Shown: piece after piece, positions 1 to 64,000 of the stretch
Layout of the letters: each line of letters starts with the position of its first letter
How positions within the stretch are numbered: the stretch's first letter is position 1
Assembly: GCA_028696165.1 (NCBI GenBank)
Contig: JAQVHQ010000001.1
Span: 62,001-126,000, forward strand
Origin: Lachnospiraceae bacterium
Lineage (GTDB): Bacteria > Bacillota > Clostridia > Lachnospirales > Lachnospiraceae
Reading direction: 5' to 3'
Length of the DNA stretch: 64,000 bases
The notes under the pieces: generated by a model
Told to the model about the DNA's origin: nothing
What the model saw: only the letters and a program-made list of their open reading frames with translations
The model's database searches: none
Program-made: the position numbers and the translations under genes

Positions 1-446
1 AGTACGCCGACTTTTGTATGCATCTTATCTTCCAGTCCCAGATTCAGTGGACGAAGCATATCCTGATAATGCTGTATCTTTGCCTTATTAGCTCCTCTTC
101 CCAGGTTATAGGGACGGCCTTTATTCTCAGCTAAAGACATATTTTCTAATATGGTCATACTCGGGCAGGTTCCTTTGGATGGGTCCTGGAATACTCTGCC
201 GATTTTTCTATGACGTAAAAAGTCCTGTTTATTGGTAATGTCCTCTCCATTTACAACGATATTTCCTTTATCCACAGGAATCGTACCGCAGATAATATTT
301 AAAATAGAAGTTTTTCCGGAACCGTTGCTTCCCACAACCGATACAAAGTCATCGTCTTCAATACGAAGAGAAAAATCCTGAAAGAGGCAGTGTTCATTTA
401 CCGTTCCCTTATTATAATTTTTATTAATATTCTTTAATTCCAGCAT
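1..446 (-). CDS. ABC transporter ATP-binding protein, partial (TrpZ-type)
   Basis: ATPase subunit of the import system encoded by the next two genes; it would power uptake from the inner face of the membrane. The reading frame opens at an ATG at 446 (MLELKNINKNYNKGT) and runs off the left edge, so about 148 N-terminal residues are seen. A Walker A motif (GSNGSGKTS) lies near residue 45 and a Q-loop (VFQDPSKG) near residue 90; signature and Walker B motifs lie outside the window. The start follows the permease stop directly, consistent with one operon. The Trp specificity is inferred from the T-box leader, not from this sequence. The family is certain, the substrate less so. Confidence 0.88.
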   Translation of the reverse strand, partial: MLELKNINKNYNKGTVNEHCLFQDFSLRIEDDDFVSVVGSNGSGKTSILNIICGTIPVDKGNIVVNGEDITNKQDFLRHRKIGRVFQDPSKGTCPSMTILENMSLAENKGRPYNLGRGANKAKIQHYQDMLRPLNLGLEDKMHTKVGV

Positions 447-1322
447 CTAACCTCTCCTCTTTTCCAACGCCTGACTGATAACCAGAATCAGGAGGAATAA
501 TACAGCAGTGACCAGCTTCATGTCACTAGCCGCAAGACCGGCACTGATTGCCAGCGCCACACAGCCCTTATAAAGCAGGGAACCTGTGACTACACTGGTG
601 GTTACATTAAAGAGGGTAACTCTCTTGAACAAACTTGTTCCGATAATTACACTGGCCAGTCCAATGACCATAGTTCCGGTACCAAAGGTGGCATCGAAAA
701 AGCCCTGCTGCTGTGCAAAGATACATCCACTTAAGGTAACTAACCCATTGGAAATGGCAAGGCCCACGATTTTCACCAGACCTTTGTCAACTCCCAAAGA
801 TGTGACCAGCACATCATTATCTCCTACTGCTCTTAAAAGAAAGCCTGACTTTGTACTCATATACCAGTCTAATAAAAGTTTCATAACAACTACGATTATG
901 AAAATAATGATAACTGTCTGGTAAGGACGAATTGCTTCCGGAACAAAGGAATCCAGAAAATCATTTTCAAATATGGTCCGTATATTATAAAATGGTAAAT
1001 TTGCACGTCCTGCGATTCTTAAGTTCACCGTATATAATGCAGTCATCATAATAATTCCCGATAACAAATCACGCACTTTTAATTTCACATGAATCAAACC
1101 GGTAATCGCCCCAACGCCTGCACCTGCTATAAAACTAATCGGAAGTGTCAGAATTGGATTAAGACCTTTCGTTATAAAGGCGGCTGTGATAGCTGCTCCC
1201 ATGGGGAAGCTGCCATCCACGGTCAAATCCGGAAAATCAAGGATTTTATAAGTAATATAAAGCCCCAATGCCATAATGGCATAAATCATACCCTGTTCTA
1301 AAACGCTTAATAATAAAGTCAC
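447..1322 (-). CDS. ABC transporter permease (TrpY-type, branched-chain permease fold)
   Basis: Integral membrane permease of 291 aa, with about eight or nine hydrophobic segments (for example residues 4-24, 40-70, 84-100, 135-150, 215-235 and 265-285). It resembles the BPD_transp_2 permeases that pair with ABC_sub_bind lipoproteins. The start is a GTG at 1322 with GAGGA a few bases upstream. It sits 14 bases after the binding-protein gene and abuts the ATPase gene, so the three form one operon (SBP, permease, ATPase) as in trpXYZ systems. Tryptophan as substrate is inferred from the UGG T-box upstream. Confidence 0.87.
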   Translation of the reverse strand: MTLLLSVLEQGMIYAIMALGLYITYKILDFPDLTVDGSFPMGAAITAAFITKGLNPILTLPISFIAGAGVGAITGLIHVKLKVRDLLSGIIMMTALYTVNLRIAGRANLPFYNIRTIFENDFLDSFVPEAIRPYQTVIIIFIIVVVMKLLLDWYMSTKSGFLLRAVGDNDVLVTSLGVDKGLVKIVGLAISNGLVTLSGCIFAQQQGFFDATFGTGTMVIGLASVIIGTSLFKRVTLFNVTTSVVTGSLLYKGCVALAISAGLAASDMKLVTAVLFLLILVISQALEKRRG

Positions 1323-1336
1323 TTTATCATCCTCAA

Positions 1337-2407
1337 CTATTCTACTGTAATTTCATCAAATACTTCTGCTGCCGCATCTAAATCTTCCTGTGCGAATGTG
1401 ATTCCTAATTCTGCCGCTACCGCATTGTTAAAATATCCGCTTGCCTCTGAGATTGTTTCATATGGTGTCTCTTCTGCGGTTGCTTCGCCTTTTAAGATTT
1501 TAGCTGCCATCACACCGGTCTGTTCACCAAGTTTTTCATAGTCAATACCCATAGCTGCCAGGCATCCTGATTTTACCTGTTCGATTTCACTTCCAAATAC
1601 CGGGATATTCTTTTCATTTGCTGCGTCTAATACAGTCTGCAGTGCAGATACTACGGTGTTGTCTGTTAAGTTGGTCAGACAATCAACTTTACCAACTAAA
1701 TCAGCTGCTGCCATAGGAACATCTGCGATAGTGCTGATACCACTTTCAACAATTGTAAAATCATATTTTCCAGCCAATTCTTTATACTCTGCAATGGTAC
1801 TCTCTGAATTAGTCTCACTGGTTGTATATAAGATACCAATAGATTTCGCATCCGGAAGAATCTTACGAATCAATTTTAACTGTTCTTCTACCGGAAGTGC
1901 ATCGGAGGTACCGGTAATATTTCCAATAGACGAACCATCTTCGTTTGCAAGTCCTGCTGCAACTGGATCTGAAATAGCAGAATAAACAACCGGGATATCT
2001 GCATCTTTCGTAGAATTATAAGCGCTCATAGCTGCCGGTGTAGCAATTGCACAAATCATATCTACTTTCTTAGACACAAAGTTATCTGCAATTGTACTGG
2101 CTGTACCTGTATCTGCCTGAGCATTATCAACCACTATGGTAAGATTATCACCTTCCACATACCCTTCTGCTTCCAGTCCTTTGATAAATCCCTCACGGCA
2201 GTTATCCAAAGAACCATGCTCCGCAAACTGCGAAATACCAATTGTCACGTCTTTGTTCGCACTTTCGGTTTCCGTTTCCTCAGCTGCTGCTTCCTCTGTA
2301 GTTTCTGTTCCATCATCTGTCTCAGTCTTTGTCTCTGAACCGCATCCCATTAAAACACCTGCACTTAAAACCACACTTAAAATTCCTGCCAATACTTTCT
2401 TTTTCAT
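1337..2407 (-). CDS. ABC substrate-binding lipoprotein (TrpX-type, ABC_sub_bind family)
   Basis: Extracellular substrate-binding lipoprotein of 356 aa that captures the ligand for the permease. The N-terminus is a signal peptide with a lipobox (SAGVLMGCG, Cys at about residue 22) followed by an acidic Thr/Glu-rich linker (residues 25-50) and a two-lobed binding domain (VTIGISQFAEHGSLDN onward). The ATG at 2407 is chosen over an upstream in-frame ATG at 2437, because AAGGAGGA lies at the right distance before 2407 and the signal peptide begins there. The family serves tryptophan or tyrosine in characterised Firmicute systems; the UGG T-box upstream points to tryptophan here. Confidence 0.88.
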   Translation of the reverse strand: MKKKVLAGILSVVLSAGVLMGCGSETKTETDDGTETTEEAAAEETETESANKDVTIGISQFAEHGSLDNCREGFIKGLEAEGYVEGDNLTIVVDNAQADTGTASTIADNFVSKKVDMICAIATPAAMSAYNSTKDADIPVVYSAISDPVAAGLANEDGSSIGNITGTSDALPVEEQLKLIRKILPDAKSIGILYTTSETNSESTIAEYKELAGKYDFTIVESGISTIADVPMAAADLVGKVDCLTNLTDNTVVSALQTVLDAANEKNIPVFGSEIEQVKSGCLAAMGIDYEKLGEQTGVMAAKILKGEATAEETPYETISEASGYFNNAVAAELGITFAQEDLDAAAEVFDEITVE

Positions 2408-2471
2408 ACCTGATTTCCTCCTTGTTTTGTAATACACTTTCGTCTGATATTAATCTTTCTAATCATTTTGA

Positions 2472-2514
2472 CCGTTTCAAGCAGGCGAAAACCGTTTTCG
2501 CCTGCTTGAAACGG
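2472..2514. repeat. 43-bp perfect palindrome sharing a 25-bp core with 43283-43331
   Basis: A perfect inverted repeat with 21-base arms around a single C. The core GGCGAAAACCGTTTTCGCC is followed by a further half copy (GTTTTCGCCTGC at about 2514-2525). It lies between the T-box terminator and the trpX start, so it would be in the transcribed leader as a second hairpin. The same 25-bp core sits between two convergent genes at 43283-43331 with different outer arms. Confidence 0.8.
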
Positions 2515-2546
2515 TTTTCGCCTGCAACTTTCCGTCAATTTGGGGT

Positions 2547-2826
2547 TAAAAAAACCGCCTCAAGCATAATGCTTGAGACGGTAATAGTTCACTATTATCG
2601 CGGTACCACTCAAATTGACGATTGTCCACTCTGTTCCCATACGTTCATACAGGCCGGATTGGTAACGGGTCCGAGTCCCGACGCACCTACTTACCCATAT
2701 ACTGAGTGTTCAGTTTGTCCTCAGAAGTCCATTCACAACCATTCCCTATACTGCATCCCACCTACCGCAGCTCTCTGTGCTATTTCCTGGTGCTACTTCT
2801 CTTCTTCACAGGTTTTTCTTGATTAC
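2547..2826 (-). ncRNA. T-box leader, tryptophan (UGG specifier)
   Basis: Read on the minus strand, the leader contains a Stem I region (AGAGAGCUGCGGUAGGUGGG), a specifier segment GUGAAUGGACUUCUGAG with codon UGG at 2729-2731, and the hallmark T-box GAGUGGUACCGCGAUAAU (2598-2615). An intrinsic terminator stem at 2554-2582 is followed by a run of U. Uncharged tRNA-Trp should pair with UGG and with the T-box bulge, favouring the antiterminator and switching on the transporter genes. The specifier assignment rests on the purine after the codon and the GAA before it, as in known T-boxes. Confidence 0.93.
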
Positions 2827-2831
2827 ATAAT

Positions 2832-2860
2832 ACTTTAACGCAATAAAGACAGAATGTCAA
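2832..2860 (-). promoter_or_regulatory. Promoter for the T-box/trpXYZ operon
   Basis: On the minus strand, TTGACA (2855-2860) is followed after 17 bases by TAAAGT (2832-2837), placing the start point a few bases before the T-box RNA. The promoter starts directly after the end of the GH78 gene (2869). Confidence 0.75.
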
Positions 2861-2868
2861 GACTATTT

Positions 2869-5676
2869 TTATGATTCCACTGCTCTTAACTTCTCATCAA
2901 GTGCTTTTTGCTGGTCGTATGGCAGGTTGGTAAATGGTCCATTCAGCTGTTCCTCAAAAGTGTATAGTTCTTTAAAGAACGGCAGATTACTGTGATAGAT
3001 AAAGTAATCCTCATCTAGGATTTTACGCGTCTTCTCATTTTTCATCAGTTCATCCATAGGTGAATCAATACTGTATATCTTGCGGTATGGCGTTGTTGGT
3101 TTATATGTAAAATGATAATCTCCAGCTTCGACTTTTACCTTCACATTTTTACCTGCTTCTGTAACCTCAAGAATACCGTCCTGTCTTTTTACACTCTTTT
3201 GAATAGTCGTGATATCTGCATCCGGAAGCACAATAACTGCTTCGGAGTCAAATGGGACTGTAACATCTACACTTAATTTTCTGCCATCTATCTTCCATCC
3301 GCTCTCTACTAATCCCGATGCTGAACGTACAGAACCTTTTGCCCACGGAATCTGATAATTCGGTACTGGTGCTATTGTAAACTCCTTAAATCCAGCTTTT
3401 TCTTCGGATGGCTGAATACCCAGCATATTCCGATACATCCATTCCACAATGGAACCATACGCATAATGATTCAAAGAATTCATCTCTGTTCCACTGATTT
3501 TTCCATTTGGCATTACGGAATTCCAGCGTTCCCATACAGTTGTTGCACCCATAAGTACTTCATACAGCCATCCCGGGAATCCTTTTTCCAGCAGCAGATG
3601 ATAAGCCAGATCGTTCATTCCATTTTCTGATAATACTCTGCAAAGATATGGGGTGCCTACGAATCCGGTATTTAGATGATAACAATTTTTCTTTAATTTA
3701 TTAAGCAGACCCTTACATACATTCTCATAAGCAAAATCCGGTGTCAGTCCCATATATAGTACCACCACATAAGCAGTCATGGTATCCACACACAATCGTC
3801 CTGCAGGTGAGAAATACTCCTTTATAAATGCATCATGGATTTGCTCTGCAAGTTTCTCGTAATATGCCGCATCTTCCTCTTTGCCGATGATTTTTGCCGC
3901 TTTTGCTACAATGCAGGTAGAATAATAATAATATCCGGAAGAAATCAGGAATGGATCCGTTGCACCGTACACACCACCGTCTACATTACCATCCAGTGCC
4001 AGCCAGTCTCCATAATGGAAACCACTCTGCCACAGGCGTTTGCTTCCATATTTATCATCTTCACCCTTCATATAATCTACCCAGGCTTTCATGCTGTCGT
4101 ACTGATTATATAGGATTCCCTCGTCTCCATAATGAAGATATACATTCCACGGAATAATTGTAGCAGCTTCACCCCATGCAGTCGTTCCATCTCCTTGATT
4201 ATTGGCAATCGGCACAACATCCGGCACACTGCCATTTAACTTCTGCTGTTCCATATACACGTCATGTCCATATTTGGTATAAAATGCATATGTATCCATG
4301 TTAAAGCTGGCAGTTCCAGAAAAGATCTGAGCATCGCCAGTCCATCCGCACCGCTCATCACGCTGTGGACAATCTGTAGGCACATCCAGGAAATTACCTT
4401 TCTGCCCCCACTTTGCGTTATGAATCAACTGATTTACCAACTTATTAGAAGTTTCAATATGACCCAATTCCTCCATTTCTGAATGGATAACCAGACCTCT
4501 GAAATTCTGCAAATCCATATCGCCTTCCCAGCCGGTTATTTTCACAAAACGATAACCATAGAATGTAAAATGCTGTCTCACATCACATTCCGTACCATCT
4601 GCAATATAAGTAAATTCCGCTTTTGCCGTTCTCAAATTGTCTCTGTAGAAATTGCCATCCTGCAAAATCTCTCCAAATTGGAAATAAAGTTTTGTTCCCT
4701 TGGATGCTTTGCAGTGGAAGCCAAACCAGCCCACCATATTCTGTCCCATATCCAGCACAGTTTCTCCTGCCGGAGTATATATCAGTTCTATCGGTGTAAT
4801 CTGTTCATGAATCGTAATTGGTGGACTTAATCTTGGTGAAAGTTTCTTTTTATCCAGATCTATGATTTCCACATCAAATATTTCACTGTCATCTAAGAGC
4901 GCATCATATACTTCTCCCGGATAAATGCCACTATACACTACCTTACTCTTCTTAGCTGTCCATGAGGTATCCGTAGGAATTACAGCAAAACTTCCATCCT
5001 CATACCAGATATGTAATTCTCCGATACATGCCAGACGGTCACCATAATTTTCTTCTTTCTTATTCAGACCAAACCAGCCTTTATACCAGCCATCTCCCAG
5101 CATCACTTCCAGTTCATTATCGCCTGCCTGAAGATTCATCTCAAAAGTCTGATACTGAATCCATGAATCATAATCATGGAATCCCGGAAGCAGGCACTCA
5201 TCCCCCTGTTTTTGTCCGTTTAGATATAACTCATAGACGCCCAGTCCGACCATATACATCCTGGCTTTTGCCACTGGTTTATCCAAAGTCACATGCTTAA
5301 CTAAAGTAACCTGAACTTCTTTGGATACTTTTGGAGTAATCCAGTCTGCACTCCAGTTCTCATCCTTAGGAGTTTCAAACCAGAACGTATCGCTTACGGC
5401 ACTTTCTCCATTGTCAGCCCATACCTTTACTTTGCAGTAATATCTGGTACTATACTCTGTCTTTACCGGAAGTACATATCCTGTATTTTTTATCGTATCG
5501 GTCTCTTTACTGTCAAACACAATCTGGTCGAAATTCTCATCCAGTGCAACCTGTACCTGCGCCTTTGTCTGTTTTTTTGCCTTAGTATCCTCCACCACAT
5601 AGGATAAAGTTGGACGATTCAGTCCATATCCCAGTGGATTAACCAAATGATTGATTTTTACATGATTAATCTTCAT
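2869..5676 (-). CDS. Alpha-L-rhamnosidase, GH78
   Basis: Glycoside hydrolase of 935 aa that releases terminal alpha-L-rhamnose from glycans or plant glycosides. Domains in order: N-terminal beta-sandwich (about 1-100), rhamnosidase N domain (about 110-270), concanavalin-like domain (about 280-390), the alpha/alpha-barrel catalytic domain (about 395-740) and a C-terminal sheet domain (to about 850) with a 70-residue tail. The barrel carries the GH78 motif DCPQRDERCGWTGD (about residues 434-447), with acidic residues expected to act in catalysis, and a later WERWNS motif. No signal peptide is visible, so it is probably cytoplasmic and acts on imported oligosaccharides. ATG at 5676 follows GGAGG. 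Last gene of the rhamnoside operon. Confidence 0.93.
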   Translation of the reverse strand: MKINHVKINHLVNPLGYGLNRPTLSYVVEDTKAKKQTKAQVQVALDENFDQIVFDSKETDTIKNTGYVLPVKTEYSTRYYCKVKVWADNGESAVSDTFWFETPKDENWSADWITPKVSKEVQVTLVKHVTLDKPVAKARMYMVGLGVYELYLNGQKQGDECLLPGFHDYDSWIQYQTFEMNLQAGDNELEVMLGDGWYKGWFGLNKKEENYGDRLACIGELHIWYEDGSFAVIPTDTSWTAKKSKVVYSGIYPGEVYDALLDDSEIFDVEIIDLDKKKLSPRLSPPITIHEQITPIELIYTPAGETVLDMGQNMVGWFGFHCKASKGTKLYFQFGEILQDGNFYRDNLRTAKAEFTYIADGTECDVRQHFTFYGYRFVKITGWEGDMDLQNFRGLVIHSEMEELGHIETSNKLVNQLIHNAKWGQKGNFLDVPTDCPQRDERCGWTGDAQIFSGTASFNMDTYAFYTKYGHDVYMEQQKLNGSVPDVVPIANNQGDGTTAWGEAATIIPWNVYLHYGDEGILYNQYDSMKAWVDYMKGEDDKYGSKRLWQSGFHYGDWLALDGNVDGGVYGATDPFLISSGYYYYSTCIVAKAAKIIGKEEDAAYYEKLAEQIHDAFIKEYFSPAGRLCVDTMTAYVVVLYMGLTPDFAYENVCKGLLNKLKKNCYHLNTGFVGTPYLCRVLSENGMNDLAYHLLLEKGFPGWLYEVLMGATTVWERWNSVMPNGKISGTEMNSLNHYAYGSIVEWMYRNMLGIQPSEEKAGFKEFTIAPVPNYQIPWAKGSVRSASGLVESGWKIDGRKLSVDVTVPFDSEAVIVLPDADITTIQKSVKRQDGILEVTEAGKNVKVKVEAGDYHFTYKPTTPYRKIYSIDSPMDELMKNEKTRKILDEDYFIYHSNLPFFKELYTFEEQLNGPFTNLPYDQQKALDEKLRAVES

Positions 5677-5721
5677 TTCTTTTCCTCCATGACAAATATT
5701 ATAATTTTGATGCTTATAACT

Positions 5722-8700
5722 TTATATTTCGGTATAAATCACCGGACTCTTTAAAATACCGGTCTTCTTGAGCTGATATTCATATGCCCAGGCAGCGTCA
5801 ACAGTTCTCCAGCCATTTGGGCCATACCATTCTGTCTGTTCATCACAGTTATGTATTGTTCCAAATGTATTAACTCTGTTGCCATAGCCAGTTATTACTA
5901 CTTTATGCTTGCCTTCGGATAGTGTACCCAGCGATATCTTATATGGAGAATATGCAATATATCCACATGCACAGCCATCTACAGACACTGCCAGTACCGG
6001 ATTACGGAATTTTGTAATCTCCAGGCACACCTCTTTTCCGTTACCCTCAACTTCCAGTTCATAGTTTACATTGCCGCCATAGAACGGGAAGCCTTGTGTG
6101 GTAATATCAGAAAAGCTGATTTTTTCCGGTGCTTTTTTTATTTCTGCCAAAGAGCCCTGTACCTGCACTCCGAAACTGCCAAGCAGATACATACATTCCA
6201 CATTTCGCTTAGAATTATATGGTATCTGAACAATCAGTTCGTTCTCTCCATCTTTTAGCTGCCCCAGCACAAGTGTATCAATCCAGCGGTCCACATAATA
6301 GCCGTCTATCTTTGATTTTACTTCTTCTCCATTCCAGATAATTGCCACATCACCTGCGTCCTCTAAGGCCAGTGAAACCTGCGGCAGACTTAAGCGGGAA
6401 GGAATCTTCCATCTCAGAGATAAAGTATGTTCATATTCTTCCGGCTTATCATTTACCCACGGCTGTGCAAAGGCCTCCATGCGAAGCGGATATCCCAGTT
6501 TTTCACGGAAGAGATTATCAATCCTTAAGATTTCATCTTTTGACTGCCATGCCTCCTCGTCGAATCTGTACTCCGGCATATCCAGTATAAAAACATTTGG
6601 TTCCGACAAGGTATAGGACACAAGCGGAATAGATGACTGACTAATCTTTGCATGTTTCTGCTCCTGCATTTCTTTATTTGAAGATACTTCTTTATCACAG
6701 CTTTCTTTAGATGCAGGAATTAACTGAAGGAGCAAACTGTCATGTTCATACATATATACCCTGTAAATCGTTTTATTATCTTCATAAGAAGCCACTGCTT
6801 TTTTAACAGTTCCATCCAGCGGATTCCAGGTATTAATTTCCCAAATCCCCGGAATTCGTACTTCCATCTGTTGACCTACTGGTATATCAGGATTCTCCAT
6901 AACTCGTCCCTGAGCAGCAAACAGCCATTTCTGACTGCCCTCACTGCGAATCTGGGTAAGCAGATGATCGCACCTATTACCGCTGGCATCTCTAATCTCC
7001 ACTCCCTGATATGGCGCCAGTGCTTTTAATATTTCCTGCTGATTAAAGGTAATGCAGCGACATCTTCGGGCCAGTTTCTGCCCTCTGTCAGAAAGGACTG
7101 CCCCTTCATACTGTGCAATACTGCCTGTAAAGATAATCTTACCGCCCCTTGCCTCATAAGCTTCTAATACTTCCAGAGTTGAACTTCTGAGTGTAAGACA
7201 GTTTGGAACTAAAATCACATCATAAGCCATAGCTCCCACCTGAAGTTTACCCTCTTTATCCTGAGACTGTTCCCCCGCCAGCTGCGGCAGCAAGGACTCT
7301 GCGATAAAGTCAAAATCACAGCAGCCATACAGCATCCAGTCAATCAAATCTGCAAAATTACTGTCCATTTCTTTTCGTATTCCACCGGTCTGTTCCTCAG
7401 TCCCCCAATACAGCCAGTAGGACTCGATTGGATGAATGACTCCGATTTTCACCTCTGGTTTTCCGGCAGTCAGCACTGTATTAATTCTGGCAAAATAATC
7501 TTCCACGTAAGAATACTGCTGATACCACGGAGACTGATAACCGATGGAGGCCGGATAATCTCTTTTGGCTTCCCCTGCCATAGATGTCCAGGTCAGATGC
7601 GGCACACGTACTGTAACACCAAGTGCCGCCTGCCAGTCCCCCTGTAATTTGTGTCCTCTGAAATCAAAGTCCCAGTTAGTCACCCCATACAACTCACTAA
7701 TCACGCCTTCTCTGCCAAACTGATGGGATGCACTCTGTGCCTGTTTTACGGTTGAAAGTTCTCTCCTGTCACAGAGCATATCCACACCAGGAAGTTCAAA
7801 CGCACGATAAGAACGCATAGCCTCACCCAGCGCTGCAGTCTGAGATTCCAGTGTAGGTTCCTCCATCATATGTCCGGTAAGCATGATGCCATGTTCCCTG
7901 CACCAGGATCCAATGGTATCTGCAAAAGCAGAAGAAAATCGTTCTGCTATATGGTCATGATACTCATATCTAATCAGCGAAACTTCATTTTCAGGAAGTT
8001 CCCAGAAAAGTTCCGGCAGATGTTCTAAGATACTGTGTCCATACTGCTTTGTGAAGGTTCCCTCCAAATCATCTGTAAAAGGAATGGTAATTTCTTTTCT
8101 GTCTCCCGCAAATGCAAACCTGCTCTTATGAGAAAACTGCGGTTCATCTGTAAAGATAGAGGGAATGGATTTTCCAAATTCATCGCCCACCATCTGGGCA
8201 TATTTTTCATGAGTCACTTCGATAAAGCGCTCCACAGACTTTTTATCTAAGGTGTTAAGATAAGCCTGATTATTAAACCACGGGTTATCTCCTGACACTT
8301 CCAGATATGCATACCAGCAGGTCTGTCCGTCATTTGCTATCAACTCCTTGTGGTATTCGTATCCACTTAAGCTTCCATCTTCTAACTGCACCTTGTAGCT
8401 TCCAAGGAATGTACGGTTATTGCTTCTTACAGCCTGTCCGGTAGAGGATAAGGCATTGCAAATCTCCGCATCGTCCCGAAGTGGTGCCGGAGAAAATACC
8501 AGGAATCGAATCCGATACTGTTCTTCTTTTGTCACATATCCGCCTCCGGCCCCTGAAGGCCAGCGATCTTCATCATACAGCCAGGTCAGCATATCCCGTT
8601 TCTTTGCCTGCTCATTGGTATAATGAATCAACTCCATGAATTCTTCACCCAGATATTCATTATTCATACCGGTACGACAGTGCAGATGACCGCCTCCCAT

Positions 8701-8844
8701 TCCCATAGCCTGCAATTCCTCCAGCGTATGGTCAACTGCCTCTTTGGTCATCTTCGTATTCCAGGCCCAAAATGGCGCCCCACGATATTCTGCTGTGGGA
8801 TTTTGAAACTTTTCTTTTGTTACTTCCCTGTTTTTATATAACAT
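5722..8844 (-). CDS. GH106-type glycoside hydrolase (putative alpha-L-rhamnosidase)
   Basis: A 1040-aa protein of the Glyco_hydro_106-like group. The N-terminal half is a TIM-barrel-type catalytic region with the characteristic PFWAWN (about residue 25), GMGGGHLHCR (about residue 48) and WLYDEDRWPSGAGGG (about residues 88-102) segments. The C-terminal half contains a beta-sandwich galactose-binding-like domain. No signal peptide is seen. The ATG at 8844 has AAAGGAG upstream. It is co-directional with the GH78 gene 45 bases downstream and with the regulator and transporter upstream, which supports action on the same rhamnose-containing substrate. Exact linkage specificity cannot be read from sequence. 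Confidence 0.83.
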   Translation of the reverse strand: MLYKNREVTKEKFQNPTAEYRGAPFWAWNTKMTKEAVDHTLEELQAMGMGGGHLHCRTGMNNEYLGEEFMELIHYTNEQAKKRDMLTWLYDEDRWPSGAGGGYVTKEEQYRIRFLVFSPAPLRDDAEICNALSSTGQAVRSNNRTFLGSYKVQLEDGSLSGYEYHKELIANDGQTCWYAYLEVSGDNPWFNNQAYLNTLDKKSVERFIEVTHEKYAQMVGDEFGKSIPSIFTDEPQFSHKSRFAFAGDRKEITIPFTDDLEGTFTKQYGHSILEHLPELFWELPENEVSLIRYEYHDHIAERFSSAFADTIGSWCREHGIMLTGHMMEEPTLESQTAALGEAMRSYRAFELPGVDMLCDRRELSTVKQAQSASHQFGREGVISELYGVTNWDFDFRGHKLQGDWQAALGVTVRVPHLTWTSMAGEAKRDYPASIGYQSPWYQQYSYVEDYFARINTVLTAGKPEVKIGVIHPIESYWLYWGTEEQTGGIRKEMDSNFADLIDWMLYGCCDFDFIAESLLPQLAGEQSQDKEGKLQVGAMAYDVILVPNCLTLRSSTLEVLEAYEARGGKIIFTGSIAQYEGAVLSDRGQKLARRCRCITFNQQEILKALAPYQGVEIRDASGNRCDHLLTQIRSEGSQKWLFAAQGRVMENPDIPVGQQMEVRIPGIWEINTWNPLDGTVKKAVASYEDNKTIYRVYMYEHDSLLLQLIPASKESCDKEVSSNKEMQEQKHAKISQSSIPLVSYTLSEPNVFILDMPEYRFDEEAWQSKDEILRIDNLFREKLGYPLRMEAFAQPWVNDKPEEYEHTLSLRWKIPSRLSLPQVSLALEDAGDVAIIWNGEEVKSKIDGYYVDRWIDTLVLGQLKDGENELIVQIPYNSKRNVECMYLLGSFGVQVQGSLAEIKKAPEKISFSDITTQGFPFYGGNVNYELEVEGNGKEVCLEITKFRNPVLAVSVDGCACGYIAYSPYKISLGTLSEGKHKVVITGYGNRVNTFGTIHNCDEQTEWYGPNGWRTVDAAWAYEYQLKKTGILKSPVIYTEI

Positions 8845-8889
8845 ATGCCGCTCCTTTGCTACATTTTATAATTTTCACAATACGAGTTT

Positions 8890-10371
8890 TTACAATTTTT
8901 CCAGATAATTCGTAGGACTATATCCAGTATAAGAACGGAATATCCGGCTGAAATAGAACTGATCATTATACCCCACCATAGCTGCTACATCTTTTACAAA
9001 TATATCCGGATTCTCTTTCATCAATCTGGTGGCCTGTTCCATACGCATCTCCGTGAGATAACGGTTGAAAGACTGGTTCTCATACTTACGGAATAACTTA
9101 CTTAGATAAGTCTGGGACAATGCGAACTTTTTACAGATTACCTGCAGAGACATATTTTCATCCAGATGTTTTATCAGATAATCTTTAATGGTCTGGAAGA
9201 ATTCCGGTGAATCCACTTTACTGCTTACATCATTCTCTTTGATATATTTAAACATAATATCAAAAAGGTTTTCCAACAGTTCCGTAAAAGAATCTGCATA
9301 GAAGAATGCATCCTCCATCATGGTCTCACACTCAATTAATGGAATAGCGTCTGTATTATACTTTCTCACAAGATACATAATCTGACGTGCCATATATTCC
9401 ATCCAAAGCTGAGGTTTTTTCTCCTCCTCCCAAACGTGGAACAGGCGGCTCAATTCTTTTTTGATCTTATCGTTTTGCTGGTCCTTTAAAAGATGTTCAA
9501 AATTATTTAAGACATAGTGAATAGAATCATGTTCAAATATGATTTTCTTCTCCTCACAGTATTCCATATCCACCATCTGGCTGTACCCCACCACTGAAAT
9601 CGTATCAAGTTCCCTGTAAAGTTCCTTGACATATTTCTTTATATCACTGGCTGTAAAACTGTTTTTTTGGTATACCACCGTCACATAATTACTGTCACTT
9701 TTTTCTCTGTCAGCAACCTGTGTGATATATTCCTCAAAAGTTTTGCCAAAGAGTAATTCTTTTGGAATAATATAGAGCGATTCCATCTCATCACGACCGT
9801 ATACTGTATAGATTTCATTAATATCAGAGAAAATCTCCAGACTGTTTGCCGTGCTAAAGCGCCTTGGAAGTCCATTTTTTCGTACAATCGCACCATAATA
9901 TTCCGGATAAGAGAAATAATGAGCAATCTGGTTTTCCTCACATTCAGCTCCATTGCACAGAAGATGGATAATATTGTTCCGCTCCTGATAATAATGCTTC
10001 TTAATCTTCTCTGTCACTGCATCAATGGTTTTTTTCATGGCTGAAGGCAGCACTGGTTTTAGGATGTAATCACACACCCCTGACTGCAGGGCAGCTTTTG
10101 CATATTCAAATTCTGAATACCCGCTTACAATAATAGATAATATCTCAGGAAATTCTTCTTTTACCCTGGATACCAGATCTATGCCGCTCATCAAAGGCAT
10201 CTTTACATCACTAATCAAAAGATCTGGTTGTATTAAACGAACCTTTTCCAGACCTTCTTTTCCATTTTCAGCAGTTGCTGCTATCTCATAATCAGGACAC
10301 TTTTTCTCAATGATAGAACAGATATGCTGTAATGCCACTGGCTCATCATCCACAACAATTACCTTAAACAT
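8890..10371 (-). CDS. YesN-type response regulator with AraC DNA-binding domain
   Basis: Response regulator of 493 aa. The receiver domain (about 1-120) has the acidic pair D8-D9, phospho-acceptor D55 (ISDVKMP) and the conserved KP near 105. A central helical linker follows (about 130-385), and the C-terminus carries two helix-turn-helix motifs of the AraC family (about 390-493, ending in DQFYFSRIFRSYTGYSP). It overlaps the kinase stop by 8 bases, so translation is probably coupled. Its likely target is the weak promoter before the solute-binding gene at 15344. The inducer is presumably a rhamnoside sensed by the kinase. Confidence 0.92.
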   Translation of the reverse strand: MFKVIVVDDEPVALQHICSIIEKKCPDYEIAATAENGKEGLEKVRLIQPDLLISDVKMPLMSGIDLVSRVKEEFPEILSIIVSGYSEFEYAKAALQSGVCDYILKPVLPSAMKKTIDAVTEKIKKHYYQERNNIIHLLCNGAECEENQIAHYFSYPEYYGAIVRKNGLPRRFSTANSLEIFSDINEIYTVYGRDEMESLYIIPKELLFGKTFEEYITQVADREKSDSNYVTVVYQKNSFTASDIKKYVKELYRELDTISVVGYSQMVDMEYCEEKKIIFEHDSIHYVLNNFEHLLKDQQNDKIKKELSRLFHVWEEEKKPQLWMEYMARQIMYLVRKYNTDAIPLIECETMMEDAFFYADSFTELLENLFDIMFKYIKENDVSSKVDSPEFFQTIKDYLIKHLDENMSLQVICKKFALSQTYLSKLFRKYENQSFNRYLTEMRMEQATRLMKENPDIFVKDVAAMVGYNDQFYFSRIFRSYTGYSPTNYLEKL

Positions 10372-12142
10372 CTAAATCCCCCTTGCGCATATCTGCACCG
10401 ATTACAACTTTCGCGCCATCTTTTATATTCTTTAATTCAAAGGTAAGTGAATCACTGTAAATCAATAATAATCTGGCATATGTGTTAATAAGCCCCATGC
10501 CTCCAATTTCCATTTCCATATTATTTTGCTCCTCTAACAACCGTCTCTTGGTCTTCAATATCTTCTCATTTAAAGCTACCAGTGATTCTGCATCAAAGCC
10601 CTGTCCATTGTCCATCACTTCAATATACCAGCGCTCTTCTTTCTGATATCCCACAATCTTAATCATCATCTGATTGGTACTATTCTCAAACCCATGATTT
10701 ACACAGTTTTCCACAATCTGCTGCAATACAATCTTTGGAATAATCTGTGATTGAATCCGCTCTTCCACTTCGATTTCAAAATTAATCTTATGTTCATATC
10801 GCGCCTTTAAGAGATAGAAATACTGTTCCAGATATTCTAATTCTTCACGGATTGTGGCATAGCGATTCTTTGTATTCGTAGAGTAGCGAAGCATGGCCGC
10901 AAGACTTCCACACATCTCACAGATCCCCTCATCTCCATTACTCATACCTCTTGCGGCAATTACATTCAACACATTATAGAGAAAATGTGGATTCACCTGC
11001 GACTGCAGAGTGTCAAACTGAGCCTGAATCTGAAGCAATGACATTCTCTTTTCTTTCACAATGGACTTTTGAAGTCTCTCCAGTACATTCTGATAAGAGA
11101 TATTCAAAGCCTCAATTTCATCATTTGTAGCCTGCAGTTCAAACTCTTCCCCCATATTTTCCAGTTTTGTGTTCTCCATAACACTGCGCAGCTGCCGAAT
11201 CGGTTTTGACAGATAATAAGATACCAGCATAACGAAAATCATAGATACGATAAAGAAAATAACAGCCACAAGATAAGCACTGTTCGAACTATAAGCACTA
11301 CTCTTTTGTATCACATTGCTGTCTTCTATGGTCAGTACTGTCACATTATATGCACTGGATACTGCTTTGGAAATCATCTGTGTCTCTTCGTCTATCTCAT
11401 AAGTTTTTGTAAATGTCCCTTCTTCCCGGGCAATTTTTTCATACTGGTTATTTACCTTTTTTAGTCCATGACTGTATACCAGCTCACTGTCATTAAAGTA
11501 AATCAGATAACGGATATCCTCATTGGCAATATTAAGAGAATCCAAATCTGTAACCAGTACAGACACTTCAATATAGCCAAGTCCCGTTCCCACAACATTC
11601 TTCACAACGGAAAAAACCTGCGGATTTAAACCATATCCCCAGGGGTCTGTATGTGCACTGACCAGAATGCACTTTCCTTTTGTCGCATCAGCCTTCAAAA
11701 GCCATGGCATAACCTTAACACTTGGCTGTACATTCGTTCTTTTTGCAGCTGAACTGTTCGTAGAATTCACATCTCCATCCAGGTTAAATACAATAGTCCG
11801 ATAAAAGTTTTTTACAATATAATCGGTATTAATCCCACTAGAGACGGTACTCATCGCCTCATCCCTGTAACTGGAAGGCATTTCACCTTTATGCGTATAG
11901 GCCAACATCTGGATTGCTTCTAAGACATCACTGTCAGATAATATATAACTGGTTGTCGCTTCCATGGGTTTTATAATTCCCTCCATCTGCGTAACCAGCT
12001 GCTCTGCTGCAACCTCCAGATTTTTCTCTTCCGTTCTCTCATTCTGTGCAATACTATATCTTTGTATACCCAAAGAGAGGACAAGCGCTAATGCCAAAAC
12101 AAACACGGCATATATCGCTACCATTTTTGTTTGAAATCGCAT
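10364..12142 (-). CDS. YesM-type sensor histidine kinase
   Basis: Membrane sensor kinase of 592 aa. One transmembrane helix sits near residues 8-26, followed by an extracellular sensor domain (about 30-290), a second helix (about 292-315), a HAMP-like linker, a His_kinase domain with the phospho-acceptor in NPHFLYNVLN (about residue 395) and a C-terminal ATPase domain (ENCVNHGFEN N-box; DNGQGF and GGMGL G-boxes). ATG at 12142 follows AAGGAGGA. It lies between the transporter and its partner regulator in a single operon, so it probably detects the glycan imported by that transporter. Confidence 0.92.
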   Translation of the reverse strand: MRFQTKMVAIYAVFVLALALVLSLGIQRYSIAQNERTEEKNLEVAAEQLVTQMEGIIKPMEATTSYILSDSDVLEAIQMLAYTHKGEMPSSYRDEAMSTVSSGINTDYIVKNFYRTIVFNLDGDVNSTNSSAAKRTNVQPSVKVMPWLLKADATKGKCILVSAHTDPWGYGLNPQVFSVVKNVVGTGLGYIEVSVLVTDLDSLNIANEDIRYLIYFNDSELVYSHGLKKVNNQYEKIAREEGTFTKTYEIDEETQMISKAVSSAYNVTVLTIEDSNVIQKSSAYSSNSAYLVAVIFFIVSMIFVMLVSYYLSKPIRQLRSVMENTKLENMGEEFELQATNDEIEALNISYQNVLERLQKSIVKEKRMSLLQIQAQFDTLQSQVNPHFLYNVLNVIAARGMSNGDEGICEMCGSLAAMLRYSTNTKNRYATIREELEYLEQYFYLLKARYEHKINFEIEVEERIQSQIIPKIVLQQIVENCVNHGFENSTNQMMIKIVGYQKEERWYIEVMDNGQGFDAESLVALNEKILKTKRRLLEEQNNMEMEIGGMGLINTYARLLLIYSDSLTFELKNIKDGAKVVIGADMRKGDLDV

Positions 12143-12166
12143 CGCCTGTCCTCCTTCTAGTCTTTA

Positions 12167-12997
12167 TTATCCCTTTACTGCCCCGGCTGTCATACCTGCA
12201 ACCAACTGTTTATTGAAGAAAATAAACAGAATCAGCATCGGTATGGTGATGATAATAACATCGGCAAAAAGCAGATTATAAGAACTCTGGTACTGCCCCA
12301 TGAAATTATACAAAGTCAGCTGAACGGTGGCATTCTTGCTTCCTGGCAAGAAATACAATGGGTTGGTAAAATCATTGAAGATATTAACTGCATTTAAGAT
12401 AATTACAGTTGCTGTAACCGGTTTTAAAAGCGGCATGATAATGGATCTGAACATTACACTTCGTGTACATCCGTCTATATAGCCAGCTTCCTCTAGTTCT
12501 ACAGGAATTGAACTCATAAATCCTCGATACAGCATAATCGTAAATGGTGTCTGCAGCGCAACTTCTATCATAACCATTCCAAACAAAGTCTTATATACAT
12601 GTAAAGACTGCATGATAGAAATAGTTGGAAGAATTGCAGGTGGAATCATAAGTCCAATCATAACAACTGTATTGAAGGTACTCATAATCTTATCTTTTCT
12701 TCTCTGTAATACGTAACCTGACATTGCACATGTAATTATTAATATGATAACAGAGAATAAGGTAATAAGTAAACTGTTTTTAAATGCGGTAAGTACAATA
12801 TTATTGCTTGATGTAAGTACTTCTGTATAATTCTCCCAGTGAAGTTCTTCCGGCCAGGAGATGCTAAGCTTATTCGCTGCTCTACGATCCTTGAGAGAGT
12901 TTACAAACATGAAAATAAATGGAATGATAAACACAAAGAATGCAACCAAAAGCCCAATAATATCGCCGATTGTTCTCATACGTTTTTGCTTTTTCAT
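12167..12997 (-). CDS. Carbohydrate ABC transporter permease (MalG-type)
   Basis: Inner membrane permease of 276 aa with six hydrophobic segments and the EAA loop typical of CUT1 importers (ELEEAGYIDGCTRSVMFRSI, about residues 175-194). The ribosome site GAGGAGGA lies inside the last codons of the preceding permease gene (which stops at 12999), so the two are translationally coupled. It forms the channel with the 12999-13856 permease. No ATPase gene is present in the cluster; such systems commonly share a housekeeping MsmK-type ATPase encoded elsewhere. Confidence 0.92.
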   Translation of the reverse strand: MKKQKRMRTIGDIIGLLVAFFVFIIPFIFMFVNSLKDRRAANKLSISWPEELHWENYTEVLTSSNNIVLTAFKNSLLITLFSVIILIITCAMSGYVLQRRKDKIMSTFNTVVMIGLMIPPAILPTISIMQSLHVYKTLFGMVMIEVALQTPFTIMLYRGFMSSIPVELEEAGYIDGCTRSVMFRSIIMPLLKPVTATVIILNAVNIFNDFTNPLYFLPGSKNATVQLTLYNFMGQYQSSYNLLFADVIIITIPMLILFIFFNKQLVAGMTAGAVKG

Positions 12998-12998
12998 A

Positions 12999-13856
12999 TT
13001 AGTCCTCCTCTCTGCTTAATAAGAATTTCTGTAATGGGAATGCAATTACTGCAATCAAGATAAACATAATAACGTTACCTGCTGTAGATAATCCATAGAA
13101 CCCTGCTGCGTACTGTTTGTAAACAACAGATGCTACAACGTCCGTTGCAAATCCGGGACCGCCTCCGGTCATTGCCCAGATCAAATCGAAGGTACGAAGA
13201 CCACCGATAAGAGAAAGGATAATTACAGAGTTCATAGCCGGACGTACCAGCGGAACCGTTACATTTACCAGTCTCTGCCAACCATTGGCACCATCGATAG
13301 AAGCTGCTTCGTAGTATGTCTTATCAATAGACTGAATACCTGCTATGTAGATAACGGTTGCAACACCCACACCTTTCCAGATATCTGTAAAGATAACACT
13401 GTACAGTGCAACATGTACATTACCCAGCCAATCCACTCCTGAAAGGCCAATAGCCTGAATAGCCAGATTGAATAAACCTTTGGTAGGATGCATCAAAGCT
13501 GCAAATGTAATACCTACTGCAATTGTACTTACCAGATTAGGGAAGAATACAACTGAACGAAGAAAATTCTTAGTGCGAATCTTACTTGTTAAAAATACAG
13601 CGATAAAGAAAGCAAAAATAACTTTCAACCCACTGGTTAATACTGCATAGATTAATGTGTTAACAACACTGCCGCTTAAGGACTTCTCAGAGAAGAACAT
13701 CTTAAAGTTATCAAGTCCTACAAAACGGAAGGTTTTAAAATCCCAAACTGTCAAACTGTAAAACAGTGAAGTCAGTAATGGGATCAAGAAGAATATGGTA
13801 AAAATAGCAAGCGATGGAACGATAAACCACGTAGAATATATTTTCTTCTTATTCAT
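12999..13856 (-). CDS. Carbohydrate ABC transporter permease (MalF/UgpA-type)
   Basis: Partner permease of 285 aa with six membrane segments and an EAA loop (YYEAASIDGANGWQRLVNV, about residues 180-198). ATG at 13856 follows GGAGGG. It belongs to the CUT1 subfamily that imports oligosaccharides, and lies downstream of the solute-binding gene after a stem-loop that may set the ratio of the proteins. Confidence 0.92.
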   Translation of the reverse strand: MNKKKIYSTWFIVPSLAIFTIFFLIPLLTSLFYSLTVWDFKTFRFVGLDNFKMFFSEKSLSGSVVNTLIYAVLTSGLKVIFAFFIAVFLTSKIRTKNFLRSVVFFPNLVSTIAVGITFAALMHPTKGLFNLAIQAIGLSGVDWLGNVHVALYSVIFTDIWKGVGVATVIYIAGIQSIDKTYYEAASIDGANGWQRLVNVTVPLVRPAMNSVIILSLIGGLRTFDLIWAMTGGGPGFATDVVASVVYKQYAAGFYGLSTAGNVIMFILIAVIAFPLQKFLLSREED

Positions 13857-13887
13857 GTTGCCCTTAGCCCTCCTTTTTTCTATAATA

Positions 13888-13917
13888 TTAGCCGTCCAGT
13901 TTAAGATGGACGGCTAA
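13888..13917 (-). terminator. Intra-operon stem-loop after the solute-binding gene
   Basis: An 11-bp stem (TTAGCCGTCCA / TGGACGGCTAA) separated by 8 bases. There is no long U-tract, so it is more likely an mRNA-stabilising or partial-terminator structure. This would give excess solute-binding protein over permeases, a common pattern in CUT1 operons. Confidence 0.7.
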
Positions 13918-13955
13918 TAAATCCGTTACTTATTGATAATAGAATCCTCTATTAT

Positions 13956-15344
13956 TTATTTCCAATCCAAACCGAGCTGTACAGCCTGTTTCTTACAATC
14001 TTCGTCGTAAGCTGCTGCTGCTTCTTCAGCTGTTGTCTGTCCAGAACCACATTCCTGGCAGATAGCCGGGCAGTTAGAACCTTTTACTGCGGTTAAGAAC
14101 TCAAGAGCTACATTGGTCTTGCCTGCATCAAAGTATGCCTGCATGTCATCTTTTACTGCCGGGTAAGCATTGTCTGGAAGTTCATAACCCTGGATACAGT
14201 AAGGACCATCTGGTAATACAGCAGAAGCATAAGCATCAAGACCTTCATCAGATACCCAGAAGTCCATGAATGCTAATACAGCGTCCATATTTTCAGCGTT
14301 CTTGTTAACATATAATGAACTTGGCATCCAAACAGTAAGACCATTATCATCAGCATTGTCACCAGGAATTGCAAATACTCCAACATCTTCCATAGCTTCC
14401 GGATACAGAGAATAGATATTAGATAATGCCTGAGTTAAGATAACCCAATGTGTTCCTTCACCGTTAGCGATCATATCACATCCATCATCATATGTAGCTG
14501 CAAGATAATCTTCATTGTAATATTTCTGAACATCTGATAATTTCTGGAAACTTTCTACGCCGGCAGGAGTAGTAGCATATTTAGCTTCTCCAGCTTCGAA
14601 TTTCTCAGCGAAATCAGGTTCAGCAGATAATACGTTGTAGTTATCACCCAGGTACATAACCTGAGAAGTCCAGCTGTCACCAAAAGTACCAATCATAGCT
14701 GTTTTTCCAGCTGCCTGAAGAGCATCACAGTTAGCGATGAATTCATCCCATGTCTTTGGTACTTCCAGTCCTAATTCTTCATAATCAGGTTTGTAATACA
14801 GGATTGCTCCAGCCTGAGAAGAAGATACAGGTACACCATAAGTAACACCATCAACAGTTACTGTAGATTTGTATGTCTCATCATATTTTGAAACGAATTC
14901 TTCATTCGATAAATCCTGGAAATATTCAGATGGATTTAAAGCCTGAAGTAAAGAACCTGAGTTGTAGAGGCAGATATCAGCCATATCGCCAGATGCCAGA
15001 CGAGTCTTAACGATGTTATCACCATCAGCACCACCAACACGCTGTTCTACTTCAACTTCGATACCAAGTTTTTCATTAGCTGCTTCGATTACTGCATTGA
15101 TTCCGTCATCTACGATATCGGTATCTTTTAATAATGTAATAGTAACACCATCAAAAGAAGCATCCCCTGCATCTGCGGTCTCTTCTGTTGCTGCATCCTC
15201 TTCTGCTGCATCCGTACTTTCCTCTGCTGCTGCATCGCTGCTTGAATCAGCACTGCTGTCGCTTGAAGACGAGCCACATCCAGCTACTGTTCCTGCAACC
15301 ATTACTGTTGCCAATAATAACGCACTAAATTTTTTGAACTTCAT
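13956..15344 (-). CDS. Carbohydrate ABC transporter solute-binding lipoprotein
   Basis: Extracellular binding protein of 462 aa (SBP_bac_1 type). The signal peptide ends in a lipobox (MVAGTVAGCG, Cys near residue 21), followed by a Ser/Asp/Glu/Ala-rich tether (about 22-60) and the binding domain beginning VTITLLKDTD. The ATG at 15344 is preferred over in-frame starts up to 15446, because AAGGGAGGA precedes it and the signal peptide begins there. First gene of the rhamnoside transport and degradation operon. Ligand inferred from the linked rhamnosidases. Confidence 0.9.
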   Translation of the reverse strand: MKFKKFSALLLATVMVAGTVAGCGSSSSDSSADSSSDAAAEESTDAAEEDAATEETADAGDASFDGVTITLLKDTDIVDDGINAVIEAANEKLGIEVEVEQRVGGADGDNIVKTRLASGDMADICLYNSGSLLQALNPSEYFQDLSNEEFVSKYDETYKSTVTVDGVTYGVPVSSSQAGAILYYKPDYEELGLEVPKTWDEFIANCDALQAAGKTAMIGTFGDSWTSQVMYLGDNYNVLSAEPDFAEKFEAGEAKYATTPAGVESFQKLSDVQKYYNEDYLAATYDDGCDMIANGEGTHWVILTQALSNIYSLYPEAMEDVGVFAIPGDNADDNGLTVWMPSSLYVNKNAENMDAVLAFMDFWVSDEGLDAYASAVLPDGPYCIQGYELPDNAYPAVKDDMQAYFDAGKTNVALEFLTAVKGSNCPAICQECGSGQTTAEEAAAAYDEDCKKQAVQLGLDWK

Positions 15345-15380
15345 TTTGTATCCTCCCTTTTCTTTATTTAAGATGAATAA

Positions 15381-15409
15381 ATCATACCATGGATTATTTC
15401 GTTCTAACA
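15381..15409 (-). promoter_or_regulatory. Candidate activator-dependent promoter of the rhamnoside operon
   Basis: On the minus strand a good -10 (TATGAT, 15381-15386) has only a poor -35 (TGTTAG, 15404-15409) 17 bases upstream. That is the layout expected when an AraC-type activator is needed. The rest of the divergent gap (15410-15763) is AT-rich with no clear second promoter. Confidence 0.4.
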
Positions 15410-15763
15410 TGGAAAATCCAACATTTAGGGATTGAAAAATGAACACTTTATGTTTAATATGTGAATTTATTCAAAGAAAATTCATAATTAGCTTATTAAC
15501 TTTGTATGTATTCCGCTGATTATTTTTTATTTTTTCAGCTAATTCTTCTATTATACGCACACCAAAGTGAAACGTAGTCGGCTCGTCAGCTATGCTGGCA
15601 TAATACATCTGAGCGCCTGCAATCCGCCTGATACTTTATTCTGAACAAAGGTGAGTGTCTTATCTTTCAAAATAAAAAGGTAATGAAATATTTATCCCTT
15701 TTGTTCGCAACAATATCAAACTTCCAGCATATTAATAAACAAAGTGTTTTCAAAGGAACAACT

Positions 15764-17026
15764 ATGTCCAACCTCAATCTTCGTGCCAGTCAGCTAGATC
15801 AGATAGATCAGGGAGAACTACAAATTCAGATAACCTCAGCCCAGATAAACCGTCCCATCCCAGACGCCAACATCCGAATCGCCTACACCGGAGACCCTGA
15901 ATCCATAATAGAAGAAGTCACCAGCGACTCCACCGGTCAAAGTCCCATACTCACCCTGCCAGCTCCCCCTGTAGAATACAGCATGGAACCAAGTCCGGCC
16001 CAGCCCTACTCCGAATACACAATCTCCATAACTGCCCCGGACTTCGAGCCCCTGACCATATCCGCCTCCCAGCTTTTACCCTCTACCCGCTCCATCCAGC
16101 CCGCTCAGCTAATCCCCCGCCAAACTCAAGGTCAATTTGAAAACTTCGTAATCCCCGCCCACACCCTGTACGGAGACTACCCCGAAAAAATTCCCGAAGC
16201 CGAAGTAAAACTCGTACAGCAATCCGGAGAAATCGTCCTAAGCCGCGTAGTCATCCCCGAATACGTAGTCGTCCATGACGGAGCCCCCAGCGACTCCACA
16301 GCCCGCGACTACTACGAACGCTACCGCGACTATATCAAAAACGTAGCCTCCTCCGAAATCTACGACACCTGGCCCGACGCCACCATCCGCGCCAATATCC
16401 TTGCCATCATGTCCTTCACGCTAAACCGTGTATACACCGAATGGTATCGCAACAAAGGCTACGACTTCACCATCACCAGCTCCACCGCCTACGACCACAA
16501 ATGGGTCCGGGGAAGAAACTACTTCGACTCCATCTCCCAAACCGTAGACGAAATATTCTCCGACTACCTCTCCCGCCCCAACGTCAAACAACCCATCCTA
16601 ACCCAATACTGCGACGGTCAAAGAAGCAGCTGTCCCAACTGGCTAAGCCAATGGGGTTCCAAAACCCTGGGCGACCAAAACTACACCACCATAGAAATCC
16701 TCCGCTACTACTACGGTGACAACATGTACATCAACACCGCCGAAGAAATCTCCGGAGTCCCCGCCTCCTGGCCCGGCTACAACTTAGACATCGGATCCAG
16801 CGGCTCCAAAGTCACCCAACTCCAGGAACAACTAAACGCCATAGCCAAAGTCTACACCACCATCCCCACCATCACCCCCGACGGCATCTACGGTGAATCC
16901 ACCCAACAAGCCGTAGAACGCTTCCAATCCATCTTCGGTCTCCCCGAAACCGGAATAACAGACTACAAAACCTGGTACAAAATCTCCGAAATCTACGTAG
17001 GAATCACCCGCATAGCCGAACTCTAA
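15764..17026 (+). CDS. SleC-like spore cortex-lytic-type protein (SpoIID-like plus peptidoglycan-binding domain)
   Basis: Protein of 420 aa. The N-terminal part (about 20-150) is a beta-rich carboxypeptidase-regulatory-like domain. The middle (about 160-330) resembles SpoIID/LytB regions of clostridial SleC (IRANILAIMSFTLNRVYTEW, YDFTITSSTAYD), and the C-terminus (about 345-415) is a PG_binding_1 domain (DIGSSGSKVTQLQ ... TPDGIYGESTQQAVERFQ). In SleC this set hydrolyses spore cortex during germination. The ATG at 15764 has AAAGGA six bases upstream; an earlier ATG at 15683 is less well placed. Codon use is strikingly C-rich at third positions, unlike other plus-strand genes here. No secretion signal is obvious. 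Confidence 0.75.
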   Translation: MSNLNLRASQLDQIDQGELQIQITSAQINRPIPDANIRIAYTGDPESIIEEVTSDSTGQSPILTLPAPPVEYSMEPSPAQPYSEYTISITAPDFEPLTISASQLLPSTRSIQPAQLIPRQTQGQFENFVIPAHTLYGDYPEKIPEAEVKLVQQSGEIVLSRVVIPEYVVVHDGAPSDSTARDYYERYRDYIKNVASSEIYDTWPDATIRANILAIMSFTLNRVYTEWYRNKGYDFTITSSTAYDHKWVRGRNYFDSISQTVDEIFSDYLSRPNVKQPILTQYCDGQRSSCPNWLSQWGSKTLGDQNYTTIEILRYYYGDNMYINTAEEISGVPASWPGYNLDIGSSGSKVTQLQEQLNAIAKVYTTIPTITPDGIYGESTQQAVERFQSIFGLPETGITDYKTWYKISEIYVGITRIAEL

Positions 17027-17051
17027 AATTTTCTCAACTTTACTCCCCAAC

Positions 17052-17130
17052 AAACTCAGCCCCTAACCATCATACTCCACCACTCCCGTGCCATACCATG
17101 GCACGAGCCCTAACTGCCAACCCATCTTTT
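17052..17130 (+). repeat. Single diverged copy of the 87-bp C-rich hairpin unit
   Basis: The stretch begins AAACTCAGCCCCTAACC and contains CGTGCCAT-ACC-ATGGCACG (17087-17105). It matches in order the units at 23344-23955 (AAATCCAGCCCCTAACC ... CGTGCC-CCAC-GGCACG). It lies 55 bases before the large branched inverted repeat at 17160, close to the roughly 49-base spacing seen for the last unit of the second array. Confidence 0.65.
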
Positions 17131-17159
17131 GTCTTTTCACCCACCTCCGCCAACTCCCA

Positions 17160-17449
17160 GGATTTACCCCTCCACATCCGGACAGCCGGCAGAACACACA
17201 ACAGCCTTGGATAATCAGCGTCGCACATTTAGTAAGACTTAGAGTAAAATAAAGGACGAAAACCGATGAAATTGGGTTTACAAAACCCAATTTCAAAACC
17301 ACCCTGAGTGGTGCTTTCATCAGAAAGCACCGCGAATGTGGTTGATTCGGTTATCGTCCTTTATTTTACTCTTAGTCTTACTTAATGTGCAAAGCCATCC
17401 AAGGCTGTTGTGTGTTCTGCCGGCTGTCCGGATGTGGAGGGGTAAATCC
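17160..17449. repeat. Large branched inverted-repeat element, copy 1
   Basis: Arms 17160-17212 and 17397-17449 are perfectly complementary over 53 bases. After an asymmetric internal loop, the stem continues for about 40 more pairs with three T-T/A-A mismatches (17223-17266 with 17347-17390). The apex branches into two hairpins. Hairpin A is 12 bp (17268-17294). Hairpin B is 17297-17343: outer stem AACCAC/GTGGTT, an internal loop CCTGAGT opposite GCGAAT, inner stem GGTGCTTTC/GAAAGCACC and loop ATCA. It fills the gap between two convergent genes. It is far longer than a terminator. Function unknown; copy 2 is at 23960-24244. Confidence 0.85.
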
Positions 17450-17462
17450 GTCCCCCATACCA

Positions 17463-20060
17463 CTAAGACTCGCTCTCTGCCATCCCTTCCGTAATCGTCT
17501 TCTGCTCCTGCACAAACTTCTCAGCCGAAGCCTTCTCCGCCTTAGTAGCCTTCTTATGCTCCGTAGGCTGATTAATAACAACCTGAGGGAATGGAATATT
17601 AATATTATGCTTATCAAATATCAACTTCATCTCACGGTTCAAATCCCTGCACAACTGTACACGATCCGCTTCTGAACACTGTGCCACAATCTTAATCGTA
17701 ACACTGGAATCCCCTAAAGCAGACACCCCGCGATAAAACGGTCCGGAAGCAATACTCGGAACTCTCTCCTTCACTAATGGAAGTTCCTTATCAAGAATAC
17801 TCTCCACATGTTCCAGCGACTCATCATATTCAATGCCAATATCAATCGCTGCAAAAGAATACTTCTTAGTCATATTAATAACACCGCTGACCTTCGAGTT
17901 ATTCAAAATCTTAATATCCTGACTAGGAGCCTCAATCTTAGTGGAACGGATTCCAATCTCACGAACCGTACCTCTCCAGTCACCAATCGTAACAATATCA
18001 CCAACTCTGAATTCTCCTTCAAATACAATGAAGATACCTGCCAGAATATCACTTACCAGCGACTGCGCACCAAGACCAACAATCAAAGTCAGCAGTCCGG
18101 CAGATGCAAGGATAGTAGAAGAATCCACACCCAGGAAATTCATACAATAAAACAATGTTCCCAGTACAGATATGTACTTAATAAAGCTGTTAAACAAACG
18201 GCCAATCGTCTCAGCTCTTGCGCCCATATTGGCCAAAGCCATCTTTAAAAGTCTCCGAACAATGGATGTAATAACCATAACCTCAATTACCACAAATGCA
18301 ATGTAAGTAAATGAGAAAATATTCGGTACTTTTTCCCAACGACGGTTAATGATATAGGAAAGAATAGAATTCTTATCAAAAGAACCTCTCTGTGTATACA
18401 TATAAGCAACTAAAAATACTGCAACTACAGCTAAAATCCAGAAAATAACTCTCTTCAATTTCTCCTCTGCAGTACAATCTTTCCATTTAGTCGTATTCAA
18501 ACTCCACCGACTGATTACAGAATCTACTTTACGTACTTTTCCGCTTCCGGTTACGATTTCAAAAGTTCCCGTCGGTTCTTCCAAAAATTCATTGGAAGCT
18601 GATTCTTTCTTCTGAATCAATACTTTCTGTGGTTCACCAATAAGTGCCAGTATAAAGATAATCATCAAGATGATAAAGCTGATTACCGTAGCCGCCGCTG
18701 CCAGGAACAACCGTCCAGAGGTAATTGTATGCAATGGAACAGCCACATAGATAAACTCTCCGTCATATTCCATACTGCTCACAAAACACTTCGTATCATC
18801 AATAGTCTGATATCCGGTATAATCATCCGTAAGCGCTGCTGAATTTAAACCAACAGCTTTCGCCTTGCGTCCGATTTTACCCTCTTCCGGATAATACACC
18901 AGAGTAGAATCTTCCTTATTAACCGCCATGGTAAATCCATCATTTTCCACTGCAATATTATCTAAAGTATAAGGAGTCTCTACAGCCTTAACTTTATCAT
19001 CTAATCTCTGTGGTGAGATACCCAGTTCCACCATACCTGGTGCGTCTATTCTATGTGTTCCAATATACTGAATGTAAGAGCCCGGATCATATACGTCATC
19101 TTCCGCATCCTTGATTACGATATCTTTAGACCCTTTGATAACATCCCAGAATTCATAGGAAGCAGAATCCCAATCATGACTGAGCGTAAATTCTGTAAAG
19201 ATTCCATTCGATTCAATTACTTCACCATCTTCATTGAAAATATAGATGTATTTAACCTGTGCACGCTCAGATAATTCTATCAAACGCTCTGAATCTACAA
19301 GTGTTGGATCTTTACCAATCAAATAAGCAATATTCTTTGTACGTCCTTCATATTCCTGTACATATTCCTCTTTTAAATCTTCCAGTTTTTCCTGATTCTC
19401 ATCAAAGATATCATTGATATCGCTTATCTTCTCCGCAGATCTAGACGACTGCGTCGATAACACAGATAATGTCTGAAGATAGAAAGAAGCGAGGAAAATC
19501 ACAACCAATCCCACAATCAGAACATGTATCGCCTTACTTCCGATTGTCTGATTAAAATAGACTTTTCCACCAAGGTGGATATACTCCATCTCTTCATTAT
19601 CTTCTTCGAACTTCTTATCCTGCTCACCGCGGATAAAATGGAAATAGATAATAATAATTGCAAGTACAACTGCAAACATCAACGTTATCATGTATACCAT
19701 CTTCATGATTGTATTCTGCATCATAGCTCTTGGTCTTAATGCAATAAACTGATAGCTGTTATCTTCAAAGTCTACCGCCCGGCTCTCTGCATAAAATTCT
19801 TCATCTGCACAGACTGCCCATCCGGCATATCCATCTGTCATAACATCTTCGTCCAACTGCGCATCAGCCAGAGATTTTCCAATTAAATCTTCCTGTGGAT
19901 GATAAGCAATCGTATTATCCTGCGTATTAACTACTACAATATACCCTTTGCTTCCCACTTTTATGGTATGCAGAGAATATGCAAGTGAAGTAAGTTCTTC
20001 TTCTGTTTCCATAAACTCTGTGATATCCCGTCCTGCAACTACAGACATTCCATTTTCCAT
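17463..20060 (-). CDS. MscS-family channel with extracytoplasmic sensor region (3' part of a TGA-split gene)
   Basis: This frame gives 865 aa from the first ATG after an in-frame TGA. It contains sensor-like segments (about 1-85 and 205-420), transmembrane helices (about 110-135, 170-190, 445-470, 545-560, 585-605) and a MscS pore and beta domain (about 640-760: GLGAQSLVSDILAGIFIVFEG, VGDIVTIGDWRG). It ends in a cytosolic alpha/beta domain and a charged tail. MscS domains gate ions in response to membrane tension; the sensor fusion suggests an added ligand input. The upstream ORF 20076-20519 is in the same frame and supplies the missing N-terminus, so the 20060 start is probably not native. 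Confidence 0.8.
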   Translation of the reverse strand: MENGMSVVAGRDITEFMETEEELTSLAYSLHTIKVGSKGYIVVVNTQDNTIAYHPQEDLIGKSLADAQLDEDVMTDGYAGWAVCADEEFYAESRAVDFEDNSYQFIALRPRAMMQNTIMKMVYMITLMFAVVLAIIIIYFHFIRGEQDKKFEEDNEEMEYIHLGGKVYFNQTIGSKAIHVLIVGLVVIFLASFYLQTLSVLSTQSSRSAEKISDINDIFDENQEKLEDLKEEYVQEYEGRTKNIAYLIGKDPTLVDSERLIELSERAQVKYIYIFNEDGEVIESNGIFTEFTLSHDWDSASYEFWDVIKGSKDIVIKDAEDDVYDPGSYIQYIGTHRIDAPGMVELGISPQRLDDKVKAVETPYTLDNIAVENDGFTMAVNKEDSTLVYYPEEGKIGRKAKAVGLNSAALTDDYTGYQTIDDTKCFVSSMEYDGEFIYVAVPLHTITSGRLFLAAAATVISFIILMIIFILALIGEPQKVLIQKKESASNEFLEEPTGTFEIVTGSGKVRKVDSVISRWSLNTTKWKDCTAEEKLKRVIFWILAVVAVFLVAYMYTQRGSFDKNSILSYIINRRWEKVPNIFSFTYIAFVVIEVMVITSIVRRLLKMALANMGARAETIGRLFNSFIKYISVLGTLFYCMNFLGVDSSTILASAGLLTLIVGLGAQSLVSDILAGIFIVFEGEFRVGDIVTIGDWRGTVREIGIRSTKIEAPSQDIKILNNSKVSGVINMTKKYSFAAIDIGIEYDESLEHVESILDKELPLVKERVPSIASGPFYRGVSALGDSSVTIKIVAQCSEADRVQLCRDLNREMKLIFDKHNINIPFPQVVINQPTEHKKATKAEKASAEKFVQEQKTITEGMAESES

Positions 20061-20075
20061 AGATGCGATATAATA

Positions 20076-20519
20076 TCAGGTCATATCCAATGTAACTGCA
20101 CCTTTATCGTCAAAAAGTGTGGCAAGCGCCTCATCTTTTAAAACATCTGCGCTGCCTCCGCTTGAAGCAATCACATTCTCCTGCGCATCCAGAATATACA
20201 AATCTGACAATGCCCACTGATTCGCCATCTCTTCCACAGAACCTAAATCCTCTGGCATATTCTCATAATAATAAGCGATGGTATCAACCTTAGCCTGGCT
20301 GAAATCATCATATTTCGCCAGTCTGTCCGCTGATTCTTCCTCATTAGCTTCCAACCGCTGCACTGCGATATCCAGTTTATCACTAGAATTCTCCTTCTGC
20401 TGGGCAACCGAAAATCTGGTCTGAATCAACAGTAAAACTCCAAACATCAATACCACTCCAACAATTCCCAGAACAATATCGAATAGAAGTTTCTTCCTAC
20501 GTTCCTTTTTCCCGTACAT
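20076..20519 (-). pseudogene. 5' part of the MscS-sensor gene, ended by in-frame TGA
   Basis: 147 aa starting at an ATG (20519) with GGAGGG upstream. A cytoplasmic Arg/Lys cluster (MYGKKERRKK), one transmembrane helix (about 14-32) and the first part of an extracytoplasmic sensor domain are followed by TGA at 20076-20078. The next five codons and the ATG at 20060 continue in the same frame. Joined, the product would be about 1018 aa with a complete sensor. A single TGG-to-TGA change would explain the break. It could be a real nonsense mutation, a sequencing error or recoding; no SECIS-like hairpin is apparent. Confidence 0.75.
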
Positions 20520-20681
20520 GTTCTTCCCTCCTGCTTGTCAAATAATAGCATTAACTTTTCTTCATAAAATAAGATGTCCTCTTATTGCTATTAATAGTTT
20601 TATTTTAATTTGGTAAAGAAGGAAAGTCAATCACAAATATAACATATTCCAATATATTTTTTGAATTTTTCAAAAAAGTCA

Positions 20682-20710
20682 TTGACATTTCCATATTACA
20701 ATGATATGAT
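20682..20710 (+). promoter_or_regulatory. Promoter of tRNA-Leu
   Basis: TTGACA (20682-20687), 17 bases, TATGAT (20705-20710), 34 bases before the tRNA. The gap upstream (20520-20681) between the channel gene and this promoter is AT-rich, with nothing else recognised. Confidence 0.85.
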
Positions 20711-20744
20711 AGCTAAGGATTTTGCAAGAGATATTGCAGATCAT

Positions 20745-20828
20745 GCGGGAGTGCTGGAATTGGCAGACAGGCATGACTAAGGATCATGTTTCAGTATTGA
20801 AGTGTGGGTTCAAGTCCCATCTCCCGCA
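20745..20828 (+). tRNA. tRNA-Leu (anticodon AAG)
   Basis: Acceptor stem GCGGGAG/CTCCCGC with discriminator A, D arm, anticodon stem CATGA/TCATG with loop CTAAGGA (anticodon AAG), a long class-II variable arm and a T arm GTGGG-TTCAAGT-CCCAT. CCA is not encoded. Confidence 0.96.
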
Positions 20829-20861
20829 TTTATGACGAATCCGTAGAGATTTCGTAAGAGT

Positions 20862-20906
20862 AAAAAAGCCCGAAACCATTATATTTCTTGTGGTTTCGGG
20901 CTTTTT
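20862..20906 (+). terminator. Intrinsic terminator of tRNA-Leu
   Basis: AAAAAGCCCGAAACCA pairs with TGGTTTCGGGCTTTTT (stem about 16 bp), ending in a T-run. It lies 34 bases after the tRNA. Confidence 0.92.
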
Positions 20907-20967
20907 GCTGTTGTTTTTAAGGGAGCGAGGTGCGAATATGTAATAATGTTAACCCTTCCCTATGATT

Positions 20968-21591
20968 TACGTGTCATAGAGAAGAAATGTACTGTTTGAT
21001 ACGTACTTGCTCCTCCGTTTTACGTGTCATTTGGACGGAAAGATACTTTTTGACACGTACTTGCTCCTCCATTTTACGTGTCATTTGGACGGAAAGATAC
21101 TTTTTGACACGTACTTGCTCCTCCATTTTACGTGTCATTTTAGCAAAAACTACTTTGGGATACGTACTTGCTCCTCCATTTTACGTGTCATTTAAACAAA
21201 AACTACTTTTAGATACGTACTTGCCGCTTCAATTTACGTGTCATTTAAACAAAAACCACTTTGGGATACGTACTTGCCGCTTCAATTTACGTGTCATTTG
21301 AACAAAAACTACTTTTAGATACGTACTTGACGCTTCAATTTACGTGTCATTTGAGCAAAAACTACTTTTAGATACGTACTTAACACTTCAATTTACATGT
21401 CATTTGAGCAAAAACTACTTTTAGATACGTACTTAACACTTCAATTTACGTGTCATTTGAGCAAAAACTACTTTTAGATACGTACTTGACACTTCAATTT
21501 ACGTGTCATTTGAGCAAAAACTACTTTTAGATACGTACTTGGCACTTCAATTTACGTGTCATTTGAACAGAAAGATACTTTTAGACACGTA
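20968..21591 (+). repeat. 12-fold tandem array of about 53-bp palindromic units
   Basis: Twelve TACGTGTC motifs alternate with twelve GATACGTA or GACACGTA motifs at a period of 53-54 bases. The array begins with TACGTGTC (20968) and ends with GACACGTA (21591), so it resolves into 12 hairpins of 8 bp joined by linkers such as CTTGACACTTCAATT. Linkers change gradually across the array (GCTCCTCCATT on the left, GCCGCTTCAATT in the middle, GACACTTCAATT on the right). Open frames across it are a by-product of the near-54 period. Confidence 0.9.
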
Positions 21592-21604
21592 CTTCCAACC
21601 TGCA

Positions 21605-21860
21605 GTGAATGTCAAATGGAACAAACATGCAAAATGCAACTGAATATCTATGATATCAACAAACTCCTGGCTCATATCCTGAAAAAAATAAATCAACAGC
21701 AGATGACCATCCTTATCCCCCTTGTAATTTTGAATTTCCGTGATGCATTTGCAAAAACCACACGCTGGAGAATCTCCAGACATTGAAAGGATATGATGAA
21801 AAAGAGAAAAAGCTGAAAGTCTGGCTTGTATTCCCAAAAAGAAAGCAGTATACTATCTTT
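21605..21860 (+). pseudogene. Possible decayed gene remnant
   Basis: Two short, protein-like stretches in different frames follow each other. The first is ECQMEQTCKMQLNIYDINKL and onward from about 21605. The second is LENLQTLKGYDEKEKKLKVW and onward, ending about 21865 beside tRNA-Gly. A frameshift between them would explain the pattern. No family is recognised and chance is not excluded. Confidence 0.25.
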
Positions 21861-21862
21861 AT

Positions 21863-21933
21863 GCAGATATAGTTCATCGGTAGAACGCTAGCTTCCCAAG
21901 CTGGAGAGACGGGTTCGATTCCCGCTATCTGCT
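21863..21933 (+). tRNA. tRNA-Gly (anticodon CCC)
   Basis: A 71-nt cloverleaf: acceptor GCAGATA/TATCTGC, discriminator T, anticodon stem CTAGC/GCTGG with loop TTCCCAA (anticodon CCC), T arm GACGGG-TTCGATT-CCCGC. It is followed by a T-run at 21933-21938 that may help termination. CCA is not encoded. Confidence 0.95.
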
Positions 21934-22097
21934 TTTTTACATGATTCTATACTTTTTTATATGTTTTCTATATGTTTTAATATAATTCTATACTTTTTAA
22001 TATGCTTCTATATCCATTTTCCCATATTCAGTCTATATTCTTAGATATTTCTTTTCAAGCTTCAATCCATACACTATCCCACCAATATCCAACTGAC

Positions 22098-23222
22098 TTA
22101 CCTTCCTCGCCAATTTTTATGAACCAACTCTTCAAACTTCTTCAAATTCTGGTCCGAATGTTCAATCTCTCTGGAATAGCGATACACAATCTCTGTAACA
22201 TCCTCCGGATAAATCTGCTTCTCATTTCGAATCCATCTGCACTTTAACATCTCTTCAATGATCATCACACTTGCAGCCGCAGCCTGCACCTTAGAATAAA
22301 GTCTACCGTCATAAACAGCTCCACAAAAATAAGTAAAGATAAAATAAACCAGAAGTTGTTCCTTTTGAATCTCCCAGGGCACATCCCGAGATGACATATA
22401 TATCTGAAACTCATCTGTAATCTTCCCCCAGTGCTGCTCATTCTTTCCAAACAATCTTGCCTGAGTCTCCTTAATCTGAACATACCAGTCCTCTTTCAAA
22501 AACTCCATCACTTCCAGCAGGCCAAAAATCCTCTTCACAAATGCAAATCTCAGATTATGCGATTGTCCGGACAAATCCCTTACCACAAACACCGCCGCAC
22601 AATCCTTCTTATATCTCTCCATAACATCAAAACAAGAAAACAACTCCTCCCTATCCACCCGAATCTGCATATCATGGGCCAACCCAAGACACATTCCAAC
22701 CCGTACTTCTACAGGCATACTACGATTCTGTAAAAACACAATCATCTCATCCCTTGCATCCGCAAGCACAGAATAGAGGAAAGGATCATAATCATCAAAC
22801 ACATCCTCACCCTCTCTCTCCACACTCACAAACCGCACCGGATCCACCCTTTTCATCAAAATATCCGCCACCTCCGGACAGGAAATAGACAGCGTAATTT
22901 CCCGGACATTTTCAAACACCTCCACATGACGCGGATACAACCTGCAAGTCCTGCAAAGACTCCCCTCCCCCAGATTAATATACATATCACACAAATTATC
23001 ATCATTAAGAAAAGTACATCTCTTCTCCCCATCCTGTCTAAAAGCAGACTTCCTCCAGTCAATAGAACGACGCAGCCGCTTGCGAAACGCCCCCTTAACA
23101 GCATGATACTTTCTAAGAGATTTCGCATCCGACACAATCTGCCACCCCGCACAGCAAGTATCCTCACACAAATCAGCCACACAATGAAACTCATTATAAT
23201 AATCCGGTCTAGTATATAACAT
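22098..23222 (-). CDS. FliB-family flagellin lysine-N-methylase-like protein
   Basis: A 374-aa protein with the Cys-rich N-terminus typical of the FliB family: CEDTCCAGW (about residues 19-27), then CTFLNDDNLCDMY and SLCRTCRLYPRH (about 69-102), which in this family are thought to bind a metal or Fe-S centre. The C-terminal two thirds is helical and poorly conserved. FliB methylates flagellin lysines in Salmonella; no flagellar gene lies in this window, so the substrate here is unknown. ATG at 23222 follows AGAGGGA. A G-rich coding strand in its 5' half continues the strand bias of the repeats upstream. Confidence 0.78.
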   Translation of the reverse strand: MLYTRPDYYNEFHCVADLCEDTCCAGWQIVSDAKSLRKYHAVKGAFRKRLRRSIDWRKSAFRQDGEKRCTFLNDDNLCDMYINLGEGSLCRTCRLYPRHVEVFENVREITLSISCPEVADILMKRVDPVRFVSVEREGEDVFDDYDPFLYSVLADARDEMIVFLQNRSMPVEVRVGMCLGLAHDMQIRVDREELFSCFDVMERYKKDCAAVFVVRDLSGQSHNLRFAFVKRIFGLLEVMEFLKEDWYVQIKETQARLFGKNEQHWGKITDEFQIYMSSRDVPWEIQKEQLLVYFIFTYFCGAVYDGRLYSKVQAAAASVMIIEEMLKCRWIRNEKQIYPEDVTEIVYRYSREIEHSDQNLKKFEELVHKNWRGR

Positions 23223-23343
23223 CTATTCATCCCTCTTTATCTTCATATATAATACCCATAGAAAGGGTATTCTCACATCTAATCATCTAGAAGAGTATAT
23301 CACTCCCATATAAATTTTTCTATAGCATCCTACTTCTCCCCAC

Positions 23344-23955
23344 AAATTCGCTTCCTAACCTCCCTCCTTCCACAAGCCCCATGCCCCACGGCACGCGACC
23401 TCCCACCACACCCTCCATATCTCCACTCACAAATCCAGCCCCTAACCTCCCTCCTTCCACAAGCCCCGTGCCTCACAGCACGCGACCTCCCACCACACCC
23501 TCCATATCTTCTCCCACAAATCCAGCCCCTAACCTCCCTCCTTCCACAAGCCCCGTGCCCCACGGCACGCGACCTCCCACCACACCCTCCATATCTCCTC
23601 CCACAAATCCAGCCCCTAACCTCCCTCCTTCCACAAGCCCCGTGCCCCACGGCACGCGACCTCCCACCACACCCTCCATATCTCCTCCCACAAATCCAGC
23701 CCCTAACCTCCCTCCTTCCACAAGCCCCGTGCCCCACGGCACGCGACTTCCCACCACACCCTCCATATCTCACCCACAAATCCAGCCCCTAACCTCCCTC
23801 CTTCCACAAGCCCCGTGCCTCACGGCACGCGACTTCCCACCACACCCTCCATATCTCCTCCCACAAATCCACCCCCCAACCTCCCTCCTTCCACACTCCA
23901 TGCCTCACGACACGCGACTTCCCACCACACCCTCCATAACCTTCCTCCCTCCACC
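23344..23955 (+). repeat. Tandem array of seven 87-bp C-rich units, each with a CGTGCC hairpin
   Basis: Units begin at 23344, 23431, 23518, 23605, 23692, 23778 and 23865 (period 87, once 86; the last is partial). Each holds CCCCTAACCTCCCTCCTTCC, a hairpin CGTGCC-CCAC-GGCACG or a variant, and ACCTCCCACCACACCCTCCA. The end units have the most changed hairpins. Because 87 is divisible by three, long frames without stops occur on both strands (for example 23381-23983 plus and 23330-23779 minus). These look like artefacts. The minus strand has repeated GGG/GGGG runs that could form G-quadruplexes. Confidence 0.92.
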
Positions 23956-23959
23956 ATCA

Positions 23960-24244
23960 GCCTTGGCGTTTCATTCGGTTTGAGGGCAGCACATAGAATG
24001 TTTTTATTGATATGGAGCGAACTGATAAGATTCTTAGCGCGCAAAGGTGTCTATTTCATGGGCGAGAGGTGTTTACCAAAACACCTCTCGAAGGCCCCCT
24101 GAAGTGTGTATGCATCAGCATACACGCTGAATGGGCCTGCTCCCATGAAATAGACACCTTTGCACGCTTAGAATCCTTACAGTAAGATCCCCTATCAATA
24201 AAAACATCTATGCGCTGCCCTCAAACCGAATGAAACGCCAAGGC
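23960..24244. repeat. Large branched inverted-repeat element, copy 2
   Basis: Outer arms 23960-24012 and 24193-24244 pair over about 50 bases with one A-C mismatch and one bulge. After an internal loop, 24025-24062 pairs with 24142-24180. The apex again branches: hairpin A, 12 bp with loop ACCA (24063-24090), and hairpin B at 24092-24138. Hairpin B has outer stem AGGCCC/GGGCCT, an internal loop CCTGAAGT opposite GCTGAAT, inner stem GTGTATGC/GCATACAC and loop ATCA. Layout, loop and internal loop match copy 1 while stem sequences differ. It lies between the 87-bp array and the proA promoter. Confidence 0.85.
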
Positions 24245-24275
24245 GTCCCTCCTCCCAACAAACCCCAACATCCAT

Positions 24276-24304
24276 TTGACAACACCCCAACTCCATTATA
24301 TTAT
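24276..24304 (+). promoter_or_regulatory. proA promoter
   Basis: TTGACA (24276-24281), 17 bases, TATTAT (24299-24304), 38 bases before the proA start and 31 bases after the inverted-repeat element ends. Confidence 0.85.
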
Positions 24305-24342
24305 AGAAAGAACAACAAACCTCAAAGAAAGGACCACCATCC

Positions 24343-25620
24343 ATGAATATAAAAGAAGAAACCCAAAAGATGAAACTGGCCGCTCCACAACTAGCCGCCT
24401 CCACCATAATCCAACGAAACCAGGCCCTAACCCAAATTGCTCAAACCCTTTCCGCTCACAAAGCAGAAATCTTCGCAGCCAATCAGGAAGACATGACCGC
24501 CGCCCAGGAATCCGGCATCGCCCCATCCGTACAAAAACGTCTAAAATTCGATGAAGGCAAGCTAACAGACGTCCTCCAGGGTATCAACCAGCTAATCACG
24601 CTTCCCGACCCTTTAGAAAAAATCTCCCTATCCCGAGAACTAGATAAAGACCTAACCCTCTATCGCATCAGTTGTCCCATCGGAGTCATCGGCATCATCT
24701 TTGAAGCACGCCCGGATGCCCTTGTACAGATATCCTCTCTGTGCATCAAAAGCGGAAACTGCGCAATCCTAAAAGGAGGCAAAGAAACAGCCCGAACCAA
24801 TAAAATACTTTTCACTCTAATTCATGAAAGTATCATATCAGCCGGACTGCCAAGTGCATGTATGCTCCAGGCCGAGCAGCATAATGAAATCGATGAACTG
24901 CTCTCCTGCCATGACAACGTAGATTTATTAATACCAAGAGGATCCAACCAGTTTGTCCAGTACATCATGAATCACACAAAGATTCCTGTAATGGGACACG
25001 CCGATGGCATCTGTCACATCTATGCAGACAAAGAATGTGATTTTGAAAAATCCATCCCAATCATCATAGATGCCAAGACACAATACACCGCTGCATGCAA
25101 TGCGGCAGAAACTCTTTTGGTACATCGGAGCATCGCCGCAGACTTTCTTCCCCTGCTGGAAAAGGCACTGAACGCAAACCACGTAAAAATTCGCGGCACA
25201 CAGGAAGTAAATGCAATCATCCCTTGTGAAGTTATGTCTGAAGATGAATTCGACACAGAATATCTGGATTTAATCCTATCCATCAAACTGGTAGATGATT
25301 TAGAGGAAGCCATCACACATATCAATCGCTTCGGCTCCCACCATACAGATTCCATTCTGACTGAAAATAAAAAAACAGCTGCTGTATTTATGCAAATGGT
25401 TGATTCTGCAGGTGTATATCACAACTGCTCCACCCGTTTTGCAGACGGATTCCGATATGGGTTCGGTGCCGAAGTCGGCATCAGCACCGGTAAGATTCAT
25501 GCCAGAGGCCCTGTTGGATTAGAAGGTCTTGTCACCTACAAATACAAACTGTTTGGTTCTGGACAAATCGTGGGAGATTACGCTTCCGGACGAAAACAAT
25601 TTCATTTTAAAGATCTGTAA
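24343..25620 (+). CDS. proA: Glutamate-5-semialdehyde dehydrogenase (gamma-glutamyl phosphate reductase)
   Basis: Cytoplasmic enzyme of 425 aa that reduces gamma-glutamyl phosphate to glutamate semialdehyde with NADPH, the second step of proline synthesis. Full-length family match: IGVIGIIFEARPDALVQIS (about residues 110-128), LKGGKE (about 143-148), RGSNQFVQYI (about 198-207), and the catalytic Cys in YTAACNAAETLL (about residue 250). ATG at 24343 follows GAAAGGA. proB, usually adjacent, is absent; the upstream neighbour is the repeat element. Codons near the start are C-rich (23 C to 8 G in 24361-24420) and become normal at the end (10 C to 13 G in 25561-25620). Confidence 0.96.
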   Translation: MNIKEETQKMKLAAPQLAASTIIQRNQALTQIAQTLSAHKAEIFAANQEDMTAAQESGIAPSVQKRLKFDEGKLTDVLQGINQLITLPDPLEKISLSRELDKDLTLYRISCPIGVIGIIFEARPDALVQISSLCIKSGNCAILKGGKETARTNKILFTLIHESIISAGLPSACMLQAEQHNEIDELLSCHDNVDLLIPRGSNQFVQYIMNHTKIPVMGHADGICHIYADKECDFEKSIPIIIDAKTQYTAACNAAETLLVHRSIAADFLPLLEKALNANHVKIRGTQEVNAIIPCEVMSEDEFDTEYLDLILSIKLVDDLEEAITHINRFGSHHTDSILTENKKTAAVFMQMVDSAGVYHNCSTRFADGFRYGFGAEVGISTGKIHARGPVGLEGLVTYKYKLFGSGQIVGDYASGRKQFHFKDL

Positions 25621-25627
25621 ACGCTCT

Positions 25628-27475
25628 TTACTTTTCTACTTTTAGTATCTCTTCACCTGCAGAAAGCTTTTCTTTCTGCAGGTGTATTATATTTCTATAA
25701 TTTTTAGCATTAAGCACCATCACAGCAACCGTTGTATTATAACCTGCCGTTTCAATCTCTCTGCGTTCAAAACTAATCAGTTTCTCCCCCACTTTCACTT
25801 TCTGCCCTTGTCTTACACAACATTCAAAAAACTGACCCTTTAAAGAAACCGTATCTATTCCTACATGAATTAATAATTCAATTCCATCCGTACTGGTAAT
25901 GCCTACAGCATGCCCCGTATCCATTACCACAGAAATTACTCCATCAAATGGAGCCGTAATCTCATCCATTTCCGGTATAATACCAACCCCATCACCCAAT
26001 ATACCTTCTGCAAACGTCTTATCCGGTATCTGATTCATAGCTAACAGTGTGCCTGATACCGGCGCATAAATGCAGTTGTTTTGATTCTTAAAGACAGTTT
26101 TTGTATCCTTCTCTTTCCAAAATATCCAGGTAAGCACATATGACACACCAAAAGCAACCATCAGGGATACTGCATAGTGCACAGTACTATCCATAGTAAT
26201 CAAAAATCCAGGGATACCAGTCACCCCGTAGGATGTGGCGCCCACACTGAATACGGCTCCAACCCAGGCTCCCACAGCTCCGCCCATCATACCACATACA
26301 AACGGCCGTCCAAATCGCAAATTCACGCCAAAAATTGCCGGTTCTGTGATACCCAGTGCAGCAGATAATGCAGATGGCAAAGCCACCGCACGAATCTTTT
26401 TATTTCCGGACTTTAACCCGACTGCGAGACATGCAGCACCCTGCGCAAAGTTTGCCGCAGAGGCAATAGGCATCCAGGTATTTAAACCTCCCGCAGAGAG
26501 CATTCCCGCCTCTATCACATTGTACATATGATGAATACCGGCGACTACAGTAATCGGATAAATACCTCCCATAAGCATCGCCCCTGCACTATGTTCAACT
26601 TTAATCAGCCATTGTGCAAACTCCAGAATATAAGACTCCCCTATAGAAAACACTGGTCCGATAATTCCCAGTGCCAGAAATCCTGAAACCAGTACACTGC
26701 ATAAAGGCGTAACAAATAAATCGATCATTTCAGGCACATGTTTATGAAGCCAGCACTCTATCCTGCACATAACCCACACAGAAATTATAATAGGAATCAC
26801 ATGCCCCTGATACCCAACCTGGCGAATAGGGATTCCCAGAATATGCCACACAGGAATCTGTGATGTCTCCATCGTAACTGCCGTCCATGCATTAATCAGA
26901 TTCGGGTGAATCATGAGCATACCGACAACTGCACCCAGATATATATTGCCGCCAAACACATGAGCAGTAGATGCAGCAATCAATACCGGCAGAAATACAA
27001 ACGCCGTGTTTGACAGCATATCAAGCAGCGCATACCAGTCACCAGACGCAAAATCCGGATTGGCATTGCCCAGTGCTTCAACTAATCCCATCATCAGTCC
27101 TGAAGCTACTATAGCCGGAAGAATTGGTATGAATACATCTCCCAGAGATTTAATCATCCGCTTATAAACTGGCTGTTTTTTGTCGGCAGCATCTTTTACC
27201 TCACCAGTTGTTGATTCTTCCATACCACTGATATGTAAAAATTCTTCGTATACTTTATTAACAGCACCTGTTCCCAGAATCAGCTGGAGCTGTCCATTAT
27301 TAGAAAATACCCCTTTGACACCCTCGATATCTTCCAGTCTTTTTGTATCAATATTATTATCATTTACTGCTACGATGCGTAATCTGGTAGCACAATGGGC
27401 TACATTTATCAGGTTATCCCTTCCACCCAAAGTTTCATATATTTCTTGTGCACATCTAGTATAGTCCAGTAACAT
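25628..27475 (-). CDS. PTS glucoside permease, EIIBCA (sucrose/trehalose/beta-glucoside family)
   Basis: A 615-aa phosphotransferase permease that imports and phosphorylates a glucoside. Order: EIIB (about 1-85) with phospho-Cys in NVAHCATRLR; membrane EIIC (about 105-455) with ten or so helices; C-terminal EIIA (about 475-610) with the phospho-His in ELLIHVGIDTV. The ATG at 27475 has AGGAGGG at good spacing; a GTG two codons earlier overlaps that site. No hydrolase or antiterminator gene is adjacent, so the sugar is undecided among sucrose, trehalose and aryl-beta-glucosides. It lies 52 bases after the transglutaminase-like gene and may share its transcript. Confidence 0.9.
   Translation of the reverse strand: MLLDYTRCAQEIYETLGGRDNLINVAHCATRLRIVAVNDNNIDTKRLEDIEGVKGVFSNNGQLQLILGTGAVNKVYEEFLHISGMEESTTGEVKDAADKKQPVYKRMIKSLGDVFIPILPAIVASGLMMGLVEALGNANPDFASGDWYALLDMLSNTAFVFLPVLIAASTAHVFGGNIYLGAVVGMLMIHPNLINAWTAVTMETSQIPVWHILGIPIRQVGYQGHVIPIIISVWVMCRIECWLHKHVPEMIDLFVTPLCSVLVSGFLALGIIGPVFSIGESYILEFAQWLIKVEHSAGAMLMGGIYPITVVAGIHHMYNVIEAGMLSAGGLNTWMPIASAANFAQGAACLAVGLKSGNKKIRAVALPSALSAALGITEPAIFGVNLRFGRPFVCGMMGGAVGAWVGAVFSVGATSYGVTGIPGFLITMDSTVHYAVSLMVAFGVSYVLTWIFWKEKDTKTVFKNQNNCIYAPVSGTLLAMNQIPDKTFAEGILGDGVGIIPEMDEITAPFDGVISVVMDTGHAVGITSTDGIELLIHVGIDTVSLKGQFFECCVRQGQKVKVGEKLISFERREIETAGYNTTVAVMVLNAKNYRNIIHLQKEKLSAGEEILKVEK
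25654..25684. terminator. Terminator hairpin of proA inside the 3' end of the convergent PTS gene
   Basis: CACCTGCAGAAAG pairs perfectly with CTTTCTGCAGGTG over a 5-base loop. It is 34 bases after the proA stop but is also the coding sequence for residues near the PTS C-terminus (LQKEKLSAGEE). The T-rich stretch after it on the plus strand is interrupted. Confidence 0.6.
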
Positions 27476-27526
27476 GTTCACCCTCCTCTCATCGCCGGTA
27501 TTTATAAGAAAGGTTTATTTTATAAA

Positions 27527-29845
27527 TCACACTGCATACCAGTATTTTAACAGAAATTGTTTCCGTTTTTCCGCATTTTTTCTAGAATCTTTTGTGAGTT
27601 TTTCTACGAATGCTTTTGCAGCATGAACTTCATTTTTCTCCACCAGAGAATCACTAAATCTGGATTTTTGAACAATAGATAAAAAGCGTTCATAATCACG
27701 TACATCCACAGTCTCATAGTTTTCACAAACCGCTGTGCTACGCTCATAAGGAAAATTCCTGTCTCCAGGTATTTTATCAATATCCAATATCTTCATAATC
27801 CGGTCATAGAGCACCCGGATTACCTGATTATAATCATTTCCATCCACCTTTTTTTCATACCACTGCATACGAAGTCTATACTGAAGCTGCATGAGCAGAT
27901 AAATAATTTCTGCGATTATAGCCAGTAAAAGCAAAATACCAACTACTCGAAGTGTCTTCTTAAGCGGGGTATCTTCTTTTTCTTCTTCCTGTTTTTGCAC
28001 TGTATCCAATTTATCTGTCGTACTTCCCTGAAGCGATTCCTGATCTTCCTGATTGGTCACGGTTACCGATGACTGTGGCATATCTAATACTTCCTGGGTA
28101 GTATACTGTGCATAATAAAATCCAGGTACTACTTCAACCGGCAGCCATCCTACTCCATCACGGTATATTTCCACCCAGGCATGAGCATTGTCTTCGGTAA
28201 GACTGACTGAAGTCTCACTGCCTTCATTTAAAACATCCGCATCGGATGCCGGCAGATAATATCCTTCCACATATCGCGCAGGAATTCCTGCTGCACGATA
28301 CGCCATTGTCGCTGCTGTAGCAAAATAGGCTGCATTTCCCTGTTTTGCTTTTGTAAGAAACCACATAACAAAATCTTCATTTCCCTCATAGGCAAATGGT
28401 GTGTCACTATACTGAGCAAGTTCCTGCAGTACAATACGAATCTGAGTGGTAATCTGATTAACGTTGGAATTTTCCCACTCTGAGCCGGAGAAAAACATCT
28501 CCTCAAGCTCTGCTTTCAAGTCATTATCTATGGTAACGTAGTTGTCATAGACGAATGTTCGATAGATTTTCTCTGCTTCCATATACTGAGAACTTTTTTC
28601 CGTATCTGGATTTCGTTCAACTAAAAGCTCACCCGTTATCTCTGCATCCCCACTTCTATAGGAATACTGATTCGTTCCAAAAAGTCCTTTTTCACGAAAC
28701 TGCCAGTCATACACAGGCTGAATTGAAGAATCCGCCATTACAGATATCTCATAAGGTGCATAGGCATATTTACGATAAGCGCCTGTAATTTCCACTGTAT
28801 ATTCACTGGTCTCCGGATTCATTTCCTGCATATTTTCTTCATAGGTCATATACTGGCTGACTGACGAAAACTGCTGTTCTTCCAACCAGTCTAACATTCC
28901 TGAAGTATTCTCTGTCACATAAGCGCCTTCGCTTAAAGGCTCCCATTTGTCAGACTCATAGGTACTTCCCACAAAGCCTCTAAGATACATCTCCTGAGCT
29001 TTTTCAAATGATATACTAAGTGTTTCTCTTTCCTTATCTCCGATTAGCCGATTAGCTTCCTTTAAGTCACCCTGGGGTAAGGTATCCTCTCCAAACCGGA
29101 ACTGATCCCAGTTTTTTAAGATAGCCTCTTTCCAATCATCCACGCTGTCGCTCTTTCTGTAATTTCCGGTAAATACTGCCATTCCAATCAGGAAAACACT
29201 GATAAAGATAATCCCACCGATTGTCTTTCTTCCTTTCTGATGGGACAAAGTATCCTGAGTCCAGAACAAAACCCATCCGCCCATTACACAAAGTACACCA
29301 CTGCTTCCCTGGCAAATCCCAAGGAGCACTGTAAAGAATAAAATCCCAAATATAATTGCAGTAAGAAGGATCACTGCATGTCTTCGTATCAAATAAACAA
29401 TTAGTATAGAACCTAAAAGTACCACTATCATTCCCAGTGCCAGTCTATCCTGATTGCGTATGGAATTCAGTGCAAATAATGTATTATACTGGTCAAACTG
29501 TGCATTCCAGGCTGTGATACACTGATTCATAAGATAAAGCAGCGCACGCACTAATCCAGCACCCCAAAACAGTATAATCCCCAGGCATATGGCACAGATA
29601 CCTATACGAACGCCCAATGCCCATACTGGTTTTCTGCCTCTCACTGCCAGCAGTATAACGGCAGCATTTCCTATGAGAAACATCATCCATGACATAGGCA
29701 TATCTGCAATAATTGTATAGAAACAGCGAAGGAATCCTGTCATGAGCAAAACTCCTGACAAGATATCCAGCCATCTTTTCATTTTATTTTCTTTGTCATA
29801 GGTAGTATCCTCCAGTAAAAATACTGAACTCTTCTTTTTCTCCAT
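27527..29845 (-). CDS. Transglutaminase-like membrane protein (TgpA type) lacking the catalytic Cys
   Basis: A 772-aa membrane protein. N-terminal hydrophobic helices (about 20-215), an extracytoplasmic region with a transglutaminase-like domain (about 465-580), one more helix (about 640-660) and a cytoplasmic tail. In active members the core reads G-x-C-x-x-F-A; here it reads GNAAYFATAA, with Ala (codon 28331-28333) where Cys is expected. The His (NAHAWVEIY) is kept and the Asp position reads Glu (WLPVEVVPG). It is the last gene of a MoxR-DUF58-transglutaminase operon, a widespread envelope-associated set of poorly known role. The catalytic inference rests on motif reading only. Confidence 0.85.
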   Translation of the reverse strand: MEKKKSSVFLLEDTTYDKENKMKRWLDILSGVLLMTGFLRCFYTIIADMPMSWMMFLIGNAAVILLAVRGRKPVWALGVRIGICAICLGIILFWGAGLVRALLYLMNQCITAWNAQFDQYNTLFALNSIRNQDRLALGMIVVLLGSILIVYLIRRHAVILLTAIIFGILFFTVLLGICQGSSGVLCVMGGWVLFWTQDTLSHQKGRKTIGGIIFISVFLIGMAVFTGNYRKSDSVDDWKEAILKNWDQFRFGEDTLPQGDLKEANRLIGDKERETLSISFEKAQEMYLRGFVGSTYESDKWEPLSEGAYVTENTSGMLDWLEEQQFSSVSQYMTYEENMQEMNPETSEYTVEITGAYRKYAYAPYEISVMADSSIQPVYDWQFREKGLFGTNQYSYRSGDAEITGELLVERNPDTEKSSQYMEAEKIYRTFVYDNYVTIDNDLKAELEEMFFSGSEWENSNVNQITTQIRIVLQELAQYSDTPFAYEGNEDFVMWFLTKAKQGNAAYFATAATMAYRAAGIPARYVEGYYLPASDADVLNEGSETSVSLTEDNAHAWVEIYRDGVGWLPVEVVPGFYYAQYTTQEVLDMPQSSVTVTNQEDQESLQGSTTDKLDTVQKQEEEKEDTPLKKTLRVVGILLLLAIIAEIIYLLMQLQYRLRMQWYEKKVDGNDYNQVIRVLYDRIMKILDIDKIPGDRNFPYERSTAVCENYETVDVRDYERFLSIVQKSRFSDSLVEKNEVHAAKAFVEKLTKDSRKNAEKRKQFLLKYWYAV

Positions 29846-29859
29846 GTTTCTCCTACTTT

Positions 29860-31026
29860 CTATATATCCAGCATCCGTACTTTTCCAATCATTGAATCTA
29901 CTGATAAGGTAATCACATCATAATTTGTTCCTTTTTCTACATGATCTTCCTGAGCTTTTACAATCATGATTACTGATAAATCCACATAATTTCCCAGTCG
30001 TTGTATCTTTGCTTCTCCAAACATTCCAGTAACTAAAACCACTTTGGTAAAGTATTGATAGATTTCTCTGTTCATAAAGATATCCAGAGTATCTTCCTTC
30101 TCCTCTGCGATTCTGGTACTCATCATATTGGTCAGCATCTGCATATACGATGGATTATCATCCACCGTAGAACTTACATAATCCTCCTGGCTGACACATC
30201 CTACCTGATGGATATGATTTTGATTCATCAATCCACGGCTGATGGATGCTGTCATTCCAAGGATACCATTTACTACTTCGTGGTAGGAAGGATTCTCCTT
30301 ATCAAACATCGTATCATATAATATCAGTGTATCATAATTCGATGGAAAGCTAAACTCACGCACCACAAGATTATCCAGTTTACTTGATAGTTTCCAATGG
30401 ATACTTCTAGGCGTATCTCCAGGCCTGTAATCGCGGATATCAAACACCTCCGTCACATCCTGTCCCTTACGGCTCTCCATATACTGATATCCGTCGGAAA
30501 GTGCTTCCGGCAGTCTCTTCATATTTACCTGGACTTCCCTTATCTGTGGAAATACCGTGAATTCCTGTTCTGATATATGTTCACATTTTCGCGCAAACAA
30601 TCCCAGGAGATCAAAGCACACCACTTTAGAGAAAGACATATGTATTTTACCGCAATTCTCACTTATATAAGGCAGTTCATAATACAGTGTCTGTGTCTTT
30701 CCTCTTTGCAAATACATATTCTGTCTATCCGTCTGATGAAATAACATATTCTCATATTCTACCTGAAGATAGCTTCTTCCTAACAGCATATGACTGTTAT
30801 CCACCACTTTTATATTCATACCGATTCGCTGGTAGATTACGCATGCATCCTGCAATTCACAATCAATTCGGATTTTACGGGCACCCATAAGAAGCATAGC
30901 ACCTGACCACAATGGGATTATCACCAAAAACAGCAGGATGATAAATACCTGCCGCTTGTTCGTTGCTATATATAGTCCCAGCATAGCAAGAAAAATCACA
31001 ACATACATTATTCTACGTTTCCACAT
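29860..31026 (-). CDS. DUF58 domain protein
   Basis: A 388-aa protein with two N-terminal membrane helices (about 5-20 and 27-50) and a cytoplasmic DUF58 domain with the signature RDYRPGDTPRSIHWKLSSK (about residues 200-218), followed by a von-Willebrand-like fold region (LVVREFSFPSNYDTLILYDT). Such proteins are encoded with MoxR ATPases, which probably remodel them. ATG at 31026 follows GAAGGAAG. It lies 3 bases after the MoxR stop and 14 before the transglutaminase-like gene. Confidence 0.9.
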   Translation of the reverse strand: MWKRRIMYVVIFLAMLGLYIATNKRQVFIILLFLVIIPLWSGAMLLMGARKIRIDCELQDACVIYQRIGMNIKVVDNSHMLLGRSYLQVEYENMLFHQTDRQNMYLQRGKTQTLYYELPYISENCGKIHMSFSKVVCFDLLGLFARKCEHISEQEFTVFPQIREVQVNMKRLPEALSDGYQYMESRKGQDVTEVFDIRDYRPGDTPRSIHWKLSSKLDNLVVREFSFPSNYDTLILYDTMFDKENPSYHEVVNGILGMTASISRGLMNQNHIHQVGCVSQEDYVSSTVDDNPSYMQMLTNMMSTRIAEEKEDTLDIFMNREIYQYFTKVVLVTGMFGEAKIQRLGNYVDLSVIMIVKAQEDHVEKGTNYDVITLSVDSMIGKVRMLDI

Positions 31027-31029
31027 ATT

Positions 31030-31989
31030 CTACTTCCTTCGTATTTTCTTTTCATTTCCAAGATAAGGTGGTTCTATTCTGCTTAAGATATCCTCCAACA
31101 GTTTTTGAGCTGTGACACCTTCTATCTTTGCCTGTGGACGCAGTATCACACGATGGGCACATACATCCACAAATACATTCTGGACATCTTCCGGAATCAC
31201 ATAAGTTCTCTCTTTTAAGATAGCTCTGGCTCTGGCTAGCTGACTTAAAGCAATAACTCCACGAGGGCTGACTCCCAGCTCCACCAATGAAGATTCTCTT
31301 GTCTGTTCACAAAGCAAAGTCATATATTCCAGAATTTCGTCTGTTACTTTTATAGACGCAAGATAATTTTGTATTTCCAGAATATCTTCTGCACTTACTA
31401 CCCTCTGAACATTCTCTATCGGATTATGATACTGTCTCTGTTTGATAATATCTACCTGTTCTCTGGTACTTGGATAACCAATACTTAGACGTACCATGAA
31501 GCGGTCTAACTGAGAATCCGGCAGGGGCTGCGTTCCTACCGATCCAACCGGGTTCTGTGTAGCGATGCAGACAAATGGTTTCTTTATCTTATGGGTAATA
31601 CCATCTACCGTAACACTTCCCTCCTCCATAACTTCCAGTAAAGCGGACTGTGTCTTCGGTGAGGTACGGTTTATCTCATCCCCTAAAAATAATTGACAAT
31701 CCACTGCACCCGCTTTATATTCAAACTCGCCTGTCTGCTTGTTATAGACACTGAATCCGGTAATATCAGAAGGCATAGTATCTGAAGTAAACTGAATACG
31801 CTTATAATCCATACCCAGTGTCTTCGCAAATCCCAAAGCCAGTGTTGTTTTACCTACTCCAGGATAATCCTCCAACAGGATATGACCTCCAGCATAAATT
31901 GTCATAAGCACCTTCTCAATAACCTCATCTTTACCTACTAATACTTTACCGACTTCTCTTATAATCTGTTCCGATTTTTCAATAACCAT
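31030..31989 (-). CDS. MoxR-family AAA+ ATPase
   Basis: A 319-aa cytoplasmic ATPase. Walker A is LEDYPGVGKTTLA (about residues 36-48), Walker B LFLGDEINRTSP (about 100-111), sensor 1 CIATQNPVG (about 141-149) and an arginine finger region near LPDSQLDRFMVR. MoxR proteins act as chaperone-like ATPases on VWA or DUF58 partners, here the next gene. ATG at 31989 follows AAGGAACG. First gene of the three-gene operon. Confidence 0.93.
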   Translation of the reverse strand: MVIEKSEQIIREVGKVLVGKDEVIEKVLMTIYAGGHILLEDYPGVGKTTLALGFAKTLGMDYKRIQFTSDTMPSDITGFSVYNKQTGEFEYKAGAVDCQLFLGDEINRTSPKTQSALLEVMEEGSVTVDGITHKIKKPFVCIATQNPVGSVGTQPLPDSQLDRFMVRLSIGYPSTREQVDIIKQRQYHNPIENVQRVVSAEDILEIQNYLASIKVTDEILEYMTLLCEQTRESSLVELGVSPRGVIALSQLARARAILKERTYVIPEDVQNVFVDVCAHRVILRPQAKIEGVTAQKLLEDILSRIEPPYLGNEKKIRRK

Positions 31990-32075
31990 GTGTACTCGTT
32001 CCTTTCGTCCTTTTATACTTCACTACGGATATGTCTGTAGATGTTTTTTCCGATGGATGGCTGATTTCTGTCGCC

Positions 32076-33767
32076 TTACATAACTCTTTGAATAACTTTT
32101 TTCAGTTCTTCAAAGTCAATAGGTTTTGCCACATGTCCATTCATTCCCATAGCAATAGATTTTCTCTTATCTTCCACAAATGCATCTGCCGACAGTGCAA
32201 GAATTGGTATCTTCTGTGCATCCGGCCTGTTCAGTGCGCGGATTGCCTGAGTGGCTTCCCATCCATTTAATTCCGGCATCTGTATATCCATTAAAATCAA
32301 TTGATAATAATCAGGGCCCTTATTCTGGAACATATGTAATGCTTCCAGACCATTAACTGCATTTTCAATAACTGCACCTTGGGCATGAAGTAATTTGGTT
32401 GCAATAATAGCGTTAATCTTATTATCCTCTGCTAATAATATTCTGAATCCTTCCAGACTAAAGTCTTTTGCATCCTCATCATTAACCAGATTTTTCTTTT
32501 CTTTATCCGGAAGTGTCTGATCACCCTGAGCAATAGGCAGTTCAAGAAACACTGTAAAATCGGACCCTTTTTCCGGCTCACTGTCCACCGTAATGTGACC
32601 GCCCATAAGCTGAACCAGATTATCAGAAATAGCCATTCCCAGACCACTTCCTCCATAGTTTTTCGCCACCCCTGCATCTTCCTGCTCAAACGGATTAAAG
32701 ATACGGCTCATGAACTCTGGTGACATACCCTTTCCCGTATCCCGTACTCTCATCATAAGATTTACTTTATCCTCAAATACATGCATTTGACGGAAAGTTA
32801 CCGTGATTTGTCCTCCCGCCGGTGTAAACTTGCTGGCATTTGATAAAAAGTTTGTCATAACCTGTGAAATACGAAGTTCATCTCCCATTACATAACGAAT
32901 GGTAAAATCCTGCATCTCCATCACAAACCGAACGCCCTTATCTTCAACTGTAATCTGGAACATATTCTTAAGTTTCTCAGCAAGTGCAAAGATATCAACA
33001 CGCTCATTGGCCAGCTCGATTTTTCCACTTTCAATTCTGGACATATCCAGGACATCATTGATAATGGATAACAGGAACTGTGATAACCCTTCTGCCTTTA
33101 CCAGATAATCTTCAGCCTCTTCCCTTTGTTCCATATTTAATCTTGCCAGCGAAATCATACCCAGCATACCGTTCATCGGAGTTCTGATTTCATGAGACAT
33201 CTTCGACAAATAACGAGTCTTTGACTGATCATTCCTATTTGCCTTTTCTATCTCTTCTTCCATCTCCTGTTGGCGGTTATACTCCAGGGTGATGTCCGAA
33301 AGGGTCCATAGATAATATTCTTCATCTTCTGTCAGTGCAATATTAATTAATCCACGTCTTTTCTGATCACCGATTTTGTATGCTGCTTCCATATATAGTG
33401 GACCTGTTCTATCCCATTTATCCAGCTTATCTTCCATCTGCCTTATGTACTTTCTGGAAGTAACCTTCTCCAGAGCTCTGATATCCGCCATGATATCTTC
33501 AGCCTTTAAGCCAAGAATGGATTCAACATTTTCACTTACATAGACAACACACTTATCCTGCGTTTTTACTAAAATCTGTATGGTCTGACTGTTATTGCCT
33601 ATTTCCCGAAAATATTTTTCTTCATCACCCATTCCTTTATGACTTCCGCGCTCTCTGTTTCCCGAATTTTCAAAGAGCTTTACCATCATTTCTATAACCA
33701 GCACGGCTAGTAAAATAATTAGAATTAATCCTGCGTGATTTTCTACAGTCTGCAATATATTATTCAA
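32076..33767 (-). CDS. Hybrid sensor histidine kinase/response regulator
   Basis: A 563-aa membrane-anchored kinase. One N-terminal helix (about 12-30), a PAS domain (about 50-165), HisKA with phospho-His in SKMSHEIRTPMNGMLG (about residue 195), HATPase with N, G1 (DTGKGM) and G2 (GGSGLGMAIS) boxes, and a C-terminal receiver (about 440-560) with phospho-Asp in LILMDIQMPELNG. The start is a TTG at 33767 with AGGAGA upstream. No separate DNA-binding regulator is adjacent, so output is unknown. The long region upstream holds a possible structured transcript. Confidence 0.9.
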   Translation of the reverse strand: MNNILQTVENHAGLILIILLAVLVIEMMVKLFENSGNRERGSHKGMGDEEKYFREIGNNSQTIQILVKTQDKCVVYVSENVESILGLKAEDIMADIRALEKVTSRKYIRQMEDKLDKWDRTGPLYMEAAYKIGDQKRRGLINIALTEDEEYYLWTLSDITLEYNRQQEMEEEIEKANRNDQSKTRYLSKMSHEIRTPMNGMLGMISLARLNMEQREEAEDYLVKAEGLSQFLLSIINDVLDMSRIESGKIELANERVDIFALAEKLKNMFQITVEDKGVRFVMEMQDFTIRYVMGDELRISQVMTNFLSNASKFTPAGGQITVTFRQMHVFEDKVNLMMRVRDTGKGMSPEFMSRIFNPFEQEDAGVAKNYGGSGLGMAISDNLVQLMGGHITVDSEPEKGSDFTVFLELPIAQGDQTLPDKEKKNLVNDEDAKDFSLEGFRILLAEDNKINAIIATKLLHAQGAVIENAVNGLEALHMFQNKGPDYYQLILMDIQMPELNGWEATQAIRALNRPDAQKIPILALSADAFVEDKRKSIAMGMNGHVAKPIDFEELKKVIQRVM

Positions 33768-34001
33768 CCTGTGTTCTCCTTCGCTTCATCTACTGGATTA
33801 TACAGTAATTTTATAATTACAATAATTTATCTGCCCTAATCCATTGTTTATTTAACACAATCCCCCTATGTTATTATAAATATAATACTTCTTTTTACCT
33901 GTTTTTAGCAAATCCTTTGTAATATTTGGTGTATTATTTGTAAGAACCTGTTTTTGGGTGGTAAAATTTACGCTTTAATTATAAGAATACTTTTATATGA
34001 C

Positions 34002-34264
34002 AAAAAGAGCTGTATAAAATGTTATATGCTTTATACATACAACAATTCCTACAACTCTTTTTGATAACTCTTATACAGCCTTAATGAATTAGCGTCTGTT
34101 ACTACACTTTTTTCAATATCCTCATTAATTAAGTTTGTGATAATACCTGGCACTGCACATTGCCAGATATTATCACACATTCATGTGATGCAAGCTAGTC
34201 GCAATAGAAAAACCGGCGATGATTATCTATTGCCTTTTGTAATGTGAAATCGGTTTCACATGAA
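34002..34264 (-). ncRNA. Candidate structured RNA, about 260 nt
   Basis: A gene-free stretch with a promoter, three internal hairpins and a terminator, all readable on the minus strand. From the 5' end: ATGTGAAA/TTTCACAT; GCAATAGA/TCTATTGC; GTGATAATATCTGGCA with TGCCAGGTATTATCAC. The last hairpin is an 11-bp terminator stem (34004-34014 with 34050-34060, including a G-U pair) followed by a U-run. A short inner alternative stem GTATAAA/TTTATAC overlaps the terminator. Either a free small RNA or an attenuated leader of the hybrid kinase gene 235 bases downstream. It matches no RNA family I recognise. Confidence 0.5.
34242..34261. promoter_or_regulatory. LacI/CcpA-type operator-like palindrome
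   Basis: ATGTGAAATCGGTTTCACAT, whose centre fits the LacI-family and cre pattern TGNAANCGNTTNCA on the minus strand. It lies directly after the -10 of the candidate RNA promoter, where a repressor would block initiation. Confidence 0.5.
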
Positions 34265-34271
34265 TAACTTT

Positions 34272-34299
34272 ATTATATCACTTCTTTTCAAATTGTAAA
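34272..34299 (-). promoter_or_regulatory. Promoter of the candidate RNA
   Basis: Minus strand TTTACA (34294-34299), 16 bases, TATAAT (34272-34277). It lies 55 bases downstream of the aminotransferase stop, so it is not the start of that gene. Confidence 0.6.
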
Positions 34300-34354
34300 T
34301 AGTCTTTATTCAATTTTATGTGAATTTTTTTATCTTCTTATTTTCTTCTTATTT

Positions 34355-35707
34355 TTATTTGCAGGAAGCAATTGCATTTTCAAAGATTTCTAATCCAGCC
34401 TCTAACTGCTCGTCTGTCATAACCAATGGAGCCAGGAAACGAATAACATTTCCATAGATACCTGCATTTTCCACAAGAAGACCATGCTGTGCACATTCCT
34501 GAATCATTGCTTTTACGATTGCTGCATTTGGAGTCTTACTTTCTTTATCTGTTACGAATTCTACACCAATCATTGCGCCCAGTCCACGAACGTCACCCAC
34601 TACATCATATTTTTCTTTCATTTTATTGAATGCTGCAGTTGCTTTCTCACCAATTTCATTACTTCTTTCGATTAAGTTTTCTTCCTTCATTACCTCAAGT
34701 ACTTTGATACCTGCTGCACATGCCAATGCATTACCGCCATAAGTTCCACCAATAGTTCCGCCTGGTACTGCATCCATCACTTCTTTAGAAGCAATTACTG
34801 CAGAAAGAGGTACGCCGCCTGCAATAGATTTAGCTGTTGCGATGATATCAGGTGCACAGCCTGCTTCTTTCCAATATTCAGAAGCAAATAATTTTCCTGT
34901 ACGTCCAAAACCAGTCTGTACTTCATCTGCAATTAATAAGATACCATGTTTGTCACAGATTGCACGAACAGCTTTCACAAATTCAATTGGTGCAGGAATA
35001 AATCCACCTTCACCCTGCAGTGGCTCCATCACTACTGCTGCTACATAATCTGCAGGTGAGCAGTTCTCAAATACATCTTCCACACTCTTTACACACATAG
35101 CGATGTAATCTGCTTCAGTCATACCTTCCGGTTTACGGTATAAATACGGGAACTGAGCACGATATACACCATCCGGGAATGGGCCCATGCCTACAGCATA
35201 AGCTTTCTTAGCAGTCATGCTCATAGTCAGCATGGTTCTTCCATGGAAAGCACCTGAAAATACAATAATATTAGGACGTTTTGTAGCTCCTTTAGCGATC
35301 TTTACAGCATTTTCATCTGCTTCAGCACCTGAGTTTGCAAACATTACTTTTTTATCGTCTTCTTTAATTGGAGCAACTGCAGCCAGCTTCTCAGCTAATT
35401 CCAGATAACCTTCATGAGTAACGATATTGAACATCCCATGGAAATATTTTTCTGACTGTTCTTTTACAGCTTCCACAAGCTTCGGATGAGCATGTCCTAC
35501 ATTTAAAACTCCAACTCCGCCGATCCAGTCTAAGAAATAGTTTCCATCAACATCTTCGATCATAGCTCCTGCTGCTTTGTCAATAACACAAGGATAAGCA
35601 CATCCGATTGCATTAGGTACAATATTTTTTCTTCTCTCGATCATAGCTGCTGCTTTTGGTCCTGGTACTGTCTCTGTAATAATCTTTGGTAATTCATTTT
35701 TTAACAT
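34355..35707 (-). CDS. Class-III aminotransferase (4-aminobutyrate aminotransferase type)
   Basis: PLP-dependent cytoplasmic enzyme of 450 aa, close in plan to GabT: it would move the omega-amino group of GABA or a similar amine to 2-oxoglutarate, giving a semialdehyde. Visible motifs: NSGAEADENAVKIAK (about 125-139), FHGRTMLTMS (about 155), LLIADEVQTGFGRTGKLFA (about 250-268) and the PLP Lys in IIATAKSIAGGVP (about residue 283). ATG at 35707 follows AAGAGGAGAAG. It sits next to a PucR regulator and the permease-dehydrogenase fusion, which would supply the amine and reduce the aldehyde. Its own promoter is followed at once by a terminator hairpin. Confidence 0.88.
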   Translation of the reverse strand: MLKNELPKIITETVPGPKAAAMIERRKNIVPNAIGCAYPCVIDKAAGAMIEDVDGNYFLDWIGGVGVLNVGHAHPKLVEAVKEQSEKYFHGMFNIVTHEGYLELAEKLAAVAPIKEDDKKVMFANSGAEADENAVKIAKGATKRPNIIVFSGAFHGRTMLTMSMTAKKAYAVGMGPFPDGVYRAQFPYLYRKPEGMTEADYIAMCVKSVEDVFENCSPADYVAAVVMEPLQGEGGFIPAPIEFVKAVRAICDKHGILLIADEVQTGFGRTGKLFASEYWKEAGCAPDIIATAKSIAGGVPLSAVIASKEVMDAVPGGTIGGTYGGNALACAAGIKVLEVMKEENLIERSNEIGEKATAAFNKMKEKYDVVGDVRGLGAMIGVEFVTDKESKTPNAAIVKAMIQECAQHGLLVENAGIYGNVIRFLAPLVMTDEQLEAGLEIFENAIASCK

Positions 35708-35743
35708 AATTTTCTTCTCCTCTTCTTATCTTCGATTTTTTAT

Positions 35744-35815
35744 TTTTTGTTTCATTGTTTCTTTGTTTCATTGTTTCTTTGTTTCATCATTTCTTTGTTT
35801 CATTATTTCTATGCT
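35744..35815. repeat. Four tandem 16-18-bp repeats in the aminotransferase leader
   Basis: TTTCTTTGTTTCATTG-like units repeat four times. On the transcript side this is a purine/CAA-rich, probably unstructured stretch (AATGAAACAAAGAAAC) between the leader terminator and the ribosome site. Confidence 0.65.
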
Positions 35816-35925
35816 TTTTTCTACGATTAACCCGACAGTTATCTTTGAGCAATCCCCTACCCTACTAAGTCCTGCAGAAAATGTAACTTACATATTTAAA
35901 ATTACATGATGCTGATAAAATAATA

Positions 35926-35973
35926 TAAAAAAGAACGAAACAGTCATGACTTTTCATGAACTTCTTCGTTCTT
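35926..35973 (-). terminator. Leader terminator of the first aminotransferase gene
   Basis: Minus strand AAGAACGAA ... TTCGTTCTT stem with inner pairing TCATGA/TCATGA, followed by a run of six U. It begins about eight bases after the predicted start point, so transcripts would end early unless a factor intervenes. Confidence 0.7.
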
Positions 35974-35987
35974 CTTACGTTAATAAT

Positions 35988-36016
35988 ATTATATAGTATC
36001 CCTAAGCACAAATCAA
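35988..36016 (-). promoter_or_regulatory. Promoter of the first aminotransferase gene
   Basis: Minus strand TTGATT (36011-36016), 17 bases, TATAAT (35988-35993). The rest of the divergent gap to the PucR gene (36017-36209) is AT-rich, with no clear PucR promoter chosen. Confidence 0.6.
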
Positions 36017-36209
36017 TGTGTGTAAAGCATAGCTTTTCGCATTCGTTTTTGTGCTTGTAGCACAGTGGGTTCTGATATATAATGTATATATCAAAGATTA
36101 TTCATTACTTTTATATGGTTTTATTTTTTCATAAGCTTGCAATTACTTTCCAACAAGCTCACTTATGTATCTATGAACTATTTTATTATTTGTTATAGGA
36201 AGGAATATT

Positions 36210-37466
36210 ATGCCAACCAATGTTCAAAACATTTTAAAAACTATGAAAACAAAATATCATCTAAACCTGCTTGCCGGTGAAAATGGGTCTTTTCAGGCTG
36301 TCAACTGGGTGTACATTCTGGAAGACATGAAAAATTGTGATTTTATCCGAAGTGGTGAACTTATTATAACCACGGGTCTTCAAATTCACACGCCGGAATC
36401 CATCTGCAAACTTCTAAAATTATTATCTGAAAAAAATTGCAGCGGTCTGATTTTAAACACGGGAAGATATATCTTACCCGATAATCTGACACCAGAGATT
36501 ATCAAAACAAGTAACGATTTAGCGATTCCCTTATTGACTATGCCCTGGAATATACATATTTCTGACTTCATGCAGGAAATCTGTCTTCAATTATCACGTC
36601 AATTTCAACAGACACAGACTATCACAATTGCTTTTGAAAATGCAATTTTAAATCCACAATACAAAGATCTTTATCTTCCTGCTCTGGCACATGAAGGGTA
36701 CATTCCTGACAACAACTATCAGGTATTGGTAATCGATCATGAGGATTCTATGGATGATATAAAAGCAAGTTTTCTTGCAGAAGACCTGACTGGAATTCCA
36801 ATTCATGTCAATCAGCAAATTTGTGTTATTCTCTATGACCGTCAGATAAAGCTCATGGATTTAATTATCATGACTTTGCTCGATACCCGGGGCATATTGG
36901 GCATCTACGTCGGTGAACCTGTATCCCATGTAAGTGAATTAAAAGCCAGTTATCAACAGGCCCTTTTTGCAAAAAACATCTCTGCCTCCAGTAAGATTAC
37001 CGCATACCATAATAAAATAAACGACGACCAAAAGGAAACGCATCCACGTATACCTGCATATGATCCACATGCCCGCGAAAGTATCGCTTATCCTGCTAAT
37101 ATCAATACCAGAAGAAATGTTATGTATCCACAGAACGTTGTCTTCTTCCATGATCTTGGTATCTACCAGTTATTCTTCCAGCAGGAAGACATGTCCATGC
37201 TTTTACATATGAAGAATATGATTTTACATGATTTGGAAGCCTATGATCACACGCACCAGACAGATTATACAGAAACCATGTATGTCTACCTTCTTACCAA
37301 CAACAGTATCCAGGAAACAGCCAATCAGATGCACACACATCGCAATACTATAAATTATCGGATTCGAAAGCTGCGTGAACTGACTGGACAAAACCTGGAT
37401 GACCCGCTGGTTCGATTTAACTATTTTCTGGCATACTATATTAGAGACTACTTATCGCTTTCTTAA
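36210..37466 (+). CDS. PucR-family transcriptional regulator
   Basis: A 418-aa regulator. The N-terminal PucR domain (about 5-125; GSFQAVNWVYILEDMKNCDF, SGELIITTGLQ) is followed by a linker/GGDEF-like middle region (about 150-270) and a C-terminal HTH_30 domain (about 345-415) reading NNSIQETANQMHTHRNTINYRIRKL. PucR proteins commonly activate purine or amino-acid catabolism in response to the substrate. ATG at 36210 follows AGGAAGGA. It is transcribed between the two arms of the amine cluster and is its likely local regulator; the inducer is inferred to be the imported amine or its semialdehyde. Confidence 0.88.
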   Translation: MPTNVQNILKTMKTKYHLNLLAGENGSFQAVNWVYILEDMKNCDFIRSGELIITTGLQIHTPESICKLLKLLSEKNCSGLILNTGRYILPDNLTPEIIKTSNDLAIPLLTMPWNIHISDFMQEICLQLSRQFQQTQTITIAFENAILNPQYKDLYLPALAHEGYIPDNNYQVLVIDHEDSMDDIKASFLAEDLTGIPIHVNQQICVILYDRQIKLMDLIIMTLLDTRGILGIYVGEPVSHVSELKASYQQALFAKNISASSKITAYHNKINDDQKETHPRIPAYDPHARESIAYPANINTRRNVMYPQNVVFFHDLGIYQLFFQQEDMSMLLHMKNMILHDLEAYDHTHQTDYTETMYVYLLTNNSIQETANQMHTHRNTINYRIRKLRELTGQNLDDPLVRFNYFLAYYIRDYLSLS

Positions 37467-37488
37467 CAGTTTAAATATTTTGATTGCT

Positions 37489-40152
37489 TTACATTGCTTT
37501 TCTATAAATATCGGCAATTTCTTCCTGTGTAAATACCACTGGATTGTTGGCTATGCTGGCTGCAGAAACTTTCATACAGTTTTCAGCCATCCATGGGATA
37601 TCCTGTTCGGATAATCCGAGATCTGATAATTTGAATTCCAGATCCAGTTTTTTAAGTAAGCTGCGGATTTTTACTGCACAGTCTTCTGCTGTTACACCGC
37701 CAAAGATTCTTGCGATTTTAGCAAATTTGAAATGATCACCTTTGCAGGAAGCTTCTATTATAGCAGGTGTAAGTGCTGCAAGACCTTGTCCATGAACGAT
37801 ATCTTTTAAGCCACTTGCCGGATGTTCCATACCATGTGCAAGAGTAACTCCTGCGGTATTAATAACCATACCACCAATGGTGCTTGCAAGAGAGATTTTC
37901 TCCCATGCAGCCTGGTCACCTTCGCCATTATAGACATTTACCAGATTGTCTGCAATCAACTGCATAGCATACAGGCTGAGTGCATCTGTAAATGGCTGTG
38001 AAATCTTAGATGTATATGCCTCCATACTATGACACAATGCATCGAATCCTACAGAAGCTAAAACCTTCTTCGGCATAGTGGTCATACACTCAGGATCCAC
38101 GATAGATACCTTCGCTACAATCGCATTACAACGAAGAGATTTTTTATCTCCTGTATCAGGATTAGTCAACACTGCAAAACCATTTCCTTCTGATCCTGTA
38201 CCACAGGTAGTTGGAATCAGTACTAATGGAAGTGCTGTATCACTCTTCTTGATATTAAAGATATAATCATTTACATCTCCTTCATTTACTGAGAGGAACG
38301 CAATTGCTTTTGCACAGTCCATGATACTTCCGCCACCGATGGCAACAACTACGTCACAGCCATTAGCTTTTGCAAATGCTGCGCCCTCCTGCGCTGTAGT
38401 GGTCAAAGGATTCTGTGCAACCCTGTCATATAATGCGGTTGCCAGACCTGCTGCCTGAAGACTGTCATTTACTTTGTCATATAAGCCTGATTTCTTTGCA
38501 CTGCTTCTTCCAGTGACAATCAACGCTTTTTTGCCATACGGTTTTGTAAGCGAACCTACTTCTTTTACTTTACCCCATCCAAATACCACATTAACCGGAA
38601 GGAAATAAGAAAAGTCCATAGCTGGTGCAGTCTCTGCTGTCACAGCTGTCACTGTGTCTGTCTTTGCAGTCTCAAGTGCTGCAGCCAATGCAAGTTCCAC
38701 ATCATCCACTGCTGTGAGTTCGTCTTCATCTATAGCAACATCAATATGAGAACCAAACTTCTCTTTGTATTTTACTTTACAGATAATACAGAAAATCACT
38801 CCAAGCACTGCCCAGCCGCCTGCCATTATCCATTCCTGCCATACTAAAGAACATCCTGAATTTGGGATCATATACATAGCAACCATGATTCCAGACATAA
38901 GAATAGCGATTGCTCCAACAATTTTGTAATGTTTTACTTTGTAAGGTCTATCCATTTCAGGTGCTTTTTTTCTTAAAATCACAAAAGAGACAGCAACCAT
39001 ACAGTAAGCCAGACAACATCCAAAGTTACCTGCATCTACAATCCATACCAACATTTTTCTTCCAAAGAATGGTGCAATAACTGACAGTCCGCCAATCAGA
39101 TATAATGCATTGGTAGGTGTTTTGTATTTGTCATGTAATTTTACAAAACATCTTGGAATCATATAAGATTCTGCCATAGAATACATCGCACGGCTTCCTC
39201 CGATGAGGAAGGAGTTCCAACTTGTTACGATACCACACATACCACCGATAATTAACACTTTCGACATAATACTGCTGTTAAAGGCTTTTGCCATAGCATC
39301 AGCAGTTACCAGTCCAGAGCCTGCCATAGAAGCTTCGATGTCTGCTGAATTCATCACATAACCAACTCCAATGATAATTAAAGCATAGAAGGAAACTGCC
39401 AGTACAATAGATAAAATCATAATTTTACCAATTTTTTTCAATGGTACATTAATTTCTTCTGCGGCCTGCGGAATTACATCAAAACCGATGAAGAAGAAAG
39501 GGGTTACCAGTGCAACGCTAAATACTGCTTTAATCATGCTTCCGGTTGACTCACCCATGAACATCTGTCCACTTAAGTTTGATACATTACCGGTCACTGC
39601 TGAGGCAACAATCAATAAGATACCAACACCGCCAATGATGACGGTAAGTACTGTCTGCAATACAGCAGCAGTTTTCGCACCACGTACATTGATATAAGTA
39701 ATAAAAATAGCAACAATAATTGCCACTGCCAGCCAGGATGCATATACATCAAATCCGGCTACCGTATACAGATATCCCTGTAAAAATGGTGGATAGATAT
39801 AAGTTACAATAGTTGGTAATGCACACGCTTCAAAACAAACAACGCTGACATACCCTAAAATGATCGCCCATGTACAAACATAAGAACCAATAGGTCCCAT
39901 AGCCTTGTAACTGAATACGTGCTCGCCGCCACACTGAGGCATGGCTGCTGTTAATTCTGCGTAGGTAAGTCCTACGAAGAAAATCATAATACCACCGATG
40001 GCAAAACCGATGGCTGCACCGAGAACACCACCTCTGGAAATCCAATCCCCTGAGGAAACAACCCACCCCCATCCGATCATGGCTCCGAAGGCAATTACAA
40101 GAATGTCCCACGCGCTAAATACTTTGTCAAATTCCGATTTCTTTTTTTCCAT
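37489..40152 (-). CDS. APC-family amino acid permease fused to iron-containing alcohol dehydrogenase
   Basis: One uninterrupted frame of 887 aa. Residues about 10-470 form an APC-superfamily transporter with about 12 helices (AFGAMIGWGWVVSSGDW at helix 1; GFDVIPQAAEEI near residue 225). A charged Ala/Thr/Asp linker (about 471-505) leads to a full Fe-ADH domain (about 506-887). That domain has the nucleotide loop GGGSIMDCAKA, GTGSEGN and all four expected metal ligands: Asp and His in FDALCH (about 701-705), His in LAHGMEHP (about 770) and His in DIVHGQG (about 786). Clostridial 4-hydroxybutyrate dehydrogenases belong to this family. With the linked aminotransferases, the inferred role is amine uptake coupled to semialdehyde reduction, giving for example 4-hydroxybutyrate from GABA. 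Confidence 0.92.
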   Translation of the reverse strand: MEKKKSEFDKVFSAWDILVIAFGAMIGWGWVVSSGDWISRGGVLGAAIGFAIGGIMIFFVGLTYAELTAAMPQCGGEHVFSYKAMGPIGSYVCTWAIILGYVSVVCFEACALPTIVTYIYPPFLQGYLYTVAGFDVYASWLAVAIIVAIFITYINVRGAKTAAVLQTVLTVIIGGVGILLIVASAVTGNVSNLSGQMFMGESTGSMIKAVFSVALVTPFFFIGFDVIPQAAEEINVPLKKIGKIMILSIVLAVSFYALIIIGVGYVMNSADIEASMAGSGLVTADAMAKAFNSSIMSKVLIIGGMCGIVTSWNSFLIGGSRAMYSMAESYMIPRCFVKLHDKYKTPTNALYLIGGLSVIAPFFGRKMLVWIVDAGNFGCCLAYCMVAVSFVILRKKAPEMDRPYKVKHYKIVGAIAILMSGIMVAMYMIPNSGCSLVWQEWIMAGGWAVLGVIFCIICKVKYKEKFGSHIDVAIDEDELTAVDDVELALAAALETAKTDTVTAVTAETAPAMDFSYFLPVNVVFGWGKVKEVGSLTKPYGKKALIVTGRSSAKKSGLYDKVNDSLQAAGLATALYDRVAQNPLTTTAQEGAAFAKANGCDVVVAIGGGSIMDCAKAIAFLSVNEGDVNDYIFNIKKSDTALPLVLIPTTCGTGSEGNGFAVLTNPDTGDKKSLRCNAIVAKVSIVDPECMTTMPKKVLASVGFDALCHSMEAYTSKISQPFTDALSLYAMQLIADNLVNVYNGEGDQAAWEKISLASTIGGMVINTAGVTLAHGMEHPASGLKDIVHGQGLAALTPAIIEASCKGDHFKFAKIARIFGGVTAEDCAVKIRSLLKKLDLEFKLSDLGLSEQDIPWMAENCMKVSAASIANNPVVFTQEEIADIYRKAM

Positions 40153-40290
40153 ATGTACGCCCTCACTATTTTTTGATTAATTATTTATATATCTTTGTAT
40201 TTCTGTTTTTTCTTAACCTGTTTTTCATAATTTTTCATAATCTGCTTTTCTTGTCCAATTTTCTTAATATGTTTTTCACCTGTAATTGAA

Positions 40291-40324
40291 GGGCGCCGAA
40301 AAATCAAATGATTTTCCGACGCCC
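40291..40324 (-). terminator. Stem-loop between the kinase-like gene and the permease fusion
   Basis: A 16-bp stem (GGGCGCCGAAAAATCA with TGATTTTCCGACGCCC). Its two mismatches become G-U and U-G pairs only in minus-strand RNA. The following T content is weak, so it may be a partial terminator or an attenuator for the fusion gene. Confidence 0.6.
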
Positions 40325-40409
40325 TCGTCAAAGTTAATTATATTATTCAGATAAATATTGCTTATATAAATGCAGATTCTAAAAACTATACAGATTTAAA
40401 AACCAAATG

Positions 40410-41003
40410 CTAATCTTCAAATTTCAAATCAATTAACTGCATGATATATTTTGCAGTTTCACTAAATCCCAGGACACTGCTGTCTATCATCATATGACGA
40501 TTATGACGGTCACCACGATAAGTTCCAGTCATATATTTATATCTGGAATGAAGCATCTCATCATTATACTTTACTAATTCCTGAGCTTCTTTTTGTGAGA
40601 TCTTCTGACTTTCCATAATATGCTCTACACGATTTTCTTCTGGAGCATAAATAAAAATATTCAAGCAATCTTTTCTGTCTTTCAGAATATAGTCACTGCA
40701 TCGTCCTATGATAACACATGATGATTTTGCTGCAAATTTCTTAATAACCTCAAACTGTGTATAAATTACACGATTTGTAAGGTTTGCATATCTTGGTCCA
40801 AAACTTGTCTCAAACATATACTTTACATTATCACCGGTATCTGCTTTTTCTACCAGTTCTCGGTCGACACCAATTTGTTCAACCACTTTGTCCACTAAAT
40901 CCCGGTCATAGTATTCAATGCCAAGGGACTCTGCAATCATTTTACCTATTTCCGGTCCGCCGCTGCCATATTCACAGCCGATTGTAATTACAAAATGTTT
41001 CAT
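40410..41003 (-). CDS. Cytidylate kinase-like family protein
   Basis: A 197-aa P-loop protein of the Cytidylate_kin2 group. The N-terminus FVITIGCEYGSGGPEIGKMIAE holds an atypical P-loop, followed by YYDRDLVDKVVEQ (about 33-45) and a mobile-lid region. These proteins are common in Lachnospiraceae, often beside transporters or regulators; the substrate is unknown and it is not the housekeeping Cmk. The second ATG (41003) is chosen because the GAGGAGA site is too close to the first (41009). It lies between an aminotransferase gene and the permease fusion, so a role in amine catabolism or its control is possible. Confidence 0.82.
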   Translation of the reverse strand: MKHFVITIGCEYGSGGPEIGKMIAESLGIEYYDRDLVDKVVEQIGVDRELVEKADTGDNVKYMFETSFGPRYANLTNRVIYTQFEVIKKFAAKSSCVIIGRCSDYILKDRKDCLNIFIYAPEENRVEHIMESQKISQKEAQELVKYNDEMLHSRYKYMTGTYRGDRHNRHMMIDSSVLGFSETAKYIMQLIDLKFED

Positions 41004-41062
41004 CTGCATCTCTCCTCATCTTCTAATTAACTTAAACACTCATTGCTGCATTTATTCTTGTA

Positions 41063-42274
41063 TTATAATGCCTCTACCGCTTCTTTGATGATTTCGTAAG
41101 CCTTGTCACAGTCAGCCTCAGTTAAGATAAGTGGTGGAACCATACGAATGATATGAGCTCCGATAGCCGTAATCAAAAGTTTACGGTCAAAACAGCCATG
41201 TTTCACATCAACACCACTAATGCTGTCATCGAATTCAACACCTACCAGTAATCCCTGACCTCTAACTTCTTTTACATGTGGAAGAGTTTTCAATTTATCC
41301 ATGAAATAATCTCCCATTTTCTTGGCATTTCCTGCCAGGTCACGGTCTAATAATTCAGTGATTTCAGCAAGTGCTGCTGCACAGCTGACAGGATGTCCAC
41401 CAAAAGTAGTTCCATGAGAGCCTGCTGAGAATGCTTTTGCAACTTCTTCCGTTGCACAGATAGCTCCGATTGGCATTCCGCCGCCCAGTGCTTTTGCCAT
41501 AGATACGATATCAGGTTTGATACCATAATTCATATAAGACATTACTTCACCAGTTCTGCACCATCCGGTCTGAACTTCGTCTAATAATAAGAGCATACCC
41601 TTCTCATCACAGAAATCACGAAGACCTTTCATAAATTCCTGAGTTGCCGGATGAACACCACCTTCACCCTGTACCGGCTCAATCATAATAGCGATTGTAT
41701 TCTCTGTACATGCATCTTTAAAAGACTGAAGATTATTAAACTCAGCATAGCTAAAGCCCGGTGTCATATCACCAAAACCAATCTGGCAGGCATTGTCCGG
41801 CTGACCGGTAGCACTCATAGCACCAAAAGTTCTTCCATGGAAAGACATAGCAGCTGTTACGATGTTATACTTATGAGCGCCATATTTTTCAACGCCATAT
41901 TTACGAGCCATCTTAATCATAGCTTCATTGGCCTCTGTACCAGAGTTCTGATAAAAAATCTTGTCCATTCCAGTAGCTACACAAACCTTCTCAGCCAGTA
42001 AAGCCTGAGGAATTGTATATGGATAGTTGAAAGTGTGCATAATGTCTCCAACCTGATCCTTAACGGCAGCAACGACCTTCTCATTACAGCTTCCTGCAGA
42101 GTTTACAGCGATACCTGCGTAAAAATCAAGGTATGGAGTCTGATTCTCATCATAAATATACATATCTTTTGCAGTCTCAGCAAGAAAATCGAATCTCTCA
42201 TAAGTTTCGATCATATACTTGTTAACCTTATCCTTAATATCCTGTGCTGTTAATCCTGTGTCTTTTAATCTCAT
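41063..42274 (-). CDS. Class-III aminotransferase (acetylornithine/GABA aminotransferase-like)
   Basis: PLP-dependent enzyme of 403 aa, shorter than the 450-aa paralogue at 34355 and closer in length to ArgD-type enzymes. Motifs: NSGTEANEAMIKMARK (about 110-125), FHGRTFGAMSATG (about 145), LLLLDEVQTGWCRTGEV (about 226-242) and the PLP Lys in VSMAKALGGGMP (about residue 259). No arginine-synthesis genes are nearby, so a catabolic transaminase on an omega-amine is more likely than biosynthetic ArgD. ATG at 42274 follows CAGGAGGA. Its mRNA leader contains a terminator; an XRE-cupin regulator is divergent from it. Confidence 0.86.
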   Translation of the reverse strand: MRLKDTGLTAQDIKDKVNKYMIETYERFDFLAETAKDMYIYDENQTPYLDFYAGIAVNSAGSCNEKVVAAVKDQVGDIMHTFNYPYTIPQALLAEKVCVATGMDKIFYQNSGTEANEAMIKMARKYGVEKYGAHKYNIVTAAMSFHGRTFGAMSATGQPDNACQIGFGDMTPGFSYAEFNNLQSFKDACTENTIAIMIEPVQGEGGVHPATQEFMKGLRDFCDEKGMLLLLDEVQTGWCRTGEVMSYMNYGIKPDIVSMAKALGGGMPIGAICATEEVAKAFSAGSHGTTFGGHPVSCAAALAEITELLDRDLAGNAKKMGDYFMDKLKTLPHVKEVRGQGLLVGVEFDDSISGVDVKHGCFDRKLLITAIGAHIIRMVPPLILTEADCDKAYEIIKEAVEAL

Positions 42275-42380
42275 GGTATTTTCCTCCTGGTTTCAATTAA
42301 TTTATTTTTCATTTCTTTTAATTGCGCTCTTCCTGCATTATATTCAGGAAACTCTCTTAACCAACATATATTCAAGACAA

Positions 42381-42426
42381 TAAAAAAGCGAAGCAGCTTA
42401 ACGGTAACACCGCAAGCTCCTTCGCT
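42381..42426 (-). terminator. Leader terminator of the second aminotransferase gene
   Basis: Minus strand: AGCGAAG-G-AGCTT pairs with AAGCT-G-CTTCGCT, with an inner CGGT/ACCG, then six U. It lies about 26 bases after the predicted start point and 107 bases before the start codon. The 5' strand CGAAGGAGCTT resembles CGAAGAAGTT in the first aminotransferase leader. Confidence 0.75.
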
Positions 42427-42458
42427 CGATTCATTTGTCTTTTATATTGAACACGTTT

Positions 42459-42487
42459 ATAATATCATTGATTTTTCATCCTGTCAA
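42459..42487 (-). promoter_or_regulatory. Promoter of the second aminotransferase gene
   Basis: Minus strand TTGACA (42482-42487), 17 bases, TATTAT (42459-42464). The remaining gap up to 42702 is AT-rich and must hold the divergent promoter of the XRE-cupin gene, which I could not place with confidence. Confidence 0.75.
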
Positions 42488-42702
42488 TATCTTTATTTTA
42501 TTTTTGTTTTAAGAGTTTTCCTTCATTTTTTTAATATTATTGATTTACATTTTGTGCATTATATTGTGCTATATTTTTTAATGAATTTGCATTTGTCATG
42601 CAATACTCATTATTTTATGACACACAAATATATAGTTCAGGCCCAATATTTTCATCATAAGGGTAAAAAGAATATCAACAACAAATATGACGAGGTAGAA
42701 AA

Positions 42703-43272
42703 ATGGAAGAACGCGGAATGGATTATCTCTCACACAATATAGCTATAAACTTAAAACACGCAAGGAAATCAAAAGGTATCAGCCTTGATGTAGTAGCAGA
42801 ACAAACCGGCGTCAGCAAAAGTATGCTGGCTCAAATAGAAAAAGGACAGGCCAATCCCTCCATCGGGGTACTAGGCAAGATAGCCAGCGGACTGCGAATC
42901 TCTTTCAATGACTTGCTGCGTGCACCAAGAATGGATACCTACCTGGTAAAAGTAAATCAAACCGCACCTACAAAGGAAGTTCCCGGTCAATACAGAGTGT
43001 GGACCTGCTTTCCCTATGAAGACAACGGAATGGTGGAAATCTACCAGATAGACATCGAACCCGGAGGTATCTATGTCAGCGGAAGTCACGGTGAACACAC
43101 CCGTGAATACATTTCCATGCGCCAGGGCACCTTAACCATACAAATAAATGAAACCCACTATGAAATAACCACCGAAGATATTTTTCGCTTTGAATCCGAC
43201 CAAATCCACCGCTACCTAAATAAAACCCCTGAAAAGATCAGCTTTATCTGCTACTTTGTAGACTACACTTGA
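42703..43272 (+). CDS. XRE-family regulator with C-terminal cupin domain
   Basis: A 189-aa DNA-binding protein. A helix-turn-helix domain (about 10-68; SLDVVAEQTGVSKSMLAQIEKGQANPS) is followed by a cupin sensor domain (about 105-185; IEPGGIYVSGSHGEHTREYI). The architecture is that of PuuR and many amine or amino-acid regulators, where the cupin binds the effector. ATG at 42703 follows GACGAGG. It is divergent from the aminotransferase operon and probably represses it. Confidence 0.9.
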   Translation: MEERGMDYLSHNIAINLKHARKSKGISLDVVAEQTGVSKSMLAQIEKGQANPSIGVLGKIASGLRISFNDLLRAPRMDTYLVKVNQTAPTKEVPGQYRVWTCFPYEDNGMVEIYQIDIEPGGIYVSGSHGEHTREYISMRQGTLTIQINETHYEITTEDIFRFESDQIHRYLNKTPEKISFICYFVDYT

Positions 43273-43282
43273 TTTTCCAAAC

Positions 43283-43331
43283 TAACCAAAAGTGGCAGGC
43301 GAAAACCGTTTTCGCCTGCCACTTTTGGTTA
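43283..43331. terminator. 49-bp perfect palindrome between convergent genes, sharing its core with 2472-2514
   Basis: Arms of 24 bases around one C, with outer arms TAACCAAAAGTGGCAGGCG and the same central GGCGAAAACCGTTTTCGCC as at 2472-2514. It fills the gap between the XRE-cupin stop (43272) and the sugar permease stop (43335), so it may end both transcripts. A real U-tract is lacking. Confidence 0.7.
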
Positions 43332-43334
43332 ATT

Positions 43335-44495
43335 CTAATTACTCTTCTTCTTAGAAACCACATCAAAGATAACAGCAGCCAACAAAACACCGCCCTTAAC
43401 TACCTTCTGCCAGTTCGCATCAACACCCATCAGAGACATACCCAGATTGATAACACCCATCAAAGTAGCACCAATGATAACTCCCGGTACTGTACCCGTT
43501 CCACCATAAGCAGAAGCACCACCGATAAAACAAGAACCAATAGCATCCATCTCATAGTTCGTACCAGCAGTAGGATTAGCAGAATTCAAACGAGTGATTG
43601 TAATCATAGCCGCAACAGCTGCCAGCACAGCCATATTTGTATAAGCAAAGAAATACACTCTATTTGTATTAATACCAGATAATTGTGTAGCCTTCTCATT
43701 ACCACCCACAGCATACAGGTGACGTCCAATGGTTGTTCTCGAAGTAATATACGCATAAATCAAAACAACAACAACAATCCAAATCAAAACATTCGGAATA
43801 CCTTTATACTTTGCAAGTTTATATGCGAATGCCAGAATAACAACCGCAATAATAATCAGATTAGCAAAAAATCCTCCGGCAGCTTTCACAGAATAGCCTT
43901 TTTTAATTCTGGACTGACGTCCTAAAACAGAGGAAATAATAAATGCTGCCGCAATCAGAACTCCTGCCGCCATACAAGTAATATTAATCCCCTTACCGCC
44001 AAAGAAATCCACTACATAGTAATTAAATAACTGTAAGAAACTATCCGGCATAGGAGCAATCGTACGTCCTTCCAATACAATATTAGATAGACCACGGAAC
44101 ATAAGCATACCTGCCAGAGTAACGATAAATGGTGGGATACGTACATATGCAATCCAGAATCCCTGCCATACACCGATAATCAAACCAACTAAAAGCATAA
44201 TAAGCATTGCTAAAAATGGATTCATAGCGTTATCAACCATGAGTTTACCACCGATAGCACCTACCAGACATACTACAGAACCTACAGAAAGATCGATATT
44301 ACCACCTGTCAGGATACAGAGTAACATACCTGTTGCCAATACGAAAACATATGCATTTTGTGCAATCAAGTTCGTAATGTTTTGTGGAGCGAGCATACTG
44401 CCCTTTGTCTGCCACGTAAAAAATGCTGTTACTAAAACCAGCGCAATAACCATTGTATATTTCTTTAAAATTGCTGAAATATTCGCCTTATTCAT
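43335..44495 (-). CDS. Monosaccharide ABC transporter permease (XylH/MglC type)
   Basis: A 386-aa membrane permease of the CUT2 family with about ten hydrophobic segments and the family signature GGNIDLSVGSVVCLVGAIGG (about residues 65-84) and SANPTAGTNYEMDAI near 312. Forms the channel for the binding protein at 46146 with the ATPase at 44500. ATG at 44495 follows AAAGGAGAA; the gap to the ATPase stop is 4 bases. Substrate likely a pentose or galactose-type sugar. Confidence 0.92.
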   Translation of the reverse strand: MNKANISAILKKYTMVIALVLVTAFFTWQTKGSMLAPQNITNLIAQNAYVFVLATGMLLCILTGGNIDLSVGSVVCLVGAIGGKLMVDNAMNPFLAMLIMLLVGLIIGVWQGFWIAYVRIPPFIVTLAGMLMFRGLSNIVLEGRTIAPMPDSFLQLFNYYVVDFFGGKGINITCMAAGVLIAAAFIISSVLGRQSRIKKGYSVKAAGGFFANLIIIAVVILAFAYKLAKYKGIPNVLIWIVVVVLIYAYITSRTTIGRHLYAVGGNEKATQLSGINTNRVYFFAYTNMAVLAAVAAMITITRLNSANPTAGTNYEMDAIGSCFIGGASAYGGTGTVPGVIIGATLMGVINLGMSLMGVDANWQKVVKGGVLLAAVIFDVVSKKKSN

Positions 44496-44499
44496 TCCA

Positions 44500-46038
44500 C
44501 TATTCTCCTTTGCTTGATTTTAAAATGCGGGACATGATTGCTTCCTGGGTAGCCTCTTTTGCATCCAGCTCTCCCACCATTTTGCCTTCATTCATTATGT
44601 AGATACGGTCTGACATACCAAGAACTTCAGGTAATTCAGATGAAATCATAATAACGGATTTTCCAGCCGCAACCAAATCATTAATAATACAGTATATTTC
44701 GTATTTTGCCCCAACATCAATACCTCGTGTCGGCTCATCAAGAATCAGAATATCCGGTTCTGCAAACATCCATTTTGCAAGAAGTACCTTCTGCTGATTT
44801 CCACCACTTAGATTCCCCACATTTTGTTCTACGGAAGGGCATTTTGTCTTTAATTTTCCACGATACTCTTCTGCGACATTGTATTCCTTGTCCAGATTAA
44901 TCACGGTGTGCTTACTTACCCCTGCAAGATTTGCCAGCGTAGTATTTGTTTTAATAGAATTCGACAAAATCAGTCCATTTCCTTTTCTATCTTCTGTTAC
45001 ATAAGCAATTTTATGATTAATAGCATCCCGGACATCTTTTAAATGCACTTCCTTACCATCAATCAATAATTGTCCTGTAATATTTTTTCCATAACTTTTT
45101 CCGAAAATGCTCATGGCAAGTTCTGTACGTCCGGCACCCATAAGACCTGAGATACCAACAACCTCACCTTTTCGAATATTCATATTTACATTTTTTACAA
45201 CCTGTTGTCCTGCATAGACCGGATGATCCACACACCAGTCTTTTACTTCCAGTGCCACATCACCTATTGCGACATTTTCCCGTTTTGGAAAACGGTCTGT
45301 TAAATCTCTTCCAACCATACCTTTAATAATACGATCCTCTGTAATCTGATCAACTTTTTTATCCAGGGTCTCTATAGTAGCGCCATCACGAATAACCGTA
45401 ATCTTATCTGCTACATAAGATATTTCATTTAATTTATGAGAAATGATTATGGAGGTCATGCCCTGCTCTTTAAATTTCAACAGCAAATCCAGCAATGCCT
45501 GGGAATCATTTTCATTCAAAGATGATGTAGGTTCATCCAGTATGAGCAGTTTTGCATTTTTCGCCAATGCTTTGGCAATTTCTACCAGCTGCTGTTTACC
45601 CGTGCCGAGTTCTTTAATCAAGGTCTGGGAAGATTCTTTTAATCCTACCTGACGAAGATATTTTTCAGACTCGCCATATGTGGTACTCCAGTCGATGGCA
45701 AAAGCTTTGCCTCTCTCATTTCCCAAATACATATTTTCACCAATACTCATATACGGAACCAGTGCCAGTTCCTGATGAATAATGACAATTCCTTTTTCTT
45801 CACTATCTTTAATCTTTGCAAATTTACAGATTTCTCCATTATATATAATGTCGCCTTCATAAGAACCATATGGATAAATGCCGCTAAGTACATTCATCAG
45901 TGTGGATTTTCCAGCTCCATTTTCGCCTACCAGCGCATGGATTTCGCCTTCTTCAACCTGCAGATTGACATTATCAAGTGCTTTTACACCCGGGAATGTT
46001 TTTGTGATATTTTTCATTTCCAGAATAATCTTTGCCAA
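44500..46038 (-). CDS. Sugar ABC transporter ATP-binding protein (XylG/MglA type, duplicated ATPase)
   Basis: A 512-aa ATPase with two nucleotide-binding halves, typical of CUT2 importers. First half: Walker [13 protein letters not shown] (about 37-48), signature region [13 protein letters not shown], Walker [10 protein letters not shown]. Second half: degenerate Walker A ([12 protein letters not shown], about 287-298), signature [15 protein letters not shown], Walker [13 protein letters not shown]. The start is TTG at 46038 with CAGGAGGGG upstream. It lies between the binding-protein and permease genes. Confidence 0.93.
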
Positions 46039-46107
46039 TTCTACCCCTCCTGTTCTTTCAAATTCACCGGAGACTTTATCTCCCTTTTTGCTTCTTTCAA
46101 GATAATG

Positions 46108-46130
46108 CAGGCGGGCTTATCACCCGCCTG
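46108..46130 (-). terminator. Stem-loop after the sugar-binding gene
   Basis: CAGGCGGG pairs with CCCGCCTG across a 7-base loop in the gap between the binding-protein and ATPase genes. No U-tract; probably protects or attenuates to give excess binding protein. Confidence 0.65.
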
Positions 46131-46145
46131 ACTATATTTTGCAAA

Positions 46146-47309
46146 TTATTTTAAATCATCTTCGGTATAGTATCCAGAATCGATTAACAATTCTTTGTAG
46201 TTATCTGCATCTGCAAATACTGGCTCGCAAAGGTAAGTAGGGATGATGCCTGTTCCATTATCATAAGATTCTGTATCATTAACTTCTGCTTCTCCGCCTG
46301 CCATAAGAGCATCTACCATTTTAACAGTCTGAGTTGCCAGTTCACGAGTATCTTTAAAGATTGACATTGACTGTTTTCCAGCGATCATATTCTTAACATT
46401 TGCGATATCACAGTCCTGACCAGTGATGATTGGATAGTCACCTGTGTAAGCTGCTGCAAGTGAGTTTTCAACACCAAGTGCGGTAGAATCGTTTGAGCAT
46501 AATACTGCGTCTAATTTTGTTCCATCAGAGTAATTTGCTGCTAAGATTGCATCCATTCTTGCCTGAGCTGTCTCTGTTGACCAGTTTGCTGTTGCAACTG
46601 TTGCGAAATCAACCTGTCCTGATTTTACTACTAATTTTCCTTCATCAATGTATGGCTGTAAGACATCCATTGCACCATTGTAGAAGAATTTTGCATTGTT
46701 ATCACCCGGGTCACCGGTGAATACTTCAAGATTGAATGGACCTGCTGCATTATCCAGATCCAGATTATCTCTGATGTATTCGCCCTGTTTGGTTCCTACC
46801 ATATAGTTATCGAATGTTGCATAATAAGAAACAGCATCTGAATTCATAATCAAACGGTCATATGCGATAACAGGAATACCTGCGTCTTTTGCTGCTGCAA
46901 GTGGTGTTCCTAAAGATTCGCCATCGATAGAAGCGATAACTAATACCTGGCATCCATTAGAAACCATATTCTCAATCTGTGAAACCTGAGTAGCTACGTC
47001 ATTACTTGCATACTGAATATCAACTTCATAGCCGGCATCTTTTAACTGCTGCTCCATGTTGCTTCCATCCTGATTCCAACGCTGCAGGTCTTTTGTAGGC
47101 ATTGCTACACCAACTAATTTGCTTCCGCCTTCATCTGCTGCCGGTGCTGCTTCGTCAGCTGCGTCTGCACTTTCGTCTGCAGATTCTTCTGTAGATGCTG
47201 AACCACTGTCCGCTGTTGCTTCTGCACTCTCACCGGATGTACCACAACCTACTACTAAAGATGCAACCATTGTTGCTGCCAGTAAACTGCTAATCACTTT
47301 TTTCTTCAT
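46146..47309 (-). CDS. Sugar-binding lipoprotein of the CUT2 ABC transporter (XylF/ChvE type)
   Basis: A 387-aa extracellular binding protein. Lipobox SLVVGCG with Cys near residue 22, a Ser/Asp/Glu/Ala tether (about 25-58), then a periplasmic-binding-protein fold beginning LVGVAMPTKDLQRWNQDG, which is typical of XylF/ChvE. ATG at 47309 is chosen over 47324 because GGGAGGT precedes it and the signal peptide starts there. First gene of the transporter operon, directly downstream of an AraC-style promoter. Ligand inferred as a pentose from the linked kinase and isomerase. Confidence 0.92.
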   Translation of the reverse strand: MKKKVISSLLAATMVASLVVGCGTSGESAEATADSGSASTEESADESADAADEAAPAADEGGSKLVGVAMPTKDLQRWNQDGSNMEQQLKDAGYEVDIQYASNDVATQVSQIENMVSNGCQVLVIASIDGESLGTPLAAAKDAGIPVIAYDRLIMNSDAVSYYATFDNYMVGTKQGEYIRDNLDLDNAAGPFNLEVFTGDPGDNNAKFFYNGAMDVLQPYIDEGKLVVKSGQVDFATVATANWSTETAQARMDAILAANYSDGTKLDAVLCSNDSTALGVENSLAAAYTGDYPIITGQDCDIANVKNMIAGKQSMSIFKDTRELATQTVKMVDALMAGGEAEVNDTESYDNGTGIIPTYLCEPVFADADNYKELLIDSGYYTEDDLK

Positions 47310-47348
47310 TTTACTACCTCCCAAATACGTTTGTTTTTTGTTAAATAA

Positions 47349-47446
47349 ATCATATCATCTATGAGTTTTTTCCTCAATAGGACATGTTTGCAGATGGACT
47401 GCACATTTTTAACCAACAAAAAAAATGCCCTAAATCAATAGGACAT
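47349..47446 (-). promoter_or_regulatory. Promoter with repeated AraC-type operator
   Basis: Minus strand: -10 TATGAT (47349-47354), 17 bases, weak -35 TTGAGG (47372-47377). ATGTCCTATTGA overlaps the -35 (47374-47385) and recurs at 47435-47446, 61 bases away. The distal copy is half of an inverted repeat, AAAAATGTCCTA with TAGGGCATTTTT. This is the layout for activation by the YesN-type regulator encoded at 48548. Confidence 0.65.
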
Positions 47447-47497
47447 TTTTGCCACAATAAAATGCTACTGTGCAGATTGCATCTTCGTAAACGTTGT

Positions 47498-48544
47498 CTA
47501 TTCTGATACATTTAAATAGACATCTTCTGCTGCATGAAATCCGCTGTCAGTGATAATACTCATATTTTTCTTCGTTACTGCTATGGGCTGAAGTGCTATG
47601 TAGGGAACTTTATATTTGCCATCGCTGATTGTCTGATATTCACTGGTTACTTTCTGTCCCTTAATAAGGGCAACCGTCTCTTCTGCCGCTGTCTTTGCCA
47701 GTTCTTCCACAGGCTTGTATACCGTCATCGTCTGAGTACCTTCCACGATTCTCTGACATGCCGATAAATCTGCATCCTGACCCACAAGTGCAACCTGCCC
47801 CGCCATACGGTTTTCCGCCAATGCACGAAATGCCTGACTGGCCAAATCGTCATTGCCACACATGACCCCACAGATATCCCGTTCTTTTGTCAACCCGTCA
47901 TTTACCCCGCTAAAGGCCTGCTCTGCCAGCCAGTTATCACAATAACTGGTATATACAATCTCCAGTGAACTCTCATCAATAATGCGGTGAAATCCCTCTT
48001 CTACCATCTTTACGTTATTATCCATAGGAGAACCATTAATCATGAAAATCTTTCCACCCTCCGGATGACTTTCTACCAAAGCCTCCGCCATCATCTCTCC
48101 CACGATCTCGTTGTCAAAGGATATGTACAAGTCAGATTTTGCATTCTGAATCAATCTGTCATAGCAAACCACATAGATACCCTGATTTTTCGCTTTTTGA
48201 ACAGTTTCAGACAGTGCATCACAGTCAACTGCAACGATTACCAGTGCATCTACCCCCTTTTCAATGAGATATTCCAGCTGTGATATCTGCTGTTTGCTGT
48301 CTCCGTTTGCATTCTGCACATTGACATCAGCCCCCAGTTCTTTCGCTGTGGATACGAATACATCCCGGTCCCTCAGCCATCGCTCAATTACAAAAGAATC
48401 AAAGCTTAAACCAATCTGCATCCTGCCATCTGTACCCTGTACAGCATCTTTTTCCTGTTCCTGACTTTCCCCACATCCACCTAGACTAAACAGTAAGGTC
48501 GTACAAAGGAGCAAAGTTAAACACCTTTTTATACCATCTCTCAT
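47498..48544 (-). CDS. Sugar-binding lipoprotein linked to the sensor system
   Basis: A 348-aa binding protein of the CUT2 type. Lipobox LLFSLGGCG with Cys near residue 24, then MQIGLSFDSFVIERWLRDRD and two Rossmann-like lobes. It lacks permease partners of its own and starts 4 bases after the response-regulator stop, so it is expressed with the sensor genes. It may feed the transporter encoded downstream or present ligand to the kinase. ATG at 48544 has GATGGGGG upstream. Confidence 0.88.
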   Translation of the reverse strand: MRDGIKRCLTLLLCTTLLFSLGGCGESQEQEKDAVQGTDGRMQIGLSFDSFVIERWLRDRDVFVSTAKELGADVNVQNANGDSKQQISQLEYLIEKGVDALVIVAVDCDALSETVQKAKNQGIYVVCYDRLIQNAKSDLYISFDNEIVGEMMAEALVESHPEGGKIFMINGSPMDNNVKMVEEGFHRIIDESSLEIVYTSYCDNWLAEQAFSGVNDGLTKERDICGVMCGNDDLASQAFRALAENRMAGQVALVGQDADLSACQRIVEGTQTMTVYKPVEELAKTAAEETVALIKGQKVTSEYQTISDGKYKVPYIALQPIAVTKKNMSIITDSGFHAAEDVYLNVSE

Positions 48545-48547
48545 TTT

Positions 48548-50152
48548 TTATGCCCCCATCATGTCATTATCCCTGTATTCACTCGGTGTAACTTCCATAT
48601 ACTTTTTAAATATACGGCTGAAATAATTCGGATCGCTGTATCCTGATTCCACACAGATTTCTTTAATACTTTTTTCAGTATTTTTCAGCAGTAATCTGGC
48701 ATTTTTTATACGGATGGCAGTCAGATATTCAATGAAATTTTCACCCGTTTCTTCCTTAAAGAGTTTACTGAAGTAATATGGGCTGATATCTACCAGTTTT
48801 GATACATCATCCAACGATATATCTTTTTGAAAATTCTGCATTATATAGTTTTTCGCCTTTTCCACCAGGCTCTCGGACTGTTCTTCTTTACTGTTTTGCA
48901 CATTACGACATACTTCTCTGATTTTATCCAGATACCACTGTTTTAGTTCATCGAGACTCTTTGCATTCAACACTTCTGCAAGATAATTGTGCCGATAGGT
49001 AAATCCATAGGTCATACCGCCATTTAAGAATGCAATCTTCTCACATTCCATAACAAATTCCAGCACCTTAATCTGAATATCCGGCATATAGTCCGGATAG
49101 CTTAACACCATCCAGTCAAAAAACTGTGTTGCACAAGTCATGGTGTCTGCAGTTTTACCTTTTTCTACCATGGAGAACATCTTTTTCTCCAGATCGGCCG
49201 GATAATCCCCATCATAATCGCAGCCAATAGGAAGATCCTTGATATGCCCCACACTTCCCATACTTTCATTTACAGCTTTCAAAGATTCCATATAGGATTC
49301 CCTCAGTTCAGCAAAAGGCTTTACAGCACCTATCCCGACACGAAACTTTACTTCCAGTCTCTCGCCCAGCTTACGTACCATACTGCGCGCCCGCTCGATT
49401 ATCTGAATTCGATCTTCATACTCTACAGTTCCAATACTCCTTGGAACAAACAGTATGATTCTGTTTGTCATAACTGGTCCAATTACGCACGAGAAAAATT
49501 CTCGTATTAGTTCACGGCATTCTCCATAGAAAGACTGCGCCCGCACATTCATACCCACCACATTCTGATTGCGCTGTTCACTATCCGGTTCTTCTATCTG
49601 TAGTGTCATAATAAATCCGTAATCTTCCTTTATATCCAGCAATTCTTTATAGTGGTTATTATCATTTTCAAAATCCTCCTGTACAATCAGGTAATTGATA
49701 AATCCATTTTCTATAATTGGAACTACCGTCTCTAATTTTTCCCGGATTTTTAAGTTATCGCTTCTCTTCTTGCGTTCCTGTTCTACGCAGTGCATAGCCT
49801 TCATCAAGACATCAAGTACGGTCTGCTTTTTAACCGGTTTCATAAGGTAATCCACCACACCCAGATTTATCGCCTCTTTCGCATAATCAAACTTATCATA
49901 AGCAGAAATCACGATGAATAATACCGCACTGTTGAATTTGCGAATTTCCTTCATAGCTTCAATTCCATTGATTCCCGGCATTTGAATATCTATAAAGATG
50001 ATATCCGGATGATAAGTCTCCGCCAGTTCAATCACAGTCCGCCCACTCTTTGCAGTCTGAATCTCGCATTCTGCCGCATACTGGCTATTGATTATAGTAC
50101 GCAGTGATTCCAGCATAATTCCTTCATCGTCTGCTAATATGATTCGATACAT
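48548..50152 (-). CDS. YesN-type response regulator with AraC DNA-binding domain
   Basis: A 534-aa regulator. Receiver (about 1-120) with D8-D9, phospho-Asp D55 (IFIDIQMPG) and Lys in LMKPVKK near 107; a long helical middle (about 125-420); C-terminal pair of AraC helix-turn-helix motifs (about 430-530; ISLDDVSKLVDISPYYFSKLF). It overlaps the kinase gene by 19 bases. Likely activates the CUT2 transporter promoter at 47349-47446. Confidence 0.92.
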   Translation of the reverse strand: MYRIILADDEGIMLESLRTIINSQYAAECEIQTAKSGRTVIELAETYHPDIIFIDIQMPGINGIEAMKEIRKFNSAVLFIVISAYDKFDYAKEAINLGVVDYLMKPVKKQTVLDVLMKAMHCVEQERKKRSDNLKIREKLETVVPIIENGFINYLIVQEDFENDNNHYKELLDIKEDYGFIMTLQIEEPDSEQRNQNVVGMNVRAQSFYGECRELIREFFSCVIGPVMTNRIILFVPRSIGTVEYEDRIQIIERARSMVRKLGERLEVKFRVGIGAVKPFAELRESYMESLKAVNESMGSVGHIKDLPIGCDYDGDYPADLEKKMFSMVEKGKTADTMTCATQFFDWMVLSYPDYMPDIQIKVLEFVMECEKIAFLNGGMTYGFTYRHNYLAEVLNAKSLDELKQWYLDKIREVCRNVQNSKEEQSESLVEKAKNYIMQNFQKDISLDDVSKLVDISPYYFSKLFKEETGENFIEYLTAIRIKNARLLLKNTEKSIKEICVESGYSDPNYFSRIFKKYMEVTPSEYRDNDMMGA

Positions 50153-51648
50153 CTTTGCTCCTCCTCACTAAGTGGAATACTAATCGTCACCTTAGTACCC
50201 TGATTTGTTCCGTCACTCTCTATCCGAAAGAGATTTTTCTCCCCATAATACAACTGAAGACGATTTATTACATTGTTAAGACCAACCCCGGTAGAATCCT
50301 TCTGCGATTTATTGGCATGGATTTCTCCTGCATAAACTTCCTGAATTCTTTCTTTCGACATGCCTTTTCCATTGTCCTGTACACAGATTCTGATATAATC
50401 ATTTTCCTGGAAGATACTGAGGACAATAACCCCTTCCCACTCGATATCCCTGATACCATAATTGACTGCATTTTCCACAATAGGCTGTATGATCATACTT
50501 GGAATCTTCTTAAATAATAGCGCAGAATCAACATTTTTCGAGAAATGTATGTCCCCTGCAAACCGTACATTCAAGATATATATATAATTATCCACCGATT
50601 CCACTTCTTCTCCCAGTGTGGCATCATCTGACATTTTCTTAACATTATACCGGAAGAAATCTGCCATCCGCTCTATGAAAAGGCAGGTCTGTTCCGCGTC
50701 CTCCATCATGGCAAGCTGCGCCCCTGCATTGAGGGAATTAAACAAAAAATGGGGATTTATCTGTGCCTGAAGATACTTTAACTGGGCATCTTTAAGATGA
50801 GTTTCCATAAGAAGTTCCTGCTCCTTCATAGCCTGTTCCTTCTCCATACTGTTACGGATCTGTATGATGTACTGACGGATGCTGGCAATCATTGTATTAA
50901 ATGCATTGGTCACAATCGCCACTTCATCTTCTGAATCCGTCTGCAGCATAGGCACATCAAAATTCCCTGCCGCAACCTGATTGGCACTTTGCGCCAGATT
51001 GCCTAATGGCTCTACGATATTTCTCGCCAGTCGGAGCAGAACCAGCATATTAATCAGCGTGATGCAGATTAATACCGTGGAACTTACAATTTCCATATAT
51101 TTGAGTGACTGCACCAATAATTGATAACTGGTGGAATTCATCTTGAACGTCTCATTATTTAATTCATAAATCCAGTTATTGATATATTGATAGAGTTCCT
51201 TGCTCTTCTCATATCCTTCTTTATACTTCTCCACATTCCGTCCACGCTTTGCCTGCACGGTGTCCTGCAGCAAAGTCAGATAGGTATCTGACATATTAGC
51301 AATATTTTTCTCACGAAGCATCAGCTTGTTGTCGGAAGGCTGTCGATTTAACCCGGACAACTGATTTTGAAACTGCTGTTCCATGCGGTAATAGTTTTCC
51401 AGAGATGCTGAACTTTTGGTATTTAAATATTCATAAACGGACTGTTGCGTCTCTTCCAGTGTTTCCAGCAAATCATTTAAGTCTACATTGCTTGAATATA
51501 CCTGATCCACAAGTTCCATCTTATTATTAACTTCCACATACATAAAAAGATTGATCATAAACATAAAAAATGCCGTCAGCGTAAATGCAAGGATTAATTT
51601 GAAACGTATAGACATTCGTGAGAACTTATTCATTATTTTAGAGATCAT
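50134..51648 (-). CDS. LytS/YesM-type sensor histidine kinase
   Basis: A 504-aa membrane kinase. Helix at about 17-36, an extracellular helical sensor (about 40-180), a second helix (about 185-210), HAMP (about 210-265), a coiled segment, phospho-His in NPHFLFNSLN (about residue 297) and an ATPase domain (QPIVENAVNYG; DNGKGM; GVGLNNV). Gene order binding protein, kinase, regulator matches the XylFII-LytS-YesN systems of clostridia, in which a membrane-anchored sugar-binding protein controls the kinase. It overlaps the upstream gene by 4 bases. Confidence 0.92.
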   Translation of the reverse strand: MISKIMNKFSRMSIRFKLILAFTLTAFFMFMINLFMYVEVNNKMELVDQVYSSNVDLNDLLETLEETQQSVYEYLNTKSSASLENYYRMEQQFQNQLSGLNRQPSDNKLMLREKNIANMSDTYLTLLQDTVQAKRGRNVEKYKEGYEKSKELYQYINNWIYELNNETFKMNSTSYQLLVQSLKYMEIVSSTVLICITLINMLVLLRLARNIVEPLGNLAQSANQVAAGNFDVPMLQTDSEDEVAIVTNAFNTMIASIRQYIIQIRNSMEKEQAMKEQELLMETHLKDAQLKYLQAQINPHFLFNSLNAGAQLAMMEDAEQTCLFIERMADFFRYNVKKMSDDATLGEEVESVDNYIYILNVRFAGDIHFSKNVDSALLFKKIPSMIIQPIVENAVNYGIRDIEWEGVIVLSIFQENDYIRICVQDNGKGMSKERIQEVYAGEIHANKSQKDSTGVGLNNVINRLQLYYGEKNLFRIESDGTNQGTKVTISIPLSEEEQRCIESY

Positions 51649-52655
51649 GAGTCCTCCTCCATATTCTGGTATTCCATAATATTGGATTGATTAATGCTCG
51701 TTAAATCCACACTGAAATAATCGCTGACATTTCCTATATTCCGATATTCTTCCAATGCCTCTACCCCATATGATCCAAGTTCTCTGGCATCCACCACCAT
51801 AGACATAGGTATATTATTCTTCTCTATAGCGGAGATAATAGTATCAGAGAGATAGTAACCTATAATCTGCACATCTCCCACGAGATTAAAATCCACCACT
51901 GCCTGATAAGCCCGCTCTGTATCTGCCTCATTTAGGCAAATCAGCACATCTGGACGTTCTGATGCATTCATAAGCATGTCACGGATGATTTCTTCTGAAT
52001 CAAAGATATTCTGCGAACTGATACTCTGGCTGTTTACAACAGCTGTCTGATTATCTGCAAGTCCTTCCTGTAGCGTACTGTTAATCTGGGTAAATATCAG
52101 GTTGCTTGCGATATCCTTTTCCTCTTCATGAAGAAGCACCATCACACGATTCTCTCCCTCTTGAAGAAGCGGAAGTGCTGCAGTTCCATATTTTTGTCCC
52201 AACTGATAGCTATTCACACCCACATAACTCAGCCGTTTACAATTACTGCAGTCTTCTAGTACCGTCACAACAGGTATCCCTGCATCACTGGCCTCATCAA
52301 TTGCATTTTGTACATTTCTGGTATCTTCCGGTTCTAATATAATCCCATCTACTTTCGCAGCAATGGCAATCTCTATGTAATCCACCAGTGTATAATTCTG
52401 CGAAGAATCTTCTCCAAGAAGTTCCACATAGGCACCTTCGTTTTCTGCTGTTTCACATGCACTTTTATATACTTCCTGCCAGAATTGACCTGAAGCATTC
52501 AGAGAAATCATGACATAATGCCGGTCATATGTCATTCCTTTTGTCAGTTCATTGATTTTCAATGAATTGGTTATGTAGTTATAATATATGATACTGGCAA
52601 CTGTCAGCAGTATCATGACTGAAATTCCAATAAAAACAGGCAGTTTTTTTCTCAT
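51645..52655 (-). CDS. Membrane-anchored sugar-binding protein (XylFII-like)
   Basis: A 336-aa binding protein with an uncleaved-looking N-terminal helix (LPVFIGISVMILLTVASIIYY, shown here as 20-residue class, about 5-25) and no lipobox Cys, followed by a periplasmic-binding fold (RHYVMISLNASGQFWQEVYK). Lack of a lipobox and position before the kinase fit a sensor accessory rather than a transport component. The ribosome site is weak. It is the first gene of the sensor operon. Confidence 0.85.
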   Translation of the reverse strand: MRKKLPVFIGISVMILLTVASIIYYNYITNSLKINELTKGMTYDRHYVMISLNASGQFWQEVYKSACETAENEGAYVELLGEDSSQNYTLVDYIEIAIAAKVDGIILEPEDTRNVQNAIDEASDAGIPVVTVLEDCSNCKRLSYVGVNSYQLGQKYGTAALPLLQEGENRVMVLLHEEEKDIASNLIFTQINSTLQEGLADNQTAVVNSQSISSQNIFDSEEIIRDMLMNASERPDVLICLNEADTERAYQAVVDFNLVGDVQIIGYYLSDTIISAIEKNNIPMSMVVDARELGSYGVEALEEYRNIGNVSDYFSVDLTSINQSNIMEYQNMEEDS

Positions 52656-52858
52656 TTTTATAATTTGTCCTTATTTAATGTACGCCCTAAAAGGAATAGC
52701 GAACTATGATAATTTAATGGTATCACACTCCGCTATTTTTTCTATCGTATTATTTTGTTATTTTATGCATTATTTTATTATTTTTATTCTATCTGGCAAT
52801 ATTTTTGATATTCAGATGGACTTTCGTCCATCCCCTATATAGGAAGAACCTCCGCAGT

Positions 52859-54319
52859 TTATGAAAACAAGGTTTTTACAGTCGGATACAAGGTTACAAA
52901 TTTCTGATACCGTTCCTCATATTTTGCAGCAATCTCTGTATCCGGTTCAATGGTATCCACTACTTTGACAATCGCTTTTGCAGCATCTTCTACAGATGCA
53001 TATTCACCGCATGCTACCGCTGCAAGCATCGCTCCACCAAGTCCCGGTCCTTCTTCACTGGCGATAACATCTACCTTCATGTTCAGAACATTTGCCATAA
53101 TCTTCTTCCAAAGCGGGCTCTTTGCTCCACCACCGCAGATTTTTGTGCGTTCAATCTTAATTCCCAGAGATTTTGCGACTTCCAGGGAATCACGAATGGC
53201 AAAAGCTACCCCTTCCAGAACAGCCTGTGTCATATCAGCTCTGGTCGTATCCATACTCATACCAATGAACATTCCTCTTGCATCCGGATTGTTATGAGGA
53301 GAACGCTCTCCCATCAGATATGGCAGGAAATAGACCTGATTCTCACCAAGTTTCACAATATCTTTCTGCTCTGTGGCATAATCTTTTGTTCCAATAATTT
53401 CATCCATCCACCACTTATTGCAGGAAGCGGCACTTAGCATACATCCCATCAGATGATAATGTCCGTCTGCATGGGCAAATGCATGAAGTGCATTATGCTT
53501 GTCCACACCAAATTCCTTACTTGAGATAAAGATAGTTCCGGAAGTTCCAAGAGAGATGTTGCACATACCATCGCCTACTGTTCCGGTACCTACTGCTGCG
53601 GCTGCATTATCACCTGCACCGGCAACGATTTTACAGGACGCTGCTAATCCTAACTCTTTTGCAAGTTCTTCTTTCAATGTTCCTACTACATCATAACTTT
53701 CAAATAACTTTGGAAGCTGTTCTTCTTTAATATGACAGATCTCTATCATTTCTTTGGACCAGCATTTATTCTTCACATCCAAAAGAATCATACCGGATGC
53801 ATCAGAATAATCACAGCAGTGCACTCCCGATAATTTGTATGCAATATAGTCTTTCGGAAGCATGATTTTCTTGATTTTTTTGAAATTCTCCGGCTCATTT
53901 GCCTCTACCCAGAGAATTTTCGGTGCGGTAAATCCGGCAAATGCAATATTCGCCGTATACTGAGACAGTTTATCTTTTCCGATTTCTTCATTCAGATAAT
54001 TGGTCTCTTTCGATGTTCTTCCATCATTCCAGAGAATAGCCGGACGAATCACCTGATCATTCTCATCTAAGATAACCAGTCCATGCATCTGTCCGCCAAA
54101 ACTGATTCCGCCTACCTGACTTCCATCAAATCCTTCAATCAGTTCTTTGATTCCTGTACTAACTGCTTCCCACCAGTCTTCCGGCTTCTGCTCAGACCAT
54201 CCCGGATGTGGGAAATATAATGGATATTCTTTCGAAACAACATTTTTGATTGTACCGTCAGCTTCCATCAAAAGAAGTTTGACTGCTGAAGTACCTAAAT
54301 CAACACCTATATATAACAT
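52859..54319 (-). CDS. xylB: FGGY-family carbohydrate kinase (xylulokinase type)
   Basis: Cytoplasmic kinase of 486 aa that phosphorylates a ketopentose, most likely D-xylulose. N-terminal phosphate loop YIGVDLGTSAVKLLLME (about 3-19), the substrate motif GGQMHGLVILD (about 74-84), catalytic Asp in AILWNDGRTS (about residue 99-101) and the FGGY signature near GERSPHNNPDARG. Length is typical of XylB. ATG at 54319 follows AAGGAGGA. It follows the isomerase gene, from which it is separated by a terminator. Confidence 0.88.
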   Translation of the reverse strand: MLYIGVDLGTSAVKLLLMEADGTIKNVVSKEYPLYFPHPGWSEQKPEDWWEAVSTGIKELIEGFDGSQVGGISFGGQMHGLVILDENDQVIRPAILWNDGRTSKETNYLNEEIGKDKLSQYTANIAFAGFTAPKILWVEANEPENFKKIKKIMLPKDYIAYKLSGVHCCDYSDASGMILLDVKNKCWSKEMIEICHIKEEQLPKLFESYDVVGTLKEELAKELGLAASCKIVAGAGDNAAAAVGTGTVGDGMCNISLGTSGTIFISSKEFGVDKHNALHAFAHADGHYHLMGCMLSAASCNKWWMDEIIGTKDYATEQKDIVKLGENQVYFLPYLMGERSPHNNPDARGMFIGMSMDTTRADMTQAVLEGVAFAIRDSLEVAKSLGIKIERTKICGGGAKSPLWKKIMANVLNMKVDVIASEEGPGLGGAMLAAVACGEYASVEDAAKAIVKVVDTIEPDTEIAAKYEERYQKFVTLYPTVKTLFS

Positions 54320-54393
54320 CGTATCCTCCTTGAAATTATCAACTTATTCGCTTAGGCGAGGTCCGCCGGACCTTTTTGCCATGATTTGAAACG

Positions 54394-54436
54394 AAAAAGG
54401 GACGCAGCAAACTCTACATTGTCCACGTCCCTTTTT
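54394..54436 (-). terminator. Terminator between isomerase and kinase genes
   Basis: AAAAAGGGACG pairs with CGTCCCTTTTT across a 21-base loop. It ends in T-runs on both strands. The kinase would then depend on read-through or its own promoter. Confidence 0.8.
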
Positions 54437-54505
54437 ACATTTACTTCTCGACTGAATATATTTATTTACAGTTTAAGACTCACTGCACTTATATAACTGT
54501 CGTAA

Positions 54506-55990
54506 TTATGCAAATGGGTTTTCTGTTGGATATCTAACACCTGCTGGCTGATTATATCCGATTTCTTCCGGTTCAACACCGATAAATTTAAATACTTCAT
54601 ACAATGCTTTTCCAAAATGTCCGAATGCGACAGCACCGTGATGAGGGTAATTTCCTTCAATCAATACATGACGGTAGAATCTTCCCATCTCAGGAATAGC
54701 AAATACTCCAATAGCACCAAATGATTTAGAAGCAACAGGAAGTACTTCACCATGTGCAATATAAGCGCGAAGTTTGTTGTCTGCTGTACTCTGCAATCTA
54801 TAGAATGTGATATCTCCAGGAACAATATCTCCCTCTAAAGTACCCTGGGTTACTTCTTCCGGAAGACTTCTTGCCATAATCATCTGATATTTCATATTGC
54901 AGGTGGTAAGTTTTGTAGAGCATGTATTTCCACAATGGAATCCCATGAAGGTATCCTTGTGTGTATAGTTGAATTTGCCTTCAATAGCCTCTGCATACAT
55001 ATCATCCGGAACAGAGTTGTTGATATCTAATAAAGTTACAGCATCATCACTTACACAAGTTCCAATGAACTCGCTTAAAGCACCATAAATATCTACTTCA
55101 CAGGATACTGGAATTCCCATTCCTGTCAGACGGCTGTTTACGTAACATGGAACAAATCCAAACTGTGTCTGGAATGCCGGCCAGCATTTTCCTGCAATTG
55201 TTACATACTCACGATAACCTCTGTGTTCTTCAATCCAGTCTAACAGTGTCAGTTCATACTGTGCTAATTTAGGCAGAATCTCCGGTTTGTGATTTCCAGC
55301 GCCAAGTTCTTCTTCCATCTCTTTTACTTTTGCAGGAATTCTCTCATCTCCGTCATGCTTTTTATATGCTTCAAATAAATCAAGTTCTGAGTTTTCTTCA
55401 ATCTCTACCCCTAAGTTATAAAGCTGTTTAATAGGTGCATTACAAGCCAGGAAGTTCAGTGGACGTGGGCCAAAGCTGATAATCTTTAAGCTTGAAAGTC
55501 CAACGATAGCTTTTGCAATCGGAACAAATTCATGAATCATGTCTGCACATTCAGCTGCTGTTCCAACAGGATACTCTGGAATATATGCTTTGATATTGCG
55601 AAGTTTTAAGTTGTAGCTGGCATTTAACATACCACAGTAAGCATCACCACGACCCTGAATCAGGTCATTCTGGCTTTCTTCTGCTGCTGCTACAAACATG
55701 GATGGTCCGTCAAAATGTTTTGCAAGCAATGTCTCAGAAATTTCCGGTCCAAAGTTGCCAAGATATACTACTAATGCATTACATCCCGCTTTTTTCACAT
55801 CTTCTAAAGCCTGTACCATATGGATTTCACTCTCTACGATACAGATAGGACATTCATAGATTTCAGCTTCATCATATTTTGCTTTATAAGCTTCGATTAA
55901 AGCTTTTCTTCTGTTAACGGATAATGACTCCGGGAAACAGTCACGACTTACTGCTACGATACCGATTTTTACTTTTGGCATGTTGTTCAT
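54506..55990 (-). CDS. L-fucose/L-arabinose isomerase-family protein
   Basis: A 494-aa cytoplasmic sugar isomerase of the FucI/AraA superfamily, converting an aldose to its ketose with a divalent metal. N-terminal alpha/beta region (VKIGIVAVSRDCFPES), a centre with FGPRPLNFLACN (about 166-177) and a C-terminal barrel with AFGHFGKALYE. It is not a XylA-type xylose isomerase. With a xylulokinase-type kinase the likely products are pentulose phosphates, but the aldose (fucose, arabinose, xylose or another) cannot be fixed from sequence. ATG at 55990 follows AGGAGA. Confidence 0.85.
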   Translation of the reverse strand: MNNMPKVKIGIVAVSRDCFPESLSVNRRKALIEAYKAKYDEAEIYECPICIVESEIHMVQALEDVKKAGCNALVVYLGNFGPEISETLLAKHFDGPSMFVAAAEESQNDLIQGRGDAYCGMLNASYNLKLRNIKAYIPEYPVGTAAECADMIHEFVPIAKAIVGLSSLKIISFGPRPLNFLACNAPIKQLYNLGVEIEENSELDLFEAYKKHDGDERIPAKVKEMEEELGAGNHKPEILPKLAQYELTLLDWIEEHRGYREYVTIAGKCWPAFQTQFGFVPCYVNSRLTGMGIPVSCEVDIYGALSEFIGTCVSDDAVTLLDINNSVPDDMYAEAIEGKFNYTHKDTFMGFHCGNTCSTKLTTCNMKYQMIMARSLPEEVTQGTLEGDIVPGDITFYRLQSTADNKLRAYIAHGEVLPVASKSFGAIGVFAIPEMGRFYRHVLIEGNYPHHGAVAFGHFGKALYEVFKFIGVEPEEIGYNQPAGVRYPTENPFA

Positions 55991-56099
55991 TGTTTTTTCT
56001 CCTTTAATTTTGATAGTTTACTGGTTTATGTATCCTTTAGTTATATTGCTTTTTATAGCATTTGCTTACACTACTTACTACTATGCTTACTTGCTGAGT

Positions 56100-56720
56100 T
56101 TAAATTGAAAGATTCTCACCTTTCAGTCCTTCAAACGCACCATCTTTTCCAAGGCCTGCATCCGGATGAGCAATGAGCCATTTATTTCTGGCAAATAATA
56201 ATTTGTCTTCTTCAATAACTACTTTATCGGTAGCCTTATCTGTATTGGTTCCCTTAGGGAGAGCTACTACGCAACGGAAACCAGCTCCGTCTACACCGCA
56301 TGGGGCATAGTGAAGTGTGGTTGCAAATACTTCAATCACACTTCCTGCCGGTACAAGAAAGGCTTCCATCTTAGCTGTATCATAGGTAAAATCATCCTCG
56401 ATGTCACTTTGTTTTCCTATAATCAGGATTAAATCTGTTGCTGCAATATTAATCTCTGAATCACGATGATATTCCACCGCATTCAACAGATGATTATGTC
56501 CATTGCAATACCCGATCTGTGTTGGCATTCCGCCATACAGACTGTTCTGAATCGCTTCCGCTTCCGGACAGGCCTCTAAACTGGCATCTCCCGGAACATA
56601 TACAACATCCTCAGGAAGTGGTGTCTCTTCCATAGCTTTTAAGATATTACCAACTTCCATCCCCTGGATTACTTTTCCATATGGACGAAATGCCGCATCT
56701 GTAACTTTCTTAATCTCCAA
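56100..56720 (-). CDS. DUF4867 family protein
   Basis: A 206-aa protein, probably cupin-like, with HDS-type ligand positions (YCNGHNHLLNAVEYHRDSEI, about residues 85-104) and TTLHYAPCG near 145. The family occurs beside fucose-isomerase-like enzymes and kinases in Firmicutes; the activity is unknown, and a sugar mutarotase or isomerase role is only a guess. The start is TTG at 56720, with AAAGGAG at the right distance; an upstream TTG at 56759 lacks such a site. First gene of the isomerase operon. Confidence 0.78.
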   Translation of the reverse strand: MEIKKVTDAAFRPYGKVIQGMEVGNILKAMEETPLPEDVVYVPGDASLEACPEAEAIQNSLYGGMPTQIGYCNGHNHLLNAVEYHRDSEINIAATDLILIIGKQSDIEDDFTYDTAKMEAFLVPAGSVIEVFATTLHYAPCGVDGAGFRCVVALPKGTNTDKATDKVVIEEDKLLFARNKWLIAHPDAGLGKDGAFEGLKGENLSI

Positions 56721-56796
56721 TTTTCTTACTCCTTTCTGAGTTATAAAAATATTTTGCAATAATTAGTTTACTGACTGAACTAAATATGTTATAACT

Positions 56797-56825
56797 ATAA
56801 TAACGCAAGATGAGCAAATGGTCAA
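56797..56825 (-). promoter_or_regulatory. Promoter of the DUF4867-isomerase operon
   Basis: Minus strand TTGACC (56820-56825), 17 bases, TATTAT (56797-56802), in the gap shared with the divergent ROK repressor gene, whose operator probably lies here. Confidence 0.7.
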
Positions 56826-56913
56826 GAATTTGTTTATTATTTTTATAATCTTATTTTGCTAAAAATAGCGTTTCAAATATTTGCAATAGAAATTATTGTT
56901 ATAGGAGGTTATT

Positions 56914-58038
56914 ATGATTACAGGCAGTAAAGAATTAATTCGAGATATTAATACAAAACTTGTAATTCAGACTGTTATGGATGAGGGACCGATTTCCAGA
57001 GCTGACATTTCTAAGAAACTTGGGCTTACAAAAGCCACTATTTCTGCTATCGTACAGGATTTAATTGACAGACATTTTTTAAAAGAGATTGGAACCGCCA
57101 AAGTCAGCAGCGGAAGAAAACCGGTATTACTGGAGTTTTGCTTTAACTGTGCTTATGGAATCACCGTAGATATTTCCGGAAATAAGCTTACTGTGCTTTC
57201 TGCCACACTCGGCGGAGAACATTGTGAAGTGAAGCAATATTCTTCCGAAAATAATCGGGATATGATTATCACAGAACTTATTCAGGCGATTAGAGCGCAA
57301 AAGGATTTGATTCCAGAATGTCCTTATGGACTTATCGGAATCGCTTTGGGTATTCATGGTATCGTAGATCATGGACAAATTACTTTTACTCCATACTCAG
57401 ATTACGCCAATCTGGATTTAGTATCCATTTTAGAAAAAGAGTTCCAGGTTCCTGTTTATGTAGTCAATGAAGCAAATCTCTCTGTACTTGGTGATTATAC
57501 TTTTCATTATCCCGGAAAAAATGTTGTGGAACTCTCCATACATACCGGTATCGGTCTTGGAATTATTGTGAAGCAGAAATTATTCAGTGGAACTCATGGG
57601 TTTGCCGGAGAATTTGGACATACAATTATACAGGTCGATGGACGCCCTTGTCCCTGCGGGAATAGAGGTTGTCTGGAACAGTATGCTTCTGAGCGGGTAC
57701 TTCTTGCACAACTGGCTGACAAGAAAAAACTTTCTTCTGTATCTGCCGATGACTTTGCCAGACTCTATCAGAAAAAAGATGCGGATGCCATAGAAATCAT
57801 GAACCTTTTTATCAAATATATCGCTATTGCTATCAATAATATTTTAAATACTGTAGACCCGGATATTATCATCATTAACAGTTCCTTTACTATGAACTTT
57901 CCCCAGATTATCCCGGACATTAAAGCTGCTATCAGTGGACGCAATCATGATATCTGCAGTCTGCTCCCATCGGAACTGCAGGACATGTCAATTTTACTTG
58001 GCGGCATCTGCTATGCACGGAATCAGTTTTTAGAATAG
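56914..58038 (+). CDS. ROK-family transcriptional repressor (XylR/NagC type)
   Basis: A 374-aa regulator. N-terminal winged helix (about 12-70; GPISRADISKKLGLTKATIS) and a ROK sugar-binding domain (about 80-370) with a Zn motif CPCGNRGCLEQYAS (about 246-259) and EFGHTII just before it. Such proteins release DNA on binding the sugar. ATG at 56914 follows ATAGGAGG. It is divergent from the isomerase operon and likely its repressor, adding a second layer of control beside the XylFII/LytS/YesN system. Confidence 0.92.
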   Translation: MITGSKELIRDINTKLVIQTVMDEGPISRADISKKLGLTKATISAIVQDLIDRHFLKEIGTAKVSSGRKPVLLEFCFNCAYGITVDISGNKLTVLSATLGGEHCEVKQYSSENNRDMIITELIQAIRAQKDLIPECPYGLIGIALGIHGIVDHGQITFTPYSDYANLDLVSILEKEFQVPVYVVNEANLSVLGDYTFHYPGKNVVELSIHTGIGLGIIVKQKLFSGTHGFAGEFGHTIIQVDGRPCPCGNRGCLEQYASERVLLAQLADKKKLSSVSADDFARLYQKKDADAIEIMNLFIKYIAIAINNILNTVDPDIIIINSSFTMNFPQIIPDIKAAISGRNHDICSLLPSELQDMSILLGGICYARNQFLE

Positions 58039-58079
58039 AGAGTTTCTGGTATCGTTTATTTCGATTATTTTTGATACTA

Positions 58080-58118
58080 TGCGGGTGAGAATTTTTATAA
58101 AATTCTTACCCGTGTTTT
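58080..58118 (+). terminator. Terminator of the ROK gene
   Basis: GCGGGTGAGAATTTT pairs with AAAATTCTTACCCGT (one G-T pair), followed by GTTTT, 42 bases after the stop. The remaining 340-base gap to 58458 holds only the promoter listed next. Confidence 0.8.
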
Positions 58119-58332
58119 AGCTTATTGAGGATTTGCATAGGTAATTTTTTCTATTTCCATGCTTTCCCAATACTTTTCACACACCAATTCTGGTTATTTT
58201 TCCTTTTATAGATAATTTTTGCTTTATTGGTTCTCTACTCCATGTATCCTCCTGCAATTCATAAACCATATAAGCACCTGTAAAATCAAAAATCACAGCT
58301 CAAAAATATCAGAACATTAGTTTGGTTTTGTA

Positions 58333-58361
58333 TTGCTATTTTCCTATTGTTATGTTAATAT
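58333..58361 (+). promoter_or_regulatory. Candidate promoter of the radical SAM operon
   Basis: TTGCTA (58333-58338), 17 bases, TAATAT (58356-58361), 97 bases before the start codon. Confidence 0.45.
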
Positions 58362-58457
58362 GTAAGCAGAACATATATTCGATTGTTTGTATTGTGTATA
58401 AATAGAAGTAGTATACACTACTTCACATAACCAAACCTAAGCCAAAGGAGGATAATT

Positions 58458-60005
58458 GTGGGTGATTTACGGAAGAGTTTATCCATAGGAGAAAAATTAG
58501 AGATTCTGGCAGATGCCGCCAAATATGATGTAGCATGCACTTCCAGTGGCGTAAACCGCAAAGGAAAGTCTGGCAGTCTGGGTAATTCCTGTGCTGCTGG
58601 AATTTGCCACAGTTTTGCCTCTGACGGGCGCTGTGTCTCTCTGCTTAAGATTTTACAGAGTAATGAATGTGTATATGATTGCAAATACTGTTTGAATCGC
58701 TCCAGCAATGACCGTATAAGAACTACGTTTACTCCTGAAGAGGTTTGTCAGCTGGTTATGGAGTTTTATCGGCGTAATTATATAGAAGGTCTATTCTTAA
58801 GTTCCGGAGTAGTTAAGAATCCCACATATACCATGGAACTTATGTATCGTACGCTTTATATGCTTCGAAATCAATATCATTTTAATGGATATATTCATGT
58901 AAAGGCCATCCCTAATGCCCCCGGAGAGCTGATTGAACAAATTGGCTATCTGGCGGATCGCATGAGTATTAATATGGAACTTCCTACGGAAGACAGCTTG
59001 AAAAAGCTGGCTCCTCATAAAACCCAAAATGGAATTTTAAAACCAATGGAACAGATTCAAAACCGGATTGCAGCCTACCGTCTGACTATTGGAAAAGATG
59101 CACGCATGGAGCGGAGCGCAAGTAATCGTTATCTCTCCGGCACAATTTTTGAATCACCGCGAAAGAACATTGCTTCAAACATATACACACCATCGAGAGC
59201 AAATACACAGCTGCCCGTTTCTTATGAGAAAACTTTTACACAGTCTGGTACAAATCCATTGCAATCTAGCATAAGCTTATCACAACCTGACATAAATTCA
59301 TTGCAGCATCAAGTAACCTCCACTAAAGCTGACAAATACAGTCCGGTACCTTTCGTACCTGCCGGGCAGAGTACACAGATGATTATCGGTGCCACCAGTG
59401 AAAACGACTATCAGCTTCTGACTACCACACAGAGATTATACCAGCAATTTGATTTGAAACGAGTTTTTTATTCCGCTTATGTTCCATTAAATGAAGATAG
59501 CGCACTGCCCTCATTAGATACCACTCCCCCACTCTTGAGAGAACACAGATTATATCAGGCCGACTGGCTGCTGCGCTACTATGGATTTCATGCAGATGAT
59601 TTGTTAAGTGCTGATAAACCTAATTTTAATGTTTTTTTAGACCCCAAATGCGATTGGGCATTACGCCATCTGGAACTTTTTCCTATGGAGGTTAACAAAG
59701 CTGATTATGCCGATTTGCTCAAAGTTCCTGGAATTGGTATCAAATCTGCTATGCGTATTGTCAACAGCCGACGTAGCGGCCAGCTTACCTTCGATGCCTT
59801 AAAAAAGATGGGAATTGTATTGAAAAGGGCAAAATATTTTATCACCTGTCAGGGAAAGATGATGTATTCTATCCGGATTCAAGAAGACTTTATTACCAGA
59901 CAGCTTATTGGTGAGGATTATAAAAGTAGCTGGGACGTGGAGCATCCCACAACCTACAAACAACTGTCACTTTTTGATGATATGAAAAAAGGAGCATTTC
60001 AATGA
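58458..60005 (+). CDS. Putative DNA modification/repair radical SAM protein (TIGR03916-like)
   Basis: A 515-aa protein. The Fe-S motif CVYDCKYCLN (about residues 72-81) binds S-adenosylmethionine. The barrel continues to about 210, and a C-terminal helix-hairpin-helix (VPGIGIKSAMRIVNSRRSG, about 428-446) suggests DNA contact. Between them lies a Ser/Thr/Gln-rich low-complexity insert (about 215-300), which makes the protein longer than usual for the family. GTG start at 58458 after AAAGGAGG. It overlaps the next gene by 4 bases; the two occur together widely and are assigned to DNA metabolism without known substrate. Confidence 0.88.
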   Translation: MGDLRKSLSIGEKLEILADAAKYDVACTSSGVNRKGKSGSLGNSCAAGICHSFASDGRCVSLLKILQSNECVYDCKYCLNRSSNDRIRTTFTPEEVCQLVMEFYRRNYIEGLFLSSGVVKNPTYTMELMYRTLYMLRNQYHFNGYIHVKAIPNAPGELIEQIGYLADRMSINMELPTEDSLKKLAPHKTQNGILKPMEQIQNRIAAYRLTIGKDARMERSASNRYLSGTIFESPRKNIASNIYTPSRANTQLPVSYEKTFTQSGTNPLQSSISLSQPDINSLQHQVTSTKADKYSPVPFVPAGQSTQMIIGATSENDYQLLTTTQRLYQQFDLKRVFYSAYVPLNEDSALPSLDTTPPLLREHRLYQADWLLRYYGFHADDLLSADKPNFNVFLDPKCDWALRHLELFPMEVNKADYADLLKVPGIGIKSAMRIVNSRRSGQLTFDALKKMGIVLKRAKYFITCQGKMMYSIRIQEDFITRQLIGEDYKSSWDVEHPTTYKQLSLFDDMKKGAFQ

Positions 60006-60760
60006 TTATATATACATGTGAAGATACATTAGAAGACATGATGACCTGCATCTATGATGCCTGGGCATCAAAACTGGGACATCAAAATATCAGACTTATG
60101 ACAGAACCTATCGGGAATCTGGAATTATTTTGCGAGTATAGGCATGTTCCTGTCAATACTCAGAAAGCAGAATCTGTTATCCGTTCCATACAAAACAAGA
60201 TATCTTTCAGCGCATACCAATGTGTATACCGATGTGCCATGTCCTGTGAAACCAATAAGCTGGATGTCATTTATCGCTTTCTGCTTCTTGGTTTCACCTA
60301 TGGAGCCGGTGTTATGGATATGCTTCAACATCCTGCTGTTATGTCTATCTTTGAGATTAACCGTAAAGTTACCAACGAATCACACCTGTTTAGAGAATTT
60401 ACCCGTTTTATAAGTATGAAGGGAAATGTTCTTACCGCACATATTGAGCCCAAATCAGACATTCTCACCATGCTGGCACCTCATTTTCAGGATAGAATGC
60501 CGTCTGAAAACTGGATGATTATCGATGATAATCGAAGAACTGCGGTTGTACATCCAAAGGATACTGATTACTATCTAACCAGCCTGTCTCAAGAAGAATT
60601 TCATCGGCTTTCAAACTTAGAGGATACTGCAGATCCTTACGTAGCATTGTGGAAAAACTTCTTTCAGACAATTGGTATCAAAGAGAGGAAAAATCCAACC
60701 TGTCAGAGAAATCACATTCCACTCTGGTATCGAAAACATGCAACTGAATTCCAACTCTGA
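60002..60760 (+). CDS. DNA metabolism protein of the TIGR03915 type
   Basis: A 252-aa partner of the preceding radical SAM protein, starting in an ATGA overlap with AAAGGAG upstream. It begins IIYTCEDTLEDMMTCIYDAW, and the C-terminal half (about 85-230) resembles the DUF4130 fold seen in this family (FREFTRFISMKGNVLTAHIE, PKDTDYYLTSLSQEE). The strict pairing suggests a joint reaction on nucleic acid. Function is unknown. Confidence 0.85.
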   Translation: MIIYTCEDTLEDMMTCIYDAWASKLGHQNIRLMTEPIGNLELFCEYRHVPVNTQKAESVIRSIQNKISFSAYQCVYRCAMSCETNKLDVIYRFLLLGFTYGAGVMDMLQHPAVMSIFEINRKVTNESHLFREFTRFISMKGNVLTAHIEPKSDILTMLAPHFQDRMPSENWMIIDDNRRTAVVHPKDTDYYLTSLSQEEFHRLSNLEDTADPYVALWKNFFQTIGIKERKNPTCQRNHIPLWYRKHATEFQL

Positions 60761-60860
60761 TGTAATTATTTTCTTTTTGTTCTCTTGTAACAATTGAAGC
60801 GACATGGCTAACTGAGCAGTATTGGAAATCACCTGCGTAGGACTGTAGAACTCTCCATAA

Positions 60861-63242
60861 CTACTCCAGCCAAAATTCCCTGACTGGAATATCCACATTT
60901 TCCAGATAACATGGATAGACCTCTTCCCAGTCATTTGGAAATAGTGTTACATATTCTTCCTGCATAAATCGTCCATCAAGTAAAGCAATTACTCCTCGAT
61001 CTGAATTTGTTCGAATCACGCGGCCTGCTGCCTGTAAAACCTTATTCATTCCCGGGTAGCGATACGCATAATTAAATCCATCCGTACCCAGCTCATCATA
61101 ATACTTCTTAAGAAGTTCACGCTCTTTGCTGACTTGTGGGATACCTGTTCCTACAACAATACTGCCAATAAGCTGCTCACCAATCAGGTCTATCCCCTCG
61201 CCAAAGATTCCACCCATAATACAAAAACCAACTTTTGGACCGTCTTGTTTGGAGAATGCTTCTAAAAACTGCTCTTTTTCTGCCTCCTGCATATTACTTT
61301 CCTGTTTAAGAACTTCTATGCTACCAAACTGAAATCTTTCACAGAACACTTCATATACAGATTCAAGCATCTGATAAGAAGGAAAAAACACCATATAATT
61401 TCCTTTTTTCTGCCATACAATCTTCTGTATATACTCAGCTATTTTCTGATACTCCGCTAAACCTCTTCTCTGATACAAACTGCTAACATCCTGTCCAACA
61501 AGCAATAACTTGTGATTCTTTGGAAATGGAGACGGAACGCTAAAACTATATACACCTGACTGAGTCGTGAAGAGTGACTGATAATAATTTATTGGCACAA
61601 GCGTCGCAGAAAAGAAAACAGATGATGATGCCCTGTCCAGACAATTTTGTATATTTGCGGCAGGATTTACACAGAACAGTTTTATCTTAAAATCCCTTTT
61701 ATTTGAATCTTTTTTATTTAAATCTTTTCTGCCAAAGTTTTCCTGATACATCACATAATGTTCATCTAATAGTTCTGCAACATTGAGGAATCTGCGAAGC
61801 TGGAAATAGAAATCCAATATTTCATCTTTATATACCGCCTGCTTAACATCCTCCATCCAGGAATCAAAACTTCCCTGAAGATTCATACATGCAAGGATCA
61901 GTGAATCAACATGTTCCAATTGCTCGAAATCTGCACCTGATTCCTGATATTGTTTTAACTGCTGTTCTACACGTCCAAGCGCTCGATAAAGTTCTTTATG
62001 CTCCACTGGCATACCTTTAACTTTCTTTCTGGTATCCGCTACCCAGCCTAACTGTATCTCGGCACTGTACATCTCCCGGCCTCGCTCAACCAGATTGTGT
62101 GCTTCATCAATGAGAAACACATATTTCTCTTTTCGGCCTTCTGAAAAAAATCGCCGCAGATAAACATTGGGATCAAACACATAATTATAATCACAGATAA
62201 TCATATCTACCCAAATAGACAAATCCAGAGACATCTCAAATGGACATATATTCCACTTCTGTGCGTGAAGGAGCATATTATCTCTGTCAAAATAATTTTC
62301 CTTTGACAACATCTCAAATACTGCATCATTTACCCTGTCATAATGCCCCTTTGCATAAGGACATACATCAGGATTGCATTCCATATCATCGTTTGGACAC
62401 ATTTTCTCCTTTGCTGTTAATATCAAAGTCTTACATCTCAGCCCATTTTCATTCAATAATACCATAGTATTTGCAGCTACCGCTCTGGTAATTGTTTTCG
62501 CTGTCAGATAAAATATCTTGTCTATGAATCCATTTTCTAATCCTCGCACCGCTGGATAAATTGAGGAAATCGTCTTTCCAACACCAGTAGGGGCCTGTAC
62601 AAATAATTCTTTTCCCTGCTCAATAGCTCGATAGACACCTGCAACCATCTTTTTTTGCCCTTCACGGTATTCGAAAGGAAAACAAAGAGCATGAATAGAC
62701 GCATTACGCGCTGCCCGCCAATCATGCTGAAAATCCAACCACTTTTCATATCTACCCACCAAATCCATAAACCAGCTCTCAAGTTCATCTTTTTGATATA
62801 TATGCTCAAAGCTTTTTATTTCTTCCGTAGTCAGATTTCCATACGTCATCCGAACTCCCATGCATTCTAAATCTTCTCTTACAAGATAAAAATAGGCATA
62901 ACACATAGCCTGAGCCTCATGAACTGCAACAGGTTCTCCAAGTTCTGCCAAGTTACGATAAATCCCCTTGATTTCATCAATATACCAGTCATCCTTTTTT
63001 GGAAATATTCCATCCGCCCGCCCCTCAATGCGAAGCACGTATCTGGGTGTGTCGACTTCCCAGGATAGAGGCACCTCCGACTGGTAATCCGCCCCCATCT
63101 GCTTCTGCAGTTTGCGGTGGAGTCTGCTGCCCTTCTGCATAGCTTCTTTATCTGCATCCGGGTTTCTTCGATTATCCAAATCACCGCTTCTTAATATAAA
63201 CTCTACTATGTTTCTAACTGAAACACGTACAACATTCTTCAT
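60861..63242 (-). CDS. Nuclease-helicase: PD-(D/E)XK domain plus XPD/DinG-type helicase
   Basis: A 793-aa protein. The N-terminal domain (about 1-170) resembles a RecB/Cas4-like nuclease (GRADGIFPKKDDWYIDEIKG, with the D...ExK acid pattern). The helicase part has Walker A APTGVGKTISS (about 215), a four-Cys Fe-S region (C269 to about C295: CKTLILTAKEKMCP, CNPDVCPYAKG), DEAH box (FLIDEAHNLVE, about 378) and motif VI QAAGRVIRTNSDRG near 745. XPD/DinG enzymes unwind 5'-to-3' and process flaps, R-loops or damaged DNA. It is convergent with the radical SAM pair. ATG at 63242 has TTGGAGCA upstream. Confidence 0.9.
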   Translation of the reverse strand: MKNVVRVSVRNIVEFILRSGDLDNRRNPDADKEAMQKGSRLHRKLQKQMGADYQSEVPLSWEVDTPRYVLRIEGRADGIFPKKDDWYIDEIKGIYRNLAELGEPVAVHEAQAMCYAYFYLVREDLECMGVRMTYGNLTTEEIKSFEHIYQKDELESWFMDLVGRYEKWLDFQHDWRAARNASIHALCFPFEYREGQKKMVAGVYRAIEQGKELFVQAPTGVGKTISSIYPAVRGLENGFIDKIFYLTAKTITRAVAANTMVLLNENGLRCKTLILTAKEKMCPNDDMECNPDVCPYAKGHYDRVNDAVFEMLSKENYFDRDNMLLHAQKWNICPFEMSLDLSIWVDMIICDYNYVFDPNVYLRRFFSEGRKEKYVFLIDEAHNLVERGREMYSAEIQLGWVADTRKKVKGMPVEHKELYRALGRVEQQLKQYQESGADFEQLEHVDSLILACMNLQGSFDSWMEDVKQAVYKDEILDFYFQLRRFLNVAELLDEHYVMYQENFGRKDLNKKDSNKRDFKIKLFCVNPAANIQNCLDRASSSVFFSATLVPINYYQSLFTTQSGVYSFSVPSPFPKNHKLLLVGQDVSSLYQRRGLAEYQKIAEYIQKIVWQKKGNYMVFFPSYQMLESVYEVFCERFQFGSIEVLKQESNMQEAEKEQFLEAFSKQDGPKVGFCIMGGIFGEGIDLIGEQLIGSIVVGTGIPQVSKERELLKKYYDELGTDGFNYAYRYPGMNKVLQAAGRVIRTNSDRGVIALLDGRFMQEEYVTLFPNDWEEVYPCYLENVDIPVREFWLE

Positions 63243-63407
63243 ATTTGCTCCAAATCAATCTGTTATTTCTTCTAAAAATCCCTCAGTGTCGCTCGATTCC
63301 ACTTTACGGCATCTCGCTCACGAGCTTCGCATACATTATACCACATTCCCTCTTCATATACAGCACTTAAAAGATGTCCACCAGACTCTTTACGCATGCA
63401 TGGCAAC

Positions 63408-63442
63408 GAAAAAAAGAACCACGGCAATATCTACCGTAGTTC
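63408..63442 (-). terminator. Terminator of the HPr-like gene
   Basis: Minus strand AGAACTACGG pairs with CCGTGGTTCT, followed by a seven-base T-run. It lies 66 bases after the stop. Confidence 0.85.
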
Positions 63443-63507
63443 TCTTCTCATCCTTATAATCCTATTAAATATATATTGCAGGTCCTTTAAGTCAGCTTAT
63501 ATTCGAA

Positions 63508-63735
63508 TTATGCGATGGCGAATTTTTTAAGCGCATGTTCGAATTCTGGATTCTGTCCGCCATACTGTACAGTCAACTCTTTTGTCAAATCCATACTAAG
63601 TATGCCAAGAATAGATTTTGCATCGATGATGATACGATTGTAGAAAATATCAATATCGAAGTCACATTTGCTTGCTACTTGAACAAATTCCTGAACTTCC
63701 TCAGTAGCAGATAATTTAATCTTCTGTGCTGCCAT
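63508..63735 (-). CDS. HPr-like protein lacking the phosphorylatable His loop
   Basis: A 75-aa protein of the HPr fold. Aligned by eye to Bacillus HPr, VQVASKCDFDIDIFYN matches VQTASKYDADVNLEYN and KSILGILSMDL matches the Ser-46 region (Ser at residue 41). The loop with His-15 (GIHARP) is missing: five residues are deleted. It therefore cannot carry out normal PTS phosphotransfer but could still be a Ser-phosphorylated co-regulator, as with Crh. ATG at 63735 follows AAAGGGTGAG; an upstream ATG at 63759 has no such site. A housekeeping HPr must exist elsewhere. Confidence 0.85.
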   Translation of the reverse strand: MAAQKIKLSATEEVQEFVQVASKCDFDIDIFYNRIIIDAKSILGILSMDLTKELTVQYGGQNPEFEHALKKFAIA

Positions 63736-63923
63736 TTGTCTCACCCTTTCATTTTTCATAAAATTTTTTCATGTGTGTATTATGACATCGATTTCACATA
63801 TTGTCAATTACCTAATTTCGAAAATTTTCAACAATAAAAAGTGTGATTTTTTGATATTTTTTGACATTTTATTGATTTATAGTAATAAATTTGGTATTTT
63901 CGTGAACATTACCAATTCATATT

Positions 63924-64000
63924 TTATCTTTTCGTGCGTTTTTTATTATCCACAACTGCTTCTTCATTTAAACTTACGTCTCCATGAACTGTTGGCAGAA
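63924..64000 (-). CDS. C-terminal end of an unidentified gene, partial
   Basis: An open frame enters from the right edge and ends at TAA 63924-63926, encoding LPTVHGDVSLNEEAVVDNKK then RTKR. The composition is protein-like, but only 24 residues are visible and no family can be named. The gap between it and the HPr-like gene (63736-63923) is AT-rich without a clear promoter. Confidence 0.4.
   Translation of the reverse strand, partial: LPTVHGDVSLNEEAVVDNKKRTKR

Follow-up and report, generated by a model that had tools for sequence, protein, structure and literature searches.

Two Large Branched Hairpins in the Window

The window analysed in this study, a stretch of 64,000 nucleotides of a Lachnospiraceae genome, contains two long palindromic sequences, each of which can fold into a large branched hairpin. 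What kind of element do they represent, how did they come to be there and what keeps their arms complementary? Our analysis placed both hairpins in a family of mobile palindromic elements that has not been described before.

The positions and folds that had been predicted for both copies were borne out (Table 1). The single-strand folding energy amounts to −138.1 kcal/mol for copy 1 and −126.5 kcal/mol for copy 2 (z-scores of −27.8 and −24.2, respectively, against dinucleotide shuffles), and each fold shows two apical hairpins. In copy 1, the arms of the outer stem (53 nt) are 100% complementary and those of the inner stem (49 nt) 90%, while hairpin A comprises 13 bp. The stems had been described as unrelated between the copies; their sequences do vary freely, but the arms share conserved mismatch motifs at fixed places, e.g. 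the T-T mismatch in CTTAG/CTTAG, as well as CTGAT/CAG, which is also common to both copies.

Table 1. Features of the two palindromic elements in the window.
Feature	Position	Strand	Basis or remarks
Copy 1, entire palindromic element	17160..17449	+	Single-strand fold; model match 17252-17360, 96.8 bits
Copy 1, outer stem, left arm	17160..17212	+	100% pairing with 17397-17449
Copy 1, outer stem, right arm	17397..17449	+	Arm complementarity
Copy 1, inner stem, left arm, containing the conserved mismatch motif CTTAG	17218..17266	+	
Copy 1, inner stem, right arm	17347..17395	+	Arm complementarity
Copy 1, apical hairpin A	17267..17295	+	Fold and covariation
Copy 1, apical hairpin B (internal loop CCTGA/GAAT, loop ATCA)	17297..17343	+	Fold, covariation and residue conservation
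Copy 1, conserved CA, 5' side	17158..17159	+	Every counted copy (53/53) has A at −1
Copy 1, conserved end tag GTCC (read as GGAC on the opposite strand)	17450..17453	+	
Copy 1, accessory small hairpin GTGCC...GGCAC, 5' side	17088..17104	+	
Copy 2, entire palindromic element	23960..24244	+	Fold; model match 24048-24155, 121.9 bits
Copy 2, apical hairpin A	24063..24090	+	Fold and covariation
Copy 2, apical hairpin B	24092..24138	+	Fold and covariation
Copy 2, conserved CA, 5' side	23958..23959	+	
Copy 2, end tag GTCC	24245..24248	+	
Tandem array (87 bp x 6.9) on the 5' side of copy 2, containing the accessory hairpin	23339..23938	+	

Family Size and Distribution

Nucleotide searches of the genome from which the window comes (the source genome) identified many relatives. 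A first covariance model, built from 35 copies, detected approximately 59 copies in the 3.77 Mb of this genome, of which the two initially recognised are just 2. Among 397 Lachnospiraceae genomes, this model matched 19 and a second, broader model 32; the carriers include Diplocloster modestus and D. agilis, of the same family. When 391 genomes sampled from the class were searched (few of them from this family), the sole match was the source genome. Copy number is patchy between genomes: 42 copies were found in genome G244, 20 and 16 in Diplocloster, and 15 in G383 versus 3 in its genus-mate G035.

The proposal that the family is undescribed passed a covariance-model search of relatives and of Rfam: many homologues with compensatory changes were found, and no Rfam family matched at the gathering score (at a low threshold, the sole match with E<1 was to a generic plant miRNA model for long hairpins and scored far under the cut-off of that model). 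The pattern derived from the source genome matched no viral copies, and searches of the open-access literature on such elements and on long palindromes found no description of the family. The observation made in the original prediction is correct, and understated. The mobility, copy number, end tags and orientation of the element were beyond its view.

Conserved Apex and Variable Arms

The branched apex is strictly conserved, while the long arms vary freely yet stay self-complementary. In an alignment of 109 copies from about ten genera, fitted to the covariance model, 96.1% of the apical cells pair and all 43 of the 43 base pairs have changed on both sides. The covariation score reaches 0.93, compared with 0.21 after shuffling and at most 0.13 with the partners slid. 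Covariation, originally claimed from two copies, was upheld in these 109 (1637 double-changed cells versus 445 in shuffles). Since this alignment is model-fitted, a MAFFT alignment of 35 copies constitutes the more independent test; here double changes were present in 38 of the 43 pairs (229 cells versus 75 shuffled). The CCTGA/GAAT internal loop and the ATCA loop noted in the two copies turned out to be nearly invariant: TGA and GAAT of the internal loop are kept in 103-106 of the 109 copies, and ATC of the hairpin B loop in 105-107.

The elements are near-perfect inverted repeats of about 230-490 nt, and no open reading frame fits within hairpin units of this size. Arm length is variable (mostly about 80-178 bp in the source genome, with a maximum near 215 bp in D. 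agilis), and the terminal arm sequences differ between most copies within one genome. The boundaries themselves are precise: the element opens with G, preceded by CA, and closes with C, followed by GTCC (CA-G...C-GTCC). In the source genome, every copy counted (53/53) has A at −1 and about 50/50 have GTCC, both sets having been pre-filtered by end motif, and a few copies deviate. G115 and G244 share these ends, as do most of the older copies in Diplocloster, many of which have GGCC. The sequence CGTC is present at the element end, its first C pairing with the opening G. No direct target duplication was found beside the typical ends in the source genome. The accessory hairpin GTGCC...GGCAC lies 5' of 29/60 source-genome copies, sometimes in tandem, and 3' of 0/60.

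Transposition in Diplocloster

New copies of the element arise at other sites with exact ends, as shown by four closely similar copies of D. modestus, which share the same end points within unrelated flanks (two are of 398 nt, one of 395 nt and one, via an internal deletion, of 238 nt). D. agilis carries a contiguous empty site for one of these four and lacks the hairpin at the sites of two further copies; other element loci are common to both species. These recent copies end with CCC and not GTCC, and their C-rich ends can be read as a target duplication of 3-4 bp (possibly CCCT). The near-identical copies of D. modestus, together with the empty sites of D. agilis, make mobility directly testable.

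Such a duplication, an inverted repeat with exact ends and the lack of coding capacity would suit a conventional DDE-transposase MITE whose terminal inverted repeats are very long, but this is highly improbable, given that the terminal sequences vary and so offer no shared TIR for transposase binding, that typical ends in the source genome have no direct target duplication, and that the apex, not the ends, is conserved.

Persistence of the Palindrome

Two pairs of orthologous copies were compared. Their flanks are 79-91% identical (gaps counted) and their cores 92-95%, while the outer arms have only 61-77% identity, against a baseline of 51-53% for shuffled arms. Despite this divergence, faster than that of the flanks, the arm pairs of each copy are 96-99% self-complementary. 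As the arms diverge between orthologues yet stay self-complementary, changes, including length changes, appear to be copied between the arms of one element. Template switching or gene conversion inside the hairpin would copy one arm onto the other and so keep the palindrome. The correction of quasi-palindromes by template switching is established, which makes template switching the obvious candidate for the mechanism here, with selection on the fold as the alternative explanation.

Long palindromes are generally regarded as unstable in bacterial genomes, as SbcCD cuts their hairpins. Loss of SbcD as the cause of their persistence was rejected: SbcD scored above the cut-off in most element-rich genomes, and the source genome, with its approximately 59 copies, also has it. 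A search with one long-armed copy for captured phage or plasmid sequence gave no match. The family provides a natural experiment on palindrome persistence and self-correction, on the recognition of mobile DNA by its shape and on insertion coupled to the replication fork.

Strand, Orientation and Gene Context

The original prediction left the strand undecided and allowed for a single-stranded DNA form. The apical hairpins favour folding of the plus strand, on which G-T pairs outnumber A-C pairs by 98 to 29 (one pair supplying 24; the counts ignore inheritance). The arms have no plus-strand preference (G-T 35 versus A-C 69 in the source genome), and their A-C excess could reflect strand-biased mutation. 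A G-T versus A-C test on whole arms was dropped, being confounded by replication-linked mutation skew and by the conserved mismatches, and the apical hairpins alone were used.

The plus strand of the element lies on the C-rich strand in 53/60 copies of the source genome, 18/20 of D. modestus, 4/4 of D. agilis and 8/9 of G115; no orientation bias was observed in G383 (8/15), and G347 is mixed. Crude open-frame calls placed a gene pointing at the element on the 3' side of 50/60 source-genome copies, and for 34 of those 50 the predicted stop is within about 40 nt of the element. Between convergent genes the skew rule was kept in 20/23 cases (two-sided binomial p about 5e-4), so gene direction fails to explain the orientation. 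All element pairs closer than 2 kb (8/8) have an inverted arrangement in which the tags lie at the outer ends. Judged by the standard rule of a G-rich leading strand, the strand that carries GGAC on the 5' side of its hairpin would be the lagging-strand template. Y1 transposases of the IS200/IS605 type act on the lagging-strand template (PMC6006769).

Association with RAYT Genes

A census of Y1 proteins revealed long, low-copy proteins resembling RAYT (REP-associated Y1 transposase) in many element-positive genomes; the genes for the Y1 proteins are situated outside the elements, at other genomic positions. A profile built from nine of the census proteins matched 80/397 genomes, namely 20/32 with the element versus 60/365 others (Fisher p 4.5e-8). 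The association persisted without the genomes used for profile building (13/25 versus 59/364, p 9e-5), among the 22 genomes of 3 Mb or more (4/5 versus 2/17, p 0.009), and with one genome per same-genus pair (p 2e-6), the latter being the sole phylogenetic correction. Three RAYT proteins matched the NCBIfam model REP_Tyr_transpos, which denotes REP-associated tyrosine transposases, one above and two below the cut-off. At the threshold used, 12/32 element genomes gave no RAYT match. In two of the 20 element genomes with a match, G178 and G280, the RAYT gene is broken by stops, which in the element-rich G178 is compatible with later loss.

The element was not found flanking the inspected RAYT genes, which are instead adjoined by small palindromes of their own; some are flanked by hairpins with GGAC...GTCC feet. 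The RAYT of the source genome, considered as acting on its own repeat GCAGGCGAAAAC, was set aside, this being a separate small repeat family.

Possible Mechanism and Alternative Explanations

The results above demonstrate the structure and the mobility of the element. For the enzyme, the active strand and the cellular function we infer the following, a reading whose chances we regard as evenly balanced: the element would be a non-autonomous, REP-like palindrome, recognised by its fold and GGAC tag and moved as single-stranded DNA by a RAYT encoded elsewhere in the genome. Recognition, as for REPs, would take place while one of the strands is unpaired at the replication fork. The REP-associated Y1 (HUH) transposase would cut and join the strand on which GGAC precedes the hairpin, i.e. 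the G-rich strand, taken as the lagging-strand template. Copies would persist mainly close behind stop codons, positions at which they are least harmful and might protect the 3' end of the mRNA. In favour of this reading are the copy number, the recent copies and empty sites, the covarying apex, the self-complementary arms, the orientation bias, the tag, the inverted pairs, the co-occurrence with RAYT and the GGAC...GTCC feet of some hairpins beside RAYT genes. Several observations do not fit. The apical G-T bias suggests that it is the plus strand that folds, which conflicts with the GGAC-5' strand required by the Y1 model; 12/32 element genomes gave no RAYT match; RAYT genes have small palindromes of their own beside them; orientation is unbiased in G383 and mixed in G347; phylogenetic correction of the co-occurrence is limited to same-genus pairs; and the recent D. 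modestus copies end with CCC.

A tentative but serious contender is that the family forms a separate class of shape-recognised mobile elements, with a conserved tip, fixed arm mismatches and otherwise arbitrary, fast-changing arms, which an enzyme other than RAYT would move in the form of a folded single strand. Possible, although we incline against it, is that the mobile, structure-recognised palindrome depends on some other enzyme (a retroelement reverse transcriptase, an IS110-type or tyrosine recombinase, or a host factor) and that the presence of RAYT is coincidental. This would account for the positive genomes without a RAYT match, for the RAYT loci that bear palindromes of their own and for a folding constraint that acts on the apex of the plus strand and not on the REP-like strand. 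It accords poorly with an association that survives the removal of profile genomes and same-genus pairs, and with the REP-like combination of tag, hairpin and inverted dimers.

Rather improbable is that the element acts in RNA, either as a structured RNA or at the 3' end of mRNAs as a terminator or stabiliser, and is spread by mobility and retained for that function. The frequent position behind a stop codon, the covariation of the apex with its G-T excess and the near-invariant TGA/GAAT and ATC residues would be expected of such an RNA, but the strand under constraint at the apex is antisense to the gene behind which the element lies, no T-run follows the hairpin, the recent insertions and empty sites indicate that copies are dispensable, and the distribution is patchy. 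An intrinsic terminator was rejected as a candidate: a pattern scan flags stem-loops inside both copies, yet the complete hairpin is not followed by a T-run. The element also explains repeats that will confuse genome assembly and RNA-motif searches in Lachnospiraceae.

Comparison with Known Systems

Several known systems share individual traits with the family. The attC sites of integrons are recognised as a folded DNA strand with variable arms; the element would resemble them in this respect, but its layout is unlike theirs. IS200/IS605 elements form single-stranded hairpins with a target tetranucleotide beside the hairpin, and their orientation is linked to the replication fork. The element appears to share the single-strand hairpin, the adjacent tetranucleotide and the fork-linked orientation; however, IS200/IS605 members have two small end hairpins and an internal Y1 transposase gene, whereas the element is a single hairpin without a transposase. 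Bacterial MITEs (Correia/NEMIS, ERIC, RUP, Bcr1) are likewise short, dispersed, non-coding inverted repeats, but they share terminal repeats of 15-30 bp, in contrast to the variable termini and conserved core observed here.

The CGTC-tagged REPs (Di Nocera 2013, PMC3733652) consist of a palindrome followed at one end by CGTC, a sequence also present in the element but there with its first C paired. Like the element, they mostly occur as inverted dimers and have no known dedicated transposase. Unlike the element, they have stems of 8-9 bp, loops of 4-5 bases and no branched apex, and they have been reported from five phyla, Firmicutes not included (PMC3733652).

The closest parallel is the REP/REPIN/BIME system with its RAYT proteins (Nunvar 2010, PMC2817692; Bertels 2011, PMC3116915), which also comprises intergenic palindromes without coding capacity. 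REPs and REPINs likewise have a short unpaired tag by the hairpin, inverted dimers and a statistical link to RAYT (PMC2817692; PMC3116915), and the dimers of the element carry their tags at the outer ends, as those of REPs do (8/8 pairs <2 kb). We do not class the element as a REP because (i) its palindrome, of about 233-486 nt, is about ten times longer than the 20-40 bp of REPs, (ii) its tag is GTCC/GGAC and not GTAG, and (iii) it lies beside no inspected RAYT gene, whereas a REP flanks its own. It also differs in having a two-hairpin apex that is conserved across genera while the arm sequence is free. In its mode of action, the element is nevertheless likely to work like a REP.

Variant copies of the giant element

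One copy of the giant element (a mobile branched palindrome) in the window's own genome, G000, has its apex flipped relative to its own end tags (C67:13069-13176), the outcome that arm-arm recombination would produce. Two further sites, locus L142 (C26:67109) and a position ~160 nt 5' of the element at locus L170, hold copies whose arms still pair although hairpin B or the apical domain is gone.

In two other Lachnospiraceae genomes, G115 (L277-L285) and G347 (L269-L276), the elements carry a further outer stem outside the end tags (GGGAATGTTT...AAACATTCCC in G115), which places the tag within an internal loop. The ~25 weak matches (27-37 bits) found in another such genome, G280, may represent a separate but related hairpin family.

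Other repeats and features of the window

Features identified in the window
Feature	Position	Strand	Details
T-box leader	2571-2818	-	Rfam RF00230
Small palindrome GCAGGCGAAAACNGTTTTCGCCTGC	2481-2505; 43295-43319		also at L245
53-bp-unit tandem array	20990-21601		11.5 copies
87-bp tandem array	23339-23938		6.9 copies; unit carries the accessory GTGCC...GGCAC hairpin

The 53-bp-unit array includes ATTTACGTGTCATTT and GATACGTACTTG and is bracketed by two tRNA genes. The 87-bp array is located immediately 5' of giant-element copy 2. The small palindrome is also present on the flanks of the RAYT (REP-associated Y1 tyrosine transposase) gene of G000 (contig C96), and its copies apparently constitute the repeat family belonging to this RAYT.
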